A stretch of 47,040 nucleotides of DNA, taken from a virus. Position 1 is the first letter of the stretch; every line of letters starts with the position of its first letter. Positions 1 through 47,040 of the stretch are shown here, one piece after another. The DNA lies in the IMG/VR virus record IMGVR_UViG_3300030906_000027, positions 1 through 47,040 of that record; one strand, 5' to 3'. A program made the position numbers and the translations under genes. The notes under the pieces were generated by a model. It was given only the letters and a program-made list of their open reading frames with translations. It did not search any database and was not told the origin of the DNA.

Positions 1-1826
1 CCCCAGATGCAGAGTATGTCGTCCTGCGCGGTCGTGAGAATGTCGGGCACGAAGGGCGTGCCAGCCGGAACTGCCGTGGTGACCGCGCCCGCGTCCGATA
101 TGAAGCTGTAGGCGCCCGAATACATGGTCGCGCTGGAGGTATTCTGCGCCGGACCATCGTAGGTCCAGGTGCTGCCCGAGCCCGCCGTGATCATAGCCGG
201 GAGGATTGACCCTTGACCCGACATGACCTGTCCGACGGCGATCGCGCCGCTGCCCGCCACGTTGCTGATCGTGAGCGTGTTACCGGCAAGCGTGCCGGAG
301 AATGTCGCGCCGTTCGCGCGAGAGATCGTGCCGTGAACCCCGCCGATTGATCCGGTCTGTGTTCCCGCAGCAGAGCCGGGCCCACGCAACAGATCGACGT
401 CGATCCTGGTGACTGCGGTGCTCGCACCACCGCCCGCGATGCTGTTGCCCGAGACGGTGATATGCGCCGGGCTTGATCCCCACCGCGCCGCTATTTCAGG
501 AACAGTCGTTCCGCCAATTGCCGTGGCATTCGACATCGTGACGTTGGGATAGAGAAGCTGGAAGGCGGGGTAGAACGCGCTGGAGCCGTTTGCTGACAGG
601 CTATCGCCCTGCACCGTCACCTTGGTGACGAGGCCGTAAACCGGCTTTTCAGTGCCGCCCGTAAGGGGCTGGTAGAACAGGCCATAGGGCGCGCTGGGCA
701 AGCGATCAGACTTATAGGTGACGTAGGTATCATCGACGATGCGCGGCTCATAATTATTAGCCGAGAGCGTGGTCAGCAGAAAGGCGCCGAGCCCGAGCCG
801 GCTGCGCGACCGGATCTGGAAAAAGCCGTTGCTGTCCTTCACAGTGCCGACGCGCCACGAGGGGCTGGTAAGGCTCTCGTCCTGAATACCGACGCTCGCA
901 GTCTGATCATCTGTGGTCAGCACCTGCTTGCCAAGAACGTAGGCCTTACCCGTTGTGCGGATGCCGAAGAAGACTTTGCCGTCCGCATCCAGCATCGCAC
1001 CCGGCAGCCAGCCCGACCGGATGGACCAAGGCCGAAACGCCACGTTCGATCCACCCAGCTTGGCGGCCGTCGAGATCAGTTGGCCTTTGACAGTCAGCGT
1101 CTTGTTGAAGACCGCGGCGGTAAATTGGTAAAACAGGCTTGTCCCGTGCTTGTAGCCGCTCAGACGACGCATGGCGGCGTCGAATATCGATCCGTGCCAG
1201 CCAGACCTCGACGAATCCGCGGTGTTGACGAGATTGTTGACCTCTTCCGCTGCTGCCTCGGCCTGTTCGGCGGCTGTCGCAGCTGCAGCTGCTGCCGCTT
1301 GGGTACCGCCTAGCAGCGGCGCAAGCAGAGCGGCGGAAGCGATCGTTATCGTGAGAGCCTGCCCGGCGATCGTCGCGATGGCATCCGGTGCGATCGGCGA
1401 GGGGTCGTTCGCGAGTACGGCGCTGGCCAACTGTGTGACGCCGGCCGCAACGGTGAACGGTCCATAGAGCCAACGCGCTTCGGTATAGCCCGGAAGGGTA
1501 ACGACCATGTCCCAAGCGAGCGTGAGATCATCGCTGATTTCATCTCCCGATGGGAGAGCGCTGCCGAGAGACGCGCCGGGGATCTGAAGGCGAATATAGC
1601 TGATCGGCAGCGCGCCGGTCGTGTCGACCGCCATCAACCGCACGCCGAGCACAGTCGGGTCAGTCACGGGCGGCAGGTCAATCACGGGCGTACCCGGCGC
1701 ATTCGGATACAAACGCACCTGCGCGTGCAGATTGGCGTTCGTGAGATCAACGCCCTGGACGGCGATGATATAGGCGAACGGCGTCCATCGGTTCGCGGTG
1801 AGCGCGACCTGTGCTGCGTTGATCAT
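1..1826 (-). CDS. Tail fibre with SGNH/GDSL hydrolase domain (partial, cut by window edge)
   Basis: About 608 residues are visible and the reading frame runs off the left window edge. The ATG at 1826 follows a GGAGAG ribosome site. The first 150 residues resemble a phage baseplate or fibre head, followed by an Ala-rich coiled stretch. At residues 404-412 stands VTVQGDSLS, the block I motif of SGNH esterases, with Ser409 as likely nucleophile; a block II-like Gly follows in NATAIGGTTVPE. The visible sequence ends in ILCIWG, where block III (GxN) should begin. Between blocks II and III about 140 residues are inserted, resembling the Gly/Thr-rich beta repeats of phage fibres. By family knowledge such domains de-acetylate surface polysaccharide; the role here is inferred from last place in the tail operon. 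Confidence 0.75.
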   Translation of the reverse strand, partial: MINAAQVALTANRWTPFAYIIAVQGVDLTNANLHAQVRLYPNAPGTPVIDLPPVTDPTVLGVRLMAVDTTGALPISYIRLQIPGASLGSALPSGDEISDDLTLAWDMVVTLPGYTEARWLYGPFTVAAGVTQLASAVLANDPSPIAPDAIATIAGQALTITIASAALLAPLLGGTQAAAAAAATAAEQAEAAAEEVNNLVNTADSSRSGWHGSIFDAAMRRLSGYKHGTSLFYQFTAAVFNKTLTVKGQLISTAAKLGGSNVAFRPWSIRSGWLPGAMLDADGKVFFGIRTTGKAYVLGKQVLTTDDQTASVGIQDESLTSPSWRVGTVKDSNGFFQIRSRSRLGLGAFLLTTLSANNYEPRIVDDTYVTYKSDRLPSAPYGLFYQPLTGGTEKPVYGLVTKVTVQGDSLSANGSSAFYPAFQLLYPNVTMSNATAIGGTTVPEIAARWGSSPAHITVSGNSIAGGGASTAVTRIDVDLLRGPGSAAGTQTGSIGGVHGTISRANGATFSGTLAGNTLTISNVAGSGAIAVGQVMSGQGSILPAMITAGSGSTWTYDGPAQNTSSATMYSGAYSFISDAGAVTTAVPAGTPFVPDILTTAQDDILCIW

Positions 1827-1848
1827 CGGTCTCTCCGCGAAATCAATT

Positions 1849-3216
1849 TCAGAAGCTGGTGATCACGATCGCCTCGCCACCACCGCCGGCGCCGCCAGCG
1901 CCACCGTTGAAGCCGGTTTGCGTCGATCCACCACCACCACCGCCGCCGCCGGGGAATTGGCCAGCGCCGCCAATGCCTCCGTTGGTCGTGGTCGATGCGC
2001 CGCCGCCAGCGCCGCCCGATCCAGCGCCGAAGTTCAGGGCAGCGGACAGCGTATTTCCAGCGCCGCCGCCGGCCGCGCCGCCGGTAGGCTGGCCCTGCGC
2101 GACCGCGCGTCCGCCGGAGCCACCGCTTGATGCAACGTTGCCCGTCGTCACGCCGCCACCGGCCGCGCCTCCGCCAGCGCCGAGGATCATCGGAGCGTTG
2201 TTTCCGTTGCCGCCGCCGCCGATGGTGCCGCCAGCGCCGGTTGCGCCAGACGGGCTTCCTCCGGCGGTTCCGTTCCCACTGCCGCCCGCGCTCGCGATAC
2301 CGCCGCCGCCGCCGCTCGATGACGTAGCGCTGACTGCGCCGCCCGCTCCATAGCCTGGCCCGTACGCCACCAGCGTGCCGAACGTGGTGCTACCACCGAT
2401 CGCGCCCACCGAGCCAGGTCCCGCCGAGGTAGCGCCCGCGCCGCCGCTTCCGGCTGCACCAACCGTTCCCGAAACCGTCGAGCCGAGCGCGGATGCGGCC
2501 CAAGTGCTATCGACCCCGGCCGCGCCTCCGCCGCCTGCGCCGCCCGACGTTGCCGTGCCGGAAGCCGCCACTGCGCCGCCCCCGCCGCCTGCGCCACCCG
2601 CAATGAGAATTACGCGAACCGCGACCGCACCTGGGGGCTTGGTCCATGTGAAGCTGCCGGCTGTCGAAAATATCTGGACGTTCGCGTTTGCAGCGGCGCC
2701 GAGGTTCGTTCGCGCTGTCGATGCGCTCGCGAGATCCGAAAGGTTCGCGGCATCTGCCAGCCGCGCCGTCGAATCCACCGCATTGATCGTGACCGGTGCG
2801 GTTCCATCGAACGCCACGCCGTTTATCGCACGCGCCGTCGTCAGCTTCGCGGCCGAGCCGCTGATCGATGTGATGTCGGTATTCACGCCCGACGCCGCGG
2901 CGCCGATCGCCGAGCGCGTGCCCGGGGCGTCCGCCATTGTCAGCAGGTTCCGGCCGAACGACGTCGTCGTCAGCGCCGCAATAGCGGTCAGGTCGGGGTC
3001 GATCGGCTGGAAGCTCCCCGCAGCCAGCGCGATGATCTGCGTCGGCGTCAGCCTGACGTTCGCACCACCCTGGACGGCCGGGATAAGCTCGGGACCGGCA
3101 AGCGCCGCCGCGCTCGGCATTGCGCTGATCTTGATCGGATCGGCCGCCGAGGGCGCGGGCATTACGCACGCGGCGATGAACGCGAGGCCAGCGGCCACGC
3201 GGTGCAATAGTCGCAT
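1849..3216 (-). CDS. Glycine-rich tail adhesin with N-terminal signal-like segment
   Basis: This 455-residue protein has three parts. Residues 1-25 look like a cleavable signal peptide (basic start, hydrophobic core, ending near SAADP). Residues 30-195 resemble a phage fibre shaft, with typical pieces such as GRNLLTMADAPGTRSAIGA. From about residue 220 to the end it is dominated by runs of three to seven glycines, as in T4 gp38-like polyglycine II adhesins. It lies between the SGNH fibre and a small tail protein, so receptor binding is the natural guess. A signal peptide is odd for a virion protein; the true start could be further in. Long proline-rich frames on the opposite strand are shadows of the GGN codons. 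Confidence 0.7.
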   Translation of the reverse strand: MRLLHRVAAGLAFIAACVMPAPSAADPIKISAMPSAAALAGPELIPAVQGGANVRLTPTQIIALAAGSFQPIDPDLTAIAALTTTSFGRNLLTMADAPGTRSAIGAAASGVNTDITSISGSAAKLTTARAINGVAFDGTAPVTINAVDSTARLADAANLSDLASASTARTNLGAAANANVQIFSTAGSFTWTKPPGAVAVRVILIAGGAGGGGGAVAASGTATSGGAGGGGAAGVDSTWAASALGSTVSGTVGAAGSGGAGATSAGPGSVGAIGGSTTFGTLVAYGPGYGAGGAVSATSSSGGGGGIASAGGSGNGTAGGSPSGATGAGGTIGGGGNGNNAPMILGAGGGAAGGGVTTGNVASSGGSGGRAVAQGQPTGGAAGGGAGNTLSAALNFGAGSGGAGGGASTTTNGGIGGAGQFPGGGGGGGGSTQTGFNGGAGGAGGGGEAIVITSF

Positions 3217-3231
3217 CGATGTCTCCGAGGT

Positions 3232-3693
3232 TTAGAGGAGGCCGGCTGTGCCGATGTTCACGAAGGTGCCGGTGTCGTCGCAGATGAAGTCCGACCAGGC
3301 GGCGCCGAAGAGGCTGGTGAGTATCTTGACCTGACCGAGGATGGTCAGGCGGTTGACGAGCCGAAAGCGGCAGCCATTCCAAGCGTTGGCGGTCGAGAAG
3401 CCGATCGCCAACGTCGCCAGCGCCGGGACTGTGCCCTTCAGGATTTGAATTGGACGGTCGACCAGAGGCGTCAGAGTTAGCGTCCCGCCCGCGGTGATGT
3501 TGCGCGTCAAAGTCGCGTCCCGCCCCCGAGGTATCCATGCGATGCCATCGGACTGGCAGTAGCCGCCGATTCCACCGTGGAGATCAGTGACCCAGACGGA
3601 TTGTCCCTTGTAGGGCGCCGCCGCTGGCAAACCTGCGATCGGCCAAGCAAATGGCAGGACCTGCGGCATCGGGACCTTATAGGGCGTGGTCAT
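3232..3693 (-). CDS. Small tail or fibre-associated protein, unknown function
   Basis: This 153-residue protein is not recognised as a named family. Its ATG overlaps the stop of the tail tip gene by four bases (ATGA), so the two are probably translated in series. It has no membrane segment. The N-terminal half carries a short motif, GQSVWVTDLHGGIGGYCQSDG, like the short beta modules found in phage fibres, and the C-terminal half is hydrophobic and beta-rich. Its place between the tip protein and the glycine-rich adhesin suggests a fibre connector or fibre chaperone; this is inference from position only. Confidence 0.65.
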   Translation of the reverse strand: MTTPYKVPMPQVLPFAWPIAGLPAAAPYKGQSVWVTDLHGGIGGYCQSDGIAWIPRGRDATLTRNITAGGTLTLTPLVDRPIQILKGTVPALATLAIGFSTANAWNGCRFRLVNRLTILGQVKILTSLFGAAWSDFICDDTGTFVNIGTAGLL

Positions 3694-6425
3694 AGGCTGG
3701 CGCTCGTCGTCTTGTTATGGCTGAGCCTGCCGCCGACCACATAGGTGTGCGCGTCATCGACGGTGATCTGCACAACCCACCCGCGACCATCCGGCACGCC
3801 GATCGCGTCCATCCGCGTCCAGGCACCTTCCCAGAACAAATGCGACGGCGAGGTCCGCGGATAGCCCTTCGCCCACCATAGATCGCTCTCGACCCGTGCC
3901 GCGCGAGAGACGCGATAGGCAGCCCAGACGCCGCTATGCTCGTGCCGTGTCCAAACCGACATGCCCGCCTGCAGATCGGCTGCGCGGATCGTCTCGCCCG
4001 GCCCAGTGCGATCGTCGTTCGCCAGCAGGATCGGCTCGTCTTCCTGCGGACAAGCGCCTCCGCCAACACCGCCCGGCCCGCTCGCGCCGCCACCCGTCGA
4101 ACCGCCCGTCGAGCCCGCTGCTGGCGTGGTGATGTCGCCGAAATAGTGGCGGCCGGGATTGGCGGGCGTGATCAGCGCGTCGTCGGGATCGGTGCTGGCC
4201 TGATACGTGACGGCGCCGCCCGAGCGCGTCGGGTCGTCGTAGAAGATGACGTAGTAGGTGTTCAGCGCGAGGCCGGTGATCGTCCCCGCGGCGACTGCGA
4301 CGCTCTTGTCCGCATAGATGCGGGTGTGCGCCGGGATTGACACCGTCGCAGCCGCGCCCGTGCCGTCGATCGCCGCTGTCGGCGCCGCGCCCGCGGAAGG
4401 CTTGCTGCCGTTGATCAGTGCGGCGAGCGATCCAGGAGCCACGAATTCGCCGGCAATGGCAGGCGGCAGAATAAGCCGATCGGTGACGACACCACGCACG
4501 CGATAGCTAATCGCCACCTCGTACGCCGCGCCGGATGCAACCGAGCTGACCACATAACTCGTCGCGGTCGCAGGCAGCTCGGCCGAGACAGTCCATGGCG
4601 TGTCGACAGCAGTCTCGGCCTCTATGGTGTCGCCAGCCTCGGTCAGGATCGCATCGGAGTTTTCCTGCGCGACATAGTCCGGAGCTTCGCGGGTCTCGAT
4701 GATGAACGTGGTCGCAGCGTCGTTATCGACGGCGCCACTGATCAGGACCGCAGGCGTCGAGACACCTGCATTCGAGATCGCGGTACCGACCGATGTCCAA
4801 CTACCGGCCGCCGGCCCAACGAACGAGTTTGATAGGCTGACGCTCGGTGTCGCCGGCGCGCCCGTCGTCTGCGCCAGCGCAAATGCGTGCTTCGCCACGG
4901 TCTCAGAACGCGCCGTCATGGTGACGGTCATCGTTTCCGGATCGCGCTGGCGCTTCATGATCAGCATGTCTTGGCCGACGAGCCCCTGTTCGGTCAGGGT
5001 CGCGCCGCCCGTGACGACGTCGCCCGCCTGATACCCCATCCAGCGCGGCTTGAGCGGCAGCGTGATCGGACCGAATTCGCGTGCGTCCTCGATCTGGTAG
5101 CGCGCGAGCTGGGCCACCTGATTGGGTGCGTTATTGTCCGTCGAGACGCCGGTCACGAAGGGGAAATCGACACCCTTCTGGCGCTGGCCGCCATCGAACG
5201 CGACATATTCGTCGACAATGATCGGCGCCGCTGAGGCCATGCCCCAGGTCACTACGGTCTTGAGCGGGTAGTTCCCGTCGCTGTCCGCCTTCTGCGACGT
5301 ATCGGCGACAGTAACGCTCTGCTCGGCCATGTAGCGCGGCACGACCGCGTTGATGCGATCCCGGCGCGACTGCATCGCCTGGACGCTCCAGTCGCCGATG
5401 ATGTCCGAGCTTTCGATCGTCGCCAAGCTGACGCGTGGCGTGTTGACCATGCAGCCGATCGACGCGCCGTTGCGAATGGGCGTGGCGCCGCCGCTGGCAA
5501 GAATATCGTTCAGACGCTGCCACTTGCTGTCGGTCGACAGGATCGTGCCGCCGAGCGTCCAGCCGTTGGCATCCGCGACGTTCGCCGCTTCCACAAACTG
5601 ATCCACGAGGATGGACGTGATCGGCCTACCGACGCCGATCACGAGGATACCATTCTGGCGGTAACCGATCAGGTAGGAAAGCCCCTTCAGCGCAGGATTA
5701 TCGTAGCCGGCGAAGCTCCATGTGCTCTCATCATTCCACCGTTGCGGGCCGTCGCCGCCAGGATAAGTGCTATCCTTGCGCGGATCGTAGACCGTCGTAC
5801 CGAGCCCGACGAAGCCGCATTGCGGCTCCGTCGTGAAGGTCACGCTTCCCTTGGCGTCATAGGACAAGGTGATCGACGACGCGGCGAGGCCGGACAGCTT
5901 GGATGCGGTCGTAAGGCCGGGCGGGCCGAGATCTCCGAGTTGCACGGCCTCGGGCTGCGCTCCCAGTTGCGTGCTGACGTACATGTGCCCACGGTCAGGC
6001 ACGTTCGCGTCCGTGCCGGAGATCGTGGTGGCGACGCCGTCGACGTAGAAGTTCTCGATGCCCTTGATCGGACCCGTCGAGTAGACCGTGATCAGGGTCT
6101 CGTTGACGTCGTCCTTGCCATAGGCCTGGCGATAAACGATCTGTCCGCCGACATAGCAACGGCCCATAAGATGCGGGATGCCGGCCTGTGGATCTGACTG
6201 CCACGCCATCGGATTGCCGATCTGCTGCGGCTTTTTAGCGGTGAGATCGGCTAGAATGCCAAGGCCGGCAGTCGCGACAGCCAAAGCCGTCGAGGCTGTC
6301 GCCACAGAGACGCCGACGGCCGTGGTCGCGGCTGCGGCCGTCGGCCCGATCGAGATGCCATAGGTGGCGACGGCGAGCGCAACGACGCCCACCACTTCCG
6401 CCGCAGTCCGCAGGAAATGGCTCAC
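3690..6425 (-). CDS. Tail tip attachment protein (lambda J-like) with C-terminal Hint domain
   Basis: This 911-residue protein starts with a hydrophobic Ala-rich segment (residues 10-60), then carries the phage tip (J-type, Phage-tail_3-like) region to about residue 560 and fibronectin-like beta regions to 780. After a Gly-rich linker, residues 792-904 form a Hint (hedgehog/intein) domain: Cys792 at the start, a SPSHLFW block with the family's histidine, and a C-terminal block VDDAHTYVVGGRLSHN. Residue 905 is Lys, so the Cys/Ser/Thr needed for full splicing is missing, and only seven residues follow the Asn. By knowledge of bacterial intein-like domains, cleavage at one or both ends is expected rather than splicing. 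The gene overlaps both neighbours by four bases. Confidence 0.85.
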   Translation of the reverse strand: MSHFLRTAAEVVGVVALAVATYGISIGPTAAAATTAVGVSVATASTALAVATAGLGILADLTAKKPQQIGNPMAWQSDPQAGIPHLMGRCYVGGQIVYRQAYGKDDVNETLITVYSTGPIKGIENFYVDGVATTISGTDANVPDRGHMYVSTQLGAQPEAVQLGDLGPPGLTTASKLSGLAASSITLSYDAKGSVTFTTEPQCGFVGLGTTVYDPRKDSTYPGGDGPQRWNDESTWSFAGYDNPALKGLSYLIGYRQNGILVIGVGRPITSILVDQFVEAANVADANGWTLGGTILSTDSKWQRLNDILASGGATPIRNGASIGCMVNTPRVSLATIESSDIIGDWSVQAMQSRRDRINAVVPRYMAEQSVTVADTSQKADSDGNYPLKTVVTWGMASAAPIIVDEYVAFDGGQRQKGVDFPFVTGVSTDNNAPNQVAQLARYQIEDAREFGPITLPLKPRWMGYQAGDVVTGGATLTEQGLVGQDMLIMKRQRDPETMTVTMTARSETVAKHAFALAQTTGAPATPSVSLSNSFVGPAAGSWTSVGTAISNAGVSTPAVLISGAVDNDAATTFIIETREAPDYVAQENSDAILTEAGDTIEAETAVDTPWTVSAELPATATSYVVSSVASGAAYEVAISYRVRGVVTDRLILPPAIAGEFVAPGSLAALINGSKPSAGAAPTAAIDGTGAAATVSIPAHTRIYADKSVAVAAGTITGLALNTYYVIFYDDPTRSGGAVTYQASTDPDDALITPANPGRHYFGDITTPAAGSTGGSTGGGASGPGGVGGGACPQEDEPILLANDDRTGPGETIRAADLQAGMSVWTRHEHSGVWAAYRVSRAARVESDLWWAKGYPRTSPSHLFWEGAWTRMDAIGVPDGRGWVVQITVDDAHTYVVGGRLSHNKTTSASL

Positions 6426-6844
6426 GAAACACTCCAGGCGGTCTCGAGCTGGACGCGGCGCAGGACGCTGACGCCAGCCGCGTCTTCGTGAAAACCGAGC
6501 ATGGCGCCGTTGCCGAGCATGACGCCGAACGCGCCGAAGCTGTCCGTGCCGGCCCCGCGGACCACGTCGCCGACCATCGCGTAGGCCGGCGCTATGCGGG
6601 GCAGCATCATGGCGTCGAGAACATCGTCAATCGAAGCGAAGCCGCCACGCTTCAACGCAGCGCGCGCGCCGAGGGCCGTCCGATAATTGCCGAACCGCAT
6701 CAGGCCGGCGTTGATGTCGAACTGCCGCAGATGCCACGCGATGATGCGCGAGCAGTCGCAGCCACCCCATTTGAATGCCCGATCGATCCAGTGATCGCGG
6801 GTCGCCTGCGCAGCGTTGACGCGGCGCTCCATGATGCCCGTCAT
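6422..6844 (-). CDS. Tail-associated DUF6950 / NlpC-P60-like protein
   Basis: This 140-residue protein has the pattern of tail-tip cell-wall hydrolases of the NlpC/P60 type and of the related DUF6950 family: FKWGGCDCSRII near residues 24-35 with a candidate catalytic Cys, and a conserved His near residue 118 in GFHEDAAG. It sits directly before the J-like tip gene, where lambda K and the GTA peptidase sit, and overlaps it by four bases. Local digestion of peptidoglycan during DNA entry is the likely role. The second acidic or polar catalytic residue could not be assigned, so an inactive structural version is possible. Confidence 0.7.
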   Translation of the reverse strand: MTGIMERRVNAAQATRDHWIDRAFKWGGCDCSRIIAWHLRQFDINAGLMRFGNYRTALGARAALKRGGFASIDDVLDAMMLPRIAPAYAMVGDVVRGAGTDSFGAFGVMLGNGAMLGFHEDAAGVSVLRRVQLETAWSVS

Positions 6845-7434
6845 CGGCTTACGCCCGACTCCGGAGCCGTTCCCCAGTATATCTGCCTCAGGATGCCGGT
6901 CACGTCGGCAAGTCCGGTCTCACCCGGCCAGAGGTGGCGATGGAAAGTGTCCGATAGGCGGATGCCGTCGTCGGTGAAGAAGAAGAGCTCGTCATCCGAC
7001 GTGATCTCCATCTCGAGTGTTCGGTTGTTCGCACCGCCCTTGAGCGTCACGGTGTCGAGCGAGCCGGAGAACTGCAGTTCGGGCATGTCGATAGGGAGGC
7101 CGGTCGCTTGGTTCAGGATCCCGAGCCACAGCGAGACGGCCGAGCCTTGCATCTGTGGCTGCGCGATCGTCGTCGCTGCAGCGTCGTCCTTCGGCGCGAA
7201 TGTCATCTTGATCGCCGGCGCTTCGTCGCCCGCGCCGTCGGTCAGGGCCTCCATCGAGAGGACCGACCCGAACACCGGGTCGTCGCCGAGGTAGGTGTTT
7301 CCCCCGAACATCGTGAAACCCGCGCCCTCAAGCAGATAAAGCGTCCGGCCCGGCAGCGCGATCGACAGTGCGCCGAACATCATCACCACCGGCTGGGCGA
7401 GAGCCGCATCGTTGGCGGCCGAGAAGCGCGACAT
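6841..7434 (-). CDS. Minor tail protein, distal tail/tip component
   Basis: This 197-residue protein starts at the ATG at 7434, which overlaps the stop codon of the upstream tail gene (ATGA); a longer frame upstream of that ATG has no protein-like character. The sequence is beta-rich, with no membrane segment or catalytic motif. Pieces such as YLGDDPVFGSVLSMEALTDG recall the DUF2163-like proteins that stand before the NlpC/P60 gene in gene transfer agents and lambdoid-like tails, where they form part of the hub. Assignment rests mainly on gene order, so the function is given only as tail hub or tip component. Confidence 0.65.
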   Translation of the reverse strand: MSRFSAANDAALAQPVVMMFGALSIALPGRTLYLLEGAGFTMFGGNTYLGDDPVFGSVLSMEALTDGAGDEAPAIKMTFAPKDDAAATTIAQPQMQGSAVSLWLGILNQATGLPIDMPELQFSGSLDTVTLKGGANNRTLEMEITSDDELFFFTDDGIRLSDTFHRHLWPGETGLADVTGILRQIYWGTAPESGVSR

Positions 7435-8027
7435 CAGGCGGCCTCGGTGATCGTGAACTGCACGTCGACGTACGGTGCCGTGCGAAGCTGCCACTCCAGC
7501 GCGTTGCCCGAGAGGAAGCCTTCGATCATCGGCTTCGCAAACTCGCAAACAGCGCCATCGTCAGGAGAGACGCGGAGCATCGGCCAGATCGAAGCGGCTA
7601 CGGTACCGTCAGCCCCTGCGATGCCCTGTGCGGCAAGGAAATGAAGGTATCGGCGACCGCCCTGGACGATCGAAAAGAACTGCCCTGCCCGGCCCGCGTA
7701 GCTCGGCGTGAAGTTCTTTAGATTGAGAGTGGTGCCCATCTGGCCAGCCCCGTTGACGACCGGACTGCCCGGCGCCCCCACGGGCATATCCTGTGGAAAC
7801 GCATACAGTGCGCCCTGGCTGATTGCCTGCATGAGTGCCGCGAGGAAGATGCGGCCCTCGATTATGCTGCTCATCGCCGGCAGCGTGATGTCGATCGCGA
7901 AGCGGCTGCCCGGCCGGTTGACGCGCTGCGCGGCGCCGCCGCCCGGCGGCGTCAACACGCCGCCGAAGTCGAGCAGCCGGGGCTTCGCGGAAGCGATCCC
8001 CGGTTTGGCCGGCAAAAGGATCGACAT
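7434..8027 (-). CDS. Minor tail protein after the tape measure
   Basis: This 197-residue protein starts at 8027, where its ATG shares a base with the tape measure stop codon. The sequence begins with a short Pro/Ala-rich arm and then alternates hydrophobic strands; no enzyme motif is seen. In siphoviruses the gene directly after the tape measure usually codes for the distal tail protein that joins tube and tip, and the size fits. I do not recognise the exact family, so the role comes from position. Both ends are coupled to neighbours by overlaps, giving an unbroken chain from tape measure to the fibre-associated protein. Confidence 0.65.
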   Translation of the reverse strand: MSILLPAKPGIASAKPRLLDFGGVLTPPGGGAAQRVNRPGSRFAIDITLPAMSSIIEGRIFLAALMQAISQGALYAFPQDMPVGAPGSPVVNGAGQMGTTLNLKNFTPSYAGRAGQFFSIVQGGRRYLHFLAAQGIAGADGTVAASIWPMLRVSPDDGAVCEFAKPMIEGFLSGNALEWQLRTAPYVDVQFTITEAA

Positions 8028-11000
8028 CAGGACAGCGTGCGCCGGCGTCGGGCCGCATCGGCGTGGGCCGCGAGCTGCGCGCCACCAGTTGCGATGCGCG
8101 GCGCTGCCTGCTGAACCTGAGCCCCGGAAATGCTGGCGACATACGGCTCGAACATCTGGCCGGACTGGACGCCGATCGTCACCTGGGCCGGTGCCTGACG
8201 ACTGAGCGAGCGCATGTCGGAGGAAGAGAGGTGCGCCGGCGTCGGAAGCCCCCCAATGAGGCCGCCTTCGGCAAAGCCGGGCAGCTTGTTGTCATTGATC
8301 GCGTGCAGAAGCGGCAAATTGGACTTCGTCGCCTTCGCGTTGACGACGAACTCGCCGTTCGAGACGCGGGCCAGGATGCTGTCTGACGTTCCATTGCCGG
8401 GACCGGAGATGTGCCCGCCGTCAGCAAAGCCATCGTCCGAGGGAAGGCCGGATCCGAAGTTCCAGTTCTTGTCGGACGTCGTCGCGCCGCCGAATAGCTT
8501 GCCGATGCCGCCGAACAAGCCTCCCAAGCCGCCGCCGCTTCCGCCGCTCGATCCGCCGAACAGGCTGTTCGCGAGCGGCTTTATGATCGCCTGCTGGATG
8601 CCGATCTTCAGCAGGTCCGCGACGATCGACGATGCCATATCGTGGAAGGCGGCCGACACCGACTTCGTACCGCTCAACACGCCTTCCAGGCCGTCCTCGA
8701 GCTTATTGAGACCGCCGACGTCTGCCTGCTGCAGGCTGTCGCTGATCGAGGTCCCGTTCAATTGATTGGCGAAGGCCTGACCCGGCGACGCGTTCTGTCG
8801 ATCGAGCTGCTGCACCTTGAGCGGATGCTCGGCGTCGATCTGGTCGAGGCCCGTCCTCGCGCGGGCCACTTCGTCCGGGGTGTGTAGCTCCGGGTGATCG
8901 ACGACCGCCTGCAGCGGAGCGCGGCGTTGTGCCTCATCGGCCGCGAGCAATCGCAGCGCCAGATCGCGGCGTGCTTTCGTCGTCGTGGCCAGCGCCTGCT
9001 GAAGGTCGAGGAGCGCGATGGCGCCCTGCGATTGCAGTTGCTCGGTCGCAAGCTGCTTGTCGATCGCGTCGAGCCGCTCCTTTTGAAGCGAGCCGATCTC
9101 CGCCAGCTCCTCGGTGTTGAAATAGACTTCGTCCAGCTGGTCGGACTGCGCCTGCGTCAGCTTCTTCGCGGTGACCTGATCGGCGAGCTCGGCGCGCTTC
9201 TGGGTGACCCCTGTATAAAGCCCGGCGCGATCGAGGCTCCCTTTTTGCGCGTCGTTGCCCGACAGCGAGATCTGCGCTGCGAAATAGCCGGCCTGCGCCG
9301 AGGCAAGCTGAGACTGGAACGCGTGATCGTCGTTCGCCGCATGGGTGGTCTGCGCCTGCTGCCGGCGAGCGAGCGTATCGGTGGACGGTCCCTTCGGTCC
9401 GAAGCCAACATGATAGTGATTGCCCTCGTCGAGGGCCTCGGTGAGATGCACGCCGGCATCCTCGAAAGCCTTCTTGAGTGATGCGAGCGACACGCCGGCC
9501 GTTTTCGCGACGTCGAGCGCCTGCCCGCTTTCGTGCAGGCTCGTGCCCGGCTTGGCCGCGAGCGATCCGGTGCCGGCGAGATAGCGGTTGTAGAGAACCT
9601 GCTGCTGCGCGGAGCTGCGGTAGGAACTGGTGACGGTTCCGCCGATGCCGTGGACGATGTCCTCGGCCTGCCCAAGGTTGATCTGCCGCCCGACCTGGCG
9701 CCCGTCGCGCGAATCCTTCTGCGCCGCCTCAAGCCGCTTCACCGCGGCCGTCGCCGCGTCGAGCTCCTCGCCCCACTTCTTCAGCGCGGCCTGCTGCGCC
9801 GGGCTATAGGGCATCTTCTCGAGATCGGACTTCTGGGCATCCAGGTCGCGAAGCTGTTGTCGTGCCTTTTCGAGCGGCGTGTTGGCGTTCTTGTCCTCCA
9901 CCGAGCGCTGGACGCTGTCCGGCGTGAGGATCGACTTGCCAGACAAGGCAGTCCCGACGGCAGACGCCTCGCCGCGGAGCTGCGCGGCTTTCTGGCTCGC
10001 GGCCGTCGCCATGCCTGCAAACCGGTTGACGCTGTCCGCGAGCTGTTCGAGCGCCGCCTTGTCGGGCCCGGTCGCCTGACGTGCGAGCGCATCGAGGTTG
10101 TTGCGCAGTTTCACGACATCGCCGCCAGCGCTTGCAACCGCCGCGTCGATCGCGGGATTGTGGGTCACCGGTCCGAGACCGCCGGCGTCCGTCAGCGTGC
10201 TGGCGAGGACGCCGGCCTTGCCGCCGGCAGCGGCAGTTCGGGCGGCGGAGAAGGCCTGGTCCGAAAAGCTCTTCACCTGGGACTGCGCCGCCTCGATGTC
10301 GGGACGCTTCTCCTGCAGCGAGATCGTAGAGAGCAGGCGGTTGCGTTCGACGAGCTTGCCGTTGGCCTTGTCGATCGCGTCGGAAAGATCCCCCTGCGAC
10401 TTCGCGTATTCTTCTTCGGCCTTCTTGGCATCGTCGGCGGCGTGGCCGCTTTCAACCAGGTTGGCGATGAACGGCGCGAGGATCGACGTGCCCAGTGTGA
10501 TCGCGAGACCCCACGGCCCACCCATGAACCCGGCGAACTTCGCGAGAAATCCTTCTGTTGCGTTCGTCTCGGCCGCAAGGAACTGCAGGGCCTCGGCGAT
10601 GCGCGGCACTTCGAGCGCGAAGGCGCGCACTGGCGACTGACCGGCCGTCAACGAGTCCGAAAAGGAGCGTACGACGTGCTCGGCGATCATACCCGAGGCA
10701 CCCATACGACCATGCGCGCCAGCAACCTCGTCGAGCCCGTCGACCGCGATCCCGCTCTCGGCCGCCAGCCGCTCGAGGCCCGTGACGGACTCGCGCGAAG
10801 CCAGAGCGTTCTTCTCGGCCGCAATCGCCTGCAGCTCGAGCGAGACCGCGAGCGACCGCGCACCTGCCGACGCCTCGGCACCCGTCTCGACGAGCCGCGC
10901 CTGAGCATCGGACAGGGTGCGCAGGAAGGTGGCCGACGCATTCGCCTGATCCGACTCGTCGCGCGCCGCCTTCAGGTTAAGGACGACGCCGGAGCCGGAA

Positions 11001-11260
11001 GGCGTCGGCGCCTTCAACGCGGTCTGCGCGGTCGAGCGGATGTTCGCGAACGTGCGCGCGTAGGCCTGCTCCATCGCCTTGGCCTGATCGGCAACGCTGC
11101 CGCCCAGCTTCTCGAAAGCGTTGCGGACGGTGCCCTGAACGTCGTCGGCGCTGTTGCCGAGCTCGAGCAGGGCCGACTTGCCCGCCTTCGCAGCGACGGT
11201 CAGATCGCTGGAGCCGCCGCCAATCTGGATGAAGAGGCTGCGTGTGGAAGACGCTCCCAT
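8027..11260 (-). CDS. Tape measure protein with internal M15-type peptidase domain
   Basis: At 1077 residues this is the longest gene in the window, as expected of a tape measure. It has long Ala/Gln/Lys-rich helical regions, a hydrophobic stretch around residues 245-275 and a Gly/Ser-rich tail near residue 900. Residues about 530-625 form a D-Ala-D-Ala carboxypeptidase (M15) domain with SLHESGQALDVA giving the zinc ligands His576 and Asp583, and GNHYHVGF giving His615 and His617. The ATG follows a GGGGGGA ribosome site. Besides setting tail length, the protein probably cuts peptide cross-links during DNA entry. Confidence 0.9.
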   Translation of the reverse strand: MGASSTRSLFIQIGGGSSDLTVAAKAGKSALLELGNSADDVQGTVRNAFEKLGGSVADQAKAMEQAYARTFANIRSTAQTALKAPTPSGSGVVLNLKAARDESDQANASATFLRTLSDAQARLVETGAEASAGARSLAVSLELQAIAAEKNALASRESVTGLERLAAESGIAVDGLDEVAGAHGRMGASGMIAEHVVRSFSDSLTAGQSPVRAFALEVPRIAEALQFLAAETNATEGFLAKFAGFMGGPWGLAITLGTSILAPFIANLVESGHAADDAKKAEEEYAKSQGDLSDAIDKANGKLVERNRLLSTISLQEKRPDIEAAQSQVKSFSDQAFSAARTAAAGGKAGVLASTLTDAGGLGPVTHNPAIDAAVASAGGDVVKLRNNLDALARQATGPDKAALEQLADSVNRFAGMATAASQKAAQLRGEASAVGTALSGKSILTPDSVQRSVEDKNANTPLEKARQQLRDLDAQKSDLEKMPYSPAQQAALKKWGEELDAATAAVKRLEAAQKDSRDGRQVGRQINLGQAEDIVHGIGGTVTSSYRSSAQQQVLYNRYLAGTGSLAAKPGTSLHESGQALDVAKTAGVSLASLKKAFEDAGVHLTEALDEGNHYHVGFGPKGPSTDTLARRQQAQTTHAANDDHAFQSQLASAQAGYFAAQISLSGNDAQKGSLDRAGLYTGVTQKRAELADQVTAKKLTQAQSDQLDEVYFNTEELAEIGSLQKERLDAIDKQLATEQLQSQGAIALLDLQQALATTTKARRDLALRLLAADEAQRRAPLQAVVDHPELHTPDEVARARTGLDQIDAEHPLKVQQLDRQNASPGQAFANQLNGTSISDSLQQADVGGLNKLEDGLEGVLSGTKSVSAAFHDMASSIVADLLKIGIQQAIIKPLANSLFGGSSGGSGGGLGGLFGGIGKLFGGATTSDKNWNFGSGLPSDDGFADGGHISGPGNGTSDSILARVSNGEFVVNAKATKSNLPLLHAINDNKLPGFAEGGLIGGLPTPAHLSSSDMRSLSRQAPAQVTIGVQSGQMFEPYVASISGAQVQQAAPRIATGGAQLAAHADAARRRRTLS

Positions 11261-11373
11261 AATTCCCCCCAGAGTTGAGAAAGAGCGCTAAACGGTCGAA
11301 GGCGGGCGCCGAGGCTGCCATCGTTGAAGCTGACGCTTAGCCAGAGTACCGTCTCCGGCTCTGGAGGCAGTCA

Positions 11374-11772
11374 ATGCGAAGGTTCACAAAGGTTATAGCT
11401 GGCGCGCTCGGGCTGCTCGTATGCACGCCGTCGGTAGCCATCACGCCTGTCGAGCAGGCCGAGATTGCTGATTATGCAAAAAGAGACCCGTGCCTGGCGT
11501 ACAGCTACCTTGAGATGCTTTCGAACAAAGACACCGCGGCGCAACAGCGCCTGGACAGTATCAATAATCAAATGCCGACATTTGGCTCAAACTGTGACGC
11601 GTCCTTCGAGAAGCAACTTGCAAATCAAAATGACCCGTCGGGTATAATGAGGTGGCTTTCGGGCCTCGCCGCAAATAGCGCCCTTGCTGCAGCCATAGGA
11701 CTGGCAGTCCTAGTTGCGGGTCTGATATTGATTCTTGTTGTCCGACTGACGCGCAAAAAGGGCGATGGGTAG
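11374..11772 (+). CDS. Exported membrane protein on the opposite strand (candidate moron)
   Basis: This 132-residue protein is coded against the late operon, between the tape measure and tail chaperone genes. It has a signal peptide (residues 1-22, ending near SVA), a soluble region with three cysteines, one transmembrane helix at about residues 99-125 and a basic end (RLTRKKGDG). The ATG at 11374 has a GGAG site. The DNA is visibly richer in A and T than its neighbours. A gene of its own orientation and composition inside a structural operon fits a moron expressed by the prophage, perhaps changing the cell envelope or blocking superinfection; the function is unknown. Confidence 0.75.
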   Translation: MRRFTKVIAGALGLLVCTPSVAITPVEQAEIADYAKRDPCLAYSYLEMLSNKDTAAQQRLDSINNQMPTFGSNCDASFEKQLANQNDPSGIMRWLSGLAANSALAAAIGLAVLVAGLILILVVRLTRKKGDG

Positions 11773-11773
11773 A

Positions 11774-11887
11774 TCAATTCCGCTTGTTCGCCTCTCGGCG
11801 CGCGTCGATCATCGCCCACAACTCGTGCGGCGTAGACTCCCAAAACTGTTCGGCCGACCAGCCGAAACCGTCCATCGTGATGCCCAT
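11774..11887 (-). CDS. Tail assembly chaperone, frameshift partner (37 aa)
   Basis: This tiny frame encodes a 37-residue stretch with FGWSAEQFWESTPHELWAMI, the signature of the Phage_TAC family next to the GTA gp10-like gene (rcc01693 type). It has an in-frame ATG at 11887, but its frame stays open further upstream, through the end of the preceding gene, and lies exactly one base back (-1). It may therefore be made as a frameshift extension of the 11917-12345 product, like lambda gpG-T, or from its own ATG. It ends one base from the stop of the opposite-strand gene at 11374-11772. Confidence 0.75.
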   Translation of the reverse strand: MGITMDGFGWSAEQFWESTPHELWAMIDARREANKRN

Positions 11888-11916
11888 CAGGCGACGGTAG
11901 GGGCGCTCGGACTTGC

Positions 11917-12345
11917 CTACGCTACCGCCGCTTTGGCTTCCCCCGACGCGGTCCTCCCGCCTCCGACGGCATCCGCGAGGCAGAGCGTCAAGCGGATCAC
12001 GACGCTAACCAAGCCCTGCTCGTAGATCTGCTGGCCGATAACCTCGGCCGAGACGAACTTCGTCAGGGGATCAGACGCGCCTGCCTTGATGAGCGCTACC
12101 GCGACCTTGGCCGCCTCTTCCAGCTTCAGACCGTGCCTGTCGGCCTTGCGGGTAAGCTCCATGAGAGAAAGCGCCGTACTGTCTTCCATCTCCACGATGG
12201 CTTCGTAGGTCGGCCGCAGCTTGTATGTCACGCCGGCGAGCATGAGCGTATGCTCGCCGCGATCGGCATTGGCCCGGACCGGCGCGGCAGCCGCTTCGGC
12301 CGGTGCGGCAGCGGCGGCGCGCGGCTTGCGTGGCAGCTTCGCCAT
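11917..12345 (-). CDS. Tail assembly chaperone, GTA gp10-like
   Basis: This 142-residue protein has an Ala/Pro-rich start and then, from about residue 28, the pattern of the GTA-gp10/Phage_TAC_11 family: ADRGEHTLMLAG, LRPTYEAIVEME, and a helical second half. It sits between the tail tube gene and the tape measure, where lambda gpG-like chaperones load the tape measure before tube assembly. Near its end a GGGGGAAG run at 11944-11937 could allow a -1 slip into the next frame, which encodes the short TAC segment. The run is not a perfect slippery heptamer. Confidence 0.8.
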   Translation of the reverse strand: MAKLPRKPRAAAAAPAEAAAAPVRANADRGEHTLMLAGVTYKLRPTYEAIVEMEDSTALSLMELTRKADRHGLKLEEAAKVAVALIKAGASDPLTKFVSAEVIGQQIYEQGLVSVVIRLTLCLADAVGGGRTASGEAKAAVA

Positions 12346-12773
12346 TACGCGGAGGCCATCATGTTATTGACCGTCGGCACCTGGGTCGCGGTCATGTCGT
12401 ACGAATACGTCACCGCATCGCCGACGGGCGCTGACGCCGAGAAGTTGCCGACGCCGATCTGGCCCTGATATTTGATGATCGTGCCCTTCTTGATCTGGAC
12501 GTCGACCACGGGCGGCACAGCCTGAGACGCCGCGTACATCGCCGCCAGACCGGCATCGGGGATCTTCACCTTGCCTTGGACGGTGAAGTCGATCGTCGAC
12601 TGCCCGAAGCCCTGGGCCTTCAGGTTGCCGTCTTCCTTCGTGCTCAGATCGATCTTGTCGGTCGAAGTCTTCCAGTCGAGGCTGGTCTGGCCGCCGATCT
12701 CCGTGAACGATTCCGGGTTGCCGGCGATACCGACGGCGACGACCCAATCCTTGCCATAATCCGTGCCGGCCAT
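12345..12773 (-). CDS. Major tail tube protein
   Basis: This 142-residue protein matches the size and pattern of the TP901-1/HK97-type tail tube family: an opening MAGTDYGKDWVVAVG, then GQTSLDWKTSTDKIDLSTKEDG and a closing run ending YSYDMTATQVPTV. The tube protein is made in many copies per virion. Its ribosome site GTGGGAG lies directly beyond a terminator-shaped hairpin, an arrangement shared only with the major capsid gene. The stop overlaps the start of the chaperone gene. Placement between the DUF3168 protein and the chaperones agrees with the standard tail order. Confidence 0.88.
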   Translation of the reverse strand: MAGTDYGKDWVVAVGIAGNPESFTEIGGQTSLDWKTSTDKIDLSTKEDGNLKAQGFGQSTIDFTVQGKVKIPDAGLAAMYAASQAVPPVVDVQIKKGTIIKYQGQIGVGNFSASAPVGDAVTYSYDMTATQVPTVNNMMASA

Positions 12774-12789
12774 GATGTTTCTCCCACAT

Positions 12790-12813
12790 AAAAAAGCCCG
12801 GGCGAAACCGGGC
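12790..12813 (-). terminator. Terminator-shaped hairpin before the tail tube gene
   Basis: On the minus strand GCCCGG pairs with CCGGGC around a six-base loop and is followed by six T residues. It lies just upstream of the tail tube ribosome site. It looks like an intrinsic terminator, yet the genes on both sides belong to one late operon, so it may be leaky, overridden, or a 5' stabilising structure. Confidence 0.7.
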
Positions 12814-12846
12814 GAGGAACGCTGAAAAAGGGGAAGCCGATCGGCG

Positions 12847-13260
12847 TCAGGCCGGCTCGACGATGATCTCGTATTGGTGGATGCCGACGCGCGTGACGCC
12901 GTCCGCCATGACGGCGGTCGATCCGGTCAGCCAGGTCGGCGACGAGAAGGCAGCACCGGCCGCGCTGATGTCCTGATCGTCCAGCGCATTGCGGACCTTC
13001 GCCATGATGGCAAGCAGCCCCGTCCGGTCCGGCCCACGGTATGTCACCTGCACGTCGAGGGTGAGCTTATCAAGGCGCTCGCGTTTGCCGCCGTATCGCT
13101 CGCCGTCCATGTCGCCGATCAGGATGACCGGGAGCGGCGTGTTCTCGTCGACGCTCTGGCGGACTAGCGCGACATCCGGCGTGATCGCCGCGCCGAGAGC
13201 GTCATAGACGGCGTCGCGCGTTGCTTGCCAAAGGTCGGGGATCTCGGGATCGACCGCCAT
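12847..13260 (-). CDS. Tail completion / DUF3168 family protein
   Basis: This 137-residue protein fits the DUF3168 family of tail terminator or completion proteins. It starts with a helix (LWQATRDAVYDALGAAI), has central strands with PLPVILIGDMDGERYGG, and a strand-rich end. In HK97-like phages this protein caps the finished tail tube before joining the head. The gene order (gp10-like, this gene, tail tube) is the usual one. A terminator-shaped hairpin lies between it and the tail tube gene. Confidence 0.8.
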   Translation of the reverse strand: MAVDPEIPDLWQATRDAVYDALGAAITPDVALVRQSVDENTPLPVILIGDMDGERYGGKRERLDKLTLDVQVTYRGPDRTGLLAIMAKVRNALDDQDISAAGAAFSSPTWLTGSTAVMADGVTRVGIHQYEIIVEPA

Positions 13261-13263
13261 GCG

Positions 13264-13764
13264 CTACCCCTGCATCTTGCTTTGGATGATGTCGGCGATC
13301 GCTTCGACGGCGCTGTTCGCGACGGCTTCGGTTTGTGGCGTATCGACGAACGGCCGTGGCGGCTCTGCCCGGACGGTCAGGTTGTAGGCCTTCACGATGT
13401 CGGCCGCGACTTTGCGACCCCGGACAGTCCGAAGCTTGCCGCCGACCCGACGCCGGCGCTCGACCAGGACAACCTGAGCTTTTCGGCCCAATTCGACGAT
13501 ACGGCCGTAGAACAGATTGCTTCTGCCACCGGCCGCTGCGGCTCCGATCAGGCCGGCCCTGACCTTTAGGCCATCGTTCAGCGTCTGGATGGTCAAGCCA
13601 CGCCACAGATCGCCGGTCCTGACCGCAACGTCGTTCTTCTCAAGCGCGAGAATTGCGCCCGCCGCCTTCGGCAGCTCCTCCTTGATCGCATCCTCGGCGT
13701 CAGCCGGAAGCGTATCGAACAGCTTTATAAGCTCCGACATGCCGGGCCAATTCGACTGAGGCAT
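13264..13764 (-). CDS. HK97 gp10-like tail component
   Basis: This 166-residue protein has the HK97 gp10 pattern: an acidic helical start (LFDTLPADAEDAIKEELPKAAGAI), a VRTGDLWRGLTIQ motif, a basic loop (VERRRRVGGKLRTVRGRK) and the final helix after RPFVDTPQ. Members of this family act at the head-tail joint or as tail completion factors. The start at 13764 overlaps the preceding adaptor gene by one base; an internal ATG eight codons later (MSELIKL) is a second possibility. It precedes the DUF3168 gene, as expected. Confidence 0.82.
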   Translation of the reverse strand: MPQSNWPGMSELIKLFDTLPADAEDAIKEELPKAAGAILALEKNDVAVRTGDLWRGLTIQTLNDGLKVRAGLIGAAAAGGRSNLFYGRIVELGRKAQVVLVERRRRVGGKLRTVRGRKVAADIVKAYNLTVRAEPPRPFVDTPQTEAVANSAVEAIADIIQSKMQG

Positions 13765-14129
13765 CAGGTCGTCCTCTGCGCGCCGTTGGTCGAGGCAAAA
13801 ATGACAAGCTGCTCGCGGTCACCATTCGGATCGTAGGGCGGTGCCTCGATATTGAGATCGATGCCGCCTGCCCCGTTCAAGCGGATTTGGTCATCGGGAA
13901 GCACCCCGTCCCGCCAACGGATCCGGAAGCGGTAGACGGATATCCCCTCGAGCACCTTGGCGATGAGCGCTTCGCGACCGCTCTGCCCGATCACCTCGGC
14001 GTAGGGCGCCGCGATCGGCGCCCATCCGGTGACGATCGGCTCGCCGCGCGTCACGACGACCGTAGCGCGCATGATCTCGATCTTCGTATTGAGGTCGCCG
14101 CCTTTCAGCCGCGGGAGGATCGTCGTCAC
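13764..14129 (-). CDS. Head-tail adaptor (SPP1 gp16-like)
   Basis: This 121-residue beta-rich protein resembles the phage head-tail joining family of SPP1 gp16 and HK97. After a short basic start it has the strand pattern KIEIMRATVVVTRGEPIVTGW, then YAEVIGQSGREALIAKVL, and YRFRIRWRDGVLPDDQIRL, typical of the family's small barrel. It is overlapped at both ends by the connector gene upstream and the gp10-like gene downstream. It probably acts as the stopper that holds DNA in the filled head. Confidence 0.8.
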   Translation of the reverse strand: MTTILPRLKGGDLNTKIEIMRATVVVTRGEPIVTGWAPIAAPYAEVIGQSGREALIAKVLEGISVYRFRIRWRDGVLPDDQIRLNGAGGIDLNIEAPPYDPNGDREQLVIFASTNGAQRTT

Positions 14130-14731
14130 TCAGTCGTCCACTTCGTGACTTTCTCGAGCATCCAGGTGACCGAGTTGGGAAGCTCAATCGGGGTGCCCCG
14201 CACGTCTACGGCGACGCTCTCGCGGTTGCGGTACCAGTGCCCGATCAACAACATCATTGCCTGCGCGACGATCGCGGTGTCGTCGGCAGAGAGCGGCGAC
14301 ACGACATAGGTGATGATCACCGCGCCGGGCTGCTCGGCTGTCGCGGGCCATCTGCCGATCGGCGCCACCATTGCGGGCTGCTCGACCAACTCGGTGATAT
14401 AGGCATCGGACCCGAGCAGCTGCGCGTCGCCGTTCGGATCGATATAGGAAATGCTGGTGATCGACGTGACCGCACCGCCGGCGAGCGCGATGTCGCGGGC
14501 GCGCGGATTGCGCGCCTCGGCCGACAGGATTGGCAGGAAGTGCTGTTCGACACCCGGAAACTTATCGAGGACGAGGACGTCGATCGCGCCCACGACCGAC
14601 TGGTCGATCTCCAGCTCGCACGCCCGGCGCGCGGCGGTGATCTGGCCTGTGAGGTAGGAGTCCTCGTCCGTCGCGCTCTGGTCGAGACGCAGGTGCGTCT
14701 TCAGATCCTGGAGCGCGACGGGCTCGGTCAT
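14126..14731 (-). CDS. Head-tail connector (gp6-like)
   Basis: This 201-residue protein has the N-terminal signature of the HK97 gp6/YqbG connector family: VALQDLKTHLRLDQSATDEDSYLTG, followed by an acidic helix with a conserved CELEIDQSV. The C-terminal half, with IGHWYRNRESVAVDV, also fits. These proteins form a ring beneath the portal. The gene follows the capsid and a small 66-residue protein and overlaps the adaptor by four bases, which agrees with HK97-type head modules. Confidence 0.85.
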   Translation of the reverse strand: MTEPVALQDLKTHLRLDQSATDEDSYLTGQITAARRACELEIDQSVVGAIDVLVLDKFPGVEQHFLPILSAEARNPRARDIALAGGAVTSITSISYIDPNGDAQLLGSDAYITELVEQPAMVAPIGRWPATAEQPGAVIITYVVSPLSADDTAIVAQAMMLLIGHWYRNRESVAVDVRGTPIELPNSVTWMLEKVTKWTTE

Positions 14732-14735
14732 GAGA

Positions 14736-14936
14736 TCAGGCCTCGACCTCGGGCTGCGGCTCGTTAGCTTCCGCGTACGCGACGGCCTCGGGGGTGTCGT
14801 CCGCCCAGCCGGTCAGGTCGGTGCCCTCGGCGACGTGGATGACGTGGTTAGGGAGCGCATCGCCCGTGGCGACGAGCACGCGGACCTTCTTCATCACAGG
14901 CGCCTTCTTGCCTGCGGCGGTGGGATCGGTTGCCAT
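14736..14936 (-). CDS. Small protein between capsid and connector genes
   Basis: This 66-residue protein has a basic start and an acidic end (EANEPQPEVEA) and no membrane segment. A GGAGAAAGG run lies upstream and the ATG at 14936 follows a plausible ribosome site (GAAGGAAATTCAGA). Small genes of this size between capsid and connector are common in HK97-type modules, sometimes for head decoration or completion. I do not recognise the family. The strong hairpin at 14964-14993 lies between it and the capsid gene. Confidence 0.6.
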   Translation of the reverse strand: MATDPTAAGKKAPVMKKVRVLVATGDALPNHVIHVAEGTDLTGWADDTPEAVAYAEANEPQPEVEA

Positions 14937-14963
14937 TCTGAATTTCCTTCAGCGGGGAGAAAG

Positions 14964-14993
14964 GAGCCGGGCGACCTTCGGTCAGCCCGGCTC
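14964..14993 (-). terminator. Strong stem-loop after the major capsid gene
   Basis: On the minus strand GAGCCGGGC pairs with GCCCGGCTC, and inside it GACC pairs with GGTC, giving a long stem with one bulged base. TTTCTCC follows. With the hairpin before the capsid gene it frames the capsid message. Confidence 0.6.
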
Positions 14994-15037
14994 AGGTATC
15001 CGTCGACGCAAGGGGTGCAGCGCCGCCGGAAAGCGGC

Positions 15038-16306
15038 TTAGGTGGCGCTGTTCTGGAAGTAGGAGACCGGCGCGCCGCCGGTGATCAGATTGCCGTCCGC
15101 GCGGGCCCAGGCAAGGAAGCCGATCTGGCCCTTGGAGACGAACGCGCTGTCGTCGAAGCGGAACAGCGTCACCTCCAGGATGTCGCGGATCATATACTGG
15201 CCGAGGTCGCCGAAGATGATCGACTTCGCGTTGGCCGCCATCACCGGCATGTGCTGGTTGACGGTGTACTTGTAGCCGTTGAACGTGTCCGGCTCCTTGC
15301 CCGCGATGCTGCCCTGCAGGCCACCCGGAAGCCACAGCGGCCGCCCCTCGGCGTCCTTCAGCTTCTTGATCGCCTTCAGCGTCGTATCGTGGAACATGAA
15401 GCCGCAACCGGGCATCGCGCGGTAGGCGGGGTCCACCGAGTGGACCAGGTCCATGAAGTCGTCATAGATCACGGTCACGGTCTCGCCGGCCGCGCCGACC
15501 TTGCCAGCCACCGCGGCGGTCACGATGCCGCGCGGCTCGGTGACGCCGGCGCCGACAGTGAACTTGCGGTTCTGGATGCGCGCGATGCGGGTCGCGGCCG
15601 CCTTCCGGATATACGCCTCGACGTCCATGCCGGGACCCTGATCCATCAGGAGCTCCATCGGGACCGTGAAGATCTTCGAGGAGAACTTAAAGGCCCCGAT
15701 CGCAATGGTGCCGAAGGTGACGTCCTGCGAGGAGGCGGTCGTCGACTCCGCGACGATCTCGCCTTCCTGCGCCGTCTCGTCGACCGTCGGGAAAGGCAGC
15801 GGAGCGCCGCTCGCGGTCTGAATGACGTTGGAAACGTCGCGCATGCCGCCGAATGCCTTGAGGGCCTCGAGCAGTTCGCCGCCGAAGCCCGTCGGAACGA
15901 GATAGCCGCCCTGGGTACCGTTGGACTGCTGGCCCGACTGCGCCGCCTGCGGGCGGCCGGTACGAAGGACGTTCGCCTCCTCGTGCGTCATACCGCGCTC
16001 GCCGTTCATCAGGAACGACTTGAACGCGGCCCGATACTTGACCGCGTGCGCGCGCTGATCGGCGGTCAGGCCGGCCTCGTGACGGGCGGTGTTGTCGATG
16101 CGGGTCTCGTCGGCTGCGGTCTCGCCGTCGATCTTCGCCTGCCGCTCGAGCGCGGAGATCTGGGAATCGATCAGGTCGATATCGGCATAGATCGCGTCGA
16201 CCTGCGCCGAGATTTCCTTGGTGAACTTGGTGGTCGCCGGATCGAGCAGGTTGCGGGCCTCGAGCGCCTTGGCGGTGCGCTGATCCCGGAGCGTCTTGAT
16301 GGTCAT
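15038..16306 (-). CDS. Major capsid protein, HK97 family
   Basis: This 422-residue protein has an N-terminal helical delta/scaffold-like region (about residues 1-110, rich in Glu, Lys and Arg), a Gln-rich hinge, and the HK97 fold region starting near TQGGYLVPTGFGGELLEAL. The pattern QTASGAPLPFPTVDETAQEGE and the C-terminal WARADGNLITGGAPVSYF are typical. The ATG at 16306 is preferred to the in-frame TTG at 16318 because that TTG forms part of the TTGGAG ribosome site. The ClpP-like protease upstream probably removes the delta region during maturation. Confidence 0.92.
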   Translation of the reverse strand: MTIKTLRDQRTAKALEARNLLDPATTKFTKEISAQVDAIYADIDLIDSQISALERQAKIDGETAADETRIDNTARHEAGLTADQRAHAVKYRAAFKSFLMNGERGMTHEEANVLRTGRPQAAQSGQQSNGTQGGYLVPTGFGGELLEALKAFGGMRDVSNVIQTASGAPLPFPTVDETAQEGEIVAESTTASSQDVTFGTIAIGAFKFSSKIFTVPMELLMDQGPGMDVEAYIRKAAATRIARIQNRKFTVGAGVTEPRGIVTAAVAGKVGAAGETVTVIYDDFMDLVHSVDPAYRAMPGCGFMFHDTTLKAIKKLKDAEGRPLWLPGGLQGSIAGKEPDTFNGYKYTVNQHMPVMAANAKSIIFGDLGQYMIRDILEVTLFRFDDSAFVSKGQIGFLAWARADGNLITGGAPVSYFQNSAT

Positions 16307-16319
16307 GGGTTGCTCCAAT

Positions 16320-16343
16320 AAAAAACCCCGCCGAAGGGCGGGG
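16320..16343 (-). terminator. Terminator-shaped hairpin before the capsid gene
   Basis: On the minus strand CCCCGCC pairs with GGCGGGG around a four-base loop, followed by six T residues, and the capsid ribosome site comes directly after. Layout and sequence match the hairpin before the tail tube gene. Confidence 0.72.
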
Positions 16344-16385
16344 CGGGGTGAGGCGTCCGGGAAGGAGCGCCGGTACGGCGGTCGC

Positions 16386-17114
16386 TTACGCGGCCGTGCG
16401 TTCGAAGAGGCCCAGGCGGCTGGCCATCAGCTGGCGATGCAGCTCCAGGTCAGGCTCTTCCGGGGCCGGCGGTTCGGTGAGCGCTGCGGGCGCGCGGTCG
16501 TAGACGGCGAGATTGAACACGCTCGCCTGCGCAGTCAGCTTGCTGGTCGTCGGCATGATGCTGTTGGCAAAACCGGCGTCGACGGCCTCCTGGGCGGAGA
16601 ACCACGTCTCGGCCGCCATCCAGGCCTGGACCTCGGCCGCGGGTTTGCCGCTGCGGTTCACGTAGTCGGCGACGATCGTCGCATCGATCTTGTCGAGCAG
16701 GTCCGCGGAGGTCCGGAAGTCCGACGCATTACCGATCGCGATCGACCACGCGTTATGGATCATGAAGAAGCCGCCCTCGGCGATCTCGACGGTGTCGGCC
16801 GCCAGCGCGAGCACCGAGGCGGCCGAGGCGGCCAGGCCGTCGATTTTGGCGGTGACGGTCGCGGGATGCTGCGCGATCGCGGTCATCATCGCCCGCGCCT
16901 CGAACACGTCGCCGCCCGGGCAGTTGATGTGGAGGTCGAGGTTCGGCGAAGTCAGACCCGCGAGAGCCTGTACCATGTCGGTCGCCGAGATCCCCCAGTC
17001 GCCATCGATGATGTCGTAGACATAGATCGAGTCGGTATCCTCGGTCGTCTCCAGGCGCAGTTTGGTACCCCGCCCGGCATTGTCCCGGGCAAGGTTGAAC
17101 AGCTTACGATGCAT
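16386..17114 (-). CDS. ClpP-like prohead maturation protease
   Basis: This 242-residue protein is a ClpP-type serine protease. It has INCPGGDVFEA (residues 63-73) like the ClpP INSPGG loop, GLAASAASVLALA with Ser97 as nucleophile, and MIHNAW with His120; an Asp near residue 171 completes the likely triad. Head maturation proteases of this family cut the capsid scaffold domain in HK97-like phages. It overlaps the portal gene by eleven bases and lies just before the capsid gene. The C-terminal 50 residues are Pro/Glu-rich and may form an arm. Confidence 0.9.
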   Translation of the reverse strand: MHRKLFNLARDNAGRGTKLRLETTEDTDSIYVYDIIDGDWGISATDMVQALAGLTSPNLDLHINCPGGDVFEARAMMTAIAQHPATVTAKIDGLAASAASVLALAADTVEIAEGGFFMIHNAWSIAIGNASDFRTSADLLDKIDATIVADYVNRSGKPAAEVQAWMAAETWFSAQEAVDAGFANSIMPTTSKLTAQASVFNLAVYDRAPAALTEPPAPEEPDLELHRQLMASRLGLFERTAA

Positions 17115-18399
17115 TGCCCGTGTCCTCTTCGGGTTTGACCAGGGGCTGGCCCGGAGGGGCTGCGCCGGTCGGTGAGTAGATCCGGTCGTCGTCTGGATTG
17201 TCGCTCGGCGGCTGCCCGGTCATGCGACGCGCGGTGTTCGCCGAGATCCAGCCGGGGAGCTGGTTCCCTCCGAGTGCTGCCCGCAGATATTCGGCGATCG
17301 CCTTGCCGTCGGCGCCGAGCAGATATTCGTCGTCGAACGATACGAAGAGATTCGACCGCTTCGCGCCGACGATCGGGAAGAGTTTCCGGCTCAGCTCCTT
17401 CGCCATGCGGATCTTGTGAGGCGCGACCGTGTAGCGGTCGAAGCCGAGCGCCATCTGCTCGACGCCGGTCCCCCAGGACGAGCTTTTATCGACCTCGCAG
17501 ATCATATGAGGCGGCACACCGAAGATCCGGGCGACGTCGACGGCCGAATAAGACAGCAGCTCGAGCAGCTGCGCGTCCTTGGCGGTGATCGCGACCCGCG
17601 ACCACGTGGCGCCGTTCTCGAGCAGCAACGGATTGTGCGCATTGGAGACGCCGGCGGCGCGGTTCTTTAGGTACGCCTTGAAATCGGCCCGCTGCTCCTT
17701 CGAGATCGACCCACTGAACCCGAAATAGTCGTTGGTGAGGAGCCCGCGCTCGAACTGGCCCGACGTATAGTCGCGGGTGGCTAGGCCGATGCCGATCGAT
17801 TGCGCGTGATGCTCGATCGTCGAGAGCGCGCGTAGCCCGTCGTAATTCTGTCCGGGGCCCTTGAAATGGAAGACCTGCGAGGAGTCGAGGAACTCAGTCG
17901 ACCCGTCAAAATTGACGAAGCGGTACCACTTGACCTTACCGGACCAGTAGACCGTCACCCGCCCCGGGTGGAAATAGTCAAAGTCGTGGACGACGCCGTT
18001 GCGCGCCTGCCGGATCACTGCGTAGCCGTTGCCGCGTAGCATCATCGCCATGCCCTGCAGCTCGATGAACTCGGGCGCTGACGTCTCGTCGTTCGCCTCG
18101 TCGACGAGGAACCGCGTGTATGGATGGTCGTCGACGCGCTTCTTTGAGCCGTTCGGCAGGCGCTCGTAGATCCCGATCGGATTGCACATCATGGCGCCGG
18201 CGATGAGCGTCACACAGCGCCAGACGGCGGAAAGCCGCATTGCCGTCTCTGGCGTTACGACCATACCAGCTGCGGTCTGACCGCCGCCGAACCACTGCAT
18301 CGCTTCGCCGTCGCCGCCCTGGATGATGCGGCCGCTGTCGATGGAAGCGTTGACGGTCGGCGCCGCGGTGATGTCCCGCCCGAACGAGATCTTACCCAC
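17104..18399 (-). CDS. Portal protein, HK97 family
   Basis: This 431-residue protein carries the standard portal motifs: VTPETAMRLSAVWRCVTLIA near residue 50, a hydrophobic helix, DYFHPGRVTVYWSG, FHFKGPGQNYDGLRALSTI and the C-terminal wing helix with LLELLSYSAVDVARIFGVPPHM. Portal rings of twelve copies form the DNA gate and seat the terminase. It stands between large terminase and prohead protease and overlaps the protease gene by eleven bases. Length is normal for the family. Confidence 0.92.
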   Translation of the reverse strand: MGKISFGRDITAAPTVNASIDSGRIIQGGDGEAMQWFGGGQTAAGMVVTPETAMRLSAVWRCVTLIAGAMMCNPIGIYERLPNGSKKRVDDHPYTRFLVDEANDETSAPEFIELQGMAMMLRGNGYAVIRQARNGVVHDFDYFHPGRVTVYWSGKVKWYRFVNFDGSTEFLDSSQVFHFKGPGQNYDGLRALSTIEHHAQSIGIGLATRDYTSGQFERGLLTNDYFGFSGSISKEQRADFKAYLKNRAAGVSNAHNPLLLENGATWSRVAITAKDAQLLELLSYSAVDVARIFGVPPHMICEVDKSSSWGTGVEQMALGFDRYTVAPHKIRMAKELSRKLFPIVGAKRSNLFVSFDDEYLLGADGKAIAEYLRAALGGNQLPGWISANTARRMTGQPPSDNPDDDRIYSPTGAAPPGQPLVKPEEDTGNAS

Positions 18400-18410
18400 G
18401 CAGTTGTGGC

Positions 18411-19931
18411 CTAGTCGTCGCCCTCGAGGTCGACGAAGAAGGAACCTTCATATGGCGCCTCCTCGGCAGACGTTGAGACGGCGCCCATGGCCATGACCAT
18501 GGCGACCATGCCGTCGATGCGGCCGGTCGATTTGGCTTTGTCGAGCTTCCGGTTACCCGCCGGATCCTTGATGACGACCGCGTTCGCCGCACACATCGTC
18601 ATCACCGGGTTTCCGCCGTGGCGGACCTGCTCGTTCAGGAAGGCAATCTCGGTTGTATCCATTGCCGGCGCCATCGACGCGTAGCCCTGGCCGAACGGTT
18701 CGAACGGGAGCGCCACGCCCAGCTTTTGCATCTGCGCTTCGAGCGTCTTGAAGCGGAAGCGGTCGTAGGCGATCTTCGCGACCGGTATGCCGTCGCAGAT
18801 CTCGCCGATCTTCCGCGCGATGTACTCATAGTCGACGGCGACGCCCGGGACGGCTTCGATGAAGCCCTTGTCGGCCCAGACGTCGTATGGCGCCCGATCG
18901 CGTTTCGCGTGGTCGCTCAGCGTGTTTGCCGGCTTCCAGAACCAGGCCTTCACGTGCCAGACGCCGGCGAGCAACGCGATGAGCACGAATGCGCAGAGAT
19001 CGGTCGTCTCGGCGAGGTCGAGGCCGCCGTAGACCGGACCTATGCGGAACGCCTCGTCGTCGACGGGACCGTCCGTCTTCTTCCAGATCGCCGGCGGCAG
19101 GAACGGCGAGAAGCGGTTGACCCGCTGGTTCAGGTAAAGGTTGCGAAAGCCATTCTCGAACGACGGCATCCGCGCCGCTTTGTCGGCCGCCGCACTGAGT
19201 TCCACTTGACTGCGAAAAAGGCCAAGCGCGGGGTTCGCCGCCGCCTGGGCCGCGACGTCGGTGACCTCGCAGCCTGCAGGCCCCTCGTAGACGTGGCACA
19301 CAATCTTGGGATCGCCGGATCGCCGCGCATCGTCGATCCGGATCGAAAGCATGTCGGCGTCGGTCGGCGCCTGGGTTGAAATGATGATCTTGAGCGCGTC
19401 GTCGTAGGCGCCCTGCGCCGTCTCGATCGCCTCGATGAAGTCGTCTTGCGGCCCGCGGACCTGACCCATCTCGTCGAAGATCGCGAGGACTGGCGAAAGG
19501 CCGTGCGCCGTCGATCCGTCCGCCGCTAGGGCGCGGTATTCGACGTTCATGGCCAGCCCGATGAGCCGCTTTCCAGACGGCACGATCCGGACCAGCTTCG
19601 AGAGGTCCGGGCTCAGATTGATCATCTTCGCCGCGAGGTTGAAGACGAGTGCGGCCTGGTCGCGCGAGCGGGCGCCCGACACGATCTGGCTATTGAGCCG
19701 CGCTTCGGGACCCGCGATGTGCGCGAGCATGATGCACGCGATCACGGCGGACTTGCCGTTCTTCCGCGCGATCGAGAGGATGCCCTCCGTCGTGCCGACC
19801 GGATTGTCGTAGACGTCGAGGATAAACTTCTTCTGGAAGGGCACGAGCCGGACCGGCTTACCGACCAGCTTGCCCTCCGGAACGAGACAGTAGCGCTCGA
19901 TGAACGCGATGACGCGCTCGCCGCGAGTCAC
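18411..19931 (-). CDS. Terminase large subunit
   Basis: This 506-residue protein has the terminase ATPase pieces: an adenine-binding RLVPFQKKFI region near residue 28, a Walker A-like SIARKNGKSAV (residues 53-63), and a Walker B VLAIFDEM with Asp153 and Glu154. The second half has the nuclease fold, beginning at VYGGLDLAETTD with likely metal-binding acids and continuing with IAYDRFRF. The enzyme pumps DNA into the prohead and cuts concatemers. An HNH gene close by fits the HK97-type cos packaging group. Eleven bases separate it from the portal gene. Confidence 0.93.
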   Translation of the reverse strand: MTRGERVIAFIERYCLVPEGKLVGKPVRLVPFQKKFILDVYDNPVGTTEGILSIARKNGKSAVIACIMLAHIAGPEARLNSQIVSGARSRDQAALVFNLAAKMINLSPDLSKLVRIVPSGKRLIGLAMNVEYRALAADGSTAHGLSPVLAIFDEMGQVRGPQDDFIEAIETAQGAYDDALKIIISTQAPTDADMLSIRIDDARRSGDPKIVCHVYEGPAGCEVTDVAAQAAANPALGLFRSQVELSAAADKAARMPSFENGFRNLYLNQRVNRFSPFLPPAIWKKTDGPVDDEAFRIGPVYGGLDLAETTDLCAFVLIALLAGVWHVKAWFWKPANTLSDHAKRDRAPYDVWADKGFIEAVPGVAVDYEYIARKIGEICDGIPVAKIAYDRFRFKTLEAQMQKLGVALPFEPFGQGYASMAPAMDTTEIAFLNEQVRHGGNPVMTMCAANAVVIKDPAGNRKLDKAKSTGRIDGMVAMVMAMGAVSTSAEEAPYEGSFFVDLEGDD

Positions 19932-19937
19932 GGCGGG

Positions 19938-20405
19938 TTAGTTCAGGCGCGGACGCGCAAGAAGGTCGTCGCCATCCCCAGCGAGCGGATTGTGCCCGCC
20001 CTCGATTTCCTTGGCCTGCTCGCGCCGCTTGGTGACGTCGCGCTGCTCGCCGTTCTTCGAGCGGTTATCGAGCCCGAGCGCGCGCCGCAGCGTCACGATG
20101 CGCCGTGCCAGCTTGTCCGACGCGCCGATCGAGGCGATGAGGTCGTCGATCTTGATGTTTCCGCCGCGGTCGACAGTGGCGCCAGCGATACGCTCGGCGT
20201 CTGCCATCGCGCGAGCAAGGTTCGCCGCTACGGCCAGGTCGGCCTCGGTCCATTCGCTCTTTGCGCGCTCCGCGATCACTGCGTCCCAAAAGGACAGATC
20301 ACCGCGGCGGATCTTCAAATGCTTCGGCGGCGACAGGTCGCGCGCGGCCGCAGCCATCGTCGCGACCGCGCCGGCTGCGCTGTCGATGCGCTGGCGTCGA
20401 GGCAT
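19938..20405 (-). CDS. Terminase small subunit
   Basis: This protein is about 155 residues, basic at the N terminus and helical throughout, with DLSFWDAVIAERAKSEW and a helix-turn-helix-like NLARAMADAERI region. Size, helical make-up and place directly before the large terminase gene support small terminase (terS-like) function, which recognises the packaging site. The ATG at 20405 is chosen because the GGAGGG ribosome site is well spaced from it; the in-frame ATG at 20414 would be nearly touching that site. Recognition of the family is by context more than by motif. Confidence 0.75.
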   Translation of the reverse strand: MPRRQRIDSAAGAVATMAAAARDLSPPKHLKIRRGDLSFWDAVIAERAKSEWTEADLAVAANLARAMADAERIAGATVDRGGNIKIDDLIASIGASDKLARRIVTLRRALGLDNRSKNGEQRDVTKRREQAKEIEGGHNPLAGDGDDLLARPRLN

Positions 20406-20642
20406 GGTCACCATCCCTCCGCCGCCGGCCGCCGAAGCAAAAACTGTATTAGCGATTGAAATCGGGGATCACACGGTGTCCGGCGTCAGGCCGCCCAAAC
20501 TTTCGACCCGCCCCACCCCTCGACCGCCCGAAAACGTCCGCACAGGGGACGCCTGACAGCCCCCGAGCGCCGTTCCGCAGCCGCGCGTCAACGCGAGACC
20601 TCCGCGCGATCGCTGTGCTGTGCGGCCTCTGTGGCGCCGCGC
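20406..20642. other. Gap between HNH and small terminase genes, candidate cos region
   Basis: No protein-like frame is seen in this 237-base stretch. In HK97-type phages with an HNH endonuclease next to terminase, the cohesive end site commonly lies here. GC-rich segments and C runs are present, but I cannot point to the nick positions from one sequence. Confidence 0.35.
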
Positions 20643-20969
20643 TTAGCCTCCGATCGCCGACCGGTACCACGGATGCGACGGATCGAGCGGCATCCCGGTA
20701 TGGTCGCAGCCGCCGAGGCCGCGGGCGCGTTCGGTCGCGAACTGCTCCGCGGTGACTTCGAGGTGGCACGGCACGCACAGGTTGCGCGTGTTGCTGTCCT
20801 CGTCGCTTCCGCCGTGATCGAGCGGCTTGATATGGTCAACGCGCGTCGCTTCGCTAGTGCGTCCAGCCGCCGTGCAGCGTTCGCACAATCCCATCGTCCG
20901 GCGCAGTCGACGCAAACGCTGCGCCTGACCAGCGCGACCGCGAAGGCGCTTAACGGGTTTCGAGTTCAC
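20643..20969 (-). CDS. HNH endonuclease of the packaging module
   Basis: This 108-residue protein has a basic start and an HNH core: LCERCTAAGR (first Cys pair), VDHIKPLDHGG (metal-binding His), and NLCVPCH (Asn, second Cys pair, final His). HNH proteins beside terminase genes are needed for cos cutting in HK97-like phages, where they act with the large terminase. The start is GTG at 20969, inside the last codons of the preceding small gene, so translation is probably coupled. Length is typical of the packaging group. Confidence 0.88.
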   Translation of the reverse strand: MNSKPVKRLRGRAGQAQRLRRLRRTMGLCERCTAAGRTSEATRVDHIKPLDHGGSDEDSNTRNLCVPCHLEVTAEQFATERARGLGGCDHTGMPLDPSHPWYRSAIGG

Positions 20970-21105
20970 GTCTGCGCCCGAGCTCGTAGAAGCGCGTGAA
21001 GCCGATCACGTTGTCCGATGCCGCGATCGCGTGGACGCGGTCGGCAAGCGTCAGTGCTTTCATCCGCTCCGTTCGAGCGATCACGATGTCGTGTGTTGCA
21101 CTCAT
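20950..21105 (-). CDS. Small basic protein upstream of HNH gene
   Basis: This 51-residue frame begins MSATHDIVIARTER at 21105, where the ATG overlaps the stop of the small membrane protein gene by four bases. It ends inside the start of the HNH gene. It is helical and basic (ELGRRRELETR at its end) with no membrane segment. It is supported by the two coupled overlaps and normal codon use. Function unknown. Confidence 0.6.
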   Translation of the reverse strand: MSATHDIVIARTERMKALTLADRVHAIAASDNVIGFTRFYELGRRRELETR

Positions 21106-21197
21106 CGTGTGTGAACCAGCCAAAGCGCTATCGATGCGCAGACGAGCGGCATCGACGCTGCCCAGGCGAGCGCGATCGTCAGCGCCGTGTCGCGCAT
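21102..21197 (-). CDS. Tiny membrane peptide (31 aa)
   Basis: The frame starts with ATG at 21197, overlapping the previous stop by four bases, and encodes one hydrophobic helix (ALTIALAWAASMPLVCASIALWLV) with a short basic end. It ends in another four-base overlap. Such single-helix peptides are common in phage early regions; the role is unknown. Confidence 0.55.
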   Translation of the reverse strand: MRDTALTIALAWAASMPLVCASIALWLVHTR

Positions 21198-21406
21198 CAC
21201 TTGCGACCCTGCAGTCTGACGAGGCGATCGGCTATCTGCATCATCAAGCGCTCGGCATCGATGCGTGCGTGGTATGCATCGGCAACGTTGCGCGTCGTGC
21301 TGCTTTGGCGGAGCTCGACGGCACCTTCGCGCAGATCGATGATGACCGCGGCAATGCTGTCGCCGGCGATGCTCGATGTCGGGTAGCGATCGGCGACGGC
21401 TGCCAT
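21197..21406 (-). CDS. Small helical protein, unknown function
   Basis: This 69-residue protein (starting MAAVADRYPTSS) is mainly helical, with ARIDAERLMMQIADRLVRLQGRK at the end. The ATG at 21406 follows a GGTGAG site. It is the first of a four-gene chain (this gene, the membrane peptide, the basic protein, HNH) joined by short overlaps. The 66-base gap to the plus-strand gene at 21473 holds a small inverted repeat at 21439-21452, possibly part of a divergent promoter. Confidence 0.6.
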   Translation of the reverse strand: MAAVADRYPTSSIAGDSIAAVIIDLREGAVELRQSSTTRNVADAYHARIDAERLMMQIADRLVRLQGRK

Positions 21407-21472
21407 ATCTCACCTCCGACACACGGACGTTGCTGACCGCTGCTATGGCAGCGTCGACCAATGGAGGTTCGA

Positions 21473-21652
21473 ATGTCCGAGCAAGCCGAGTATCTCAGCG
21501 AGCGGATCGAGTTCGAAGACGAGATGGTAGCGATGGCGCCGTCAGATGAAGCGCGCCGGATCCATGAAGAGTTGGCGATGCACTATCGCAGCAAGCTGGC
21601 GCTGTTGAACGCCGAACCGGCGCCGCGCAGAAAGCTATCGCTCAGGCGGTGA
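21473..21652 (+). CDS. Small plus-strand protein, orphan in the minus operon
   Basis: This 59-residue protein starts MSEQAEYLSERIEFEDEM after a clear GGAGG site. It is acidic in its first half, basic at the end, and helical throughout, a pattern seen in small orphan proteins of sphingomonads. It runs against the surrounding genes, has its own ribosome site, and its last eleven bases overlap the end of the Acb2-like gene on the other strand. It is probably expressed from its own promoter, perhaps in the lysogen. Confidence 0.6.
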   Translation: MSEQAEYLSERIEFEDEMVAMAPSDEARRIHEELAMHYRSKLALLNAEPAPRRKLSLRR

Positions 21653-21872
21653 CGTGCTTGACGCTCCAGAATACGGCTTCCTCGACCTTGGTCTTGGCGA
21701 GCGACAGTTCGCGGCTCGCGCCGATCTTCTCGATCTCGGTCAGGAACGCCGCGCCGGCATCCTTGAGCGCGACCATCTGCGCCTTCTCGACGTCGCCGAG
21801 CACGCGATACTGGTGACGAACGGCGTTGTTCGCGGTCCGGGCATCGGATGCGCTGAAGACTTGGTCGGCCAT
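21642..21872 (-). CDS. Acb2/Tad1-like cyclic nucleotide sponge (anti-CBASS / anti-Thoeris)
   Basis: This 76-residue protein matches the Acb2/Tad1 helical hairpin family: HQYRVLGDVEKAQMVALKDAG in the first helix and SRELSLAKTKVEEAVFWSVKH in the second. Known members form hexamers that bind the cyclic nucleotide signals of CBASS and Thoeris defence, keeping the effectors off. The start at 21872 (MADQVFSA) is preferred over a longer upstream frame that reads like noise. It stands alone between a plus-strand gene and a small membrane protein gene. Recognition is from memory of the family, not a database search. Confidence 0.7.
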   Translation of the reverse strand: MADQVFSASDARTANNAVRHQYRVLGDVEKAQMVALKDAGAAFLTEIEKIGASRELSLAKTKVEEAVFWSVKHVTA

Positions 21873-21983
21873 GGGGATTTCCCAAATGTGAGGAAGTCTG
21901 AAACGCGAAACGCCCGCTAGCCGGTCCGGCCGCGGGCGCATCGATTACAACTGCGCCTCTACTGTCACTTAGCTGCGCAGCAG

Positions 21984-22172
21984 TCAAGCGACAGATTTGC
22001 TCTCGACTACATCGGCCAGCGACCACGAAAGCAACGCCAGCGTCGGCCACAGCACCATGCGGGCAATCACGTCCGCCCAAGGTTTCGACGGCTCCCAAAG
22101 CGCCGCTGCGGTCAATGCGACAGCGAGCGCGATGTGCACGACCGTCGCGGCGCGCAGGACGACGGAAAGCAT
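21984..22172 (-). CDS. Small two-helix membrane protein
   Basis: This 62-residue protein starts MLSVVLRAATVVHIALAVAL and has two hydrophobic helices (about residues 8-27 and 36-54) joined by a short polar loop (EPSKPWADV). The ATG overlaps the stop of the upstream gene by four bases. Size and topology would suit a holin-like or envelope protein, but the location in the early arm, away from any endolysin, makes that uncertain. Function unknown. Confidence 0.6.
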   Translation of the reverse strand: MLSVVLRAATVVHIALAVALTAAALWEPSKPWADVIARMVLWPTLALLSWSLADVVESKSVA

Positions 22173-22720
22173 CACAGCCCGTTGCGCATCGCTATGAGGC
22201 TTGCGGCGAACGCGACCGTCGTTTTTGCCGCATCGATCGCTGATCGCGCATTGGACGCCAGCTTCGAGCCGGCGACGCCAGCCTCTTCGTCGAAGCGACA
22301 TACGTTTTCGAAGACGTCCCAATATGCACGCGGGATGCCACGCTTGATGCTGTCGAGCTCCGCCAGCGCCTCGCTCTGCGCCCATCCCAGCGGCGCATCG
22401 ACCTTATCCGCGGCAGGATCGATCGCGCTCAGGCCGCCGTCCGCTTTATGCCAGAGATTGCGGCAATAACGGATCGCCATTTGCTGCGGCTCTTCGAACA
22501 GGCCTGCGCGATCATTGGCGATCCAGCGATCGACCGCAGTACCGCCGCGGTTGAGCATTACCTTAAACATGGACATGCGCTTACCGCCGAGCGAGCCGTC
22601 CAGATCTACGACCGTACCCTCCGCGTAAATGCCGTGTTGGGCTACGAACTGATTAACGAGCGGATCTTTCGGCATCCGCGTTGCAGCTTTGGTTTTCGGC
22701 TTCCTGCGCGGTCGCGCCAT
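22172..22720 (-). CDS. Conserved-looking phage protein, unknown function
   Basis: This protein is about 182 residues from the ATG at 22720, which follows a GGGGG site; an upstream extension reads like noise. It begins with a basic tail (MARPRRKPKTKAATRMPKD), followed by mixed helices and strands including FKVMLNRGGTAVDRWIANDR. No catalytic motif is evident. It is soluble and could bind nucleic acid through the basic start. It is coupled to the small membrane protein downstream. Confidence 0.65.
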   Translation of the reverse strand: MARPRRKPKTKAATRMPKDPLVNQFVAQHGIYAEGTVVDLDGSLGGKRMSMFKVMLNRGGTAVDRWIANDRAGLFEEPQQMAIRYCRNLWHKADGGLSAIDPAADKVDAPLGWAQSEALAELDSIKRGIPRAYWDVFENVCRFDEEAGVAGSKLASNARSAIDAAKTTVAFAASLIAMRNGL

Positions 22721-22816
22721 AACAACCCCCGGCAACGGAGGCGAAGATCGGCCTACGTTCACCCGCTTTTGCCGTCCAATTTCCAAAAGCTGCAGCCCCC
22801 AATCTGCCACCGTCAA

Positions 22817-23203
22817 TCAAACAGTGGCGAGTTGCTCAATCAGGTCGGCGTCCGGGTCGCTTGTCGCTACCTCAACTTTATAGACATCGCCAAACTGTCG
22901 CAGCGGGCTTTCAACTATGGTCCAGCTGCGCTCGGCGTTCGCCAGACGCAGTTCCGCATCGCTCAACATCGCACCACGGTTGATCAGCAGGATAGAGCGG
23001 GCGACGCGCTTTCGGTACGTGAGGAAGCCTTCGGCTGCGAGCATTTCGACGTATCGCTGAACCCGCTTTGTCGCGATCCCCGCGAGTTGAGCGATTTCGT
23101 CGTGGCTCGGCGGATATCCCTTGTCTCGGAAAAGTTGGCGGATCGCGGCGAGCACCCGCTGTCTCGTCGACGCGCCGTTTATGACAATGGCGGCATTAAT
23201 CAC
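22817..23203 (-). CDS. Winged-helix regulator (LexA N-terminal-like)
   Basis: This 128-residue protein has a LexA-like winged helix in residues 12-60: RQRVLAAIRQLFRDKGYPPS, then the recognition part EIAQLAGIATKRVQRYVEML and the wing FLTYRKRV. It lacks the S24 peptidase half of LexA; the second half (from about residue 75) is unrelated and acidic at the end. It may regulate late or middle genes of the minus operon. The start ATG at 23203 is the first in frame. Confidence 0.7.
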   Translation of the reverse strand: MINAAIVINGASTRQRVLAAIRQLFRDKGYPPSHDEIAQLAGIATKRVQRYVEMLAAEGFLTYRKRVARSILLINRGAMLSDAELRLANAERSWTIVESPLRQFGDVYKVEVATSDPDADLIEQLATV

Positions 23204-23240
23204 GAAACCTCTGTTGCCTCCACGCCTGCACCGAAAGTCC

Positions 23241-23723
23241 TCAACCGCGTCCCTTCAATCTCCGCCGCGCTCGCTTTGTCAGCCGTTTCGGCGTCTCGTA
23301 ATGCTCGATCTGCAGAGCAGGCGTACGAAGGTATGCCCGCTCATTCCAGCGATCGTCGGATTGCGCCATCCGAATAGAAAGGATCGGCAATGGCTCGCGA
23401 TAACCATAAGCGCTCGGTTCGCGCTCTTTCCATAGTCGCTCGTTACCAGACGCAACGCCCTGCGCTCGCGCATCTATCTGCTCGCGCGTCTCAAACATCG
23501 GATGAAGCGGGCGGCCCGGAAACAGACGCGGGAAGTCGAGTGGCCAGCATCGAGCGTTGACGACATCCTGACCGATATCGATCGAGCACTGCTCGCAATA
23601 CCAGCTATGTGAACCGTGGTTATACCACAGCGCCGGTTCATCTTGGCACTTCTCGCGGTTGCAGGCGCCACCCTCGTGGCCTTTGTTGGGTTTGATCGGC
23701 CCGTCGTAATTCGGCCAAGTCAC
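23241..23723 (-). CDS. Small zinc-ribbon-like phage protein
   Basis: This 160-residue protein has an N-terminal metal-binding pattern: ACNREKC and, after about 20 residues, YCEQC, spaced like a zinc ribbon. Aromatic residues surround it (WYNHGSHSWYC). The rest is polar, with a basic end (KRLTKRARRRLKGRG) suitable for nucleic acid contact. It overlaps the BtpA-like gene by four bases. Family not recognised. Confidence 0.6.
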   Translation of the reverse strand: MTWPNYDGPIKPNKGHEGGACNREKCQDEPALWYNHGSHSWYCEQCSIDIGQDVVNARCWPLDFPRLFPGRPLHPMFETREQIDARAQGVASGNERLWKEREPSAYGYREPLPILSIRMAQSDDRWNERAYLRTPALQIEHYETPKRLTKRARRRLKGRG

Positions 23724-24439
23724 GCCGTCTCCCCCACTATCGATTGCGCGGCGATGGCGGCGGAACGGAGCAGGCGCAGTTTCTCGCGATCGAACTCATG
23801 GAAGCTCGACGAGACCCCTGTCGAAACGAGAATGTGCGAGACGAACGGCAGAAACGCATCCACGTTGTCAGGCGTGATACCGCTCGCGATAGCCAGCGGA
23901 GCGCGTGGCCCTATGGCATCGCGGATCACCGCCAAATCCGACGGATCCGCCGCACAGCCGGTAGCCGGCCCGCTGGTCGTCGGAATGAACCCGAGCGCTA
24001 CTGCTCTTCGCGCAGCTCCGCACGGATCGGGCTCATACTGCTGATATTTAAAGGCCACGGCGCAAAATACAGTGTGAGGGGCGGCCGATAAGAGGCAATT
24101 CAATCGCGCTGCTTCCCAAGCGGCCGATCCGCTGGTGTGGGTTAGCTGCTCGTCGGTCCATGTCGAATCGACGCCGACGCCGATGTTGCTGGTGACGGCA
24201 AGCCGCGTTTCCGTATTCAGATGATTGATGCCGACGTGGGCGTGAGGCCAGCGCCGCTTAATCGCCGAGCCGGCGAACAGAAGATCGGTATTACGCCCGC
24301 GCATTTCGATCAGCATGACGCCATCGCAGCCTGCCTCGATCGCGCGCTCGGCATTGCGCATCGCCTGATTATCATCCGCGTAATGGATGACCGGGATAAT
24401 CTGCACAGACGCCTGACATGATTTTTCAACGAGTTTCAC
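23720..24439 (-). CDS. BtpA/SgcQ-like TIM-barrel protein
   Basis: This protein is about 239 residues from the GTG at 24439, which follows a well-spaced GGAGGA site. It reads as a TIM barrel: IIPVIHYADDN (strand 1), GCDGVMLIEM, HVGINHLN, and the C-terminal phosphate-binding half with LAIASGITPDNVDAFL and ILVSTGVS. This half matches the BtpA family (photosystem I biogenesis factor, SgcQ). Members have varied or unknown enzymatic roles. In a prophage it would be a metabolic cargo gene, perhaps tied to nucleotide or sugar phosphates; the substrate cannot be told. It is coupled by overlaps on both sides. Confidence 0.6.
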   Translation of the reverse strand: MKLVEKSCQASVQIIPVIHYADDNQAMRNAERAIEAGCDGVMLIEMRGRNTDLLFAGSAIKRRWPHAHVGINHLNTETRLAVTSNIGVGVDSTWTDEQLTHTSGSAAWEAARLNCLLSAAPHTVFCAVAFKYQQYEPDPCGAARRAVALGFIPTTSGPATGCAADPSDLAVIRDAIGPRAPLAIASGITPDNVDAFLPFVSHILVSTGVSSSFHEFDREKLRLLRSAAIAAQSIVGETA

Positions 24440-24659
24440 GATGGCTCCTCCGTTCGGTGTCACGATCGATTAGTTGGTAGATTGCAATCGAGCCCCGACC
24501 TCGGCCGGCGTCCACGCGTTTGGCGCGGCCGGCCTTTATGAGTTGCGCCATAGTGCGCGCTACGCTTCCCCCGTGATCGCAAGTTATCTCCGCCAGACGG
24601 GCGTTCGTAAGCGGTCCGTTCATCCGCAGCGCGACAATAAGATCCTTCGGCCCGCTCAT
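24426..24659 (-). CDS. Small winged-helix DNA-binding protein
   Basis: This 77-residue protein has a winged-helix pattern: KDLIVALRMNGPLTNARLAEIT, then VARTMAQLIKAGRAKRV and a Gly/Arg-rich wing (DAGRGRGSIAIYQL). It sits between the DUF1376 replication gene and the BtpA-like gene and overlaps both. It is probably a local regulator or replication accessory. The basic end (DTERRSHRETR) suits DNA contact. Confidence 0.62.
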   Translation of the reverse strand: MSGPKDLIVALRMNGPLTNARLAEITCDHGGSVARTMAQLIKAGRAKRVDAGRGRGSIAIYQLIDRDTERRSHRETR

Positions 24660-25822
24660 CTCTGCACTTCGACACGCGTCAGCCGCCGATCGAGAAAGCG
24701 ATGAGTGAGTTGCTCGAGACGGAAGAGGTACGACTCGGCGATCTGGCGCTCCTGAACACCACTCGACACGCCGATTGTCAGCCCTTCATCGCCGATCGCC
24801 AGCGCCGCGCTATCGAGCAGGTTGCGATATGGGCCCGCGCCGATCGTCGAGGCCGCAGCTGCCCGCCATGCTGCGATCGCCGGAGCCTCGCCCGCCTTCT
24901 CGAACACCAACGGCGCGGCCGGCGCGTTGGATGACGCCGTCGCGGCTTTTGCTGCCGCCTTCGCCCTGGATCCGAATAATTCGCGCTCGATCCATTTCAA
25001 CGATCCGATCGTATCGTCCATCGGCAGCGCCTGTAGCGTCCGAGTGACCGCCGGCAGGATATCGCGCTCGAGATCGTGACCGCGGTCCAGCCAACCCCTC
25101 AGCCGGCTCAGCTCGTCGGCATAGCGTTTCCGGGATGGGTCCATCGGCAGTCCGGCCGCTTCGCAAACCCGGGCTAGCTGCCGATGCAGCGCCCCGCCGA
25201 TCTCGTCCGGCTCAACAACCGGCAAAATCTCGCGCGCATCGACGTCGATTATATTCCCTGTCCCTGTCCCTGTCTCTCTCTCTATCTCTTGGAGCGCTTG
25301 TCCCGGGGGACTTTGACCGCTTGTCCCTAGGGACATTAGTGCCGTGTCCTCGGGGACAGGCGCATATCGAGCGGCCAGGAATTCTTCGAGCGTCGGCGCG
25401 GCGATAGCGGTGCCGTGCCGCTGGTTGTATTTCTTCACGCGGGCGCATTCGGTCCGCCACCGCTGCTCGACCTTCGCCCGCCACGCCTCCCGCACCTGTT
25501 CGGCCACGACTGGATGATAAAGGCGGCCGTCGCGACAGGTGACGAACCCGCGCAGTGCGGCGGTGCGATGTCGCTTCCATGTGCGATGATCGCGACCGAG
25601 CCCGACCAGGCGCATCAACACGGTGTCGTTGTCGGGCAGGCTTCCCGCTGGCAGCTGGTGCCACGACGCCGCCCACAAAAGCACGGCGTACCAGCACGCC
25701 TCCGGATCGCCTTCGGCCGCGAGGTCGCTATCGCGCAGCCGCGAGACATGCAGCGGCATGAACGGAAAGTCCTGCAGATCACTATCGGCCGGCGTCAGCG
25801 GCGCGGGCAACATTTCACTCAA
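24656..25822 (-). CDS. DUF1376 (YdaU-like) replication protein containing the iteron cluster
   Basis: This 388-residue protein starts with the DUF1376/YdaU domain (about residues 15-115; pattern FMPLHVSRLRDSDLA, ACWYAVLLWAASW), found in phage replication initiators. Residues 150-185 form a low-complexity Ser/Gly/Thr/Pro linker, and the C-terminal half is a separate helical domain ending in FLDRRLTRVEVQ. The DNA of the linker contains three palindromic 14-base repeats exactly 23 bases apart, beside a pyrimidine tract. The layout resembles lambda gene O, where the origin lies inside the initiator gene. It probably starts phage DNA replication; no primase or helicase of standard type was seen nearby. 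Confidence 0.78.
   Translation of the reverse strand: MSEMLPAPLTPADSDLQDFPFMPLHVSRLRDSDLAAEGDPEACWYAVLLWAASWHQLPAGSLPDNDTVLMRLVGLGRDHRTWKRHRTAALRGFVTCRDGRLYHPVVAEQVREAWRAKVEQRWRTECARVKKYNQRHGTAIAAPTLEEFLAARYAPVPEDTALMSLGTSGQSPPGQALQEIERETGTGTGNIIDVDAREILPVVEPDEIGGALHRQLARVCEAAGLPMDPSRKRYADELSRLRGWLDRGHDLERDILPAVTRTLQALPMDDTIGSLKWIERELFGSRAKAAAKAATASSNAPAAPLVFEKAGEAPAIAAWRAAAASTIGAGPYRNLLDSAALAIGDEGLTIGVSSGVQERQIAESYLFRLEQLTHRFLDRRLTRVEVQR
25254..25290. repeat. Pyrimidine tract with TCCCTG repeats beside the iterons
   Basis: The plus strand has three perfect TCCCTG units (25255-25272) followed by TCTC repeats and AT-containing ends. It lies nine bases from the iterons inside the replication gene. 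It may be a melting or binding element of the origin. Confidence 0.45.
25299..25358. repeat. Three 14-base palindromic iterons, 23 bases apart
   Basis: The units are TGTCCCGGGGGACT (25299), TGTCCCTAGGGACA (25322) and TGTCCTCGGGGACA (25345); the middle one is a perfect palindrome. Start-to-start spacing is 23 bases both times. Since 23 is not a multiple of three, each unit is read in a different frame, so the repeat is selected as DNA and not as protein. A replication origin or an operator is the likely role. Confidence 0.8.
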
Positions 25823-25858
25823 GCTAGTCGCCCCTTGGTATGGATGGTGCGCGGTTGA

Positions 25859-26386
25859 TCACAGCTGGAAGCCGATCTGCTCGCCGGCGACGAACGGCGC
25901 AGGTTCGCCTGGCGGCATTGGCAGGCCTTCCCATGTCGAGCGCCGTCGCGATGGCGATCGAGACGGTGATGGCACCGACGCCGCCGATGGCGTTACCTGA
26001 ACTGCTTCAGGGTAGGCGTCGGGATCGACGTCAGCCGCCATCTGTCGATAGCTCGCAGCGACATCGTGGTAGCCAAGGCGATCGCAAGCATCAGCGCTCG
26101 CGAGCCACCCTTCACGCTTCGTGCCGGCGAACGGGTTAAATCGGCCGCCGACGTTGAAGACCGGTGATTTCCATGTGATCTTGTCGGGACATGCGACGAT
26201 GACGAGAGGCGCCAGCTCTTCTTCCGCCGGAGCGTCTGCCAGCTCCGCGAGCATCTGGCCGACTATGCCGTCGAGGGTATCGGCGACCCTGCCATCGACG
26301 ACCGTGCCCGATAAGCGCCGAGCTTCGGATCGCCGCGACCATTGCGCTGCGTATTTCTCAAGGAAGGCGCGTCGGCTGGGCGTCAT
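25859..26386 (-). CDS. Phage protein upstream of the replication gene, unknown function
   Basis: This 175-residue protein is basic at the start (MTPSRRAFLEKYAAQWSRRSEARR), has a mixed middle part (PLVIVACPDKITWKSPVFNVGG) and a Ser/Arg-rich linker (SVPSPSRSPSRRRS) near residue 140. No family is recognised. The adjacent replication gene and basic linker hint at nucleic acid contact. Its start lies 65 bases from the start of the plus-strand gene at 26452, so a divergent promoter region separates them. Confidence 0.6.
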   Translation of the reverse strand: MTPSRRAFLEKYAAQWSRRSEARRLSGTVVDGRVADTLDGIVGQMLAELADAPAEEELAPLVIVACPDKITWKSPVFNVGGRFNPFAGTKREGWLASADACDRLGYHDVAASYRQMAADVDPDAYPEAVQVTPSAASVPSPSRSPSRRRSTWEGLPMPPGEPAPFVAGEQIGFQL

Positions 26387-26416
26387 GCCAGCCGTTCCCT
26401 GCCGATCATTGTTCGC

Positions 26417-26444
26417 TTGTCAGCAGCGTTGTGGCGAGTAGCTT
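26417..26444 (+). promoter_or_regulatory. Weak promoter candidate for the 26452 gene
   Basis: TTGTCA at 26417 and TAGCTT at 26439 are 16 bases apart. A start about seven bases on would fall on the ATG at 26452, giving a leaderless message, which fits the lack of a ribosome site. Confidence 0.3.
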
Positions 26445-26451
26445 CCATGGC

Positions 26452-27243
26452 ATGGACAGCAAGATCAGCGACACGAACTCCAAGGTCGTCGTCGAGTACA
26501 AGAACAAACAGCCACTCGATCTGCTCGAGCTCACTAGCTCGCTGACTGCGGTGGGCGAACAGTATCGGCGGTATGCGTCTCGCGAGCTTCGAAAGAGCGT
26601 GCAGGCGAGGCTTTTTGTCGGCCAGCTTCGTAGCGGCAGCATCATTGCCGAGCTGATACCGATCATGCAGGCGGCGGACTGGGTTTACACCCATACCGAT
26701 CTCGCTGGTGGCTTCGTCGCGAACTACGGCGACATCCTCAATATGATCAGAGGGTTCGGACCAAGTTCGCGGCTTCTGGAAAAGGCTGACGTCCGCGGCG
26801 CCAAAAGCTTCGTTACGCCCGCCGCTCGTGACCCTGGAGCAGAGATCAATATCTATGCCCAGGAAGGTGCCACGGTCACGACGAACGTCTTCAATTTCGG
26901 GACGTTCGGCGCACAGGAAATTCGCCGCAATGCCGATATGATCCTCGGCGGCCTGCCCGCCGAATACGACTTCGATGCCGCTCCGATGGTCCTCTACCAG
27001 ATGCGGGATGGACCCGCCGGCACGGCTGGAGATTATGGCATCATCGACCGTTTCGGCCTTGCGCCCGTGAAAATCCGATGGTCCAGCGACGAGGTGAAGT
27101 CGAGCGTCCTCGAGCGGGACGAGAACGTCTTCCATCTCGTCTATTTTGTCACCGGCACCGCCATTACCGCCGGCGGCCGCGTGGCCGCTTTCAATATCCG
27201 CCGTCTCGACGACGTTGGCGTGCGGCCGACGGAAGATCGATAG
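26452..27243 (+). CDS. Plus-strand accessory protein, unknown function
   Basis: This protein of about 263 residues is coded against the early operon. Codons on this strand have the high G or C third bases of a real gene, while the long reverse frame does not read like a protein. It starts MDSKISDTNSKVVVEYKNKQ; a GTG at 26431 is a second possible start. Visible pieces include LDLLELTSSLTAVGEQYRRY and LFVGQLRSGSIIAELIPI, and a mixed alpha/beta rest, with no clear transmembrane helix or catalytic motif. I do not recognise the family. Its orientation suggests expression in the lysogen, and thus a moron such as a defence or exclusion factor. Confidence 0.7.
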   Translation: MDSKISDTNSKVVVEYKNKQPLDLLELTSSLTAVGEQYRRYASRELRKSVQARLFVGQLRSGSIIAELIPIMQAADWVYTHTDLAGGFVANYGDILNMIRGFGPSSRLLEKADVRGAKSFVTPAARDPGAEINIYAQEGATVTTNVFNFGTFGAQEIRRNADMILGGLPAEYDFDAAPMVLYQMRDGPAGTAGDYGIIDRFGLAPVKIRWSSDEVKSSVLERDENVFHLVYFVTGTAITAGGRVAAFNIRRLDDVGVRPTEDR

Positions 27244-27251
27244 AGCGCGCA

Positions 27252-27491
27252 TCACGACATACCCAGCGCGGCTTTGTACGTCTCGAGCAGCGCCTCGGCC
27301 TCGTCCCGATCGTTCTTCTCCATCTTCCGTAGGCGAACGATGGTCCTCATTGTCTTCGGGTCGTACCCGGTCGACTTGGCCTCCAAGTAGACGTCCTTGA
27401 TGTCGTCCTGCATGCCCTTTTTCTCGTCTTCGAGCCGCTCGATGCGTTCGATGAACAGGCGTAATTGATCCGCCGCGACGTTCTCCGACAT
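27252..27491 (-). CDS. gapR: GapR (DUF2312) nucleoid protein
   Basis: This 79-residue protein is a clear GapR/DUF2312 homolog: [20 protein letters not shown], then [15 protein letters not shown] and a helical end ([12 protein letters not shown]). Host GapR binds over-twisted DNA ahead of moving replication and transcription complexes and stimulates gyrase. A prophage copy, one base-overlapped with its neighbour, may ease phage replication or transcription. The start at 27491 is preferred to the longer upstream frame, whose 17 extra residues are arginine-rich noise. The plus-strand gene ends eight bases from its stop. Confidence 0.9.
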
Positions 27492-27796
27492 CAGTCGTCC
27501 TCCTGCTCGGCTTCGGCAGGCGCGTCGCTGACGCCCTCGCATCCGTTGTCGATCGCGTTGTTGGCCGCCTTGTCGAGGGCGTGATGGATCAACGTGGTGC
27601 CGTCGCCTTCCTCCGCCTCAAGTTCGTCGACGATCGCCGTGATGAAAGCATCGGCGTCGGTCACAACCAGCTCGCCGCCGTCGATTGCCGGGACTTCGAT
27701 CGCCGATCCGATGAGCAAATCGACGCCGATGGAGATGACAAGACGGCCCTCGACAACCTCGATCTGCAGCTGCTGCTCGCGTGGATTTTCAGGCAT
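27491..27796 (-). CDS. Small acidic protein in the early operon
   Basis: This protein is about 101 residues from the ATG at 27796 (MPENPREQQ), which has a GGGGG site upstream; the ATG two codons earlier is less well spaced. It has beta strands ([20 protein letters not shown]) and a very acidic end. It resembles small DNA-mimic-like phage proteins in charge only; no motif supports an inhibitor role. Stop and start overlaps couple it to gapR and the SANT-like gene. Confidence 0.62.
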
Positions 27797-28115
27797 GCAC
27801 ATTCCCCCGATTGGACAGGTTGATGATCGCGGCGAGCAGCGCGGCCGAAGCCGCCGTGGTGCGCGCGCGGAAGGTGTCGAACTCGCGATCGCGGTCGGGC
27901 GAACCCTCGTATTGAGAGATCTTGCCGCGGCGTGATCGACCGACGTCGACGCCGCGGAGACGCAGCGTGCCGACGCGGTTGTCGATCGACTGAACGCTGC
28001 GCCCGGGCAACAGCACGACGATGTCCATGGACGCGAGACGGTCGCGCTTGGCCTGCGCGAGGATCTCGTCCTCGGCTTCCGTCCAGCGCTGCGATGTGTT
28101 GGCGCGATGGCTCAT
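27789..28115 (-). CDS. SANT/Myb-like DNA-binding protein
   Basis: This 108-residue protein begins with a Myb/SANT-like helical domain: QRWTEAEDEILAQAKRDRL, IVVLLPGRSVQSIDNRVGTLRLRG. This is the same repeat type as the seven-repeat protein at 29480-30781, present once. The end is Ala-rich and helical. It is coupled by four-base overlap to the 118-residue protein upstream. A regulatory role is likely, as for GcrA-like factors. Confidence 0.7.
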   Translation of the reverse strand: MSHRANTSQRWTEAEDEILAQAKRDRLASMDIVVLLPGRSVQSIDNRVGTLRLRGVDVGRSRRGKISQYEGSPDRDREFDTFRARTTAASAALLAAIINLSNRGNVHA

Positions 28116-28468
28116 GCTGCCCGCCTAACCGGCGCACGCAGGACTTGCTCGCAGACGATCGCCGACGCGTCGTCGTCGAAAACGCTCGGAATGAGCATCC
28201 TCGCCGTGCCGACGTCGCCGGCGAGTACCGCGGTCAGGAAGTCGAAGAGATAATGCCGCTGGGGGGGGGTATAGTCGGGCTCGTCTTCGCAATTCTCACA
28301 ACGGCTGCAATGAACCGTCATTTCGTCGTCGCTGACGCGCACACCCAACAGCGAGATAGTGTCGCCAGCGCCGGCCGGGCCGCCACCGTCCGCGAGCGCG
28401 CCGGGAATTGCTTCCACGCCCAGCTGCTTGCACAAATTCGCAAATCCGATCCTGCAGTCGACTTTCAT
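28112..28468 (-). CDS. Cysteine-containing early protein with poly-C tract
   Basis: This 118-residue protein starts MKVDCRIGFANLCKQLG. A CSRCENC cluster near residue 54 may bind zinc. Just after it the coding strand has nine C residues in a row (28269-28261) within DYTPPQRHY. The rest is helical and acidic. It overlaps both neighbours by four bases. The function is unknown. Confidence 0.62.
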   Translation of the reverse strand: MKVDCRIGFANLCKQLGVEAIPGALADGGGPAGAGDTISLLGVRVSDDEMTVHCSRCENCEDEPDYTPPQRHYLFDFLTAVLAGDVGTARMLIPSVFDDDASAIVCEQVLRAPVRRAA

Positions 28469-28710
28469 TGTGCCGCTCCCATGGGCTGGGCCACGGGACG
28501 CAAGCCGCCCCCGCGCCCGGGTTTCATTGTGATGATGCCGGCGCTCCGCTGCTCCTCGAGCATTTCCTGGGCGATCCGACGCCCGCATCTGAAGCGCTCG
28601 CAGATGGTCTTGATCGACGGCATGCCATCGCCGGACGTTGCAGCGGCGCGCAGCCACCGCGCGAGCTGCTCGCGCTCGTGGGGTGTGATGTCGCGTTTGA
28701 CGCCCTTCAT
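28465..28710 (-). CDS. Small winged-helix protein
   Basis: This 81-residue protein has a winged-helix pattern: HEREQLARWLRAAATSGDGMPS, then SIKTICERFRCGRRIAQEML and a Gly-rich wing (TMKPGRGGGLRPV). It may act as a regulator or GntR-like DNA-binding unit without an effector domain. It is coupled by overlap on both sides, in the chain that begins with the ParB-like gene. Confidence 0.65.
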   Translation of the reverse strand: MKGVKRDITPHEREQLARWLRAAATSGDGMPSIKTICERFRCGRRIAQEMLEEQRSAGIITMKPGRGGGLRPVAQPMGAAQ

Positions 28711-29483
28711 GCCGCGTCCTCCGTCTCGGCCAGATGCGCCTGCAGGCCGCGGCGGATCAGCATCGAAGCGAAGTCGTGGAGGGAGGCGCCGGCGACCTGG
28801 GCGGCGCGGAAGCCAGCTGCAGGTACGAGCAGCTTTCCCGGACCGCTCATTGCAGCGGTGATGATCTGCCCGGCCAAGGCGCTGGGCGTCATACCTGCCG
28901 TCGCCGCGCGGTTCGCGATCTCGTTTACGATCGCCGGCGGGACGTGCAGCAGCAGCGGCACCATCTCAGCCGGGCGCGGCTTGGGCTCGACCGCAACAGG
29001 AACGACCTCCCTCGCAACGATTGGCGCCTCCAGCACAACTTTCATCTTCGGCGCCGCGGCTGGCGGTCTCTTCGCTGCGGGGATTTCCGGCCTCGGTGAC
29101 GGCGCCGCCTTTAGCAGTGTCGAGGCGGCCTTCGCCTGCGCGGCCCGAGCCGGCGTACGACCGCGATTGAGGATATCCTTGATCCGGTCGACCGCCGTAT
29201 CGACGCTCCGGTCCGACTTCGTGACGCTCGGCGTCGGGCGCGGCGCGGATTCCATCGGGGTCGACTTGGCGCGGCCGAGCGTGATGATGCGATCTTCACC
29301 CTGCCAACGGAGAGTGATGTCGCCGCGATCGGCGAGATCCGCCAGAAGCGTGCGGGCCTGGTCGGCGGTGGTGAAGCCGAACCGATCCATGATCTCCGGA
29401 TCGGTCGGCAGTGGCGTGCCGGCCTCGATCGCGACCTGTATCCAGTTGCGCATGACGCCGCGGTTGAGGGCGCTGTGCCTCAT
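28707..29483 (-). CDS. DNA-binding protein with Pro/Ala-rich linker
   Basis: This 258-residue protein has an N-terminal winged-helix-like region (DPEIMDRFGFTTADQARTLL, ADRGDITLRWQGE), a long Pro/Ala/Lys-rich linker (about residues 75-170) and a C-terminal helical part starting near MVPLLLHVPPAIVNEIANRA, like ribbon-helix-helix or coiled domains. It probably binds DNA and links to a partner. It lies directly after the seven-repeat Myb protein with a four-base overlap. Confidence 0.65.
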   Translation of the reverse strand: MRHSALNRGVMRNWIQVAIEAGTPLPTDPEIMDRFGFTTADQARTLLADLADRGDITLRWQGEDRIITLGRAKSTPMESAPRPTPSVTKSDRSVDTAVDRIKDILNRGRTPARAAQAKAASTLLKAAPSPRPEIPAAKRPPAAAPKMKVVLEAPIVAREVVPVAVEPKPRPAEMVPLLLHVPPAIVNEIANRAATAGMTPSALAGQIITAAMSGPGKLLVPAAGFRAAQVAGASLHDFASMLIRRGLQAHLAETEDAA

Positions 29484-30781
29484 GCGGAGATTCCTTCCTT
29501 GGTTGGTTGGGTCGCGAACTCAGGCGGCAGGCCCAGCGCGACGATCGCGGCGAGCGTCGGCTGCGCCCGATCAGCGAGCTTGCTCCTCGGTGCCTTCGCA
29601 GGTCGGCTGGGATCGTTGAACGAAAGGCCGAGCTTGATCGCCTTCTTGCTGACGACGGCGACGTCCCGCTCGACGGCGCGAGCGAGGTTTGTCAGCGACA
29701 TCCCCCGCGCCCAGCAAATCCTGATCGCGAGCAGCTCGTCGTCCGTCCAGGGCTTGCACCAGCCGTGTACGAGGCCGAGGACATTGGCACGTTGGCAAAC
29801 CGCCATGCGGCCACGGCCGAGCTCGGCCGCAAGTTTCGGTGTCGGCACCTTCCCCCGGCCATAGGCTTCACGCAGGCGCGCATCGTCGGCCGGCGTCCAG
29901 ACGGGCCCTTGCCGGAAGCCGTCCCGCTTCGGATGCGTGCCCTGCAGGCCGAGATATTCCACGCGCCAACGGATCGACGACTTCGTGCGACCGAGCTGCT
30001 GCAGCACCGGCGTGAGACTAACCCCATCGCGGTAGGCACGGCGCAGGATCTCGTCTTCGTCGCCGAGCCACGGACGCCCCCATCCCCGTCCGTACCCCAT
30101 TCCACGGAGCTTCAGCCCGAAGCCGATCTTCGACCGACGGGGAAATCCCTCGTCGACGAGCATCTCGATGATCTTGATGTAGCGATGCCCCTCATGCGCA
30201 AGCGCCAAGGCGCGAGACACTTCCGCTTCGGACCAGCCGATGGGCGCCGCGGCATGTCGTAGACCGAGATCGTGCGCCCGCGACGCTACGCCGAGAAACG
30301 GCCGGCCGATCATCGCGGCGATCTGCGCGATCGGGACGCCGGCAATGAAGCCGGCGTGGATCTGCGCGTCTTCCCAGCCGTCATAGTCGGGAGCGGCGAA
30401 TTCGCTGACCGAGAGCAGGCCGGCGCGGGCGTAGACCGCGGCGACACTCCGTCCCAGCTCGAGCGAAAGCTGAGCGCACGTCACCGTGCGGTACCGCCGC
30501 ACGATCTCGGCGTCTTCGACGTCGGTCCACGGACGTGTCGAATTACGCCGCAGGCCGAGCTGGTCGATCTGCGCACGGGTGCCATGGAACGGGCGGCCGA
30601 GCGCTTCGGCGATCGTGCCGATCGGCTCGTCCGCGAAGAACATCACGCGCAGCCGCTCGTTTTCGTCGGGCAGCCACGCGTTCGCGCGGAATGCCGTCTC
30701 CCGCAACGGGACTGGCTCCGGCGCGCAGTAAGGCGCCAGCTCGACGACCTCGGCGTCGAGATCCATGAAAGCCGCGGTCAT
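29480..30781 (-). CDS. Protein with seven tandem Myb/GcrA-like DNA-binding repeats
   Basis: From the ATG at 30781 (shared base with the upstream stop) this 433-residue protein contains seven repeats of about 47-57 residues. Each starts with a Trp followed by acidic residues (W36, W85, W136, W183, W238, W295, W345), continues with a helix-turn-helix core such as IAEALGRPFHGT, LSLELGRSVAAVY or LAAELGRGRMAV, and ends mostly with LGL. The pattern is that of GcrA-like and Myb/SANT modules, seen elsewhere mostly once or twice per protein. A long DNA footprint or a multi-site architectural role is likely. It is preceded by the HerA-like ATPase gene. Confidence 0.8.
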   Translation of the reverse strand: MTAAFMDLDAEVVELAPYCAPEPVPLRETAFRANAWLPDENERLRVMFFADEPIGTIAEALGRPFHGTRAQIDQLGLRRNSTRPWTDVEDAEIVRRYRTVTCAQLSLELGRSVAAVYARAGLLSVSEFAAPDYDGWEDAQIHAGFIAGVPIAQIAAMIGRPFLGVASRAHDLGLRHAAAPIGWSEAEVSRALALAHEGHRYIKIIEMLVDEGFPRRSKIGFGLKLRGMGYGRGWGRPWLGDEDEILRRAYRDGVSLTPVLQQLGRTKSSIRWRVEYLGLQGTHPKRDGFRQGPVWTPADDARLREAYGRGKVPTPKLAAELGRGRMAVCQRANVLGLVHGWCKPWTDDELLAIRICWARGMSLTNLARAVERDVAVVSKKAIKLGLSFNDPSRPAKAPRSKLADRAQPTLAAIVALGLPPEFATQPTKEGISA

Positions 30782-32094
30782 CACGCGAGGCCCACGACCG
30801 GCGCGTCGACAACGCGAAGGCGCATGCGCGCGGACAGCCGCGCGAGACGCTGACCGCCGCGAGGCATCGTATCGACCGCGCCGATCTGCCCGACGAGGTC
30901 GAGGCCGGCGTCGATCTCGGCACCGTCGAGACCAAGGTGCCGCGCCAGGTCCTCGGCCGTCGTTGCGTTCGGCGCGATCTTGCGCAGCGCGTCTACGATG
31001 CGCACCGCCGCGGGCGCCGCGGCTTCGAGCAGGAAGGCGTCGAGCAGCTTTGCGCCGCCGCGCATCGGCGCCGTGCCCCTGCGCCGGCCGCCGAGATCCT
31101 TCAGCGCACCAAGGTCGAGCAGAGCGCGCGCCTCGTCGGCCCCCATGTCGGAAGATCCAATCAGGCCCGGCGTGGCGCCGAGATGCTCGGTGATCGCCTG
31201 GGCGACGTGGACGAGTGCCGGGCGACGGCACAGTGCCGGGCCGAACGCGAAGAATTCGCCGGCGCGGAGATGGCGCAGCTGGTCGGCCTGCCGGCTGTCG
31301 AAGCCGAGCAGGTCCGCAGCACGCACGACGTCGCGATCGAACACGTTCAGCCCGATCAGGACGTTGTGCAGCTCAGAGACGACCGAGCCGGCAAGCTTGG
31401 CCAAGCGCTGCGTTGCCAGAACCGTCCCGATACCGCGCTTGCGGCCGCGAGAGCAGAGATCCGTGAGCGAAGCGACGCCCAGCTTCCGCGTCTCCGCATC
31501 ACGTACCGACGCGGCCATGTGCGGCGCGAGAAGATGTGCCTCGTCGACGCACACGAGGACGGTATTCGCCCAATGCTCGCGCGGGCTGGCGATCAGCCCC
31601 GCGAAGAACGCAGCCGCTTTCTCGATCCGCTCGTCGGGCTCGAGGTCGGTCAGATCGATGTGGAGCGCGATGCGATGCTCGCGACCGCGCACCGCAGCCG
31701 CCGTCATGCCCTCCGTCGTCAACTCGACGGCACGAATCGTCGTCGCCGCGATGTGGCGAGCGAGATTGTGGAACTCGCCCTCCGGGTCGACGAGCATGAT
31801 CGTGACGTACTCGAAAGCCTCCTCGACGATCTTTCGCAGCGTCTGGCTCTTGCCGGCGCCGGATGAGCCCTGGATCAGACACCGGCCGGCAAGGAGACGG
31901 CCGAGATCGATCGCGACCTCAGCGTCACCAGCGTGGCCGAGCGGAACGCTCGCTGCGATCTCACCCGGCGGCGGCGTCTCTGGCTCGGCCATTGCTGCTA
32001 CCGGTCGAGGCGCCGTGGCCATGATGCGCGCGAGCAGCTCCTTCGAGCCGCGGGTCGCGTCCGCACGGGTGACGGCGTCCGCATGCGCGGTCAC
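30781..32094 (-). CDS. HerA/FtsK-like ATPase (DUF87)
   Basis: This 437-residue protein has a Walker A GSSGAGKS at residues 76-83 and a Walker B VCVDEAHLL with Asp184 and Glu185. DPEGEF after strand 2 and ATQRLAKL are typical of the HerA/VirB4/FtsK clade. The C-terminal 130 residues are helical and may bind DNA or a partner. Host HerA is a hexameric DNA pump that works with NurA; no NurA is recognised here. The gene overlaps the ParB-like gene and the seven-repeat Myb gene, suggesting joint work on DNA. Confidence 0.8.
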   Translation of the reverse strand: MTAHADAVTRADATRGSKELLARIMATAPRPVAAMAEPETPPPGEIAASVPLGHAGDAEVAIDLGRLLAGRCLIQGSSGAGKSQTLRKIVEEAFEYVTIMLVDPEGEFHNLARHIAATTIRAVELTTEGMTAAAVRGREHRIALHIDLTDLEPDERIEKAAAFFAGLIASPREHWANTVLVCVDEAHLLAPHMAASVRDAETRKLGVASLTDLCSRGRKRGIGTVLATQRLAKLAGSVVSELHNVLIGLNVFDRDVVRAADLLGFDSRQADQLRHLRAGEFFAFGPALCRRPALVHVAQAITEHLGATPGLIGSSDMGADEARALLDLGALKDLGGRRRGTAPMRGGAKLLDAFLLEAAAPAAVRIVDALRKIAPNATTAEDLARHLGLDGAEIDAGLDLVGQIGAVDTMPRGGQRLARLSARMRLRVVDAPVVGLA

Positions 32095-34106
32095 GCTGCC
32101 ACCACATATTCTCCGGCGAGCTCGCCGAGGAATGCGTCGTCGGCATCGGTGCCCAAACCAAGCATGCAGCGAGCTAGGAGCTTTCCCTTGTCGGAATCGG
32201 GGTGGAAGCTACGGCCCTCCTTCTTCCGCGCGGCGACCAGGATGCGCTTAGCAAGGCTTTCGCGATCCGCAGCAGCGGCCAGCGTCGGCGCCTCGCGTCC
32301 AGCAGCTGCAGCTTCCTGCGCGGCGTCGAACTCGGCGATCGTCGCGTAAGCTTCACCAAGCTTCTCAGCTTCGGCGAGCATCTGCGTCAATTCGTCGAAG
32401 CCGTATTCGCTCTCCGCATCCTCTTCCTCGACGACGTCCTGGTACGAGCCGTCTGCCCACCGGAAGAAATACCGGTCGTCGACGAACACCACCGCTGGCT
32501 CCGGGGACATGTCTGCGATGGCATGAAGCCGAGCGTTGTGCTCTTCGTCGAGGCCAGCCTTGCGCCGCTCCTCCGCTTCGCGCGCTGCCTTCTTCTCCGC
32601 GGCGATCGCGTCGATTTTCGCCTCGGCAGCCGCAGCATTGGCGTCCGCGGCGGCTTTCGGTACGAAGATGCGCAGGTTGACGGCGTAGCCTTCGCCAAGC
32701 TCCGGATGAATCATCCGCTCGCTGCCGCGCTCATATTCAGGCGGCCAAGTTACTCGGCCGTCGAATATCGTGCCTGCGAACGATCCGATCGCAAGGCGGC
32801 GCGACCAAATCTCGATGTCGCTGGTACGACGCCGCGCTTCGATTTCTTCTGGGGTGGCCGACCGATGCGGCTGCAACGGTGGAACAACCTCCTTCAGCTT
32901 GTCCTTCGAAACGAAGAAGCAGCTGTTCACGAGGATCATCTCACCCTCGCGGTCGAGACCGACGATGCCCTTTACCTGCGCGCCGCAATTACGCGCGGCG
33001 TTCCAGCGCTTCTCGCGATCGTAATTGCACTCGACGAGTACGAAGTCGGCGGGCGGCTTCGGCTTCGTCCACTGCCAGTCCGACACGTCAATGCTGGGAG
33101 CGATCACCGCGCCGGCATTGAGGCCCTCGCCGGCCTTGTTCAGCTCGGAGACGAACGGGACGAGCGACTGCTCCATCTTCGCCATCGCCAGCCGCTCGAG
33201 CAGCTTTCCGTCGACCAGCCGCTTGGGCGCATCTGGATCCGGATTATGCGAGAAGAGGTCGTCATCGTAGCGACCTCCCGCCGCTTCGTAGGCTTCGGCG
33301 CCGACGAATTTCGCGATCGATCCCTCGCTGACGTACGTCTTCAGCGAGAGGTCGCGGCGGATCGTCTCGGGGTCGTGCGGTTTATATCCCACCCGCCCCT
33401 GCTTCTTGAAACTGCGTAGCTGCGCGTCGCGATCCTGAGAGCTGGCATAGGCCGTCGCAGCCTCGAGCGTGATTTGCCGTTCGCGCAGCGCCTCGATGAT
33501 CTCGGGAGCGAGGCCGGCCAAACGCAGGCGCTGCTTCACATAGCGCTCGGTGAAGCCGAAGCGCTTGGCCAGCTCTGCCGGCGACGTCGTCCCCGGACGC
33601 ATGAGCTGCTCGAACGCGAAAAACTCGTCGACGGGGCTCATGTTTCGGCGGGCGAGGTTCTCCGACAGCGACAGCTCGATCGCGTCCTCGACGTCCCGCA
33701 CGACGACAGGCACCCGGTAGTCGTCATCGATGATGCCGCGCGTGTGGAGCAACGCGAGTGCAGCCAGCCGCCGGCCGCCGCCGACGATCCAGGTATAGCC
33801 GTTCGGGAAGATGGTGTCGGTCTCATCCTGGTAGCCGATCAGCGACTGCAGCAGGCCGTGCGCCGCGATGTCGTCGGCGAGCTCGCTGACGTCTTCGTGC
33901 TCGCGCGTGTGACGGACGTTTTCCGGCGCACGGCCGAGAAGCGGATACGGGATGAGCTGGACGATCGTCTCGGCGATGACATGCGGCGCCGGCCCGATGT
34001 GCGCGATCGGCGCGGAAACCCCGTCCTTCGCTCCTGGCTTGCGCGGAGCGGGCTTTTTCGGCCTGGCCGTTGGTGGCTTTGACAATGCGGTTTGTTTTGC
34101 GGACAT
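32091..34106 (-). CDS. ParB/KorB-like protein with long extra domains
   Basis: This 671-residue protein has a basic start, then a ParB N-terminal domain: NVRHTREHEDVSELADDIAAHG (box I region, about residues 63-84), VGGGRRLAAL (box II, 108-117) and LSENLARRNM (box III, 147-156). A helix-turn-helix follows (TTSPAELAKRFGFTERYVKQ, 173-192). The other 450 residues are not standard ParB: a middle part with strands and a Lys/Glu/Ala-rich coiled coil near residue 490. No ParA gene is seen. Role in phage DNA organisation, transcription or nuclease work is open. Confidence 0.8.
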   Translation of the reverse strand: MSAKQTALSKPPTARPKKPAPRKPGAKDGVSAPIAHIGPAPHVIAETIVQLIPYPLLGRAPENVRHTREHEDVSELADDIAAHGLLQSLIGYQDETDTIFPNGYTWIVGGGRRLAALALLHTRGIIDDDYRVPVVVRDVEDAIELSLSENLARRNMSPVDEFFAFEQLMRPGTTSPAELAKRFGFTERYVKQRLRLAGLAPEIIEALRERQITLEAATAYASSQDRDAQLRSFKKQGRVGYKPHDPETIRRDLSLKTYVSEGSIAKFVGAEAYEAAGGRYDDDLFSHNPDPDAPKRLVDGKLLERLAMAKMEQSLVPFVSELNKAGEGLNAGAVIAPSIDVSDWQWTKPKPPADFVLVECNYDREKRWNAARNCGAQVKGIVGLDREGEMILVNSCFFVSKDKLKEVVPPLQPHRSATPEEIEARRRTSDIEIWSRRLAIGSFAGTIFDGRVTWPPEYERGSERMIHPELGEGYAVNLRIFVPKAAADANAAAAEAKIDAIAAEKKAAREAEERRKAGLDEEHNARLHAIADMSPEPAVVFVDDRYFFRWADGSYQDVVEEEDAESEYGFDELTQMLAEAEKLGEAYATIAEFDAAQEAAAAGREAPTLAAAADRESLAKRILVAARKKEGRSFHPDSDKGKLLARCMLGLGTDADDAFLGELAGEYVVAA

Positions 34107-34215
34107 GGGTCTATGCTCCGGTGCCAGTGGGTTGGCGCCCGGAGCGCAGAGAACCGACCGGGCGGGTGACGCTCACGCCAGCGGGGGCAACCGCGGGCGC
34201 GTCGGAAATCGGGAG

Positions 34216-34240
34216 GCCGGCCGGCTGGACGTCGGCCGGC
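34216..34240. other. GC-rich stem-loop upstream of the ParB-like gene
   Basis: GCCGGCCG pairs with CGGCCGGC around a nine-base loop. There is no T run. It lies in the 155-base gap between the 34262 gene and the ParB-like gene; it may slow or regulate transcription. Confidence 0.4.
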
Positions 34241-34261
34241 TGATCTCGAAAGTGGAAGGGT

Positions 34262-34582
34262 CTAAGCATGTCCGACCTCGGCGCCGTCGAGGCCGGCCGC
34301 AGCGATGACCAGCTCGCCCAGGTCCGTGACGACGCAGTCGCGGTTACCGATGATGCCGCGGCGGCGAAGCGCCGTGACTACGTGCGGGTGGCCGCTCGAC
34401 AGCGAGCCGCGGCCGAACATATCGAATTGCAGCTCTCTCAAGGCTGCGCGCATCGGCGCGGACAGGCCGCGAGCGATGAATACGACGAAGGCGTCGTTCG
34501 CGCGGACTTCGCTATTTTCAGAACGCAAAATCCCCCGCGCCGCCGAGGCCATCGCTTCGGAGGCGCCGATCACGTCGGCCAT
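34262..34582 (-). CDS. Small winged-helix-like early protein
   Basis: This protein is about 106 residues from the ATG at 34582 (MADVIGASEAMA), after an AGGAGA site. It is helical, with SAPMRAALRELQFDMFGRG, PHVVTALRRRGIIGNRDCVV and TDLGELVI at the end, which looks like a winged-helix fold of the type seen in small phage regulators. Function unknown. It lies between the small membrane protein and the ParB-like gene. Confidence 0.6.
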   Translation of the reverse strand: MADVIGASEAMASAARGILRSENSEVRANDAFVVFIARGLSAPMRAALRELQFDMFGRGSLSSGHPHVVTALRRRGIIGNRDCVVTDLGELVIAAAGLDGAEVGHA

Positions 34583-34600
34583 GTTCAATCTCCTGCCGGC

Positions 34601-34852
34601 TCAGCCGGGCTTGGTTGTCTCCTGGCCGTCCGCGCCGGAGCGCGAACGATGCGGTCTGGTTGAAAAAAGATTTGCCTCGCGCTCGGATCGGAGCCTCGCC
34701 GCGAGGACATTGGCGACAGCGCGGTAAAGCACCGCTGTCCCCAAGCAGGCCTGAGCCTCGTCGATCGCGATCTCGGTGACCTTGATCGCGACGATCGCTA
34801 CCGTCGTGGCTGCTACTGCCTCGGCGCCGACGATCCAGTCGATCATGCTCAT
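34601..34852 (-). CDS. Small membrane-anchored protein
   Basis: This 83-residue protein starts MSMIDWIVGAEAVAATTVAIVAIKV, with a single hydrophobic N-terminal helix, then a helical middle and a basic, polar end (RPHRSRSGADGQETTKPG). Its ATG at 34852 overlaps the CII-like stop by four bases. Function unknown. Confidence 0.58.
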   Translation of the reverse strand: MSMIDWIVGAEAVAATTVAIVAIKVTEIAIDEAQACLGTAVLYRAVANVLAARLRSEREANLFSTRPHRSRSGADGQETTKPG

Positions 34853-35295
34853 GGCCGCCGCCCGAGCATTGCATGCCCTTCGCTGACGATCTCGATCATC
34901 TCGGCGCACAGATCCGCGTCCTCGCGATGGTCGATGTGATTGTCGGAAGCCTGATACCTGAAGATCTTGGCGCCGGCGGCGCACATGCGCTCGCCGAGCG
35001 CCAGCCACTCGGTCGCTTGTGGGTCAGTACTCGCGATCACGCAGCCGCTATCCTCGATCAGGAGCGACGCGAGATGCGGGTGTTTCCGCGTGGCGCTGAT
35101 GAGCTTCACGAAATTGTCCAACGGCATAATCGCCGGCTTGCGCGAACCCGTCGTGCAGTATGAGTCGAGCGTGCTGGCCGGAATGCCGGTTTCGATCGAC
35201 AAAACCGCCTTCGAATAGCCCTCACCCTTCGCCGCGTGAAAGAAGGCATGCTGCTTTACAGCAAGATTTCGGGAGATCATCTCAACTTCAGACAT
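34849..35295 (-). CDS. CII-like regulator (Phage_CP76 type)
   Basis: This protein is about 148 residues from the ATG at 35295. Its N-terminal half has a helix-turn-helix of the type found in Phage_CP76/CII-like regulators: QHAFFHAAKGEGYSKAVLSIET, then GIPASTLDSYCTTG as the recognition part. The rest is helical. In such phages the protein activates lysogeny promoters after infection. It heads the leftward operon, next to two strong stem-loops. An ATG four codons earlier is a second possible start. Confidence 0.7.
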   Translation of the reverse strand: MSEVEMISRNLAVKQHAFFHAAKGEGYSKAVLSIETGIPASTLDSYCTTGSRKPAIMPLDNFVKLISATRKHPHLASLLIEDSGCVIASTDPQATEWLALGERMCAAGAKIFRYQASDNHIDHREDADLCAEMIEIVSEGHAMLGRRP

Positions 35296-35362
35296 GATCC
35301 TGTGCATCCTTGCATGCGAGAAGCGAGGTCATGGAAGAGAACCGTTCAGTTGAAGGCCCTCC

Positions 35363-35389
35363 GCCGGGAGCGCTTGTGACGCTCCCGGC
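35363..35389. other. Perfect ten-base stem-loop in the divergent region
   Basis: GCCGGGAGCG pairs with CGCTCCCGGC around a seven-base loop. It lies between the CII-like gene and the plus-strand gene at 35431. No T run follows, so a regulatory RNA structure or protein site is as likely as a terminator. Confidence 0.5.
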
Positions 35390-35397
35390 TTCGGCTA

Positions 35398-35421
35398 CTG
35401 TCGAAGTGCTGGCATCGACAG
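35398..35421. other. Second inverted repeat before the 35431 gene
   Basis: CTGTCGA pairs with TCGACAG around a ten-base loop and ends just before the GGAGACGG ribosome site. It could be an operator or a translation-control hairpin for the plus-strand gene. Confidence 0.45.
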
Positions 35422-35430
35422 GAGACGGGA

Positions 35431-35682
35431 ATGGACGACGCGGGTTGGGACACGCTTCCGAACGGGAATATCCGGTCAGGTCCGCTGCTCGGATGGAAAA
35501 CGGCAGCCGCTCAGATGTTTGCTTTGGTCCAGTTGAGATATGCCGAGTCGGAGCAGGAATACGAATCTGGCGGCAAATCTCTTCAACTGACCATGACGCC
35601 TGTTCAATTGCGCACACTTGCCGAGGCGCTACTTCGAAAAGCGGTGGAGATAGAGGCGCAGCACCCGGGGCTGGCACAGTAG
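35431..35682 (+). CDS. Small plus-strand protein in the switch region
   Basis: This 83-residue protein starts MDDAGWDTLPNGNIRSG after a good GGAGACGG site. It has a helical middle (AQMFALVQLRYAESEQEYESGG) and a helical end (LRTLAEALLRKAVEIEAQH). It runs against the CII-like gene, 135 bases away, and probably shares a message with the 35722 gene. Possible roles are antirepressor or lysogenic gene; neither is shown. Confidence 0.62.
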   Translation: MDDAGWDTLPNGNIRSGPLLGWKTAAAQMFALVQLRYAESEQEYESGGKSLQLTMTPVQLRTLAEALLRKAVEIEAQHPGLAQ

Positions 35683-35721
35683 CAGCCGTCGATATGGCTA
35701 CGGAAACCTTAGGAGGCAACA

Positions 35722-36012
35722 TTGGCAATACTTTCAGAAATCTTGGCACTTCTCGACAAATGGCCGGAGTGGAAACGCGTGCGCGAGGCACCGGCGCGGC
35801 TCGACGCCCTCGAAAAGCGAATGGCTCTATTGGAGCAAAAAGCACCGGTTACCGCAGGGAGGCCTTGTCCCGCTTGCGGCCAGCCCGCGATGCGGCGCAC
35901 GGGTGTGAAGCCCGACCCGATGTTCGGCGATATGGGGGTGAAACTCGAAACATGGACGTGCGCGAGTTGTGGCGGGACCGACGAGGTGCAGAACTCGGCT
36001 TTGACGAAGTAA
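35722..36012 (+). CDS. Small zinc-ribbon protein
   Basis: This 96-residue protein starts with TTG at 35722, after a strong AGGAGG site. It has an N-terminal coiled coil (PARLDALEKRMALLEQK) and a C-terminal zinc ribbon with CPACGQPAMRR and, 25 residues later, WTCASCGG. The pairing of coiled coil and ribbon suits a small nucleic-acid-bound or protein-bound factor. It is the last gene before the convergent cro-like gene. Confidence 0.66.
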   Translation: MAILSEILALLDKWPEWKRVREAPARLDALEKRMALLEQKAPVTAGRPCPACGQPAMRRTGVKPDPMFGDMGVKLETWTCASCGGTDEVQNSALTK

Positions 36013-36076
36013 AAAGTGCGCAAGGCGGTGCAGACGCCGGCGCCGCTCGTGCTTTCGGGAAGTTTGTCGGCGTCGG

Positions 36077-36325
36077 TCATGCTCTTGCCGCCTGGGCGAA
36101 TGATCCAGAGGCTGCCGCCGCATCGGCTAGCGCTGCAAAGGAGACTTCGACGCCTAAAACATGCGCGACATCCGCGACATGCGCCCAGTACTTCGCTGGG
36201 ATCATTCGGCCCGATAGGGTCCACGATCGCACGGTGACTGGAGCAACGGCAACACCTCGCAGGGCGAGCGCATCAGACAGCGCTTTCGCGCCGCCAACTG
36301 CCTTGATGATCGATCTGTGGTCCAT
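36077..36325 (-). CDS. Cro-like repressor (YdaS type)
   Basis: This 82-residue protein has a helix-turn-helix in residues 5-45: IIKAVGGAKALSDALALRGV, then APVTVRSWTLSGRMIPAKYW. The rest is Ala-rich. It faces the CI-like gene across an operator region, so it takes the Cro position of a lambda-like switch. The ATG at 36325 overlaps one of the operator palindromes, which suggests self-control. Confidence 0.72.
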   Translation of the reverse strand: MDHRSIIKAVGGAKALSDALALRGVAVAPVTVRSWTLSGRMIPAKYWAHVADVAHVLGVEVSFAALADAAAASGSFAQAARA

Positions 36326-36380
36326 AGCGCTATGTCGCTAGCAAACGTAGCACGTCATAGCAACATGATTTGTAGCGCCA
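36324..36380. promoter_or_regulatory. Repressor operator region between cro-like and cI-like genes
   Basis: A perfect palindrome ATAGCGCTAT lies at 36324-36333, with imperfect copies following: TGTCGCTA at 36333, and TAGCGCCA at 36373. The same core occurs upstream of the rightward operon. It is the probable binding site of the CI-like and Cro-like proteins. Confidence 0.65.
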
Positions 36381-36400
36381 TGGCGTGCGACATGTCGTTC

Positions 36401-37126
36401 ATGGCAGAAAATTACGATTTAGAGACCGAAGGCGGCCGGCTGGCTTGGGCGCGTGAGCGCGCGGACTATGCCAGCGCTGCTGAGTTTGCGAAGGCTTCCG
36501 GCGTGAACGCGACGACCTATCGCGCCTATGAAAATTCCCAGAATGGGTACGCGAAGCATGCGGCGACATTCGCACGGTTGCTCGGCGTTTCGGCGGAGTG
36601 GCTGATTGAAGGGGGTGATCTGCCCGACGGCCCCGTTCCTTCGAAGCGACTCTCGATCGACACGATCGACAAAGCTCCGGATCTGCCGATCGTGCGTAGT
36701 GCAGATCACGACGACGCCGCTGCCGAGGTCATCGTCTTGGACCTTTCCCTTCCTATGGGACCAGGCGCGGAAATTGACGACTATATCGAAGAGACGACCA
36801 TGAAATTGGACGTCGGTTTGTTGCGGTCGTTGACGAGATCGCCGCCGGACAGGCTTCGTATCGTAAAGGGTATCGGCGACAGTATGGATCCGACTATCAC
36901 CAGCGGCGAACTGGTCATTATCGACACAACTTACAGCACGCTCGATTTCGAAGACAAGATTTGGGCGCTGCGCATTCGTGGAAACGGCGCAATCAAACGC
37001 TTGCGATCCGCGCCAAAAGGCCAGGTCCGCATCATATCGGATAACCCTAAGCTGGAAAATGATCTGGCCGATAGCGATGAGATCGCTATCCTGGGCCGAG
37101 TCGTCGGCTCCATCAAAACGCATTAG
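36401..37126 (+). CDS. CI-type prophage repressor with S24 peptidase domain
   Basis: From the ATG at 36401 the protein has 241 residues (a start at 36392 is also possible). Residues 10-60 form a helix-turn-helix with YASAAEFAKASGVNATTYRAYE. The C-terminal half is an S24 (LexA-like) peptidase with GIGDSMDPTITSGELVIID, putting the nucleophile at Ser161, and a lysine in NGAIKRL at residue 199. I see no Ala-Gly or Cys-Gly cleavage pair in the linker between domains, so RecA-driven self-cleavage as in lambda is uncertain. No ribosome site precedes the start; the message may be leaderless. Confidence 0.85.
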   Translation: MAENYDLETEGGRLAWARERADYASAAEFAKASGVNATTYRAYENSQNGYAKHAATFARLLGVSAEWLIEGGDLPDGPVPSKRLSIDTIDKAPDLPIVRSADHDDAAAEVIVLDLSLPMGPGAEIDDYIEETTMKLDVGLLRSLTRSPPDRLRIVKGIGDSMDPTITSGELVIIDTTYSTLDFEDKIWALRIRGNGAIKRLRSAPKGQVRIISDNPKLENDLADSDEIAILGRVVGSIKTH

Positions 37127-37559
37127 GATAGCCTCGCTGCCCTACGCCGCACCTTTGCGTCAGCTGAGCCTCGCAATCGTGGGATCTCAATTCCCGAACA
37201 AGCGCGGCCCCGACCGACGATTCGAGATTGCCGTGTGCGCGCCCGGCGACGAAGTCGCGCTAGTCCATGAACCGAAAAACCGCGCCGATCAGAACGCCAT
37301 CATGGTTCTGTCGGAGCGAGGTGTGCAGATGGGCTACATCTCGGCGGACCGAACGTCGCTGATCCATCGCGTATGGCGAGAGAAGCGGTCCATTCGCGCG
37401 GTATTTCAAGAGAAGACGGACTGGGGAGCTTGGGTTCGGGTAAGTCTGGACGGCTCCGAACCGGCACTGCCCTCGCCAATCGATATCGCTGAAAGAGACG
37501 AATCGGCCGCGGATCCAGACGCTGGCTTCTGGCCGGACTTCATACCCCCCGACGAATAG
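37077..37559 (+). CDS. Stand-alone HIRAN domain protein
   Basis: This frame overlaps the end of the repressor gene and encodes a HIRAN domain from about residue 22: LAIVGSQFPNKRGPD, then LVHEPKNRADQNAIMV and QMGYISADRTSLIHRV. HIRAN domains bind 3' ends of single-stranded DNA in HLTF-like helicases, usually as a part of a larger protein. The true start is unclear: ATG at 37077 lies inside the repressor gene, while a CTG at 37137 follows a nearby AGGA run. The end (DAGFWPDFIPPDE) is acidic. It is the last gene before the rightward operon promoter. Confidence 0.72.
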   Translation: MRSLSWAESSAPSKRIRIASLPYAAPLRQLSLAIVGSQFPNKRGPDRRFEIAVCAPGDEVALVHEPKNRADQNAIMVLSERGVQMGYISADRTSLIHRVWREKRSIRAVFQEKTDWGAWVRVSLDGSEPALPSPIDIAERDESAADPDAGFWPDFIPPDE

Positions 37560-37610
37560 CGCTATGTAGCGCTACAAATGATGTTGACGCGCTACGAAAG
37601 ATAGCGCTAC
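37556..37610. promoter_or_regulatory. Operator cluster in front of the rightward operon
   Basis: Three palindrome copies with core TAGCGCTA (37557, 37567, 37602) and one weaker copy (about 37587) lie within 55 bases; the first two are ten bases apart. They match the site between cro and cI, so the repressor probably silences this operon in the lysogen. Confidence 0.72.
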
Positions 37611-37613
37611 ATC
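37584..37613 (+). promoter_or_regulatory. Candidate promoter of the rightward operon
   Basis: TTGACG at 37584 and TACATC at 37608 are 18 bases apart. Operator copies overlap the promoter, so binding by the repressor would block it. The -10 match is weak. Confidence 0.5.
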
Positions 37614-37651
37614 CGTTCATCGCGCCGCCGTGGCGCTGATGGAGGCGCACC

Positions 37652-38098
37652 GTGCAGCACCAGACGATCGAAGCCGATCGCGACCCCGATCTCGACCAGG
37701 CGCGGGAGGATATGCTCCCCCGCGCGCAGCGGATCCGCGATCTTACCAAGCGCCTGCTCGAGCATCCCGAAGGCAGTCGTGCCCGCGCTAGCTATCAGGC
37801 CGACATTCAAGACCAGATGGGCTTCATCCTAGCGCGCGCCGAGCGCCTCGCGATGTCGGCCGACGCCTTGATGATCATCCTGAACGCCGAGCTCGACGGG
37901 AAGGCCCGCCGCGGGCGTCCGACGCCGACGCGGGACACCTCGCGCACGCTTCTCGCCCAACATGAGCAAGCGCAGGCGCAGCTCAAGGAGGCGCGCGAGC
38001 AGGAGAAGGCTTGGGGTTCCCGCGTCGAGCAGGCGTTGGCGGCACTGTCCGCGACCGAGGAAGCGATCAAGGCGCTCGGCGCCCGGGGGCTAAATTGA
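37652..38098 (+). CDS. First gene of the rightward operon, coiled-coil protein
   Basis: This 148-residue protein starts with GTG at 37652 behind a GGAGG site. It is helical and mostly charged, with a coiled coil in its second half (LAQHEQAQAQLKEAREQEKAW). A basic linker (GKARRGRPTPTRD) lies in the middle. No family is recognised. As first gene behind the operator cluster it would be strongly induced at induction or early infection. Confidence 0.65.
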   Translation: MQHQTIEADRDPDLDQAREDMLPRAQRIRDLTKRLLEHPEGSRARASYQADIQDQMGFILARAERLAMSADALMIILNAELDGKARRGRPTPTRDTSRTLLAQHEQAQAQLKEAREQEKAWGSRVEQALAALSATEEAIKALGARGLN

Positions 38099-38208
38099 GC
38101 CCGCTCCGCCGCGTCGGCATATCGCCGCTTCGTGCACTCGCGATCGTCGCGGCGAGCCCGGCGATCGGCGCGGCGATCACGATCGCTATGGCTGCACTAC
38201 CGCGATGA
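38095..38208 (+). CDS. Tiny membrane peptide, TTG start
   Basis: The frame starts with TTG at 38095 in a TTGA overlap and encodes 37 residues with one hydrophobic helix (ALAIVAASPAIGAAITIAMAAL). The overlap pattern of the operon supports it although it is short. Function unknown. Confidence 0.5.
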   Translation: MSPLRRVGISPLRALAIVAASPAIGAAITIAMAALPR

Positions 38209-38336
38209 CGCGCAGGGGTCGTATCCAGTGCGCCGCCGAGGGCGCGTTCGCCGCCGCGCTCGCGCTGTGGGGTGTGGCGCTGCTTATCTACGGCGACCGG
38301 CTGCTCGACGCGCTTGCGCGGATCGTCACCCCGTGA
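38205..38336 (+). CDS. Tiny membrane peptide
   Basis: This 43-residue protein starts MTRRGRIQCAAEGAFA in an ATGA overlap and has one hydrophobic helix (AALALWGVALLIYG). It ends in a GTGA overlap with the next gene. Together with the peptide before it, it may act in the inner membrane. Function unknown. Confidence 0.52.
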   Translation: MTRRGRIQCAAEGAFAAALALWGVALLIYGDRLLDALARIVTP

Positions 38337-38986
38337 CGCGCAAGGTCGATCCTCTGTCGTTGCCCCGCGTGACGCCGTCGAAACTCGGCGACCAGTCGCG
38401 GTATCAGCCGCGCCGCCGGCCGGATCGGAACGGCATGCCCGATCCGCGCAATGCGTTCCGGCCGACGATCGACGGGCCGCTGCTCAAGGTGATCTCGCTA
38501 GAGGCCTTCAAGGCGCACCTCGCAACGGTCGCACCACAAGACTGGCGCGCTCTCGTGACCGGGATGCTGCTCGCCGATGTCGATCGACGCTTCCCGGTCG
38601 CCGACATGGCGATTTGCTCGAAATACGCGGAGCACGACGTCACCCGCCGCTACGAACGGCTGTTGGTGGACGTTGCGCGCTACGGATCACCGGAGGTCTT
38701 CCCTCTCCACGGATACGGACGGGACCTTCCGCCGCGCGCCGAAGCGCATCGCTTTACCGTGCGCCTCGACGAGCCCGGGCCAATCGCTCGCGTCCCGGAA
38801 ATCGCGATGCCTCTCTTCGACGCGATCGCATCCGCATATAACCGTCGCGCCGACGATTTCGATGCCGCCGTGATCTGGCCGCAGCGCTTCAACCACAAGC
38901 AACGCCGTCCGCCGAAGTGGGCGGAAATCGAAGAAACCTTCCCATGCATCGGCGCGTGGATGGCGAGCAAGAGGAAGCGATCGTGA
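38333..38986 (+). CDS. Unknown protein of the rightward operon
   Basis: This 217-residue protein starts with GTG at 38333 (MTRKVDPLSLPRVTPSKLG). It has a basic, disordered start and then a mixed domain (ISLEAFKAHLATVAPQDWRALV, MLLADVDRRFPVADMAICSKY). Several conserved-looking aromatic and acidic positions occur, but no catalytic motif. The end is basic (WMASKRKRS). Function unknown. Confidence 0.65.
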   Translation: MTRKVDPLSLPRVTPSKLGDQSRYQPRRRPDRNGMPDPRNAFRPTIDGPLLKVISLEAFKAHLATVAPQDWRALVTGMLLADVDRRFPVADMAICSKYAEHDVTRRYERLLVDVARYGSPEVFPLHGYGRDLPPRAEAHRFTVRLDEPGPIARVPEIAMPLFDAIASAYNRRADDFDAAVIWPQRFNHKQRRPPKWAEIEETFPCIGAWMASKRKRS

Positions 38987-39255
38987 TCCGCCGGCCCTTC
39001 ATCATTTTTGGCCTGACCGGTGCCATGCTGGGTCTTGCAGGTTGCTCGGCGCAGCCAAGCGGACCCGCCGTCGATATCGATAGCGCGCGGGAGCGGGCGC
39101 AGGTTGTCCGCATCTGCCCAGACGGCACGTTCATCGGCTTCGACCCGGTGACGCGCCGCCTGATCTATGTGTCGGCCGGCGTCCTCGTCGGATCACAGGG
39201 CTTCATCTCTCGCGGATTGACGGCGGAGCAGGTTTGCCCGGAGCGCAGACCGTGA
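38983..39255 (+). CDS. Small lipoprotein
   Basis: This 90-residue protein starts with GTG at 38983. Its signal is typical of a lipoprotein: basic MIRRP, hydrophobic FIIFGLTGAMLG, lipobox LAGC with Cys21. The mature part is 70 residues, with a few charged residues and SAGVLVGSQGFISRG. Envelope lipoproteins of phages often block superinfection or adsorption. The next gene encodes a membrane protein in a four-base overlap, so the two may act together. Confidence 0.72.
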   Translation: MIRRPFIIFGLTGAMLGLAGCSAQPSGPAVDIDSARERAQVVRICPDGTFIGFDPVTRRLIYVSAGVLVGSQGFISRGLTAEQVCPERRP

Positions 39256-39437
39256 CGGGCACGCTCCAAATCGCAGCCTGGGCGATCGTCGCCTACGTCG
39301 CGCTCGCGATCTTCGGAGGTATCGCTGGCATAGTCGGTGCGATCATCCTCCGCCGTCGAGCGCTCCGCGACTTCGAAGCGCGCCGCAAAGAGATCGCCGA
39401 AGCTGCTCGCCCTCCGCGCGAGAGGTTCAAGCCATGA
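39252..39437 (+). CDS. Single-pass membrane protein
   Basis: This 61-residue protein starts with GTG at 39252. It has one hydrophobic helix with IVAYVALAIFGGIAGIVGAIIL and a basic, helical cytoplasmic end (RRRALRDFEARRKEIAEAARP). It follows the lipoprotein gene directly. Function unknown; a lipoprotein and inner membrane pair could span the envelope. Confidence 0.62.
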   Translation: MTGTLQIAAWAIVAYVALAIFGGIAGIVGAIILRRRALRDFEARRKEIAEAARPPRERFKP

Positions 39438-39616
39438 GGTGTGCCGACTGTCCGCACGACGGCGCAAGCAGTCGCGGCATTCTTCCCGCGCGCACGCGGT
39501 GCTGCGCCGAGGAAGGCGCGTTCGAGCTCCAATACCGCCGGGTCGTCACCGCGGAGGATGTCGCGCACCTGCCCCGCCAGCAGCGTCGGCGCTTGCTTCG
39601 GAAGGGAAGGCCATGA
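39434..39616 (+). CDS. Small cysteine-rich protein
   Basis: This 60-residue protein starts MRCADCPHDGASSRG and has two Cys pairs (CADC and RCC) that could bind zinc, then a basic helical end (HLPRQQRRRLLRKGRP). It is joined by ATGA overlaps on both sides. Function unknown; RNA or DNA contact is plausible from charge. Confidence 0.58.
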   Translation: MRCADCPHDGASSRGILPARTRCCAEEGAFELQYRRVVTAEDVAHLPRQQRRRLLRKGRP

Positions 39617-40122
39617 ACGCCATCGAAGATGCAATGCCGTCGCCGACGAAGACCGGCGAGTACGGTCGGGCTTGGCGGATCGACGTCCCCGCGATCGTCG
39701 CCGTCCTCGGCCGCAACCCTGCAGAGAACGCCCTTATCGACGGATGGATCGTCGAGGCAACTTGGGCGCACCCGCTCTGGCACAGCTATTATCTCTCGCT
39801 CGTCCATCTGCGACCGATGCCGAGCCTCGGCGCGCCGTTGATCTATCGGTCCGACGCCACGCACGAATTCCTCGTGCACGCTATGGACCCAAGCCAGGAG
39901 CGCGCAGCACAGATCGATCGATCGCAGCCGAAGTGGCTTGTGCCGACGAACTTTGGCGCCCAGCTCGCCGAGGCCTCCGACACGGCAGCGTCCAGCACGA
40001 TCGAGTGCGCCGTCGACATGATCCTCAACGGGGAGCTCAATCCCGACACCGATGCGCGGGCTCAATGGAAAGTTCTGTTCGGCGACGCGATGATGAAGCG
40101 CGCCTGGGCTACCCCGCAATGA
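39613..40122 (+). CDS. Unknown protein of the rightward operon
   Basis: This 169-residue protein starts MNAIEDAMPSPTKTG. It is a mixed alpha/beta protein, with AWRIDVPAIVAVLGRNPAENA, HPLWHSYYLSLVHLRPMPSLG, and a helical end with AQWKVLFGDAMMKRAW. No motif is recognised. It is coupled by overlap to the PcfJ-like gene. Confidence 0.62.
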   Translation: MNAIEDAMPSPTKTGEYGRAWRIDVPAIVAVLGRNPAENALIDGWIVEATWAHPLWHSYYLSLVHLRPMPSLGAPLIYRSDATHEFLVHAMDPSQERAAQIDRSQPKWLVPTNFGAQLAEASDTAASSTIECAVDMILNGELNPDTDARAQWKVLFGDAMMKRAWATPQ

Positions 40123-41144
40123 TCGTCGTCACCGACGCCATGCCCGCAATCGCGGACCAGGAACTCTATTCCGCAGCGTGCGAGCGCGTCCGCCGTCTTT
40201 TCAAGACGGAGGAGATGCGTGAGGCGGCGCGCTTCATGGCGGTCGTCCACGAGCGTGCGGCCGATTATATGGAGCAGGCGCCGGTACTGGCGGTTGCGGT
40301 CCGCCATGGAGGCGGTCGCTTGAATGGCGGCCTCGGCGGCGCCAGGCTCTACGCCGCGCATAAGATCAACGGACTTTGCGAGCGAGGGTGTCGTCTGAAG
40401 GACGTGATGGCGGCCTATGGCTTGCCGCTGCCGATGCGCCAAATCAGGGCGCAGGCGTTGCGACTATCATATGCGCCGGCACTCAACGTGATCGCCCAGT
40501 TACCGCCGTCCGTCGTCGCGCAGGCCATCCCCACGACCATAGCGGCACAGCAGAACTGGCTCTCCGCGATCGCTGAATGGCAGGTTGCCGCCAAGGCGAT
40601 GATGTGGAGCGCGCGCTGGAAGGCGACCACGGATTGGATCGTCGTCCAGGCGTCTCGCGCGGGTGTGGCTCGGAGCGATGTCGGGACCGTCGCCGACTTT
40701 CTCCTGCGCGGCGACGTTCGGCTCAATCCCGTTTGGACGTGGCCGCGCGCGCTTGCGGCCGCCGAGGACTGGCACGACCGCATCTCGGCCGGCGACGCGA
40801 CGAAGAAGTTCGGCATCATAGCCGACCAGGTCGTCGACCACGGACCGCACCCTGATCTCGTCGTTATCGATGGGATTGAATTTGTCGCGTTGCGTACCCC
40901 GATCGCGATCCACGCTGAGGGCAAGGCGATGCGACACTGCGTAGCGTCTTACGTGCCCGCGGTCGTGGGTGGTCAGTGCAGCATCGTGTCAGTCCGCCGG
41001 GACGAGCATCGGCTCGCCACACTCGAGCTGCGCGAGGGCCGCTTGGTCCAGCTCAAGGGCCGGTTCAACCGGAAGCCGACGCGCGAGGTGGTTCAGACTG
41101 CCGCTCTCTACGTCCGGGGCCTTCGCGAGAGGCGGGCGGCATGA
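40119..41144 (+). CDS. PcfJ-like domain protein
   Basis: This 341-residue protein starts MIVVTDAMPAIADQE at 40119; a long upstream extension is noise. Residues 1-255 are helical with no clear family. The C-terminal 77 residues match the PcfJ domain: AEGKAMRHCVASY with His273 and Cys274, then SIVSVRRDEHRLATLEL and LVQLKGRFNRKP. PcfJ-type domains occur in plasmid and phage proteins of unclear function. Cys and His in the core may be catalytic or bind metal. Confidence 0.7.
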   Translation: MIVVTDAMPAIADQELYSAACERVRRLFKTEEMREAARFMAVVHERAADYMEQAPVLAVAVRHGGGRLNGGLGGARLYAAHKINGLCERGCRLKDVMAAYGLPLPMRQIRAQALRLSYAPALNVIAQLPPSVVAQAIPTTIAAQQNWLSAIAEWQVAAKAMMWSARWKATTDWIVVQASRAGVARSDVGTVADFLLRGDVRLNPVWTWPRALAAAEDWHDRISAGDATKKFGIIADQVVDHGPHPDLVVIDGIEFVALRTPIAIHAEGKAMRHCVASYVPAVVGGQCSIVSVRRDEHRLATLELREGRLVQLKGRFNRKPTREVVQTAALYVRGLRERRAA

Positions 41145-41467
41145 TCGCGAAGTATACGCGTCTCACTACCATTCCGGCCATCGAGTTACGGTCGAGCACG
41201 TATCTTACGATCACGGAAGAGGATTGGTCGGACGTCCGATCGCCGGGCCGCGCGCGTCGACGCCGGCGGCAGGGGCACGCGCAGCGCATCCGGTTCGTCA
41301 CGTTACCCGACCCCAAGCTCTACCAGCTGCAGGGCGGCATCATGATTGGTCACCCGAAGACGATCGAGAGGATGGAGCGCGAGCTCGCTGCTCGCATGGC
41401 TGAGCGCCACCGCGACCTCCACGAAACCATGTTCCTCAATGCCTACGCAGGAAGGCCGCTGACGTGA
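41141..41467 (+). CDS. Unknown small protein
   Basis: This 108-residue protein starts MIAKYTRLTTIPAIELRSS. The middle is very basic (SPGRARRRRRQGHAQRIR), with helical pieces after it (ERMERELAARMAERHRDLHE). It could bind nucleic acids. It is joined to neighbours by ATGA and GTGA overlaps. No family recognised. Confidence 0.58.
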   Translation: MIAKYTRLTTIPAIELRSSTYLTITEEDWSDVRSPGRARRRRRQGHAQRIRFVTLPDPKLYQLQGGIMIGHPKTIERMERELAARMAERHRDLHETMFLNAYAGRPLT

Positions 41468-41736
41468 CTGATGAACCCCGCACGCTCGAATGGACGCGCT
41501 TCGCCGGCGCGTTTGCCAACGCCGGACAGGTCGCGCCCAGCACCGCCGCGATCGTCGGCATCGCGCCGGACAAGTGCCCATGCTGCTCCGAACGCTACGT
41601 CGTCATCGCCGCGATCCACCCGGGCGGTTACGAGGTGAGCGTCTCGCTGCCGCCCGCCGTCGCCCTCCAGGTCGCGCATCAGATCCTCGATAGCTATGCC
41701 AAGGTCAGCGAGACGCCCGAAAGCGCGCGGCAATGA
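41464..41736 (+). CDS. Small protein with CPCC motif
   Basis: This 90-residue protein starts with GTG at 41464 (MTDEPRTLEWTRFAG). DKCPCCSERYVV is a CxCC metal-site-like motif; a beta-rich part and a helix (VALQVAHQILDSYAKV) follow. It resembles small phage proteins of the early region. Function unknown. Confidence 0.6.
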   Translation: MTDEPRTLEWTRFAGAFANAGQVAPSTAAIVGIAPDKCPCCSERYVVIAAIHPGGYEVSVSLPPAVALQVAHQILDSYAKVSETPESARQ

Positions 41737-41978
41737 GCGCGATCGTTGCCCCCGCGCCGTCGATCATGCCGATGTGGACGGTCTACGCCAACCCGTCGGA
41801 CTTCCCGGGCAAGTTCGTCGTTCGCAAGCACGAGATCCGCGAGGGCGCCAATCGTCCGACGGCCGAGCACTTCGTCGGTGATACGATCGACGAGGTGCGC
41901 GAGCATATCCCCGGCTGGGCGATCCGGTTTGAGCGCGAGCCCGGCGACGATCCTGTCATCGCAGAGGTGTGGCTGTGA
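41733..41978 (+). CDS. Small unknown protein
   Basis: This 81-residue protein starts MSAIVAPAPSIMPMWTVYANP. It has a beta-rich core: FPGKFVVRKHEIREGANRPT and an acidic end with a helix. The pattern VYANPSDFPGKFVVR is like a family of small phage proteins of unknown function seen in alphaproteobacterial phages. Both ends are four-base overlaps. Confidence 0.62.
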   Translation: MSAIVAPAPSIMPMWTVYANPSDFPGKFVVRKHEIREGANRPTAEHFVGDTIDEVREHIPGWAIRFEREPGDDPVIAEVWL

Positions 41979-42223
41979 GGATCGTCGGCGCGAAAGCGCG
42001 GGTCTACGGCATCCCCGCGACCATCGTGACGCCTGCAGAGGCGGAAAAGGCGGACATCGTCGTCTGCTGCCGGAAGGGTACGCCTTCACCCTTCGACGAC
42101 AATGTTGAGGGCGTTTGCAGCATGTGCGGGCACGCCATCTTCTTCCGGCCGACGGCGCCGTCGATGCCGCCGAAGGCCTGCATGCAGTGCGTAGTCGAGC
42201 AGCTCGGGACGACGAAGCAATGA
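41975..42223 (+). CDS. Small zinc-ribbon protein
   Basis: This protein is about 82 residues from the GTG at 41975. It has a zinc-ribbon pattern: CSMCGHAIFF and PKACMQCVVEQLG. An earlier CC pair (VVCCRKG) precedes it. Zinc ribbons are common in small phage regulators. Both ends overlap neighbours by four bases. Confidence 0.62.
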   Translation: MRIVGAKARVYGIPATIVTPAEAEKADIVVCCRKGTPSPFDDNVEGVCSMCGHAIFFRPTAPSMPPKACMQCVVEQLGTTKQ

Positions 42224-42966
42224 GCGTCACGCTCGGGCTTCCGCCGGGAACGAGAGATATTTTTGAGAAGGACAGGACCATGGCCGAACCAGCGAGAATA
42301 CCTGAGATGCATAGCCTCATCAGCTCCGCTGTCGCTGCGACATTGACGCCGGATTTCGTCGAGAAGGAAATCAAGGCACGGGTCGAGAAGTTGATCTCCG
42401 AGACCATTAACCAGGCGCTGCGGACCTATAGCGATATCGGAAAGCTGATCGAGGCCGCTGTCACCGAGGCGCTTAAGGTCGAGCGGCTCGATCTGCCCAG
42501 CTACGGCCACATCGTCACGAAGATGCTGAAGGCGCAGATCGAGGCGACGGTCGCGCCGATCGTTGCCGGCCGCCTCGCAGCGGACATGGACGAACTGCTC
42601 TGCCTCGCACCGAAGGAGATGAAGCTTTCCGCGATCGCCGAGGAAATGGTCAAGAGTCATCACCACGAAGGATCGTGGGGAGACGTGATCACGGTTATCG
42701 TCGAGCATAACGAGTACGGCTCGGCTTGGGTCTATCTGGACGATTGGCGCCATTTCGAAGAGCGCGAGAAGAATAGCTGCGACCATCGCCTACTCGTCGG
42801 GAAAGATGGTACGATCAGCAGCGCGACGTCGAGCGGGAAGACGCTGAGCGACACTCGGCACGTAGGCAGCGCTTACGGACTCGAGCAGAAGATCCGCGCC
42901 TGGGTGGCGTGTGGCACGAAAATAATCCTCGACGAGGATTATGTCGTCACGTCGATCGGCGACTGA
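42220..42966 (+). CDS. Unknown helical protein of the rightward operon
   Basis: This 248-residue protein starts MSVTLGLPPGTRDIFEKDR at 42220 in an ATGA overlap. An ATG at 42280 (MAEPARIPEMH) has its own AGGA site and may be used as well. Residues 35-115 are long helices (EKEIKARVEKLISETINQAL), and the C-terminal half is beta-rich (WGDVITVIVEHNEYGSAWVY). Function unknown. Confidence 0.62.
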   Translation: MSVTLGLPPGTRDIFEKDRTMAEPARIPEMHSLISSAVAATLTPDFVEKEIKARVEKLISETINQALRTYSDIGKLIEAAVTEALKVERLDLPSYGHIVTKMLKAQIEATVAPIVAGRLAADMDELLCLAPKEMKLSAIAEEMVKSHHHEGSWGDVITVIVEHNEYGSAWVYLDDWRHFEEREKNSCDHRLLVGKDGTISSATSSGKTLSDTRHVGSAYGLEQKIRAWVACGTKIILDEDYVVTSIGD

Positions 42967-43304
42967 TGGCGCACGATGCCCTGCCCTCCGAGATCGCCGG
43001 TTGCCCGGTGCGATGGCTGCCGGCCGCCGCAGAGATCCCGTACGGTTCGCCGGTCGCGACCGTCCACAACGGTAAGGCCGCGGCGATCGCGTTCGACCTC
43101 GGCACGATGATCGGGGTCGCGCGGCGTGGCGGCCTGTCGGAGCACGGCTATGCGCCGGGCGAGATGGTCCCGATCCAGACCGGACGCGGCATCCTCGTCC
43201 AGTTGGCGGCCGACACCGATCTAAAGATCGATGGCGTCCTGCATCGACTGCTCGCGAACCAGGCCCACTATTTTCAACTGCGCGACGGGAGGATCGTCGG
43301 ATGA
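42966..43304 (+). CDS. Unknown small protein
   Basis: This 112-residue protein starts MAHDALPSEIAGCPVRWLP in a TGATG overlap. It is beta-rich, with AAIAFDLGTMIGVARRGGLS and a final helical part. No motif is recognised. It is coupled to the small Cys/His protein gene by ATGA. Confidence 0.6.
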   Translation: MAHDALPSEIAGCPVRWLPAAAEIPYGSPVATVHNGKAAAIAFDLGTMIGVARRGGLSEHGYAPGEMVPIQTGRGILVQLAADTDLKIDGVLHRLLANQAHYFQLRDGRIVG

Positions 43305-43423
43305 GGTGCTGGCTACGCCATCGATGGACGGCATGGCGCGTCTCCGGATGCACGGAAGACGGACAGCTTGAGCGGACCCGCCGTTGCGAGCGCTGTTCGC
43401 ATGTCGCGAGGAAGCTGACATGA
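43301..43423 (+). CDS. Small Cys/Trp protein (DUF1660-like)
   Basis: This 40-residue protein starts MRCWLRHRWTAWRVSGC and ends with a CERC pair. The pattern of one Cys, a His-Trp pair, and a final CxxC resembles DUF1660-type prophage proteins. It is joined by ATGA overlaps on both sides. Short, so certainty is moderate. Confidence 0.55.
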   Translation: MRCWLRHRWTAWRVSGCTEDGQLERTRRCERCSHVARKLT

Positions 43424-43620
43424 GCAGCGTCGGCGAGGAAATGCCGAAGGAGATGGCACGCGTCCGCGAAATGCTGCCGATCTACGATTCTATCCCGATG
43501 GGCTTAATCGCTGCGGGCCTGATGCGGGCCGCCCTCGATCGCGCTGCCGTGGCGCTCGCGCAGGGTGATGTCGTCGCGATCATCCGGTCATACGCCGAGC
43601 TGAAGGACTTCAAGCTGTGA
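43420..43620 (+). CDS. Small helical protein
   Basis: This 66-residue protein starts MSSVGEEMPKEMARVREML. It is helical, with PMGLIAAGLMRAALDRAAVA in the middle, and ends with LKDFKL. ATGA and GTGA overlaps join it to its neighbours. Family not recognised. Confidence 0.58.
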   Translation: MSSVGEEMPKEMARVREMLPIYDSIPMGLIAAGLMRAALDRAAVALAQGDVVAIIRSYAELKDFKL

Positions 43621-43973
43621 CGACCGAGAGCAGAAGAAAGATGGAGTTTCGCTACGGCCTCGCGATGACCGCCGTGCTCGAGCTCGACGAGCATCAGCTC
43701 GGCGCGCTCGATGCGCTCGCGGGCTACGGGCACAAGGGCTTCCTCGAGGTCTTCTACAAGCACATGGGCGAGGCATATCTGCGTCCGCATCAGGCGGGGC
43801 TGATTTCGCTGTTCGAGCGGATCCAGGCAACTGTTCCGGCGGCGCTCGCGCAGATCAGTGACGCGCGCCGGCTCCTGAACGATCGGGAGCGCGCCCGACA
43901 GAAAGGTCGATCATTCGGCCCCTATGATCCGCCTGCGCGGCCGAAGCGCCAGATGGTCGAGGGAGACCTCTGA
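43617..43973 (+). CDS. Unknown helical protein
   Basis: This 118-residue protein starts with GTG at 43617. It has a mostly helical build: LDEHQLGALDALAGYGHKGF, then AGLISLFERIQATVPAALAQ. A basic linker near the end (KGRSFGPYDPPARPKRQMV) is notable. No family is recognised. It is coupled by a one-base overlap to the next gene. Confidence 0.6.
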   Translation: MTTESRRKMEFRYGLAMTAVLELDEHQLGALDALAGYGHKGFLEVFYKHMGEAYLRPHQAGLISLFERIQATVPAALAQISDARRLLNDRERARQKGRSFGPYDPPARPKRQMVEGDL

Positions 43974-44434
43974 TGGCCTATGCCGAAGGCACCTCCGTCC
44001 CGGTCGAGAAGACCGTCGGCGAGATCTGCGGCCTGATCAAGAAGGCCGGCGCCGTCCGGATCGGGCAGATGGACGATCCGGACGCATTCGCGATCCAGTT
44101 CTTCATGCGCGAGCGAATGCTTCGGTTCCGCGTGGCGATGCCCACGCTCGAGCAGATGCCAACGACCGACGGCCGCGGATCTTACGCAACGAAGGAGTGG
44201 CGCGTTAAACGGCGCGACCAGGCACAACGCCAGCGCGCACGCGCGCTCCTGCTGGTGATCAAGGCCAAGCTGGAAAGCATTGAGAGCGGGGTCGAGACCT
44301 TCGATGAGGCCTTCCTGGCGAACATCGTCATGTCCGACGGCGCCACCGTCTTCGAGCGTGTCAACGCGCCGATCCAGCTCGAGTACGGATCAGGCAAGTC
44401 GATGCCGATGCTTTTGGAAGGGCCGCGCCCATGA
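43973..44434 (+). CDS. Conserved-looking phage protein, unknown function
   Basis: This 153-residue protein starts MAYAEGTSVPVEKTVGEICG. The first 50 residues have the alternating pattern of a small alpha/beta domain (GAVRIGQMDDPDAFAIQFF), then a basic helix with RRDQAQRQRARALLLVIKAK. It resembles phage early proteins I have seen in alphaproteobacterial prophages without assigned role. Coupled to neighbours by overlaps. Confidence 0.66.
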   Translation: MAYAEGTSVPVEKTVGEICGLIKKAGAVRIGQMDDPDAFAIQFFMRERMLRFRVAMPTLEQMPTTDGRGSYATKEWRVKRRDQAQRQRARALLLVIKAKLESIESGVETFDEAFLANIVMSDGATVFERVNAPIQLEYGSGKSMPMLLEGPRP

Positions 44435-44778
44435 GCGCTCTTATCGATGGCCCTTGCCCGTTCGACCACCGTCTCGCGCGGACGCCGTATCTCGTTCTAC
44501 CGAAGCTCGCCATCCAGGTCATGCCGATGGAGTGGCGACTTCGATTCGAAGAGTTGCTGGTCGAGGCCGAAAACGCAGGGCTTGAGACGCCGGCATACGA
44601 CGTCGTTGTCGAGGGCGGCACCATCGAGCGCGCGTTCGACGACGAGCTTTTCGAAGAGGTGGCCATCCCGAGTATCGACGATCCGTGGGCCGACTACCGG
44701 CATATGCAGATCGAGAAGGTCAAGGCGCTCTGTCCTGCGTTTAAGCTGCCAGGCATCGGCGAAGGCGGGGAAGGCTAG
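44431..44778 (+). CDS. Unknown small acidic protein
   Basis: This 115-residue protein starts MSALIDGPCPFDHRLARTP. It has an acidic middle (FDDELFEEVAIPSIDDPW) and a Gly-rich end. No motif is recognised. The stop is one base-overlapped with the next gene's GTG. Confidence 0.58.
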   Translation: MSALIDGPCPFDHRLARTPYLVLPKLAIQVMPMEWRLRFEELLVEAENAGLETPAYDVVVEGGTIERAFDDELFEEVAIPSIDDPWADYRHMQIEKVKALCPAFKLPGIGEGGEG

Positions 44779-44993
44779 TGCGCCCCGCGCTGCATTTCGT
44801 TGGCTTCCGCGGCAACGAGTACGCCCGCGCGTGTCGCACCTTCGGAAAGCCGGACTTCATCCATTACGTCTGGGACCGTCGCGCGAAGCGGGAGATCGCA
44901 CCGGCCGACGTGATCGTGTTCGCCAAAGGTGACGAGCGTCAGCCCGTCGCGCGCTTCAACGGGCCTGATATATTCGAGGACCTCCCCGCGTGA
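44778..44993 (+). CDS. Small unknown protein
   Basis: This 71-residue protein starts with GTG at 44778 (MRPALHFVGFRGNEYARA). It has a helical and beta build with DFIHYVWDRRAKREIAPADV and GDERQPVARFNGPDIFEDL. The pattern HFVGFRGNEYARA is shared by small phage proteins of unknown role. Both ends are overlaps. Confidence 0.62.
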   Translation: MRPALHFVGFRGNEYARACRTFGKPDFIHYVWDRRAKREIAPADVIVFAKGDERQPVARFNGPDIFEDLPA

Positions 44994-45184
44994 GCGTCCC
45001 CTACACCCCTATGATGGCGTCGCGGATCCTCCGCACCATGCCCGACCATCGCCTGGCGTCGATCACGCCGATCGACTTCCAACGCTGGCCGGCGCCGGGG
45101 CGGTTGCCCACCGCGATCGGCCGCGAGCTGATCGATGCCGAGCGCGCGATGCGGCGGCAGTCCACGCAATCGAGTAGCAGATGA
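44990..45184 (+). CDS. Small unknown protein
   Basis: This 64-residue protein starts with GTG at 44990 (MSVPYTPMMASRIL). It is helical and basic near its end (AERAMRRQSTQSSSR). It has no motif and is joined by GTGA and ATGA overlaps to its neighbours. Support is from the operon pattern. Confidence 0.52.
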   Translation: MSVPYTPMMASRILRTMPDHRLASITPIDFQRWPAPGRLPTAIGRELIDAERAMRRQSTQSSSR

Positions 45185-45561
45185 GCCACTTCGCCCCCAT
45201 CCGCGACAAAATCGAGCGAGCCGCGCGCAACGGCGAACGTCTGCACCTGGACGTCGATCAGGTTCGACGGTTGGTTCGCTCGCCTATTTGGGCAATGTTG
45301 GCCGATCTTACGGCACAGGAGATCGCCGAGTCATGGCAAGAAGACCAGCTCGCGGCGGCGGGGCCGCCGGTAACGACAACTCCGCCCGGGTCCAGCTCGG
45401 GCCCTTCTGGCTCTACTACCGGGCCGAGCGCGACCAGTGGACCATCGCTTGGTACGACGATGGCGGAAACGGACGAGATCGTCGAACTTGCCGAAAGGCG
45501 ACGGGCGTTGGCGGCGATACAGCCGACGGAAGGCCACCGCAGGCAGCGCAGGATGCGCTAG
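45181..45561 (+). CDS. Small protein with long overlap into the integrase gene
   Basis: This 126-residue frame starts MSHFAPIRDKIERAARNGER at 45181 in an ATGA overlap. The first 56 residues look like a real small domain (DVDQVRRLVRSPIWAML, TAQEIAESWQEDQ), perhaps an excisionase or control protein. From 45333 it overlaps the integrase gene by 229 bases in another frame, where the sequence becomes Ser/Thr/Gly/Pro-rich low complexity. Either a true long overlap or an unneeded read-through tail is possible. Confidence 0.55.
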   Translation: MSHFAPIRDKIERAARNGERLHLDVDQVRRLVRSPIWAMLADLTAQEIAESWQEDQLAAAGPPVTTTPPGSSSGPSGSTTGPSATSGPSLGTTMAETDEIVELAERRRALAAIQPTEGHRRQRRMR

Positions 45562-46712
45562 CCGACCACTACGCGGCGTGGCGAAAGCCGGTTGAGCAGC
45601 CCGCCGGCGAAGCCTTCGTCGAGGGCCTGCTCGCCGACTGGGTCATCCAGCATGTCGAGAAGAAGACGGCTGACCCCGTACGCAGCAAGAACTGCGTCGC
45701 GCACTGGCTCGCCTTCTTCGAGATCGAGCGGAAAGCCGGGCGAATCACCCGCGGTCCGTTCGTGTCCGACATCAAGCGCGCGATGTGCGAGCGCTACATT
45801 GGCTGGCGCCTCGGCGACGGCATCAGTGGCGCTACCGTGAGCCGCGAACTCGCGGCGCTGCGCGCTACTCTGCGCTGGGCATGGGAGAACGAGCGAATCG
45901 CCGCAGCGCCGTTCATCCCCGACGTCGACCAGAAGGACAAGCCGGGCCCGAAGGAACTGATCTATTCCCCCGAGCAGATCGCGCGCTTGCTCGAAGCGGC
46001 CCTGCGACTCGAGGAGCGCTGGCATGTCCACCGCTATGTGATGATCATGCTGTCGACGCACGGGCGCGGCGAAGCGATCTTGGAGATGGATGCCGACACG
46101 CAAATCCGGGATGGCCTGATCTACTTCAACGCACCCGGCCGCGCGCAGACGAAGAAGCGGCGGTCGATCGTCCCGATCGCGCCGACGCTCGCGCCGTGGC
46201 TGGCGGACGCGAACGGCAAGGTCATCCAATACCGCGTCCGCGTGCGCGACAAGGAAACCGGGGTCGAGTCCGTTCACTCCCAGCCCACCGCCAGCATCCG
46301 CACCGCGTTCGAAGCCTGCCTCATCGAGGCGGGCATCTGCGAGCAGGCGGTCGACGAGAAGGGCGACGCTGTCTGGCTACCGCCTCGGGCGAAGCTAGGC
46401 GAGACGGCGCGCCGGCCGAAGATGATCGGCATCGGTAGCCCGAACACGCTGCGCCACACGATCGCGACCGAGCTGCACGCGATGGGCGTGCCCGAAGCGC
46501 AGATCGACAGCGCCGCCGGGCATGCCGGTGAGGGCACCAATAAGAAGAACTACCGGCACCTGCGGCCGGGCTATCTGAAAGAGTTTATCGAGGGCGTGGA
46601 GCAATATTGGGATCGCGTCGGACTACACACCAGCGCGCACCTGCGATCCCAGCGCGATCCCAACGTCATCGATCTTGCAGCGCGTCGCGCGGGCCGTTCT
46701 CGTGAAAGCTAG
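45333..46712 (+). CDS. int: Tyrosine integrase
   Basis: From the ATG at 45333 (after AGGAGA) the protein has 459 residues. The N-terminal arm-binding and core-binding parts come first. The catalytic residues are visible: Arg245 in THGRGEAILEM, Arg374 in SPNTLRHTIATEL, His397 in AGHAGEGT and the nucleophile Tyr407 in NKKNYRHLRPG. The usual His of the HxxR box is Asn371 here, an odd feature. The gene ends 20 bases from the tRNA-Ala gene, where it most likely recombines. It is transcribed with the rightward operon, so it is repressor-controlled unless another promoter exists. Confidence 0.9.
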   Translation: MARRPARGGGAAGNDNSARVQLGPFWLYYRAERDQWTIAWYDDGGNGRDRRTCRKATGVGGDTADGRPPQAAQDALADHYAAWRKPVEQPAGEAFVEGLLADWVIQHVEKKTADPVRSKNCVAHWLAFFEIERKAGRITRGPFVSDIKRAMCERYIGWRLGDGISGATVSRELAALRATLRWAWENERIAAAPFIPDVDQKDKPGPKELIYSPEQIARLLEAALRLEERWHVHRYVMIMLSTHGRGEAILEMDADTQIRDGLIYFNAPGRAQTKKRRSIVPIAPTLAPWLADANGKVIQYRVRVRDKETGVESVHSQPTASIRTAFEACLIEAGICEQAVDEKGDAVWLPPRAKLGETARRPKMIGIGSPNTLRHTIATELHAMGVPEAQIDSAAGHAGEGTNKKNYRHLRPGYLKEFIEGVEQYWDRVGLHTSAHLRSQRDPNVIDLAARRAGRSRES

Positions 46713-46732
46713 GAAATCCGGGACGTTTTGGA

Positions 46733-46780
46733 TGGTGGAGCCGTGGGGGATCGAACCCCAGACCTTCGCAATGCCATCGC
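46733..46780. other. Probable attachment site at the 3' end of tRNA-Ala
   Basis: The integrase gene ends 20 bases away and the tRNA's 3' end faces the prophage. Phages of this type recombine at the 3' end of tRNA genes, leaving the gene intact. A second copy of this segment is expected at the other prophage end, left of the window. Confidence 0.55.
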
Positions 46781-46808
46781 GACGCTCTCCCAGCTGAGCT
46801 ACGGCCCC
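46733..46808 (-). tRNA. tRNA-Ala (anticodon GGC)
   Basis: The minus strand folds into a complete cloverleaf of 76 bases. The acceptor stem GGGGCCG/CGGCTCC, D-arm, anticodon stem TCGCG/TGCGA with loop ATGGCAT (anticodon GGC, alanine), T arm GGTTCGATCC and an encoded CCA end are all present. Its 3' end points toward the integrase gene, as in many integrated phages. Confidence 0.95.
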
Positions 46809-46942
46809 ACATTCCATTCGCGCCGACCTGGGATCGGCGTCGAGATCGCCGCCTTTAGGGCAGGCGGCTTACCCGTGCAAGAGGGCTTGGCCGGAGCGTT
46901 CGCGGTTTTTCCACGCCGCCCCGGCCATGCCCGTTCAGCGAC

Positions 46943-47040
46943 CTACTGGTCATCCTCGTCGTCGTGCTTGGCGACGCCAAGATCATCATCGCCACCCAGA
47001 TCGGTGTCGTCATCCGCGGGCTCTTCGTCCTCGGCGATAT
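46943..47040 (-). CDS. TIGR02300 (FYDLN acid) family protein, C-terminal end (partial)
   Basis: Only the last 32 residues are visible. They are extremely acidic, with DDDTDLGGDDDLGV and the end DDEDDQ. This matches the C-terminus of the TIGR02300/FYDLN acid family of alphaproteobacteria, which has an N-terminal zinc ribbon. The gene is a host gene outside the prophage, and in sphingomonads it lies by a tRNA-Ala gene. Assignment is from memory of the family. Confidence 0.6.
   Translation of the reverse strand, partial: IAEDEEPADDDTDLGGDDDLGVAKHDDEDDQ

Follow-up and report, generated by a model that had tools for sequence, protein, structure and literature searches.

The DUF1376 Gene and Its Product

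The window, that is, the whole stretch of DNA analyzed here, is a single IMG/VR virus record of 47,040 bases that is possibly a fragment. On its minus strand (24656–25822) lies a gene for a protein of 388 amino acids, read from a TTG start codon at 25822, with an ATG at 25813 as a possible alternative start. The protein belongs to the DUF1376 family, scoring 38.4 bits against PF07120 (E 1.6e-9) relative to a curated cut-off of 30.1, and it also matches phrog_22470, which bears the label "replication protein" (E 5e-39). Another gene of the window, at 22817–23203, encodes a LexA-like winged-helix protein with a weak match to phrog_345 (replication initiation O-like, E 0.0099).

In the AlphaFold2 model of the DUF1376 protein, a confident N-terminal domain (residues 1–152) includes both the DUF1376 domain itself (residues 20–110, minus strand 25493–25765, pLDDT ~96), which is predicted to be winged-helix-like, and a long basic helix (residues 104–136). 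When the N-terminal domain was searched against PDB folds, the best match was the N-domain of the staphylococcal plasmid initiator RepA (4pta; E 0.13, probability 0.82, TM 0.33–0.41), a likeness that is suggestive and not significant by E-value, and the weak fold matches also included MarR-family regulators. A linker predicted to be disordered (residues 158–205, minus strand 25208–25351, pLDDT ~40–45) is flanked by two confident domains, the second of which is a C-terminal helical domain (residues 207–299, minus strand 24926–25204, pLDDT mostly >90). The C-terminal domain varies between relatives and is exchanged between phages, and it is our candidate for the helicase-recruiting part of the protein. 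The C-terminal tail, which by eye resembled a helicase-binding module of the DnaA-domain-I kind, was rejected as such based on the lack of support from Pfam or the PDB and its low model confidence.

A Palindrome Array in the Linker-Coding DNA

The DNA that codes for the linker holds most of a palindrome array, together with a purine tract and an AT-rich patch. Three palindromes of the type TGTCCC-NN-GGGACA begin at 25299, 25322 and 25345 within the minus-strand gene with an exact period of 23 bp, as had been described in a sequence-only reading of this DNA, which noted 14-base palindromes every 23 bases. Numbered along the coding strand, iteron 1 (25345–25358, minus strand, TGTCCCCGAGGACA) comes first and is the closest to the 5' end of the gene, iteron 2 (25322–25335, minus strand, TGTCCCTAGGGACA) is a perfect palindrome and iteron 3 (25299–25312, minus strand) reads AGTCCCCCGGGACA; viewed on the plus strand, 25299–25312 is TGTCCCGGGGGACT and 25345–25358 is TGTCCTCGGGGACA, each with one mismatch. 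No further palindrome copies with up to one mismatch were found anywhere in the 47 kb record.

The same reading had taken the repeat to exist at the level of the DNA, and this was borne out by two results. The palindromes start in three different reading frames of the coding strand (2, 1 and 0), and among 3000 synonymous-codon shuffles of the gene none contained three palindromes and only five contained two. In addition, a motif-free search for three palindromic 14-mers at 23 bp spacing picked out this single triple in the window, and 300 shuffles yielded none.

On the coding strand the iterons are followed by AAGAGATAGAGAGAGAGACAGGGACAGGGACAGGGA and then by AATATAAT. The former is the purine tract (25254–25291, minus strand), with (GGGACA)n at its end. 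Within it, at 25255–25274, is the pyrimidine tract with three TCCCTG units that had previously been pointed out beside the palindromes, and which reads as AGAGATAGAGAGAGAGACAGGGACAGGGACAGGGA on the coding strand. The latter (25248–25255) is part of the AT-rich patch (25245–25257, minus strand, GAATATAATCGA), which lies directly after the tract, is one of two AT-rich spots within the gene and is a candidate unwinding element. The general layout of the locus is a DNA-binding domain, a long basic helix, palindromes with a phase of ~11 bp, an AGGGAC purine tract and an AT-rich patch.

Recurrence in Related Genes

This layout is shared by more than 100 related genes. Among the outcomes that the sequence-only reading had named as telling against it were related genes with no repeats and repeats explained by codon use, and the opposite was observed in both cases: most viral relatives retrieved by protein had a palindrome at the matching place with a spacing of 22 or 23 bp, and 76 nonredundant genes contained 153 palindromes compared with 17 in synonymous shuffles. 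The palindromes of these 76 genes were distributed over all frames (60, 32 and 61), and their spacings were mostly 23 and 22 bp, followed by 34 and 45 bp, all of which are multiples of ~11.3 bp. At 75 nonredundant loci, 150 palindromes fell within the gene (83 kb), compared with none in the 616 kb of flanks.

IMG/VR contigs were also scanned by DNA only, using no protein information, for two perfect palindromes 23 bp apart. This identified 55 contigs, some of them near-identical, in 51 of which the motif was inside a DUF1376-family gene; when the gap was freed to 0–30 bases, 71 stretches were found, 55 with a period of 23 and eight with a period of 22. A motif-blind test looked for 14-mers that resemble each other and are palindromic at a distance of 22 or 23 bp, with purine tracts masked and synonymous shuffles as the null. 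It gave p ≤ 0.01 for 56 of 91 genes, the 91 including some that have only the C-terminus in common. The same threshold was reached by 26 of 80 additional genes from bacterial genomes, which were mainly from Sphingomonadales and Burkholderiales, with others from Pseudomonas, Lysobacter and Rhizobiales. The repeats were ambiguous in several divergent relatives, and the array was absent from some, such as L055 and L046, where a C-terminal region that by eye is HNH nuclease-like directly follows the DUF1376 domain and there are neither iterons nor a tract.

The few cases of the DNA-only scan that fell outside DUF1376 genes were either next to AAA_25/PriCT-2 replication genes or in stretches rich in GGGACA. 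Pairs of GGGACA palindromes in stretches of the latter kind, outside DUF1376 genes, were seen at L105:6000–6036, L086:13766 and L109:598 and in L118 and L127; with L118 left out, the genes tested at these sites had no Pfam match. TGTCCC/GGGACA pairs 25 to 43 bp apart adjoin replication genes of another kind at L112:1876, L121:2101, L122:8221 and L126:3581, the neighbors being an AAA_25 helicase and, in L121 and L122, also PriCT-2 (L126 was outside the gene test). Judging from these sequences, an unrelated AAA_25-type replication module may use the same half-site.

Palindromes of other types occupy the same position in other relatives, namely TGTCAC-NN-GTGACA, TTCC-NNN-GGAA at spacings of 21 and 22, and ATGCAT, and the palindrome of phi297 is TGTCAC-N-GTGACA. 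The phase of these alternative palindromes is similar to that of the TGTCCC type. The linker DNA of E. coli K-12 ydaU (L132:10120–10977) contains three perfect palindromes of the TGTTCAAACA type at spacings of 33 and 23 bp, a number of perfect copies that was reached by one of 2000 synonymous shuffles; they are followed by AAAGATACAGATAAAGATC, with an AGATAC-like purine tract. The ydaU palindrome site is a candidate for oriJ, the known origin of the Rac prophage. Several homologues of YdaU (L200, L203 and L206–L212) have an insertion of ~115 residues near or just past the linker, and L305, with a YdaU-like N-domain, has a TTCAACG-NN-CGTTGAA palindrome and an AGATAC tract. Comparison of L301–L325 with L129 revealed phi297-type C-termini joined to other N-terminal DNA-binding domains, the breakpoint being at or after the tract.

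A Purine Tract Common to Different Iteron Types

The tract motif GGGA[C/G]AGGGA was found after residue 117 in 111 of 142 relatives, compared with 14.9 expected from synonymous shuffles. By iteron type, it was present in 70 of 80 genes of the C-type, in all of the A-type (11), phi297-type (6) and ATGCAT-type (3) genes, and in four of nine of the TTCC-type. Since the tract is constant across iteron types, the element that recognizes the iterons is unlikely to read it, and its likeness for every iteron type implies that it probably serves a shared step and not initiator recognition. A G-quadruplex was considered as that shared function and rejected as not general, because no more than 71 of 126 tracts contain four GGG runs and that of the window contains three. 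The tract mostly uses two frames, which give rise to GQGQ or GTGT linkers, and the low-complexity linker "ERETGTGTG" of the window is a by-product of the purine tract in the DNA. The 18 nt past the tract were 62% AT in 126 relatives, compared with 48% in synonymous shuffles and 36% gene-wide, an enrichment (Wilcoxon p 6e-22, n = 126) that concerns composition only.

Co-Variation of the Iterons with a Helix of the Encoded Protein

Palindrome type tracks residues 113–139 of the protein (minus strand 25406–25486), which are the second half of the long basic helix and the residues right after it, and tracks neither the DUF1376 domain nor the sequence beyond the tract. At equal identity of the domain, identity over residues 113–139 was 63–81% for genes that share an iteron type and 33–55% for genes whose types differ, and the association held at every level of DUF1376-domain identity. 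Among 94 typed genes, the domain-corrected residual helix identity was 0.298 higher for same-type pairs (permutation p 0.0005, the permutation of labels being blind to finer relatedness among the typed genes), and there was no same-type excess for the 60 residues beyond the tract (−0.001, p 0.57).

The residues that discriminate the TGTCCC-type from the TGTCAC-type are 119, 128, 131 and 134. For example, L041 (TGTCCC) and L028 (TGTCAC) have DUF1376 domains that are 94% identical, and going from the former to the latter the helix differs by K131Q and D134V, with further differences in the residues right after it. Genes of the ATGCAT-type retain the DUF1376 domain, and their helix is a different one. 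As the helix and the iterons are neighbors on the DNA, joint recombination accounts for part of the co-variation; linkage alone was rejected as its cause because the other side of the tract has no such association. Based on these sequence comparisons, we consider residues 113–139 to be a candidate DNA-recognition element.

Interpretation as a Probable Replication Origin

Both in named phages and on a circular phage-plasmid record of 43 kb, the gene comes after cro and cII-like regulators and has RusA, a DnaB-like helicase or a DnaC loader nearby, a position that corresponds to that of O in lambda. There were no matches to the DnaB_C and DnaC/IstB profiles in the window record, so for this virus the recruitment of a helicase is an assumption. 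GC skew had no clear turning point at the array and was uninformative as an origin marker.

We consider it very probable that the array is the replication origin of the phage, situated inside the gene of its own initiator, the DUF1376 protein. The array, the fixed order of its elements, their helical phase, the AT-rich patch and the helix–iteron co-variation all fit a lambda-like origin within a gene, and the AT-rich patch, the conserved tract and the co-variation lend support to the sequence-only reading, which had likened the layout in this DUF1376 gene to the lambda origin within gene O. We infer that the DUF1376 protein would dimerize and bind the palindromes by means of its N-terminal winged-helix domain together with basic helix 104–136. 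Given that the spacings are in multiples of ~11 bp, the dimers would be on one face of the DNA and could stack into a single complex, which would strain and open the AT-rich patch on the far side of the purine tract. The (AGGGAC)n repeat itself would probably function in a step such as single-strand capture or helicase loading, and the C-terminal domain would recruit the replicative helicase of the host, either directly or via a loader that in some phages is encoded nearby. The coding sequence would tolerate such an origin because it sits in the disordered linker.

Several other explanations of the array were weighed against this one. It is unlikely that the palindromes are operators from which the DUF1376 protein or another regulator represses the replication operon, with no origin being present. 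Palindromes do suit a dimeric winged-helix regulator, of which the weak MarR-family fold matches are reminiscent, but the array is ~465 bp into the gene, with no palindromes at the promoter or elsewhere in the 616 kb of flanks, and operators leave it unexplained why a conserved purine tract and an AT-rich patch come in a fixed order. Still less probable is that the site serves the swapping of gene modules, partition or packaging instead of being an origin. C-terminal modules swap near here, the repeated tract could act as a hinge for recombination and phi297 carries a ParA-like protein. However, partition and packaging sites are usually near their own genes, recombination may be a side effect, and none of these functions explains why iteron type tracks a helix of the encoded protein.

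We attach very little probability to an RNA element, in which hairpins in the mRNA would act in attenuation, frameshifting or translational control, as although the palindromes are able to pair in RNA, the predicted folding was unexceptional (z −1.55, with 15 of 200 shuffles equal), there was no match in Rfam, and each gene has a single half-site sequence, as for a DNA-binding protein, in a phase of ~11 bp. Lastly, the idea that the repeats are generated by codon bias in a repetitive linker (GTGTGT, GQGQGQ) can in effect be dismissed, as it was refuted by the shuffles. The low complexity of the linker is real, as are the simple peptide repeats that the tract encodes, but the palindromes occupy three frames at a spacing that is not a multiple of three, the palindromes and the tract are in large excess over synonymous shuffles, and one and the same DNA tract gives GQGQ or GTGT depending on the frame.

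With regard to the family as a whole, the balance tips slightly toward DUF1376 proteins being a large, unrecognized class of phage initiators whose origins are modular and can be swapped. In such a class the helix after the domain would set iteron specificity and change together with the iterons, while the near-universal (AGGGAC)n tract and AT-rich patch, which would not depend on the specificity of the initiator, would be the common opening or loading element, and YdaU and oriJ of Rac would be included.

Relationship to Known Systems and Implications

Origins inside genes are known in other phages, and the 2006 review by Weigel and Seitz is reportedly the key one on phage replication modules. 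In the open literature on DUF1376, no title or abstract treats origins; an earlier mention is possible in the subscription reviews, which were outside the scope of the search. A search of the open literature for oriJ returned nothing relevant.

The locus resembles the origin in gene O of lambda and Stx phages in that its iterons lie midway along the initiator gene, are palindromic and recur at intervals of about two helical turns, with an AT-rich region alongside, and in that the initiator gene is located after cro and cII (PMC7466680). It differs in that the iterons are of 14 bp (TGTCCC-NN-GGGACA) rather than of the 18 bp ATCCCTCAAAACGAGGGA type, in the GGGACA hexamer tract between the iterons and the AT-rich patch and, with respect to the O–P module of lambda, in that no helicase or DnaC-type gene adjoins it in the window record. 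The only Pfam match of the protein was to DUF1376, and there was no lambda O among the 50 PDB fold matches listed. The organization is like that of ori-lambda (PMC7466680), but the initiator has no detected homology to lambda O. A parallel by family is YdaU of the E. coli K-12 Rac prophage (neighbor YdaV), which shares the Pfam family DUF1376 and has palindromes in its linker DNA, although its iteron and tract sequences are not the same. In terms of fold, the best-scoring but not significant PDB matches to the predicted winged-helix N-domain are the staphylococcal RepA_N initiators (4pta, E 0.13; 5kbj). The iterons of RepA_N plasmids are also located within the rep gene; however, these plasmids are from Gram-positive bacteria, and the DUF1376 protein had no sequence match to the RepA_N family.

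The occurrence of simple repeats such as GTGTGT and GQGQGQ in a protein linker can be the shadow of a signal in the DNA, and such linkers should be interpreted with caution. The constancy of the hexamer tract raises the question of how origins of this kind open or load a helicase, and the co-variation supplies natural pairs of initiator and iteron variants from which it may be learned how a winged-helix initiator reads DNA. Our analysis offers a candidate function for DUF1376, a widespread family whose role had been unknown, and a prediction of the site at which many temperate phages of Alpha-, Beta- and Gammaproteobacteria would begin replication.
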